22,498 nucleotides of DNA, from IMG/VR virus record IMGVR_UViG_3300029266_002388, positions 1 through 22,498 of that record. The stretch is one strand, 5' to 3'. The stretch's first letter is position 1. Each line of letters begins with the position of its first letter. The position numbers and the translations under genes are program-made. Below the pieces are notes generated by a model. It made no database searches. It was not told where the DNA came from and saw nothing but the letters and a program-made list of their open reading frames with translations. Below, piece after piece: positions 1-22,498 of this stretch. Source of the stretch: a virus.

Positions 1-105
1 GCCATTTTAACGTTCATACACCTTAATCAAGCAATTACACTTAAGACAGCAGTGACGTTGGCGCTTGCAATAGCAATCGTTGTTATACAAATTATATGGA
101 AATGA
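1..105 (+). CDS. C-terminal end of a membrane protein (5' end outside window)
   Basis: An open frame runs from base 1 to a TGA at 103-105 and encodes 34 residues. It contains a hydrophobic stretch (roughly residues 15-33, including TLALAIAIVVIQIIW) that looks like a terminal transmembrane helix ending in a lysine. The stop overlaps the next start in an ATGA arrangement, the coupling used repeatedly in this window, which supports this being a real gene end. The rest of the gene lies upstream and its function cannot be judged. Confidence 0.5.
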   Translation, partial: AILTFIHLNQAITLKTAVTLALAIAIVVIQIIWK

Positions 106-287
106 TGACTTTTAGTAACGTAGCAACAATGATTAATCCAATGGATGAGCTAGTGATTTTAGGTGAGGAAGCAATGAATGTGTTGGTGAGGACACCTGAT
201 GGGGATGAGGTAATGATGAAGCGTGAACGTATGACAAACTACATGCGTAACGGAAACACATTGATACCCAAACCCAAACAGATTTAA
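102..287 (+). CDS. small hypothetical protein (61 aa)
   Basis: The start at 102 is chosen because it forms a 4-base ATGA overlap with the preceding stop; ATGs at 96 and 105 are also in frame. The product is methionine-rich and mixed in charge, with a DELVILGEEAMNVLVRTPDGDEV core that looks like a small beta-strand fold, a basic MKRERM segment and a short proline/lysine tail. I do not recognise the family. It ends just before a 233-base non-coding stretch with promoter signals, so it is probably the last gene of its operon. Confidence 0.5.
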   Translation: MMTFSNVATMINPMDELVILGEEAMNVLVRTPDGDEVMMKRERMTNYMRNGNTLIPKPKQI

Positions 288-383
288 ATTAGGTCGATTG
301 TATGTGACAAATCGTGGGTGCGGTATGTAATACGAGGTGTGCTGACGCAAAAACCCCACCCCCGGGGCCCCAAGTTTTTTACC

Positions 384-403
384 TCGACAAATATATACTT
401 TTG
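384..403 (+). promoter_or_regulatory. candidate promoter: TCGAC-AAA-TATATAC overlapping TACTTTTG
   Basis: TACTTTTG at 396-403 matches the Bacteroidota -7 consensus TAnnTTTG exactly. A T-rich stretch (375-380) lies at the distance expected for the -33 element. The overlapping 15-mer at 384-398 (TCGACAAATATATAC) resembles elements at 1860-1875 and 3312-3326. It lies in the gap between 287 and 521, upstream of a second promoter at 440-471. A C/G-rich run (about 350-371) sits just upstream but forms no convincing terminator. Confidence 0.4.
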
Positions 404-439
404 TGAACATGCGATTTTCATAAATTTTATGCGCAAAGA

Positions 440-471
440 TGTGGAGAACCAAGGATTTGTTCGTATCTTTA
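440..471 (+). promoter_or_regulatory. host-type promoter, copy 1 (TGTG-N20-TATCTTTA)
   Basis: TGTG at 440-443 and TATCTTTA at 464-471 are separated by 20 nt, resembling the Bacteroidota sigma-A promoter (TTTG, 19-20 nt, TAnnTTTG). The same arrangement with near-identical flanks (gtggag..., ttcgtat.tttacgggg) recurs at 854-885 and 4927-4958. Transcription would begin in or just after the acgggg run, giving a leader of about 40-45 nt for the gene at 521. Confidence 0.6.
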
Positions 472-479
472 CGGGGTAA

Positions 480-495
480 GGTTGCGGTGGCAGCC
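480..495 (+). promoter_or_regulatory. leader hairpin GGTTGC-GGTG-GCAGCC
   Basis: Six base pairs (one G:U) close a four-base loop in the predicted 5' leader of the gene at 521. The same stem, with loop GGCA, occurs at 4967-4982 at the same distance from the third promoter copy. The stem is kept while the loop changes, which favours an RNA function such as transcript stability or translation control. The second copy (892-902) instead has CCGG-TTG-CCGG. Confidence 0.45.
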
Positions 496-520
496 GAGCG
501 TAATTAAAAACCCAATTAAG

Positions 521-850
521 ATGAATAAGAAATGGAATGCTGATTTAGTTGTTGATATGGTTAAGTATGAACTCAATAAAATGGGTTTGAGCCATTTCGA
601 GACTAAACATTTGCTGGATGGTGAGGATGGTAATGAGCCTCACATCATGGTTACCATGGATCCTAATGATCGTCAATTTGGTTATGTTATTGAAGCGCTC
701 GACCGTTACTTTGACATTTCCATGTTTACTGATAGGTTTAAAGCCCGTCAAAATTATTACAAATTGCCTCAAGCCAAGAAGGATGAGTTGTTTGCTCAAC
801 GCATTCACCCGGAGTTGTGGGAGCAAGATTTCTTGAAGACGATCGCATAA
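521..850 (+). CDS. hypothetical protein (109 aa), early/middle-type gene
   Basis: The ATG at 521 is preferred to an in-frame TTG at 482 because the latter falls inside the leader hairpin, and because the 15 bases before 521 (aaaaacccaattaag) match those before the RadA-like gene at 931. The product is soluble and mixed alpha/beta, starting with a helical MNKKWNADLVVDMVKYELNKMG, then a HIMVTMD strand and a C-terminal helix-rich part ending ELWEQDFLKTIA. I do not recognise the family. Its promoter and leader are shared with the RadA-like and DUF932-like genes, so it is probably expressed with them and may serve DNA metabolism or host takeover; that is inference. Confidence 0.75.
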   Translation: MNKKWNADLVVDMVKYELNKMGLSHFETKHLLDGEDGNEPHIMVTMDPNDRQFGYVIEALDRYFDISMFTDRFKARQNYYKLPQAKKDELFAQRIHPELWEQDFLKTIA

Positions 851-853
851 GGA

Positions 854-885
854 TGTGGAGAGTCGAGGATTCGTTCGTATATTTA
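854..885 (+). promoter_or_regulatory. host-type promoter, copy 2 (TGTG-N20-TATATTTA)
   Basis: TGTG at 854-857 and TATATTTA at 878-885 have the same 20-nt spacing as copies 1 and 3 and are followed by the same acgggg. It lies between the stop at 850 and the RadA-like start at 931. The downstream leader carries CCGG-TTG-CCGG (892-902) and then the shared aaaacccaattaaa before the start codon. Confidence 0.6.
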
Positions 886-930
886 CGGGGTCCGGTTGCC
901 GGTGAAACAAAACATTAAAACCCAATTAAA

Positions 931-1674
931 ATGTTGAAAGTTAAAGTTACCAAAATGAACGACTTGAAGTTCAAGAAGGATTTATTTAATCCATTGAAAA
1001 CAGGTCGAAAGATTGATGAATTTTTTAGTGGTGAGCATGGCATCATGCCTGGAACTAACACCGTGATAACAGGTGATCCAGGTGTTGGTAAAACAACAGT
1101 GTTGATGGACATTATTGCCGACCTTAATAACAAGGGTAAGCGTGTTTTGTTTGTGTCGGGTGAGATGAATCAGATTGACATGGTTGGATATGTTAAGCGA
1201 TTCCCGAAGTTTGGTGATTTGCCTATTCTGTTTATGGGTGATTATGCTGATGAGGATCCGCTTGAAGTGCTTGAGATGGCATTTGAGGATGGATATGATG
1301 TGGTGTTGATTGATTCGCTTGCTGAGGTTGCGGTGGGGATTCAGGATTATCATGGTGGCACTTATAAGGGTGCGACGAGTAAGATATTGACGATGCTAGA
1401 AGAGCAGAACATGGGTGAGAATAAGCGTGGTATCAATACCTCAAGCTTACTGATTCAACAGGTGACTAAGAGTGGTGCGTTTGCTGGTTCAAATCGAATT
1501 AAGCACATGACGACTGCGATGGGTCACATTAAGTTTGATGGTGAAGGCGGTCGTTACCTTGCATTTAGCAAGAACCGTCGAGGTGGTAATATGAATAAGT
1601 ATTTCTTCAATTTAAACACCAAGAATCAAGTGAATTGGATGTATGAAGAGCCTGCAAATATGCAAGAGTCATAA
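931..1674 (+). CDS. RadA/Sms-like RecA-fold ATPase (247 aa)
   Basis: This is a RecA-superfamily ATPase closest to the core of bacterial RadA/Sms, a branch-migration factor in homologous recombination. Visible motifs are Walker A GDPGVGKT (residues 48-55), an SGEM motif (76-79), Walker B VVLIDS (124-129), a segment reading LLIQQVTKSGAFAGSNRIKHM (about 173-193) that parallels the RadA 'HVTKEG.IAGPR.LEHM' region, and KNRRGG (214-219) in place of the RadA signature KNRFG. The N-terminal zinc finger and C-terminal Lon-like domain of cellular RadA (about 450 aa) are absent, so it is a minimal ATPase core. A DnaB-type helicase core is the main alternative, but the KNR motif favours RadA. It likely supports phage recombination-dependent replication or repair. 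An in-frame ATG at 955 is possible, but the leader match supports 931. Confidence 0.8.
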   Translation: MLKVKVTKMNDLKFKKDLFNPLKTGRKIDEFFSGEHGIMPGTNTVITGDPGVGKTTVLMDIIADLNNKGKRVLFVSGEMNQIDMVGYVKRFPKFGDLPILFMGDYADEDPLEVLEMAFEDGYDVVLIDSLAEVAVGIQDYHGGTYKGATSKILTMLEEQNMGENKRGINTSSLLIQQVTKSGAFAGSNRIKHMTTAMGHIKFDGEGGRYLAFSKNRRGGNMNKYFFNLNTKNQVNWMYEEPANMQES

Positions 1675-1691
1675 CGTTTTAATTGGGTGAT

Positions 1692-1719
1692 GGGGGTTCG
1701 CATCAACGGATGTGGCCCC
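1692..1719 (+). terminator. hairpin after the RadA-like gene, possible terminator
   Basis: GGGG...CCCC arms enclose an inner stem CGCATC (1699-1704) / GATGTG (1709-1714, one G:U) with loop AACG. It begins 18 nt after the stop at 1674. No T-run follows, so intrinsic termination is uncertain; it could instead protect the 3' end. Confidence 0.35.
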
Positions 1720-1859
1720 TATCTATCCCCAACCATGTGTATGCCGGCGTACGGCGTACGTACTTAGTATAGATCCCACCGGCGGTGATGTCCATATACC
1801 GTGGTTATACCTACCGTATGATGTAGGGTGCTTTATAGATCGAAAATAACTATAGTGGG

Positions 1860-1876
1860 TCGATAAAGTATATACG
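1860..1876 (+). promoter_or_regulatory. TCGATAAAGTATATACG element
   Basis: This sequence closely matches TCGACGAGTATATACG at 3312-3327 and TCGACAAATATATAC at 384-398. The element ends 69 nt before the ATG at 1945, almost the same distance as 3327 to 3397. It may be a promoter or activator site; it does not contain a full Bacteroidota -7 element. Confidence 0.35.
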
Positions 1877-1900
1877 AATATAATCTACTTCCACATACGT

Positions 1901-1937
1901 ATCATTGACAGTTTGTATTAATGAACCTACAAATGAT
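1901..1937 (+). repeat. inverted repeat upstream of 1945 (TTTGTA-N10-TACAAA)
   Basis: TTTGTA (1912-1917) and TACAAA (1928-1933) pair perfectly around a 10-nt loop. ATCAT (1901-1905) and ATGAT (1933-1937) can extend the stem past a bulge. Its position immediately before the next operon fits an operator or an RNA hairpin. Confidence 0.3.
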
Positions 1938-1944
1938 AATATTT

Positions 1945-2004
1945 ATGGAAGACGAAGAATTAGTATGGAGTGATGACGAATGGCATCCTCACGAACAAAT
2001 TTAA
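1945..2004 (+). CDS. possible acidic micro-ORF (19 aa)
   Basis: An ATG preceded by ataatattt opens a 19-codon frame encoding a very acidic, tryptophan-containing peptide (MEDEELVWSDDEWHPHEQI), stopping 11 nt before the zinc-ribbon gene. Its upstream context partly matches the ATATTTATA-ATG motif. It is too short to be sure; it could be a leader peptide or chance. Confidence 0.25.
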   Translation: MEDEELVWSDDEWHPHEQI

Positions 2005-2015
2005 GATAAAATAGA

Positions 2016-2198
2016 ATGCCCCATAAAGCCTTTATCAGACATACTTACATTTATAAATGTAGTGGGTGTAAAGGTGAGTGGAAAATTAACGAAGCCGTGA
2101 ACCTAGACAGATTAAATTGTCCCCATTGTGGAGCAAACGACTACGTTGAATTTGTGTTAGAAGATCAAAGAAAAACCAATAATAACCGATGGGAATGA
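2016..2198 (+). CDS. small zinc-ribbon protein (60 aa)
   Basis: Two CxxC pairs, CSGC (residues 15-18) and CPHC (35-38), are 16 residues apart and typical of a zinc ribbon. Basic and aromatic residues flank them (HTYIYKCSGCKGEWKI). Such small proteins often bind nucleic acid or RNA polymerase, but nothing here fixes the target. The stop overlaps the next start in ATGA at 2195-2198, so the two genes are probably translationally coupled. Confidence 0.7.
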   Translation: MPHKAFIRHTYIYKCSGCKGEWKINEAVNLDRLNCPHCGANDYVEFVLEDQRKTNNNRWE

Positions 2199-2386
2199 AA
2201 GAATTAAACACATTTAGAAAATTCCTCAACGAAAACGAGGATGATGGATACGATAAAGCATCCAAAAAACTATTTGATATGACTTGGGACGAAGTACGCA
2301 GAGAAAACGATCCACGTATGAGACAAGACGTTCATGATGAAGTCCAAAAGGACGATGATAAGAATTACATTGATGATGTCCAATAA
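2195..2386 (+). CDS. small acidic protein with capsid-targeting-like N-terminus (63 aa)
   Basis: The start at 2195 is chosen over 2189 because it gives the 4-base ATGA overlap and an N-terminus (MKELNTFRKFLNENEDD) parallel to that of the next gene (MKELNDFREFLSEDEDE). Both resemble T4 capsid-targeting peptides (MKTYQEFIAEA), which gp21 protease cuts after (I/L)xE; here the candidate site is FLNE at about residues 10-13. The rest is charged and helical, with no recognised domain. It may be an internal head protein carried into the capsid. The N-terminal resemblance is visible; the function is inference. Confidence 0.6.
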   Translation: MKELNTFRKFLNENEDDGYDKASKKLFDMTWDEVRRENDPRMRQDVHDEVQKDDDKNYIDDVQ

Positions 2387-2396
2387 AGCAAATAAA

Positions 2397-2687
2397 ATGA
2401 AAGAATTAAACGATTTTAGAGAATTTTTAAGCGAAGATGAGGATGAAACGCAAGGTGGCATCGACATGGTATTACCCAGAGGTAAAGAAATCGTATTAAA
2501 AGCCGAAGACGACGACTACGAACGAGGATTACTCGTTACACTGTTAGAGGACGGTGGATATGAAGTAAAATATTGGTTTGAGAATCCTTCTAAAGTATAC
2601 CCCGTAGAGGTATTCATCGATGGAGAGTCAATTAAGAAAGACGGGAAAATTGTGAAATTAGGATTTCACCCCGAACTAGAAAAATGA
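2397..2687 (+). CDS. small acidic protein with capsid-targeting-like N-terminus (96 aa)
   Basis: The ATG at 2397 is favoured over in-frame starts from 2334: it lies 10 nt after the previous stop and restores the MKELN.FR.FL.E.ED N-terminus shared with the preceding gene. The first 15 bases of the two genes are identical (ATGAAAGAATTAAAC), pointing to a duplicated N-terminal module. A beta-rich body follows (GKEIVLKAEDDDYERGLLVTLLEDGGYEV), which is unrecognised. The stop overlaps the next start (ATGA, 2684-2687). A processed internal head protein is possible. Confidence 0.65.
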   Translation: MKELNDFREFLSEDEDETQGGIDMVLPRGKEIVLKAEDDDYERGLLVTLLEDGGYEVKYWFENPSKVYPVEVFIDGESIKKDGKIVKLGFHPELEK

Positions 2688-3307
2688 GAAAATTTAGCTT
2701 GCACGAAATATATACGGAGATACGTAAAGATGTTAAACTTATCCCAGAGGTAGGTGAAGGCACATCCAAACCTTTTCCATACAAAGAAACATCCAAAAAC
2801 GAAAGAGGATTCTCATACACAATCGACGGTGAAGTCCGTAACGAAAACGGTGAATTTGTCCTCCAGAAGGTACCAATTAAACTCCAAGGAATAGCACTTA
2901 AACAAACAATCGATCAAGACGACGGTGAGTGGACCGTGGATGGGTACGATGACAATGATGCGTACGGTAAATTCTTAAACGTATCACCCGGAACCACACT
3001 GAAAGGATATGAAGTTATATTTCAACGAAAAACAGCTAGTTTAAGTGGTGAAGGTAGTCAATTTGCTGAAGTTAACGACCGAGTCTTTATGTACCGCTTA
3101 ATGGCTACCATAAAGGAAATACTCCAAGATGAATTTGCTAAATCTAAACCCGACCTCCTTATTTACTCACCTAATAAAAAAGGTAGCGAAGCGGTTGAAA
3201 AAACAGGCCGTCATAAACTGTATAATGCGTTTATTAGTAAAGCGTTTCCAAGCGCTCGCGTATTTGTTGACGACCGTAGTGAAGAAATTATATATAAACT
3301 AAAATAA
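2684..3307 (+). CDS. conserved-looking phage protein of unknown function (207 aa)
   Basis: It starts in an ATGA overlap with the upstream gene. The N-terminus MRKFSLHEIYTEIRKD has the same spacing of hydrophobics and xE as its neighbours. Residues 44-120 appear beta-rich. The C-terminal half (about 130-195) has a helix RVFMYRLMATIKEILQDEF, then KPDLLIYSP, a KLY motif (178-180) and a final strand. From memory, this RVF...KPD...S...KLY pattern recurs in hypothetical proteins of marine T4-like phages, but I know of no assigned function. It is the last gene before an 89-base gap with a regulatory element. Confidence 0.7.
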   Translation: MRKFSLHEIYTEIRKDVKLIPEVGEGTSKPFPYKETSKNERGFSYTIDGEVRNENGEFVLQKVPIKLQGIALKQTIDQDDGEWTVDGYDDNDAYGKFLNVSPGTTLKGYEVIFQRKTASLSGEGSQFAEVNDRVFMYRLMATIKEILQDEFAKSKPDLLIYSPNKKGSEAVEKTGRHKLYNAFISKAFPSARVFVDDRSEEIIYKLK

Positions 3308-3311
3308 ATCG

Positions 3312-3327
3312 TCGACGAGTATATACG
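3312..3327 (+). promoter_or_regulatory. TCGACGAGTATATACG element
   Basis: This is the second strong match to the element at 1860-1876. It lies 70 nt before the start at 3397, against 69 nt for the copy before 1945. A similar core, TATATACGGA, also occurs within the coding region near 2709-2718, so the core alone may not be specific. Confidence 0.35.
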
Positions 3328-3384
3328 GATCTATGGAGATAGAAATACCGCTAAAGAGTCTTTTGAGGCGACCTAAAAATTAAC

Positions 3385-3393
3385 ATATTTATA
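3385..3393 (+). promoter_or_regulatory. ATATTTATA motif, candidate late promoter (copy 1)
   Basis: The nonamer ends 3 nt before the ATG at 3397. Identical nonamers precede the starts at 6462, 9107 and 12539. TATTTATA matches the T4 late -10 box TATAAATA at 6 of 8 positions on this strand and exactly when read on the opposite strand. Confidence 0.45.
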
Positions 3394-3396
3394 AAC

Positions 3397-4497
3397 ATGA
3401 AATTACTCGATATCTTACAAGAAGCTGTTACTGAATATAAAGTTAGCTACATTGTCATAAAAAATAAAAATGTAAGCAAAGGTAGTGCTTCTTACAACGA
3501 CTTAGCTGATGCTTCAAAATTCTTTGATTCACTAACAAAAGACCCCGAGCTTTATAATGCCAAATTAGAAAAAGTTTTGGGTGCTGATTCGAGTAGTGAT
3601 ATGGGAGGAGCTAAATATATGGGAGGTAAAGAAACTATTGTGTATTATTCTCATCCTGCTACTAAAGGTCGTAGTCAAGGAGGTAAAAAATTTGATGAAT
3701 TAACTCCTGCTGAACAGGATATAAGAACTTTTGCTAATTCAAGATTAGATCAACAGGAAAAACTTGGATTTACGGGAGATATTGGATTTTCAATGAATGA
3801 GGAGCGTACAAGTACAATTAGTAAAAAAAGAGCGAGTGCTGAGTTAAAGCAAAAACTTAAGGGTACACGTTCTGATGGAATGGGTAAATATACAGCTACT
3901 ATATTTGGAATGGATGGGGATAAGAGAGTTAAATTGAAAGATATGAACGATCTAAATAAATACTCTAAATTTGAACTAGGAGAATCAGTTAATGAAGATT
4001 TAAGAGGCCTAATGGCACAAGGAGAAAAAATGGCGGCGTTTGCTAATAAGCAAAGTGGATATGAAGGAGGTGTATCATCACCTGTAAGAGGGGTTTTAGC
4101 AGCTATGACAGTAGCGGGTGCACCCAATTTTGATGGAGATGATGAATTAAAAGCTTATTGGACTAGAAAATTAACTAAAGCTATCGAAACTCAAAAAGGT
4201 AAAAAATATATGAGTGGTTTGGATGAATCAGTAAACGAAGGTATAAATAAGGAGGCGCTATATATGCAAATAAGGGATATTATAGATTCTTTAGATAGTG
4301 GTGAGTCAGATGGTATTCCTCTCGACAATGAAACCGAAATGCTACTTCAACAAGAACTTCGTAGATTAAGAAAGATATTTAAATCTATGAAGGAAGGTAA
4401 AAAGAAAGATAAAGGTATTCCTGACGTTAATACTGATTTTTCTATTGGTACTGACTTTGGTGCTAATTTAGAAGAAATCTATAATAGTGTTAAATAA
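3397..4497 (+). CDS. putative processed structural/internal head protein (366 aa)
   Basis: The N-terminus MKLLDILQEAVTEY resembles a capsid-targeting peptide with a gp21-like site (ILQE|A, about residues 6-9). The protein appears modular: a beta/alpha N-terminal part (15-85), a lysine-rich middle with YTATIFGMDGDKRVKLKDMNDL (165-186), then two segments each introduced by ESVNE (residues 196-200 and 277-281), plus SMNE at 132-135. The repeated xNE junctions could be protease sites. The C-terminus is helical and lysine-rich and ends NLEEIYNSVK. No known domain is recognised. It has its own upstream motif and a TAATG overlap with the next gene. Its composition is close to that of the later structural genes. 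Confidence 0.7.
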   Translation: MKLLDILQEAVTEYKVSYIVIKNKNVSKGSASYNDLADASKFFDSLTKDPELYNAKLEKVLGADSSSDMGGAKYMGGKETIVYYSHPATKGRSQGGKKFDELTPAEQDIRTFANSRLDQQEKLGFTGDIGFSMNEERTSTISKKRASAELKQKLKGTRSDGMGKYTATIFGMDGDKRVKLKDMNDLNKYSKFELGESVNEDLRGLMAQGEKMAAFANKQSGYEGGVSSPVRGVLAAMTVAGAPNFDGDDELKAYWTRKLTKAIETQKGKKYMSGLDESVNEGINKEALYMQIRDIIDSLDSGESDGIPLDNETEMLLQQELRRLRKIFKSMKEGKKKDKGIPDVNTDFSIGTDFGANLEEIYNSVK

Positions 4498-4898
4498 TGG
4501 CAATATCCTACACAAGATTACAATTAAGAGATTTTCAAACATCGAATGCTGATTTCAGTGCTCAAGCATATAATTTTACTTTAGTAAATAATAATTCTTC
4601 TACTGCATATTTTGCTATGGAAGGTGGAAGATATTGGGATGGTACTGGGTTTGTTTATAAAACTTTATTTCCTTCTGCCTCTTTATCGGCATTAACTAAT
4701 TGTACTGTAGTAAGTGGATCTACTAACGCGGGTTTTATAATTAACCCTAATGTTACTGCTACTTTTGTTTTTACTCCTACTGCTACTATAGCTAAAGAAC
4801 AAATGCAATTCTCAGCTCCTAATGTAAAGGTATTTAGTTTAGGAGATCCAACAGCTTCCGGTTCATTACTAGGTGTAGATTTAGATATCAAACCTTAA
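4497..4898 (+). CDS. small beta-rich hypothetical protein (133 aa)
   Basis: It starts in a TAATG overlap with the previous stop, so it is probably coupled. The sequence alternates short strands with Thr/Ser/Asn-rich loops (MAISYTRLQLRDFQTSNADF, TATFVFTPTATIAKEQM) and lacks obvious helices, charges or cysteine-rich motifs. This composition fits a virion protein such as a decoration or tail-tip fold, but no family is recognised. It ends before the third host-type promoter, so it closes this operon. Confidence 0.65.
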   Translation: MAISYTRLQLRDFQTSNADFSAQAYNFTLVNNNSSTAYFAMEGGRYWDGTGFVYKTLFPSASLSALTNCTVVSGSTNAGFIINPNVTATFVFTPTATIAKEQMQFSAPNVKVFSLGDPTASGSLLGVDLDIKP

Positions 4899-4902
4899 AA
4901 GG

Positions 4903-4920
4903 CGTCATATTGACGTCATA
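4903..4920 (+). repeat. CGTCATA direct repeat upstream of promoter copy 3
   Basis: CGTCATA occurs at 4903-4909 and 4914-4920, 11 bp apart (about one helical turn), ending 6 nt before the TTTG element at 4927. That is where an activator would bind. No equivalent pair is seen before promoter copies 1 and 2. Confidence 0.35.
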
Positions 4921-4926
4921 CTAAAA

Positions 4927-4958
4927 TTTGGAGTCACAGGAAACTGTTCGTATATTTA
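4927..4958 (+). promoter_or_regulatory. host-type promoter, copy 3 (TTTG-N20-TATATTTA)
   Basis: TTTG at 4927-4930 and TATATTTA at 4951-4958 are again 20 nt apart, followed by cggggtaaggttgcgg, which matches copy 1. This is the best match of the three to the Bacteroidota -33/-7 consensus. The expected leader to the ATG at 5013 is about 45-50 nt. Confidence 0.65.
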
Positions 4959-4966
4959 CGGGGTAA

Positions 4967-4982
4967 GGTTGCGGCAGCAGCC
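4967..4982 (+). promoter_or_regulatory. leader hairpin GGTTGC-GGCA-GCAGCC
   Basis: This stem is identical to the one at 480-495 but has a different loop (GGCA against GGTG), and it sits 8 nt after the -7 element in both cases. It belongs to the predicted leader of the DUF932-like gene. Confidence 0.45.
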
Positions 4983-5012
4983 AGAATTAAATAGAAACCT
5001 AAATAATTAGTT

Positions 5013-5846
5013 ATGGAAGATTTAATGTTTTCAAATGATGTGAACTCAGAGTTCATGACCCGCGAGCAAATTCAAGAAGCTTGCCCCGTTGCATTTTCAG
5101 GAACCCCAAGTAGTGAGGTTTCTAAGCACTACACTCACATTCCTACAGATCGTGTTATTGACGATATGGAAAAGCTTGGATGGGGTGTTATTGATGCTAA
5201 ACAAGTTAAAGCTCGTAAAAAAGCAACTCAAGGATTTCAAAAGCACATGCTCGTTTTCCGCCATCCTGATTTGATGGTTGAAGGAAAAGACGGTGATGAT
5301 GTTTGGCCACAAATTATCATGACTAATTCCCACGATGGTAAAAATTCATTTACCTTCCAAGCAGGAATGTATCGATTTGTATGTTCTAATGGGTTAGTAA
5401 TTGCCGATCAAGAGTTTGGTAAGATGAAAATCCGCCATATGGGTTACGATTTTGAAGCTTTGCGTGAAACCATTGGAGAAATGGTTGAAAAATTGCCTCT
5501 TACAGTTGAGAGTATGAATAAGTTTAAGCAAACCGAGTTGACTAAACCCCAAAAATATGACTTGGCTAGGAGAGCTATTGCAACTCGATTTAAGCTTCAA
5601 AAAGATCAAAAAGTTGATCAAGTTTATAAAATTGATTTAGATGAAGTATTAAAACCTGTTCGTAAAGAGGATGCAGGAGATGACCTGTGGAGTGTGTTTA
5701 ATCTTGTTCAGGAAAAAGTTGTTGAAGGAGATTTTGAATATGTTTCGGGTGTTAAAATGCGTAAAGCTCGTAAAATTAAGAACTTTAAGCAAGATTTAGA
5801 TGTTAACCAGAAGCTTTTTGAAATTGCAAAGGAATTTGCAGCGTAA
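5013..5846 (+). CDS. DUF932-like phage/plasmid protein (277 aa)
   Basis: The layout matches the DUF932 (phage/plasmid-like) family: an N-terminal YTHIPTDRVIDDMEKLGW segment (40-57), a central VFRHPDL strand (81-87) followed by the hallmark NSHDGKNSFTFQAGMYRFVCSNGL (105-128), then a long helical C-terminus including LARRAIATRFKL. The family is found on plasmids and phages, usually near replication or recombination genes, and has no settled biochemical function that I know of. Here it is apparently a single-gene unit with its own host-type promoter and leader and a strong hairpin after it. The promoter shared with the RadA-like gene suggests a common expression class. Confidence 0.75.
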   Translation: MEDLMFSNDVNSEFMTREQIQEACPVAFSGTPSSEVSKHYTHIPTDRVIDDMEKLGWGVIDAKQVKARKKATQGFQKHMLVFRHPDLMVEGKDGDDVWPQIIMTNSHDGKNSFTFQAGMYRFVCSNGLVIADQEFGKMKIRHMGYDFEALRETIGEMVEKLPLTVESMNKFKQTELTKPQKYDLARRAIATRFKLQKDQKVDQVYKIDLDEVLKPVRKEDAGDDLWSVFNLVQEKVVEGDFEYVSGVKMRKARKIKNFKQDLDVNQKLFEIAKEFAA

Positions 5847-5870
5847 AAAGGCAGTTGTCATGTTGTTTGA

Positions 5871-5892
5871 GGGGGGAGTTGCCGCTCCCCCC
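5871..5892 (+). terminator. strong hairpin GGGGGGAG-N6-CTCCCCCC
   Basis: Eight perfect G:C-rich pairs with a TTGCCG loop begin 24 nt after the DUF932-like stop. There is no T-run downstream, so it may terminate inefficiently, need a factor, or stabilise the 3' end. It separates the DUF932-like unit from the next genes. Confidence 0.55.
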
Positions 5893-5915
5893 GATAACAC
5901 TAAATAAATATAATT

Positions 5916-6215
5916 ATGGGACTTAAAACAAAATATACTTCTCCTAAAGTAGAACTTCTTGATAAACTTAAAATTGGAAGTGAAACTAGGATTCTTAAAA
6001 TGGAAGTTATAGAAACTTCTAAAGTAAAAAATCATTATATCTACGAATGTCAGTATGTTGAAAATAAAAATATCCACCAAACTTACATTATTGCTGTAGA
6101 TATTGAAGATGCTATAAGTCGTCTTTCAGAAATGGTTAAAATCCCAAGCGCTAATACTAGGCATTTTATTTTAGGTAATGAAACATTATATTTAGGAGAT
6201 GATGAGAAAAGATAG
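5916..6215 (+). CDS. hypothetical protein (99 aa)
   Basis: The ATG follows A/T-rich actaaataaatataatt, with no Shine-Dalgarno. The product appears beta-rich (SETRILKMEVIETSKVKNHYIYECQYVENKNIHQTYIIAVDIEDAISRLSEMV) with a helix at about residues 67-78 and an acidic/basic tail. I do not recognise it. The last 14 bases overlap the next small gene in another frame, suggesting an operon. Confidence 0.6.
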   Translation: MGLKTKYTSPKVELLDKLKIGSETRILKMEVIETSKVKNHYIYECQYVENKNIHQTYIIAVDIEDAISRLSEMVKIPSANTRHFILGNETLYLGDDEKR

Positions 6216-6363
6216 TATAGAAGATATTCTTCAACAGGCAGATGTTTATGGTTTAAGAGCTGAAGTTAGAGCAACAGCCATAGCTATTCTTAATGATGAT
6301 CCCAAAATTACTACCGGATCCGCGTATGCTATGGCCGCTTATGACTGGGATATAGGGTATTAA
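6202..6363 (+). CDS. small hypothetical protein (53 aa)
   Basis: Starts at 6199 or 6202 (ATGATG); the second is given. An AGGAG lies just upstream but inside the coding sequence of the previous gene, so it may be chance. The product starts with a charged helix (MRKDSIEDILQQADVYGLRAEVRATAIAIL) followed by NDDPKITTGSAYAMAAYDWDIGY. The pattern could be a compact helical bundle; no family is recognised. The regular amphipathic sequence and the overlap with the upstream gene support it being real despite its length. A 98-base gap follows. Confidence 0.55.
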   Translation: MRKDSIEDILQQADVYGLRAEVRATAIAILNDDPKITTGSAYAMAAYDWDIGY

Positions 6364-6449
6364 TAATAGGTAACCATATGAATCATATACTGTATTAATA
6401 ATGAATTATTGGACATATATAACAACTTATAAAGATTTAGAAATTAACT

Positions 6450-6458
6450 ATATTTATA
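6450..6458 (+). promoter_or_regulatory. ATATTTATA motif, candidate late promoter (copy 2)
   Basis: The same nonamer ends 3 nt before the ATG at 6462, at the end of the 98-base gap after 6363. The gap otherwise holds only A/T-rich DNA and a short frame judged not to be real. Confidence 0.45.
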
Positions 6459-6461
6459 CAC

Positions 6462-6674
6462 ATGGAACATCGACTAGTAAAAGCTCTGAGAAAACAAGCA
6501 GAAGCAGACAGAGAAGAAGCACTTCTTACTTTAGAAACCCTACTCCATTCACCGGCTGGAATTGGTGAACATACATCAGGACATTTTTTAGCGGAAGGAC
6601 AAAAAGCTCTTCAAAAACTAACTGATGCCGAGGATCAACTTGAAACATTAAAATTACACTTTGGACATCAATAA
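6462..6674 (+). CDS. small helical phage protein with GIGEH motif (70 aa)
   Basis: Two long charged helices (residues 1-29 and 43-66) flank SPAGIGEHTSGHF (30-42). From memory, small proteins of marine T4-like phages carry a comparable helix-GIGEH-helix layout, but I cannot check this. The function is unknown; it could be a coiled-coil adaptor. It overlaps the next gene by 14 nt and begins a run of genes that leads into the late sigma factor. Confidence 0.65.
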   Translation: MEHRLVKALRKQAEADREEALLTLETLLHSPAGIGEHTSGHFLAEGQKALQKLTDAEDQLETLKLHFGHQ

Positions 6675-7101
6675 AATATTTGGAGCATTTAATTCTTCGT
6701 CTAGGAATGATGATGGGTTTGAACAACCTACTTTTCTACATGCCTATAAAGATGATGAAGAAAATCACCCTAAATATTATGTTAGAATGTTTACTAAATT
6801 AGTTTTAAATTATACTAACTATAATAAACAATTAATAGATTTTTTTGGTAAAACTGACCCTGAGTTAGATGTTAGCGAAATTACTCAAACTGGGGAGTCT
6901 ATGTTATATCAAAGAGCGTATCAATATATTACTCAAATTGATATGAAGGATGAATACCATACTAAAATTTTCATTGAAGAAGCAAATAGTAAATTAAAAG
7001 AAGCACTAAATAAGAGCTTAAATTTTTTTGAGGTAGAAGAAGAATACGAAAAATGCGCTATTCTTAAACAATACCTTGATTTTTTAAATTTTTCATCGTA
7101 A
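6661..7101 (+). CDS. hypothetical phage protein (146 aa), TTG start
   Basis: The frame is closed by a stop at 6649-6651, and the first in-frame ATG is 42 codons in, so the probable start is the TTG at 6661 (MDINKIFGAF...), overlapping the previous gene by 14 nt. The body is helical, with EYHTKIFIEEANSKLKEAL (about 99-117). The C-terminal EVEEEYEKCAILKQYLDFL resembles a UVR-type helical hairpin, a protein-contact motif. I do not recognise a function. The gene ends 22 nt before the next one. Confidence 0.65.
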   Translation: MDINKIFGAFNSSSRNDDGFEQPTFLHAYKDDEENHPKYYVRMFTKLVLNYTNYNKQLIDFFGKTDPELDVSEITQTGESMLYQRAYQYITQIDMKDEYHTKIFIEEANSKLKEALNKSLNFFEVEEEYEKCAILKQYLDFLNFSS

Positions 7102-7123
7102 CTTCGTTACAAAACAAAAATAA

Positions 7124-7318
7124 ATGTATTACAGACAACACATTGTTAAAAAGCTTGAAAATCTTGAAGCTAAATTAAAGCATATTGAATTCCATAATGG
7201 AAGAGGAAATAAGCAAGAAGTAGAGAATATTAAAAGGGAGTGTGAAGAATTAGTAGAGGAAGTTAAAGCTGCTATCGAACGTGAACCCCAAACCTCTAAC
7301 GAACTTAATAGAAAATAA
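7124..7318 (+). CDS. small coiled-coil protein (64 aa)
   Basis: Almost the entire product is one or two charged amphipathic helices (VKKLENLEAKLKHIEF, VENIKRECEELVEEVKAAIE) separated by HNGRGNK, so a helical hairpin or dimeric coiled coil is likely. The upstream sequence acaaaaataa is A-rich with no Shine-Dalgarno. It ends 1 nt before the HD-domain gene. Function is not recognised. Confidence 0.6.
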   Translation: MYYRQHIVKKLENLEAKLKHIEFHNGRGNKQEVENIKRECEELVEEVKAAIEREPQTSNELNRK

Positions 7319-7319
7319 T

Positions 7320-8093
7320 ATGAATCCTACAGCTGAACAGATTCAGGGAAATTGGGATGAATTCACTGAAAACATCCACAAGTATATTACAGGGGGGAGA
7401 AAAGAAAAACTTCTTGGGTTTTATAGAAAGTACGAAGAGCGCATTATGGTAATGCCTGCTGCCCATAAAAAAGAATATCATAACTCATTCCCAGGAGGAT
7501 ATGTTGAACATGTTAATAGGGTAGTACGTTGTGCTATCAAACAATGTCAATTGTGGGAAGAAGAAGGAGCAGATATGACTACTTTTACTGTGGAAGAATT
7601 AGTATTTTCTGCTATTAACCATGATCTTGGAAAAATGGGGGATGAAGACAATGAATCTTATATCCCACAAACCGATAAATGGAGAAAAGAAAAACTAGGT
7701 GAGGATTATATGTTTAACAAACAAGTCCCATTTGCTTCTGTTCCAGACCGAGGTTTATTTATGCTACAATCCCATGGTGTGCAATATACATTTAATGAGA
7801 TGTTAGCAATCCAGACCCATGATGGTTTATATGATGATGCTAATAAAAAATATTTATTCGCATATATGCCCGAACAAAAACCACGTACTTCCCTCCCATA
7901 TATCCTTCACCAGGCGGATTTAATGGCGGCTCGTATTGAGTTTGAAAGGGAATGGTTGCCTAAATTTAAAAATTCCGTGCCTCCCCAGAAGGAGAGTTTT
8001 ATATTGACCACAGAATCTAAAAAATCAACAAAAGACAAAGCCCTTTCTCAACTTGAAAGTAAAGGTCTTAAAGATTTATTCGATAAACTATGA
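7320..8093 (+). CDS. HD-domain metal-dependent phosphohydrolase (257 aa)
   Basis: The ATG at 7320 is preferred to an in-frame GTG at 7281 inside the upstream gene. HD-superfamily metal ligands are visible: YHNSFPGGYVEHV (H54 and H64), NHDLGK (H101-D102), SHG (H152), THDG (H167-D168) and HQAD (H197, D200). The order resembles the HD domain of YhaM-type 3'-5' exoribonucleases, although the N-terminal OB domain is missing. The substrate could be RNA or a nucleotide (dNTP hydrolase or nucleotide second messenger); the sequence does not decide. It overlaps the next gene by ATGA and lies two genes before the late sigma factor, so it may act in RNA or nucleotide turnover during takeover. Confidence 0.75.
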   Translation: MNPTAEQIQGNWDEFTENIHKYITGGRKEKLLGFYRKYEERIMVMPAAHKKEYHNSFPGGYVEHVNRVVRCAIKQCQLWEEEGADMTTFTVEELVFSAINHDLGKMGDEDNESYIPQTDKWRKEKLGEDYMFNKQVPFASVPDRGLFMLQSHGVQYTFNEMLAIQTHDGLYDDANKKYLFAYMPEQKPRTSLPYILHQADLMAARIEFEREWLPKFKNSVPPQKESFILTTESKKSTKDKALSQLESKGLKDLFDKL

Positions 8094-8371
8094 TAGAAAT
8101 CATTACTATTAGCATACTAGGGGTTGGGGTTGTAATCTTAGGATTTACAACTCTCAATCTCTTACGCAAAAACGAGAAGCAAGAAGATATACTTACAGGG
8201 TATATCACTTACTTAGATCAATTAAGTCGAATGATAGAGATCTCTGATGAAAAGCTCAAGAAAATTGATGAGCAAGGAATATTTAAGAATGATGATGAAA
8301 TTGGTTTCATGTACGAACAAATTAAAGAACTTCAGAGAATACTATCCAATTTTAGGATGGACAAATTATGA
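8090..8371 (+). CDS. single-pass membrane protein with cytoplasmic coiled coil (93 aa)
   Basis: An N-terminal transmembrane helix (about residues 4-25, IITISILGVGVVILGFTTLNLL) is followed by basic residues (RKNEK), placing the remainder in the cytoplasm. The tail has two helical stretches (TYLDQLSRMIEISDEKLKKI and IGFMYEQIKELQRILSNF). It overlaps both neighbours through ATGA, so it belongs to the HD hydrolase - sigma factor operon. Function is unrecognised; membrane anchoring of a partner is possible. Confidence 0.65.
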   Translation: MIEIITISILGVGVVILGFTTLNLLRKNEKQEDILTGYITYLDQLSRMIEISDEKLKKIDEQGIFKNDDEIGFMYEQIKELQRILSNFRMDKL

Positions 8372-9090
8372 GCACACTACCCCCAAGAAAAAGAAAAAAG
8401 AAAACTAAAAATCAATATTTTACCCAAGCAACAGAAGATGCTATAGTAAGATATAATGCTTCAACTGACCCCGAAGAGCGTAGTGAGATCTATCGTAAAG
8501 ATATTCACTATGCTTTTTTTAAACTTACCGAAAATATAATTCATACTTTTAAGTTTTATTATACAGAAGTAAATGAAATTGAGCACCTCCAACATGAAGT
8601 AATTACGTTTTTATTAGATAAAATTCATTTATTTGACCAAACTAAAGGATTTAAAGCATTTTCATATTTTGGGACGATTGCTAAACGGTATTTAATTATA
8701 CAAAATACTAAAAATTACAAAAAACGAGTTGACAAAGCCCCCGTAGATGAGTTACACCATAATCTAAAATATTCATATGATATGGATTATAACCCTATGG
8801 AAAAAGATGACTTATCAGATTTTACAGATGAGTATGTAGAATATTGCACAGAAAATATTTATAAATTATTTCCTAAAGAAAAAGATGCTGTTGTAGCAGA
8901 TGCTATTTTAGAACTTTTTAGAAAAAGAGAAGTAATGGATATTTTTAATAAAAAGGCTCTTTATCTTTGTATTAGGGAAATGGTAGATGTTAAAACCCCA
9001 CACATCACTAGAGTAGCGGACCAATTAGGAATAATATTTAAAAAGAACTTTCTTTTTTACAAAGAAAACGGATATACAAATTTTATCTAA
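8368..9090 (+). CDS. 55: gp55-type late transcription sigma factor (240 aa)
   Basis: This is the homologue of T4 gp55, the divergent sigma factor that directs RNA polymerase to late promoters together with the sliding clamp. A basic N-terminus (PPRKRKKKTK) leads into a region with the gp55/sigma region 2 pattern: AIVRYN (25-30), IYRKDI...FFKLTENIIHTFKFYY (41-65), then FDQTKGFKAFSYFGTIAKRYLI (89-110), typical of gp55 in marine T4-like phages. The C-terminus is aromatic (NFLFYKENGYTNFI) and could be the clamp-binding tail (inference). Length is slightly above T4 gp55 (about 185 aa). It starts in an ATGA overlap and sits directly before the tail gene block it would be expected to activate. Confidence 0.85.
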   Translation: MSTLPPRKRKKKTKNQYFTQATEDAIVRYNASTDPEERSEIYRKDIHYAFFKLTENIIHTFKFYYTEVNEIEHLQHEVITFLLDKIHLFDQTKGFKAFSYFGTIAKRYLIIQNTKNYKKRVDKAPVDELHHNLKYSYDMDYNPMEKDDLSDFTDEYVEYCTENIYKLFPKEKDAVVADAILELFRKREVMDIFNKKALYLCIREMVDVKTPHITRVADQLGIIFKKNFLFYKENGYTNFI

Positions 9091-9094
9091 TCCC

Positions 9095-9103
9095 ATATTT
9101 ATA
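9095..9103 (+). promoter_or_regulatory. ATATTTATA motif, candidate late promoter (copy 3)
   Basis: It lies within the 16-nt gap between the sigma factor stop (9090) and the ATG at 9107, ending 3 nt before the start. A promoter here would open transcription of the tail/baseplate block. Confidence 0.5.
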
Positions 9104-9106
9104 ACC

Positions 9107-9451
9107 ATGGGACAGTTAGACAAAAATATATTTGGTAGTAAAAAATTTTCCGACATATTGGAAGAAATTTATAATAACCAAAAGAAAAAAGAAGAGCAAA
9201 TTTCTACCCTTATCTCAGAATTAAAACCCCTTATTCAGGATATTGGAGATGCTACTCTTGTTGTTCCTCTTCTTAAGGAATATTTAGAAATATCTGTTAA
9301 AAATGATGAGCAGCTTATAAAAATGGCTACTATCATCCAACGAGCAGTTCAAAGTGAAGGAGGTGATGATGATAGTTTTGGGATGACTGAGGCAGAAAAG
9401 CAACAATTATTAGATGAAGTAAAAAAATACGGGGAAGATAAAAAGAAATAA
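9107..9451 (+). CDS. small coiled-coil protein heading the tail block (114 aa)
   Basis: The product has a short N-terminal LDKNIFGSKKFSDILEEIY motif, then a predicted coiled coil (QKKKEEQISTLISELKPLI), a hydrophobic helical centre and a very charged C-terminus (GGDDDSFGMTEAEKQQ...EDKKK). It starts 3 nt after the late-type motif and its stop overlaps the next start (TAATG), tying it to the gp5-like spike gene. It might be a small chaperone or assembly factor for the baseplate; no family is recognised. Confidence 0.65.
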   Translation: MGQLDKNIFGSKKFSDILEEIYNNQKKKEEQISTLISELKPLIQDIGDATLVVPLLKEYLEISVKNDEQLIKMATIIQRAVQSEGGDDDSFGMTEAEKQQLLDEVKKYGEDKKK

Positions 9452-10698
9452 TGGCTTTTTCATTAGGAGTTAACGGCGGTCAATCTACTTCAGGACAATC
9501 TTCTTTTGGGGGTGGTGTTGAATTATTAGACGTTAGAGTTAGGGATATAATATTATCTCCTAACCACCCCCGATTTGATGAAGTTGGAGGATGGGCAGGT
9601 GTTGGAACTATAATATTTGATACTACTGATGGGGGTTTAAGTTCAACTAGAGATTCTGTTAGTTTTGCAAAGCCTTTATTTTCTAATAATAAGTTTTATC
9701 CCCTAATAAACGAAATAGTAGCAATAATTGCTATAGCTGATCCTGTTAAAAGCCAAGATGCCGATGGGGTGGGGGCAAAGTTAAGTTTTTATCTTCCTCC
9801 TGCTAATTTATGGAATAGCCAACACCACAACGCTCTTCCCGATAATAAAGTTGAAAATCCCTACCAAAAAGTTAAATCTTATAAAGAAGTTAGCCAGGGA
9901 TCTCCTAACTATGAATCTCAAGAAGAAACCCCGGAATTTTTAGGAACTACTTTTAAAGAAAAAGATCAAGTATTTCCTTTATATTTTTATGAGGGCGACC
10001 ATATTATAGAAGGAAGATGGGGTAATACTCTCCGTTTGGGGAGTACAGTTAAGTTTCCTGATTTTCCAAATACTTGGTCAAGTGAAGGGGAAGTTGGGGA
10101 TCCTCTTACTATTCTAAGGGTAGCTAATCCCAATAAGACTAGCACTCAAGCAGGTTGGTTACCTACCCTAGAAAATACTACAGAAGATTTATCTTCAATA
10201 TATCTTACAAGTACTCAAAAAATCCCATTTTTTCCTTCAAGTTTTAAAACAGACTCATTTGGTAATGACCCCTCCCCTACATCTCCCTCAGAATATAAAG
10301 GAAATCAAATCATATTAGACTCAGGAAGATTAATTTTAAATGCTAAAAAAGATGGAGTATTAATTAGTTCTCCTACAAGTATTCATTTAAGTTCGGGTAA
10401 TTCTATTAATTTAGACACCGGTCAAAGAATAGTTTTATCAGCTGGTGAGATTAATCTTATAGATAGAAACGCTACTGAAAGGGCAGTTTTAGGGGATGAA
10501 TTAGTATTTCAATTACAAAAACTCCTTCCTGTATTAGAAGGATTAGCTAAAGCTTGTTCAGCAGCTTCTGCAGGCCCATACCCCGTACCTACCTTAATAA
10601 GTATAGGACCTGCTTTAGAAACTGCTTTAGGAGAATTTAAAACCGCTCTTAGTGGTAAAAATCCTAAAATATTATCTAATAAAATTAAATTACAATAA
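9451..10698 (+). CDS. gp5/VgrG-like baseplate spike protein (415 aa)
   Basis: The N-terminal half (residues 23-240) looks like an OB-fold hub region, with repeated short strands and long loops (VRVRDIILSPNHP, YPLINEIVAIIAIADP, DHIIEGRWGNTLRLG). Residues about 283-350 form short repeating strands (NQIILDSGRLILNAKKDGVLI, SIHLSSGNSINLDTGQRIVL), typical of the triple-stranded beta-stack of T4 gp5 and VgrG spikes. A helical, Ala/Leu-rich C-terminus follows. T4 gp5 has a lysozyme domain between hub and spike; none is visible here. Position before gp25 and gp6 fits T4 baseplate order. It is probably the cell-puncturing central spike; exact orthology to gp5 is inferred. Confidence 0.7.
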   Translation: MAFSLGVNGGQSTSGQSSFGGGVELLDVRVRDIILSPNHPRFDEVGGWAGVGTIIFDTTDGGLSSTRDSVSFAKPLFSNNKFYPLINEIVAIIAIADPVKSQDADGVGAKLSFYLPPANLWNSQHHNALPDNKVENPYQKVKSYKEVSQGSPNYESQEETPEFLGTTFKEKDQVFPLYFYEGDHIIEGRWGNTLRLGSTVKFPDFPNTWSSEGEVGDPLTILRVANPNKTSTQAGWLPTLENTTEDLSSIYLTSTQKIPFFPSSFKTDSFGNDPSPTSPSEYKGNQIILDSGRLILNAKKDGVLISSPTSIHLSSGNSINLDTGQRIVLSAGEINLIDRNATERAVLGDELVFQLQKLLPVLEGLAKACSAASAGPYPVPTLISIGPALETALGEFKTALSGKNPKILSNKIKLQ

Positions 10699-12521
10699 TG
10701 GCTAATTTCCCCTCAAGTCAATACACTTATACAGCTCTATATGTTTTGGGGAATGGGTATTATATTGAGCTTAAACCTAAGGGTCCTAAGTATAAAGCTA
10801 TAATTAAATCCCCTGAAGGAGCAATTATAGCAGAAGGTTCTCCTTCATTTTCTTCAGAAGCTAAAATATTAATAGATGAAGCTGTTACTAATCTTTCTAA
10901 CCAATTAGAAATTGCAGATTTACAAGTAACTGAGATAATTGAAAAAACACCTCCTCCACCTAAAATAAAATCTAACCAATTTAAGGTTACAGGAAAAGTT
11001 GTAGATAAAAATGGTGATCCCATTACTAGAGCTAAAATTCAACCCTATTTCATTTCCTTTCCCCCACCTCCACCTCCACCTTCAGTTCCTGAGGATTCTA
11101 CTAATCCTGGTATTCCTGAAGGTTATACTGATTTAAATACTACTATATTTGAATTAGGGTCTGTTGCCCCCTATGATTCTATTTCTGTAGATGATTTAGG
11201 GAATTTTGAGATAGAATATTCGGATGGAGAGGAGATAGATTTTAAACAAACCTATATTGAGGTATCTGCTAATGATTTCTTTTCCAAAAATATAGGCCCT
11301 ACTTTAACTAAATCAGGTGAGCAAACAGTTACTAGATCTTCAACAGGAGGTACTTTTACAGGTAGTGTATCAATAGTAGGTACTAAAAATCTCCCTAAAG
11401 AAGGAAATACTTTTGTAATAGAAGTTACAGTAAAAAACCAAGCTACCGGAGAAGAAGCAACGGGAGTAGGAAGAAGTTCAAAAAGCAGTATTGCTAGATC
11501 TAAAGGACAAATCAATGCTACACAACAATTTATTGAAGTTAGCAGTGAGGATGAAAGTATTGTTATAGGTTTATACGATGTAGGAAGGATTACCCTTGAT
11601 CCTATGGTAATAGATTTAAAAAAAGAAGAAGCAGAAGTAAAAAAACAAATCCAACAGGTAGAAAATATTGAAATTGAGTTTTTAGGTAAAAAAGAAATGC
11701 CTTTTGAAGCTAAATTAAGTTCTCGATTTAACCAATTGAAAGAAAAACTTAAACTAATTCTAATTCCTGCAATATTAGGGATAATTGCTAAGTTTGGACC
11801 CCAAGTATTACATAGTATAGTTAATAGAAAAATTAACTTTTCAAATGATAAGGTATGTCCTTCTAAAGAAGAAATATTAGATGCTATAAGAAAAAGAAAT
11901 CAGTTAGTAAGACAGTTAAATAATGTATATAAAATAGTAAGAACTATTTCTAAAGTTTTAAAAATTACATCTGCTCTTATAATAGGATTTAAAATAGCAT
12001 TTAAAATTCTTAAATTTGCTCCTATAGCTAGACCCTCAGGATTAATAGCAGATTCTTTAGCAGTAATTAAAAGAAGATTAGAAGTAGCAGGTATAGTTGT
12101 AAATGTTCTTACAATAACTGCTGTTATTATAGGAGCAACGTTAGCAATAATAATAGATTTATTAAATAGTTTAGATTTTCTTATTAAAGAATGTTCTGAA
12201 GAAACCGATGAGGAGGGAAATTTTATTGTTTCGTTTGCAGAAATTAATAATGAATTAAATACCTTTGTAGATGCCTCTACAGGTCAAACCGAAGATATTA
12301 TAAATCCTTTAACTAATAATCCTCTACCCTATAAAGGTTTCTTATTTGAAATCAAACAGGACACTAGCCAGGACTTTCAATACCCTAAAAGATATGCTAT
12401 TGCAAGAAATATACAAGGAATACAAGTACTAAGAAGTGAATCATCATTTGCTTCTAGTCCCGAAATACTAATAGAAGAACTTAAATTTACTATAGATAAA
12501 GATAATTTAAGAGCAGATTAA
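10698..12521 (+). CDS. baseplate-region protein with polyproline, regulatory-like beta domain and hydrophobic helices (607 aa)
   Basis: It overlaps the spike gene stop by one base (TAATG). Domains: N-terminal small fold (1-75); a helix and PPPP (85-88); a carboxypeptidase-regulatory-like beta domain starting FKVTGKVVDKNGDPITRAKIQP (95-116), interrupted by seven prolines (122-128) and resuming at about 160-190 (ISVDDLGNFEIEYSD); a Thr/Ser-rich beta region to about 300; a helical part with hydrophobic segments at about 351-367, 424-438 and 464-489 (the strongest: IVVNVLTITAVIIGATLAIII); and a soluble C-terminus. Such hydrophobic stretches in a baseplate-cluster protein could insert in the host membrane, but buried helices are also possible. 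No orthologue is recognised. Confidence 0.7.
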   Translation: MANFPSSQYTYTALYVLGNGYYIELKPKGPKYKAIIKSPEGAIIAEGSPSFSSEAKILIDEAVTNLSNQLEIADLQVTEIIEKTPPPPKIKSNQFKVTGKVVDKNGDPITRAKIQPYFISFPPPPPPPSVPEDSTNPGIPEGYTDLNTTIFELGSVAPYDSISVDDLGNFEIEYSDGEEIDFKQTYIEVSANDFFSKNIGPTLTKSGEQTVTRSSTGGTFTGSVSIVGTKNLPKEGNTFVIEVTVKNQATGEEATGVGRSSKSSIARSKGQINATQQFIEVSSEDESIVIGLYDVGRITLDPMVIDLKKEEAEVKKQIQQVENIEIEFLGKKEMPFEAKLSSRFNQLKEKLKLILIPAILGIIAKFGPQVLHSIVNRKINFSNDKVCPSKEEILDAIRKRNQLVRQLNNVYKIVRTISKVLKITSALIIGFKIAFKILKFAPIARPSGLIADSLAVIKRRLEVAGIVVNVLTITAVIIGATLAIIIDLLNSLDFLIKECSEETDEEGNFIVSFAEINNELNTFVDASTGQTEDIINPLTNNPLPYKGFLFEIKQDTSQDFQYPKRYAIARNIQGIQVLRSESSFASSPEILIEELKFTIDKDNLRAD

Positions 12522-12525
12522 TGTA

Positions 12526-12534
12526 ATATTTATA
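12526..12534 (+). promoter_or_regulatory. ATATTTATA motif, candidate late promoter (copy 4)
   Basis: The nonamer lies in the 17-nt gap after the stop at 12521 and ends 4 nt before the ATG at 12539. It may begin the transcript for the gp25-gp6 wedge genes. Confidence 0.45.
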
Positions 12535-12538
12535 AACA

Positions 12539-12865
12539 ATGAAACAAGACGCTTTAAAAAAATTAATTAAACAAGCCGTAAAAGAAGCTATTCAAGAAGA
12601 AATAAAAGATATTCTTTTAGAAGCAGTACGTGCCCCTAAGCAAACAGTTATAGAAAGTAAACAACCCCAACAGGTAGTTGAAGGACCGTCTATGGATTCA
12701 AAAGAAAAAAGAGCGGCATATCACAACATATTAGGTGATATGCAAGAAAACTTTACATCACAAAATGTTTCTCAACCTTTTAATCCACAAGGTACTATGC
12801 CCGGTGGAGACCTTCCCCAAGGGGAATTAAATATGAATCAAATAATGGGATTAATGAATAAATAA
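12539..12865 (+). CDS. small helical protein before gp25 (108 aa)
   Basis: The N-terminal 30 residues form a strongly amphipathic helix (ALKKLIKQAVKEAIQEEIKDILLEAV). The centre is Gln/Pro-rich, followed by SKEKRAAYHNILGDMQENF and a Pro/Gly-rich, methionine-rich tail ending NMNQIMGLMNK. It begins with the late-type motif and lies 2 nt before gp25. It may be an assembly factor or a small virion protein; I do not recognise a family. Confidence 0.65.
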   Translation: MKQDALKKLIKQAVKEAIQEEIKDILLEAVRAPKQTVIESKQPQQVVEGPSMDSKEKRAAYHNILGDMQENFTSQNVSQPFNPQGTMPGGDLPQGELNMNQIMGLMNK

Positions 12866-12867
12866 TA

Positions 12868-13284
12868 ATGGCTTTTATAATATCTAGTAAATTCCCAGTA
12901 GATACCCTCCCAGATGTGGCGGTGGGAGTCTCTGTACCTTTTACTGGGAAAGCTGTTTTTAATCAAACATTTATTACTAAAGACCAAATTAAATCTAATT
13001 TAATTAATTTTTTCCTTACTAATAAAGGAGAAAGATATTTAAATCCCGGATTTGGAGGTAATTTAAGAGCTACTTTATTTGAGTCTATATCTAATCAAAA
13101 TTTAGAAGCTTTAGAATCTCAAGTAAGAGATCAGTTAGCAGTATTATTTCCTACTATAACTGTTGAAGAGCTTAGGGTAGATTCTATTCCAGATAATAAT
13201 TTAGTAAGTATTAGTCTTAAATATAAGGTTTTAAATCAATCCCTAGATGAGATTCAAATAAATTTTAATAACGATGGCATATAA
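12868..13284 (+). CDS. 25: gp25-like baseplate wedge protein (138 aa)
   Basis: The sequence follows the GPW/gp25 family: an N-terminal extension (1-33), then TKDQIKSNLINFFLTNKGERYLNPGFGG (37-64) containing the conserved 'GERxxxPxFG' pattern, helix NLEALESQVRDQLAVLFP (78-95), and two final strands (ISLKYKV, IQINF). Length is near T4 gp25 (132 aa). In T4, gp25 nucleates sheath assembly and forms the wedge core with gp6 and gp53. The gene overlaps gp6 by 11 nt, and the gp25-gp6 order is the same as in T4. Confidence 0.88.
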   Translation: MAFIISSKFPVDTLPDVAVGVSVPFTGKAVFNQTFITKDQIKSNLINFFLTNKGERYLNPGFGGNLRATLFESISNQNLEALESQVRDQLAVLFPTITVEELRVDSIPDNNLVSISLKYKVLNQSLDEIQINFNNDGI

Positions 13285-15106
13285 TTCGGGTACCTCAACA
13301 CAATCCGGAGGGAATAATAAAGAAGAAAGAAATATAAGGTATATTGATAAAGACTTCAGTAACTTTAAAAACTCTTTAATAGAATTTTCTAAAACTTATT
13401 TCCCAGATACTTACACAGACTTTAGTCCTTCATCTCCGGGGGTAATGTTTATGGAAATGGCATCTTATGTAGGTGATGTTTTATCATTCTATCAGGATAA
13501 CCAAATTCAAGAAACATTTACTCAATATGCTAGGCAAACCCCCAATTTATATCAATTAGCATATATGATGGGGTACAAACCTAAAACTACAGGAGCTGCA
13601 GTTGCTGATGTAACTGTGTTTTGTGTAGTTCCTGCAACAGGTGCTAATCCCGATTTAGCCTATGCCCCTACTATCCCCAGTAATACAGTTATTAATTCTT
13701 CGGTTCAAGGACAAACCTCATTTATAACTACAGATTTTATTGACTTTGCAGCATCAAGTTCATCATCTCCTACGGTGTTTGAAGTAAGTGCAGGTTCACC
13801 CCAAAGTTATTTACTTAAAAAAACTATTCCTGCAGTCTCTGCTGAAACTAAAACTGTTGAATTTTCATTTTCATCCTATGAAAAATTTTCTACAGTTAAT
13901 ATACAAGATGATAACATAATTGATATTATTAGCTGTACAGATACAGGAGGTAATACATGGTATGAAGTACCTTACTTAGGACAAGAAACTGTTTATTTAC
14001 CCCAAAGAAATGGGGGAGTTGATACCCCCTATTTATTAAAACTTCTTAGGACTCAAAATAGATTTGCAACTAGGTTTATTTCTAAAAACCAACTTCAAAT
14101 TCAATTTGGTTCGGGTAATCCTGGAGTAACTGATACTGATATAGTTCCAAATGCTTTTAATGTAGGACTTAATAATTCTAATTTAAACGCACTTACCGCA
14201 TTTGCTCCTGATAATTTTACATTTACTAATACTTATGGAGCTGCCCCTGTTAACACAACTTTGACTTTTACATATTTAAAAGGAGGAGGAATAACATCAA
14301 ATGCACCAGCAGGAACATTAACTTCTATAAACACCTCAGGAGTAACTTTTGATAATGGGCCAGGTGGTAGTACTACAGCAGTTTTAAATAGTATAGGATG
14401 CACTAATGATTTTGCTGCTACAGGAGGATCATCAGGTGACACCCCCGATCAAATTAGAGAAAATGCTCTTAGAATGTTCGGCACCCAGATGAGAAGTGTA
14501 ACTCAAGATGACTACACAGTAAGAGCTCTTAGCATGCCCGGAGTATATGGAGCGGTTGGTAAAATTTATGTCGAACCTGAAAAGATTGAAAATCTCAATC
14601 CAAATGTTAGGCCTGCAGTATTAGATATGTATGTTTTAGGTTATGATGGGAATAAAAATCTTGTAACTACATCTAATAATTTTAAAAATAACCTAAGTAC
14701 TTATTTATCTCAATATAAAATGGTAAATGATACTGTTAAAATAAAAGATGGATTTATTGTTAATATTGGTGTTAATTTTTCAATAGTTGCTAGACCTAAC
14801 TACAGTGGGAATGTTGTACTTACTAAATGTATTAAAGCTTTACAAAGTTATTTCAACATAGATAAATGGCAAATTAGCCAACCTATCTTTTTAACAGATA
14901 TATATACTTTATTAGATAGAATTGAAGGTGTTCAAACAGTTAAATCTGTAGATATTACTAATAAAAATGGTGGAAGTTACTCTGAATTTTTCTATGATGT
15001 TAGAGGTGCTACCCAAAATAATACAGTATTTCCTTCTCAAGATCCTTCAATATTTGAAGTAAAGTTCCCTAATAAAGATATAAAAGGATCAATAACTAAC
15101 TTCTAA
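13274..15106 (+). CDS. 6: gp6-like baseplate wedge protein (610 aa)
   Basis: The N-terminus (IRYIDKDFSNFKNSLIEFSKTYFPDTYTDFSPSSPGVMFMEMASYVGDVLSFYQDNQIQETF, about 22-82) is the typical T4 gp6 / J-like wedge beginning. The C-terminal half includes TPDQIRENALRMFGTQMRSVTQDDYTVRALSMPGVYGAVGKIYV (about 392-434), the segment conserved in gp6/gpJ proteins, and a final ILTDIYTLLDRIEGVQTVKSVDI-like ending. gp6 dimers form the ring joining the six baseplate wedges. The start overlaps gp25; the stop lies 3 nt before the next gene. Length matches T4 gp6 (660 aa) closely. Confidence 0.88.
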   Translation: MAYNSGTSTQSGGNNKEERNIRYIDKDFSNFKNSLIEFSKTYFPDTYTDFSPSSPGVMFMEMASYVGDVLSFYQDNQIQETFTQYARQTPNLYQLAYMMGYKPKTTGAAVADVTVFCVVPATGANPDLAYAPTIPSNTVINSSVQGQTSFITTDFIDFAASSSSSPTVFEVSAGSPQSYLLKKTIPAVSAETKTVEFSFSSYEKFSTVNIQDDNIIDIISCTDTGGNTWYEVPYLGQETVYLPQRNGGVDTPYLLKLLRTQNRFATRFISKNQLQIQFGSGNPGVTDTDIVPNAFNVGLNNSNLNALTAFAPDNFTFTNTYGAAPVNTTLTFTYLKGGGITSNAPAGTLTSINTSGVTFDNGPGGSTTAVLNSIGCTNDFAATGGSSGDTPDQIRENALRMFGTQMRSVTQDDYTVRALSMPGVYGAVGKIYVEPEKIENLNPNVRPAVLDMYVLGYDGNKNLVTTSNNFKNNLSTYLSQYKMVNDTVKIKDGFIVNIGVNFSIVARPNYSGNVVLTKCIKALQSYFNIDKWQISQPIFLTDIYTLLDRIEGVQTVKSVDITNKNGGSYSEFFYDVRGATQNNTVFPSQDPSIFEVKFPNKDIKGSITNF

Positions 15107-15109
15107 GAT

Positions 15110-16270
15110 ATGGCAATTTACAAAATATTTCCTGAAAAAGATGCTACTCTATACTCAGCATACCCTGCTAGAAACACAGGATTAGATTCTATTTTAGAGT
15201 CTTCTACTACTTTTATCCCCGATTCAGTTCAAGCAAGTAGATTTGTAATAAAATTTTCTTCCACAGAAATTGCAGATGTTGTTAATAATAAAATTAGTGG
15301 ATCTGTAACAGATGCTACTGGTTCTTTAGTAACTGGGGTGGAAGATAAGGCATTTCAATCTAATTTAAGATGTTTTATATCAAATATTAATGGTTTAAAT
15401 ACTGACACTACTTTAGAAATATTTCCATTAGCAGAATCTTGGAATATGGGAACCGGAAAATTCCAAAACAATCCAGAATCTCAAAATGGATGTTCTTGGA
15501 AATATAGATTATCTTCGGGGTCTGGGGCTTGGTCTACTACGGGGTTTGGAGAGTATATTACCGCTTCTTACTTAGCAGATAATGCGGGAGGTGGAGCATG
15601 GTATACAGGTTCAGCTACATTAAATCCCACCCAATTACAAGTATTAAATTACTCAAGTGATAAAGATGTAAATGCTAATGTTACTAATGCTATTAGATTA
15701 TTTAATAGCGGTACTATAGCAAATGAAGGGTTTATAGTAAAACAAAGCGATGCTACTGAATTTGATTCTGTTACGTCTGATGCCGCTACGATTCAATATT
15801 TTTCTATAGATACTAACACTATATATCCCCCACAGTTAGAATTTAAATGGAGAGACTTTACTTTTAACACAGGATCTTCTACAGGTACTATAATTTCAAC
15901 CCCTCAATTAGTAGCTAGTTTAGCAAATAATGGAAGAGATTTTAGAAGAGATAGTATCCAAAAATTCTACATTAATTGTAGACCCCAATTCCCAACTAGA
16001 ACTTACCAAACGGCTTCTGCTTATACCACTAACCACTATTTACCCACTGCATCGTATTATGCCATCAAGGATTTAGATACTAACGAGTTTATAATCGATT
16101 TTGATACAAATTGCACCCAAATCAGCGCCGATGAAGATGGAAGTTATTTTAAACTCTATATGAACGGTTTAGAACCTGAGAGGTATTATCAAATTTTAAT
16201 TAAAACCACTATTAAAGATAATACTTTAATACTAGATGATAATTATTACTTTAAAATAATTAACGGATGA
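15110..16270 (+). CDS. DNRLRE-like baseplate/tail protein (386 aa)
   Basis: The N-terminus (IFPEKDATLYSAYPARNTGLDSILE, 6-30) followed by RFVIKFS (44-50), TTLEIFPLAESWNMGTG (100-116), GCSWKYR (127-133) and WSTTG (141-145) follows the DNRLRE domain pattern, a beta-sandwich module seen in surface and carbohydrate-binding proteins. The C-terminal half is beta-rich and includes a PPQLEFKW strand and a final Ig-like part (LYMNGLEPERYYQILI...). Its place between gp6 and the large wedge-type protein is occupied by gp7 in T4, so it is an insertion or replacement. It may build a baseplate surface, or help bind the receptor. The stop overlaps the next gene by ATGA. Confidence 0.65.
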   Translation: MAIYKIFPEKDATLYSAYPARNTGLDSILESSTTFIPDSVQASRFVIKFSSTEIADVVNNKISGSVTDATGSLVTGVEDKAFQSNLRCFISNINGLNTDTTLEIFPLAESWNMGTGKFQNNPESQNGCSWKYRLSSGSGAWSTTGFGEYITASYLADNAGGGAWYTGSATLNPTQLQVLNYSSDKDVNANVTNAIRLFNSGTIANEGFIVKQSDATEFDSVTSDAATIQYFSIDTNTIYPPQLEFKWRDFTFNTGSSTGTIISTPQLVASLANNGRDFRRDSIQKFYINCRPQFPTRTYQTASAYTTNHYLPTASYYAIKDLDTNEFIIDFDTNCTQISADEDGSYFKLYMNGLEPERYYQILIKTTIKDNTLILDDNYYFKIING

Positions 16271-16749
16271 GTCAAGAAATAAAATTAGGTAAACAAGGAT
16301 TTGTAAGAAATTCATACGTTAATACTATTGATACTACTTTTACTCAACTTATACCCCCTCCTCCTCCCATTGAAGATGTAATAACAGTTGAAGAATTTTT
16401 TGATTTATACAATACTTTATTTTATGAAATACCTGCAGAAGGTAATGTAAATTCTCACATTTCTTTAATCCAAAGAAGTTCTGAGTATATAGGATTTACT
16501 GAAGAAAATGATGAGAATATTCAAATTTTATTAGATGAAATTACCTCATTAAGAGAAGAATTACTTCAAACTCAAAAAGAATTAAGAGATACCGAATTAA
16601 ATGTTTTACCTGAAAATAATGAGGAGACAACAGGAGTTGAAGATGAAGACATACAAAATGAATCAAGTATTACTTCTGGGACCCAGTTTACAGCACAATC
16701 TACAGTAGTAGGTTCTACTAGTGGTGGCTCCTCAGGTGGTAGTTATTAA
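16267..16749 (+). CDS. small proline/coiled-coil tail protein (160 aa)
   Basis: It starts in an ATGA overlap. Order: basic N-terminus (MSQEIKLGKQGFVRNSY), PPPPP (30-34), an acidic region with a predicted coiled coil (IQILLDEITSLREELLQTQKELRDTEL, about 85-111), an acidic linker (NNEETTGVEDED), and a Ser/Gly-rich end (GSTSGGSSGGSY). This is the makeup of a linker or attachment protein rather than an enzyme. It is transcribed with the DNRLRE-like gene and lies 11 nt before the 1186-residue protein. No family is recognised. Confidence 0.65.
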   Translation: MSQEIKLGKQGFVRNSYVNTIDTTFTQLIPPPPPIEDVITVEEFFDLYNTLFYEIPAEGNVNSHISLIQRSSEYIGFTEENDENIQILLDEITSLREELLQTQKELRDTELNVLPENNEETTGVEDEDIQNESSITSGTQFTAQSTVVGSTSGGSSGGSY

Positions 16750-16760
16750 CATATAAAAAC

Positions 16761-19700
16761 ATGGCTATAGTAAAAATAATAGATTCTTCTCAATTTGATC
16801 CCGTAGAATATAAAGACGGAGATGAAAGAACTATATTACCTATTTCAGTAAATCCTACTTTTACAACAAAAGATGGTAGAGTAGAATCTTTAGTTTATGA
16901 TTTACAAGGAAATTTATTAAACTATAATCCTAATTCTAAGTATGGTATAACGGGAAATGGTGTTAGTGGTGATGTAGATATAGCCGATAGATTAGAATTA
17001 TATCCTGAAGGTGAAGTCACATCTTTAGGAATAGATGTAGGATCCTATAATGTATTTTATAATATATTAAATAATGAATTAGATTCTTCATTAGAAAATC
17101 CATTTTCATTAAAACAAATTTCAGCCAATAGAAAAGAGATTAGATTAACAACCTCATTTCTTACTGAAGATGAATTAGAAGAAAGAATAGGTAAAATATC
17201 TCCTGAAGAGATGATCTCCCCTTACTATCCTGATTTTTATTTAAATTTTGGGAAAAATCGAATATCAATAGTAACTAATATTATATTTGATAATTCTAAT
17301 AATCAATCATCAGTTTTAATAAAATTATATGAACCCTTACCTTCATTTGCTAATGAAAGTGATGCTTGTTGGGTTACTAGTAAACAAAGGGATTCTATTG
17401 CATATGAGGTTGAAATCGAAGCACCTCCTGCTTTACCAACTCCTCGAAAAAATGTATTAAAGGGTCCTAATTTTTCCCTTCCTATAAATAACCAAGTTCA
17501 CAGTTCAGTAAAACTTACTAGTCTTACAGACTTACAAAATTTATCGGGAATTACTACATCCTCTAGAAGACAACTAGATAGCATTTTAAATGAAAAAGGG
17601 GTTGAAATTAATATAGATTATACTAACTTTAATAATTTTGTTCATTTTTCATCTGCTGAGGAGAGAGTAAAGAATTTTAATACTAAAGTAGGTTTAATAG
17701 AGCATTTATCAGGATCAATTTTCTTTTCATCAGGAAGTGGGGTATTTAATTCTTCAAGTAGACATGATATTGAAAATAGGATTTCTTCTACTATTAGTAA
17801 TTTTGATGGATTTGAATATTTTTTATATTATACTTCGGGTGCCTATGATGGAAATTCAAACCCCCAACCTTATCCTAAATCTAACTCTTCTAAACCTTAT
17901 ACATTAGTATCTACAGGAAGCACAGCAGGTTTAAATTGGCTAGCTTCATCATCCCTTTCAGGATCAGTTTATGATAGTGAAAATTTAGATAATTTAGTAT
18001 ATACTATACCTGAGTATTTATTAGAAGATTCTACAAACGAACCTTATAAGAAGTTTGTAGAAATGATAGGTCAACATTTTGATACCTTATTTACTTATGT
18101 TCAAGACATAACTAATAGATACGATAGTGATAATAGATTAGATTTTGGTATTTCTAAAGATTTAGTAGGAGAAGCTATCAAATCTATGGGTATTAATTTA
18201 TATACGGGTAATTTTACTTCTAATGATCTTGTAGATTCTTTAGTAGGTACCCGAGTTCCTACATCGGGGTCTGATGGTCAAAGCTATGCTAATGTTACTT
18301 ATGTAACAGCATCAGCAGATGTAGTGCCTGTAGAAGACGCAAATAAAGAAATTTATAAAAGAATATATCATAATTTACCTTTATTATTAAGACAAAAGGG
18401 TTCTTTAGCAGGATTAAGAACATTAATTACTTGTTTTGGTATACCCGAAGAAGTATTAAAGATTAGAGAGTATGACATTAAAGGTAAAGGTACTATTTAT
18501 GATTTACCTGCCGTAAATACTTCTGCCTCAATATTTTTCCCTAGTGAAAGTGCTACTTTCCCACCAGAAAGAACAGGATATATTCCTCCTAAGTTCCTTT
18601 CCCCTTTAACTAGGGTTCAACAGAATTTTGTTAAAAGTGAAAGTTATGATAGGAGTTTACAGTACACAGAAGTAGGTTTTTCACCTTCAAATTATCTCGA
18701 TGAAAATACTCTTAATTCATTTGATCCCCTAGACTTCCTCTTCCCAGACTTTGAAGATTTTTACTTTGGGTCTAATATGAATTACTATGGATCTAAATTT
18801 GTTGGTGGTGATTCTGCTGCTACACAAACCATAACTTGGAATACAGCAGCATTTATTAGGTACGTTAAATTTTTAGATAGCTCTCTATTTAATATGGTTA
18901 AAGATTTTGTTCCTGTTAGAACAAGCATTTCAACAGGAGTAACAATTAAACCTACTATTAAAGAAAGACAAAGACAAAGACCACCCCAAGTATCTAAACA
19001 ATCCTTTAGTACTACTAACATTAGTGGTTCTGTTCTTACTGAGGGATATGATTTTTCTACATCCCAACCTATTATTAGATCCATAGGAGATTATACCCTT
19101 AAAGTAGGTGCTCCGGGGTTAAAAGAATTAGCAGCTAAAGATGGAGCATACCAATATCCTGGGGGTCCTGGTGGAAGTACTAATAATTTAAATAGATATT
19201 CATTCTCAGGTACAACAGATTGGAGTCTTTACGATATTAAAACGCCTTATAATGGTGTAGTACAAACATGGAGCGAACCCATGTTTAATATCCAATCTTA
19301 CTCTAATCCTATCTTAGGATACCCCACAGCAAGCTTACTAAATGGAGTTTTTACTATCCCCCACACTGGACAAGAAGAACTTTATAATGGGATATTCCAA
19401 CAAAGAGAAAATGGCACAGGTAATTTCAATAATTATTTAATAAGAGAATTTAGACAACTTTCAGGATCTGTAAAGGATGGGTCTGGGCTTATTAAAACTG
19501 ATAATAACCCAGAAAATCCCTATAAAGGACATATTAATAATGTATTTACAGGTTTAGGAAAAACTAATATTACTAGTATTGTATCATTTATATCAAGTAC
19601 TCAAGATATTCTTTATAATACAGTAGGATCAAACATCTATATAAAAATAGGTGCCGCTGCTAACCTTACTGAAGAATTATTAGTGGGTAATGGAAGTAGT

Positions 19701-20321
19701 TTAACATTTGATGTTTCGGGTACTATAGTTTCATATACAGTAGGTACTCCTGTAATTGCATCAAGTGGTGCTGCCGAATATGTAATATTTCAAGCATTAG
19801 ATAATCCAACAGGAAACGACACTATATTCCAAGCAGCGGGCAGTGGTATTAAATTTGTAGCTAACTGGAATCCTTTAGATTCTGATTTAGTAGTTGGGGA
19901 GTGGGCTTACAATGATTTTAACCCACTTATAGGGAATTCATTTGATCCACAAGCAGGATTAGTTAATTACGCTGGAATAAGAAAATCTGTATTTTTCTTA
20001 GATTTAGACTATTCTCCTTCTGCTTTAAGTTCTATTAACCCCATTAATGTACCTAATAATATTTCTCAATCTATATTTTTCCAAAGTACATCTTTTGCAG
20101 CAGTTCAAGATTCTAATTATGCTTCTAAATCTTGGAGAAGTTCTAGGTATGATGGAGTTAGAAATACTTCTCCTGATTTTAATATTCCAATTATCATAGC
20201 AACTGATAACTTGGCTGAAATATTTACTGAAGAAGCAACAGGTATAAATCCAAATACATCTTCATCTATAGTTCAAGGCCCCCAAATTCCACAAGATTCA
20301 CCTGGTTCAGCGGGAGGTTAA
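16761..20321 (+). CDS. very large baseplate wedge/tail protein (1186 aa), gp7-like by position
   Basis: The N-terminal 220 residues are beta-rich with many Asn/Ser loops. At about 417-483 there is a helical stretch (YKKFVEMIGQHFDTLFTYVQDITNRYD...) and at about 533-570 LPLLLRQKGSLAGLRTLITCFGIPEEVLKI, a pattern reminiscent of P2 gpI/T4 gp7-type wedge proteins, where a helical part docks on gp6. The C-terminal 450 residues are again beta-rich with aromatic and Ser/Thr-rich repeats and end in PQIPQDSPGSAGG. It is a close match in length and position to T4 gp7 (1032 aa), but direct homology is not proven. It is preceded by acatataaaaac before the ATG. Confidence 0.65.
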   Translation: MAIVKIIDSSQFDPVEYKDGDERTILPISVNPTFTTKDGRVESLVYDLQGNLLNYNPNSKYGITGNGVSGDVDIADRLELYPEGEVTSLGIDVGSYNVFYNILNNELDSSLENPFSLKQISANRKEIRLTTSFLTEDELEERIGKISPEEMISPYYPDFYLNFGKNRISIVTNIIFDNSNNQSSVLIKLYEPLPSFANESDACWVTSKQRDSIAYEVEIEAPPALPTPRKNVLKGPNFSLPINNQVHSSVKLTSLTDLQNLSGITTSSRRQLDSILNEKGVEINIDYTNFNNFVHFSSAEERVKNFNTKVGLIEHLSGSIFFSSGSGVFNSSSRHDIENRISSTISNFDGFEYFLYYTSGAYDGNSNPQPYPKSNSSKPYTLVSTGSTAGLNWLASSSLSGSVYDSENLDNLVYTIPEYLLEDSTNEPYKKFVEMIGQHFDTLFTYVQDITNRYDSDNRLDFGISKDLVGEAIKSMGINLYTGNFTSNDLVDSLVGTRVPTSGSDGQSYANVTYVTASADVVPVEDANKEIYKRIYHNLPLLLRQKGSLAGLRTLITCFGIPEEVLKIREYDIKGKGTIYDLPAVNTSASIFFPSESATFPPERTGYIPPKFLSPLTRVQQNFVKSESYDRSLQYTEVGFSPSNYLDENTLNSFDPLDFLFPDFEDFYFGSNMNYYGSKFVGGDSAATQTITWNTAAFIRYVKFLDSSLFNMVKDFVPVRTSISTGVTIKPTIKERQRQRPPQVSKQSFSTTNISGSVLTEGYDFSTSQPIIRSIGDYTLKVGAPGLKELAAKDGAYQYPGGPGGSTNNLNRYSFSGTTDWSLYDIKTPYNGVVQTWSEPMFNIQSYSNPILGYPTASLLNGVFTIPHTGQEELYNGIFQQRENGTGNFNNYLIREFRQLSGSVKDGSGLIKTDNNPENPYKGHINNVFTGLGKTNITSIVSFISSTQDILYNTVGSNIYIKIGAAANLTEELLVGNGSSLTFDVSGTIVSYTVGTPVIASSGAAEYVIFQALDNPTGNDTIFQAAGSGIKFVANWNPLDSDLVVGEWAYNDFNPLIGNSFDPQAGLVNYAGIRKSVFFLDLDYSPSALSSINPINVPNNISQSIFFQSTSFAAVQDSNYASKSWRSSRYDGVRNTSPDFNIPIIIATDNLAEIFTEEATGINPNTSSSIVQGPQIPQDSPGSAGG

Positions 20322-20365
20322 TAATTAACTAAATTTATATGTATTTATATACGAAATATTAATAT

Positions 20366-22465
20366 ATGGCTCCTCTACCCCCACCCACAAACGCTCTAAA
20401 TAATAACCCCCCACCATCTCAAAACCCTGATCCCCAAATTCCGTTGGGATTTGGGCCTGCTACCCCTCTTGAAATTCAGGTTTCCCAACAAGAGCAAATT
20501 AGCATCCTACAGGATCAAATTGTAGATATAGGTGTACCTATTAATGGGATTTTAGGGGGATTACCTGTAGCCGAAAAAAATCAAGAGTATTTTTTAGTTA
20601 TAAACGAAGCGGGAGATACTTCACCTGAAATAATTGATCAAACTCAATTTAAAATTACTTATTTATGTGATTCTCAATTAAATGTGTCTAAACCATCTGG
20701 AGATGGTATAGCATTGTCTAATGTTACACAAAATTTTGAAAGACAAAAAATTGCAGTAATAAGAATAGATCAAGGTACTGTATTAAATAACCAATTAGCA
20801 GGATCACATAAAATTACAGCTGTGGGTTCTTTTGAACCTATTGCGGGTACTCAAATAGGAAATGGTCCCTTAGATTATGTAACTACTATGAGTTTTGTTC
20901 CTATTGATCAATTAGGAGCGGCTCCTGGATTAACAGTTGCAAGTTATTATATATGGTTAAATAAAACCCCAGGTTTCCAAAATTTAAGATTATCTACTAA
21001 AACTGAAGGATCATTTTCATTTGATGGAAACTCTGATACTTTTGCCAATCTTCTTGTTTCTCAATCTAATGCTACTATTCCTTTTAGACCTTACATGGAT
21101 TCGGAACAAATTACTTCTGGATCTGCTGTTAGAAAGAGTGCAGAAGTTCCCTCTACGGGTACCCCGGGTTTAAACCCTGCATCAGGATTTAATTCTCTTT
21201 CGTATTTTAATAAAATAATAATAAATACAGGATCTATTGAAGGTAGGACTAGAATTAAATTAAGAGGATCAGCTCATTTCAATGTAGTAAGTAGTAGTGT
21301 ATACGATTTATTTACTTCAGCACAATATGGTCCTGAAGGAACTAATGATGGAGAGGTACAACTTTCTCAAGCTGTTAGATTATCATTAAAACATAAAACA
21401 GCTGCAGGGGTTATAACGGAAGTAGCAAGCCAAACTAAAAATATACCTCTTTATAATCCTAGTTTACGTGATCCCTCAGGCTATTTTGAGGACGCAAAAG
21501 CTTTAGCATTTTCAACTGGGGATACATCCAATGCGGTGTTTAATGACATTGGAGGATTTAAGCATAAAGCTGATGGGTCAGCTACCTATTTAGGGGTTGA
21601 TAGTGAATTTTTTTCTGTAGGAGTAGGAGATTCATTGTATCTAGAAGCTTTTCTTTTAAATATGGGAGGAGAGGTTGAACAGATTTATAGAAGTGGGATT
21701 AATGATTTCCATTTTTCATCAAGTATAAATAATTGGAAAGATGAATTGCTTTATAGACAAATAAATTATTTTGGGGGGCATATAATAGTCTTACAAGAAA
21801 CCCCCCAAGGACAGGAATTTGAAAATGGTATAACAGGAGTAACAGCAAGTTACTTTACTACAGGGAGTACTGGATTTGTAAGTCAATCTGTATTTAATAA
21901 TACTGGGAGTTATTTTATAGGATATAATAATTTTACTACATCTGAGGGAAAGAATGAGGCATTTATAACATCATCCACTCCACTTGCTTTATTCTATGGA
22001 AATACTTACTATCAAGTTGATCCAGGAACTGAAGCATACAATACAGAAAATGCTTCTATAACAACTAATACTTCATTAGGTACGGGAGCTGATAAGAAAA
22101 CATGGAATAATTTTGGGTTTAACCCTTTAAAAAGTACTTTCACCCCTAAATCAGGGGATTTTATTAGGTTTGAATATTCTAAATCCAAGGTATTCCAAAT
22201 ATTACAAGTTACATCAAATAATAATGTTTTAAAATTAAAATTAGATGGTCATATACCATTAGGTACTGTTATAGATAATTTTGTTATTTATCGTATAATA
22301 GAAGATGGTCAATTTATTATTTTAGATGTTAAAAAAAATACAGAAATTAGTGTAGATCAAAAGTTCACAGGTTTATGTTTACCACAATACCCTAGCTCAA
22401 TTTTGCAAGAAAAATCAAATACACTAATTTTTGAATTAAAACAATCAGGTATCATAGAAAACTAA
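20366..22465 (+). CDS. large structural tail protein with proline-rich N-terminus (699 aa)
   Basis: The first 30 residues are proline/asparagine-rich (MAPLPPPTNALNNNPPPSQ), followed by a Gln-rich helix (LEIQVSQQEQISILQDQIVDI, about 35-55) and then long beta-rich regions with Thr/Ser/Gly loops to the end (QFIILDVKKNTEISVD..., LIFELKQSG). There is no transmembrane helix or catalytic signature. This is the composition of a baseplate or fibre-associated protein, perhaps the region replacing T4 gp8-gp10. A 44-nt A/T-rich gap containing TATATACGA (20346-20354) precedes the start. No family is recognised. Confidence 0.65.
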   Translation: MAPLPPPTNALNNNPPPSQNPDPQIPLGFGPATPLEIQVSQQEQISILQDQIVDIGVPINGILGGLPVAEKNQEYFLVINEAGDTSPEIIDQTQFKITYLCDSQLNVSKPSGDGIALSNVTQNFERQKIAVIRIDQGTVLNNQLAGSHKITAVGSFEPIAGTQIGNGPLDYVTTMSFVPIDQLGAAPGLTVASYYIWLNKTPGFQNLRLSTKTEGSFSFDGNSDTFANLLVSQSNATIPFRPYMDSEQITSGSAVRKSAEVPSTGTPGLNPASGFNSLSYFNKIIINTGSIEGRTRIKLRGSAHFNVVSSSVYDLFTSAQYGPEGTNDGEVQLSQAVRLSLKHKTAAGVITEVASQTKNIPLYNPSLRDPSGYFEDAKALAFSTGDTSNAVFNDIGGFKHKADGSATYLGVDSEFFSVGVGDSLYLEAFLLNMGGEVEQIYRSGINDFHFSSSINNWKDELLYRQINYFGGHIIVLQETPQGQEFENGITGVTASYFTTGSTGFVSQSVFNNTGSYFIGYNNFTTSEGKNEAFITSSTPLALFYGNTYYQVDPGTEAYNTENASITTNTSLGTGADKKTWNNFGFNPLKSTFTPKSGDFIRFEYSKSKVFQILQVTSNNNVLKLKLDGHIPLGTVIDNFVIYRIIEDGQFIILDVKKNTEISVDQKFTGLCLPQYPSSILQEKSNTLIFELKQSGIIEN

Positions 22466-22473
22466 AAAATATA

Positions 22474-22482
22474 ATATTTATT
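22474..22482 (+). promoter_or_regulatory. partial late-type motif ATATTTATT after the last gene
   Basis: It differs by one base from the ATATTTATA nonamer and lies in the intergenic DNA after the stop at 22465. The next start is beyond the window, so it cannot be judged. Confidence 0.2.
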
Positions 22483-22498
22483 ACATATTCTTCCTTCC

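Follow-up and report, generated by a model that had tools for sequence, protein, structure and literature searches.

In bacteriophage T4 the prohead protease gp21 cleaves after L/I-X-E (PMC9026906), and the internal proteins IPI, IPII and IPIII, which are small and unrelated, have in common a leader of about 10–20 residues that ends in (L/I)xE (PMC9026906). T4 also packages the ADP-ribosyltransferase Alt, with propeptides, in its head. In phage P1 (DarB/Dar) an N-terminal signal, of which 30 residues suffice, sends the delivered protein into the head (PMC9024508). Phages and conjugative elements also have polyvalent proteins, which are multi-domain and predicted to be packaged and injected; those parts of the source that are drawn on here describe no targeting leaders with prohead-protease sites between their domains (Iyer et al. 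2017, PMC5512222). T4-like leaders, e.g. MKNFSSFLTE, are also found on the NMNAT, kinase and SAM hydrolase from virions of the cyanophages S-CREM2, S-SZBM1 and S-SCSM1.

The locus described here resembles that of the T4 internal proteins in its leaders and in the gp21-type protease of its relatives. It differs in that the bodies are without family match and the phage is of a marine immuto-like group; further, several putative leader types occur together and leaders lie also between domains, which are variant features with respect to T4-style targeting. The likeness to Alt is restricted to relatives, whose ADP-ribosyltransferase (ART)-like domain, not present in the window, keeps R, FTS and ExE and is joined to another domain by a leader-like linker. 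In contrast to the Dar proteins, which have no shared leader consensus, leaders are here plainly shared, and the cyanophage virion enzymes come from another phage family and are a different cargo. Of the explanations we considered, a variable head-cargo locus with T4-style capsid targeting sequences is the best reading and, judging from comparative sequence analysis, a quite probable one.

The window, that is the whole IMG/VR record of 22,498 bases, comes from a T4-like myovirus and carries tail and baseplate genes. Between its gp6-like protein and that of Flavobacterium phage immuto the identity is 49%, and the phage, a marine, T4-like member of the immuto-like group, probably has a flavobacterium as host. 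A preliminary description of this DNA had pointed to four consecutive genes starting with peptides like those of the T4 internal proteins. The four genes are indeed present with these N-termini (MKELNTFRKFLNE, MKELNDFREFLSE, MRKFSLHEIYTE and MKLLDILQEA) at ORFs 2195-2386, 2397-2687, 2684-3307 and 3397-4497, and the first two do share 15 starting bases, as the record has exactly two copies of ATGAAAGAATTAAAC, at 2195 and 2397. The features are as follows (↓, predicted cut).

2195..2386, + strand: putative cargo gene 1 (63 aa), leader MKELNTFRKFLNE↓N; from the ORF call, the leader profile and a homologue in L193
2195..2233, + strand: 13-codon leader of gene 1 with a predicted cut behind E13; invariant P3 Leu and P1 Glu in eight leaders
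2397..2687, + strand: putative cargo gene 2 (96 aa), leader MKELNDFREFLSE↓D; the same body stands behind another leader in L039
2397..2435, + strand: leader of gene 2 with a predicted cut behind E13; its DNA is 80% identical to that of the gene 1 leader, in front of unrelated bodies
2684..3307, + strand: putative cargo gene 3 (207 aa), leader and a domain with a weak GNAT-like fold; homologues stand-alone or fused, and fold comparison
2684..2749, + strand: leader MRKFSLHEIYTEIRKDVKLIPE, predicted cut after E22 (LIPE↓VGEG); invariant residues in the alignment
3397..4497, + strand: putative cargo gene 4 (366 aa), leader MKLLDILQE↓A, confident domain at about residues 10-128 and two more modules; from shared modules and the model
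3397..3423, + strand: leader MKLLDILQE, predicted cut after E9; ILQE, ILNE, ILKE and ILLE in relatives
3988..3996, + strand: internal VNE↓D site preceding the DLRGLMAQGEKM module, read from the sequence
4231..4239, + strand: internal VNE↓G site preceding the INKEALYMQIRD module, read from the sequence
4462..4494, + strand: C-terminal ANLEEIYNSVK, like the SLxEIYTEI leader, read from the sequence

All four genes thus encode a short putative N-terminal propeptide ending in (L/I)xE, the site in gene 2684 being LIPE. Of 2,859 ORFs, 17.7% have the same pattern with E at residues 8-14, and four of four would arise by chance with P about 1e-3, before allowing for selection, so the bare pattern is insufficient for the claim. 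On its own the motif is modest evidence, and it is the comparison with relatives that makes the case strong. Using a leader profile trained only on leaders of relatives' head-cluster genes, with internal Met residues as controls, gene 2195 took rank 1 among 28 window ORFs; the controls reached the scores of 2195 and 2397 at frequencies of 0.0014 and 0.0019. Gene 2684 was marginal (0.05) and 3397 was not captured (control frequency 0.61). The latter two belong to leader types other than that of the profile, and among the leader types of the window MKEL alone resembles the head-operon profile.

Searches of the cargo bodies against Pfam, PHROGs and PADLOC gave no usable family, and the four proteins have no significant Pfam or PHROG match. 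In tblastn searches genes 2684 and 3397 gave no match among 50,697 phage records, and gene 2397 chance matches only. The class of T4 proteins evoked in the preliminary description includes anti-restriction factors; for the products of the four genes no sequence evidence of an anti-restriction function was found.

In relatives the locus lies upstream of a DUF932 gene, and the conserved flanks, an ATPase gene and a 4497-type gene, enclose a variable set of genes. L036 has three tandem MKELxxFRxFLxE genes, whose starts MKELHAFRQFLVE, MKELNNFREFLTE and MKELNTFRKFLAE precede unrelated bodies, and in L052 (2244-3633) five tandem small genes upstream of the DUF932 gene have the common start MKKSxLR(Q/K)(I/L)I(K/R)EE (the MKKSxLRxIIKEE type) in front of different bodies. 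Conversely, the body of gene 2397 follows a different leader, MKLEEIYTNILNE, in L039:1858-2148, and the entire gene 2195 corresponds to the N-terminal part of L193:1630-2688, where it is fused to the first domain of gene 3397. Slightly longer ATG ORFs (2189 and 2334) enclose the starts at 2195 and 2397; conserved N-termini in relatives back the latter pair. In an unbiased test of 1,697 ORFs, residues 2-13 were similar in 252 non-homologous pairs, as compared to 6-16 for internal 12-mers, an excess to which signal peptides and short true homologues contribute in part; the largest clusters include the leader types MKKSxLRxIIKEE, MIKLxDLLKE, xNFDxKKYLAEG and MKELxxFRxFLxE. These comparisons indicate that the putative leaders are interchangeable modules, one leader being used on several bodies and one body with different leaders. 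Gene 12539-12865, in the baseplate cluster, also has an amphipathic N-terminus (MKQDALKKLIKQAVKEAIQEE...ILLEAV) near the MKKSxLRxIIKEE type, and it is present in immuto and in the 164-kb relative G001 as well.

Several alleles of the locus have leaders inside longer proteins. The leader of gene 2684 has the pattern SLHEIYTEI..PE↓VGEG, and in a four-sequence alignment including L040 residues S5, E8, Y10, T11, E12, I13 and E22 are invariant. The body of the L040 protein is just 34% identical, with the leader residues still kept, and it contains two internal leader copies. In the window, L033 and L191 the protein consists of an N-terminal leader and this domain alone; in L041 and L193 the domain forms the second half of a longer protein behind an ART-like first half, and a leader, SLEEIYTEIRLNE (or RLRE), lies between this half and the VGEGTS start of the domain. 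The ART-like domain has invariant R-G, FTSF and ExE in the sequences of two relatives, in a low-pLDDT model, and it gave no Pfam match and no PDB sequence match. A cut after IYTE12 was dropped in favor of LIPE22, since this Glu precedes VGEG at the domain joint and the relatives have Leu or Ile at P3 (LIPE, RLNE, RLRE), and cleavage after LIPE22 is the likely outcome predicted from the alignment. The T4-like removable leader of the preliminary description is supported by sequence comparison for all four genes, with the predicted site in 2684 moved.

The internal position of this leader in the ART-like fusions suggests cargo polyproteins that are cut at LxE joints. Possibly, one kind of peptide acts both as head-targeting leader and as cleavable linker, so that repeated SLxEIYTEI..LxE↓ tags carry the effector domains of a one-gene polyprotein, which the prohead protease would separate before injection; we give this extension somewhat less than an even chance. 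AlphaFold models of the gene 3397 product and of the L193 homologue both have a confident fold that starts after the leader, and Foldseek found no match at E < 0.001 for either. For the 2684-type domain (residues 315-479 of the L193 homologue model) GNATs made up most of the top rows of the fold comparison at Z 6-7.6, below the caution line of 8, and for the first domain of gene 3397 no fold match stood out.

Gene 3397 has further links to head genes, as it has modules in common with head-cluster proteins of L007 and G001 whose genes lie near terL. The DLRGLMAQGEKM module comes after AVNE in L007:713-2548, and the INKEALYMQIRD module is common to gene 3397 and a 515-aa protein of G001. A counterpart of its C-terminal stretch, SLEEIYNQVSE, is internal in L035 and L036.

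Within the 22.5-kb window we recognised no gene for a portal, protease, scaffold or capsid protein, and the protease motif of this phage therefore cannot be read from it. The check that had been proposed, deriving the motif from the phage's own head genes, could be made only in relatives, where the sites match (L/I/V)xE: in 78 MCP loci the N-terminal arm of the capsid protein ends in AKQ(L/I)(V/I)xE↓ or something close to it, and LLxE or (I/L)xE is found near the N-terminus of the proteases. The MKEL-type leaders have Leu at P3 and Glu at P1 (both 8/8) with P2 free (N/S/V/T/A), and this conservation fits the putative (L/I/V)xE sites of the relatives' capsid protein and protease. Leaders are also found on small genes between the portal and capsid genes (L151 MDNFDLKKFLVEN, L160 MNNFDLKKFLTEN, L185 MENFDIKKYLAEG and L122 MVKLKNILNEV). 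With the terL-MCP region taken to begin 20 kb upstream of terL and to end at the capsid gene, and with at least one false positive (terL) among the counts, leader genes made up 10/31 in this region vs. 4/193 elsewhere in immuto (p 4e-7), and 5/32 vs. 3/169 in G001 (p 0.003). In addition, the C-terminal tail of the scaffold, RMQKLAGI, reappears as N-terminal leader on other genes, e.g. MKQQLSEELKRMQRLAGIITES, which fits binding to the core by mimicry of scaffold contacts. Genome-wide, [ILV][NST]E sites are in merely mild excess (162 vs. 127 in G001, 147 vs. 134 in immuto), and site counting alone was for this reason not used as evidence; one head-cluster protein of G001 has 8 such sites vs. 0.8 expected.

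Two neighboring genes of G001 can be mentioned here. L025:16197-16994 (G001 96197-96994) encodes a P-loop protein with a zeta-toxin family match (E 5e-17) directly after a MISLIKLLKEA leader, and its product is possibly a head-delivered kinase. The 668-aa protein of L025:16991-18997 (G001 96991-98997) has a cytidylyltransferase (NMNAT)-like start, HExxH-like and CxxC zinc-ribbon-like stretches and, at the C-terminus, an NT5C-like region; LNE/INE sites separate its parts.

Virion data are available for cyanophages, which belong to another family (Kyanoviridae) than the window phage. The S-CREM2 virion proteome determined by mass spectrometry includes a SAM hydrolase, a kinase, an NMNAT and other non-structural proteins (PMC10665884). 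The first three start MKDFDSFLEE, VKRFDAFLTE and MKNFSSFLTE (cytidylyltransferase/NMNAT), and two further virion-detected N-termini are MKDLHSFLTE and MQTFSMFFSE. A pattern covering the T4 internal proteins was found in 5/28 non-structural virion proteins vs. 1/165 undetected ones (p 2.5e-4), a pattern that was written after the N-termini were seen and that misses the MKEL leaders through its spacing; a looser leader pattern gave p 0.009. Virion-detected NMNAT-like proteins of S-SZBM1 and S-SCSM1 start MRFRQFIIE and MKSFLQFLKE. The authors of the S-CREM2 study noted that such enzymes may be carry-over (PMC10665884), and those of the S-SCSM1 study likewise warn of this; the T4-like leaders argue for true cargo. 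The S-CREM2 paper makes no mention of targeting sequences (PMC10665884), and our literature search found no paper on 'capsid targeting' in cyanophages or flavobacterial phages. In S-CREM2 a virion-detected Cas9-like nuclease (L195:7704-10313, minus strand) has an inset RFASFMAE↓A and a C-terminal KTFRDFLN, both of which are CTS-like.

The cargo locus put forward in the preliminary description has gained in support from tandem leaders on unrelated bodies, the leader swap, the head-operon leaders, LxE in the relatives' capsid protein and protease, and the virion proteins of cyanophages. According to this reading the products of the four genes are most likely loaded into the head via removable tags and probably injected with the DNA into the next host. 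The leader would bind the scaffold core of the prohead, whereby the protein is built into the head; the activated gp21-type protease would then cut behind the (L/I/V)xE with which the leader ends, freeing the mature body, which would be retained in the head and probably ejected with the DNA. With interdomain leaders such as those of relatives, a single polyprotein could bring several cargo domains into the head and be cut apart there, and the bodies may serve in host take-over or counter-defence.

Alternatively, the four proteins could be minor components of the core or scaffold that are chopped at LxE sites and expelled like T4 gp67/gp68, with no delivery. The modules that gene 3397 shares with the head cluster and its internal VNE sites agree with such a role, as does the G001 head-cluster protein rich in [ILV][NST]E sites. 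However, the locus is variable and is outside the head cluster in complete relatives, its alleles carry enzyme-like domains (ART-like, GNAT-like), and the sites are at domain joints and not throughout the proteins; we regard this explanation as rather unlikely.

Far less probable still is that the shared N-termini play no part in targeting and go back to recent duplication of genes or to a conserved element of translation start. The 15 identical bases belong to a 51-nt repeat with 80% identity (2194-2244 and 2396-2446) that then ends, and neighboring genes overlap by ATGA, both of which could be expected from such an origin. In relatives, though, the leaders vary synonymously: the invariant P3 Leu is encoded by TTA, CTT and CTC and Phe by TTT/TTC, and the use of three Leu codons means that it is the peptide that is kept and not the DNA. 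Moreover, the bodies show no relation to each other, a single body is found with two different leaders, and one leader type is also internal. The nearness of the locus to baseplate genes, together with the N-terminus of gene 12539, could instead suggest that the leader sends proteins to another part of the virion (tail or baseplate) or to the host membrane, but similar leaders are found on portal-to-capsid genes and end in the head protease motif (L/I/V)xE, and we find a destination of this kind very improbable.

A head-cargo locus of this type has implications beyond the window. The leaders offer a sequence signature with which genomes alone could suffice to list the head-delivered proteins of Bacteroidota and cyanobacterial phages, and they bear on the open doubt in the literature as to whether virion NMNAT, kinase and other enzymes of cyanophages are true cargo or carry-over. 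They also point to a store of uncharacterised early-acting proteins and put new tags on offer for loading proteins into phage heads.

A scan for sigma-70 promoters gave only chance level. An 84-nt element with the core GTTCGTATATTTACGGGGTAAGGTTGCGG is found at 436-519, 850-933 and 4923-5006, where it precedes genes 521, 931 and 5013, and it resembles a promoter and leader region of the Bacteroidota kind (TAnnTTT box).
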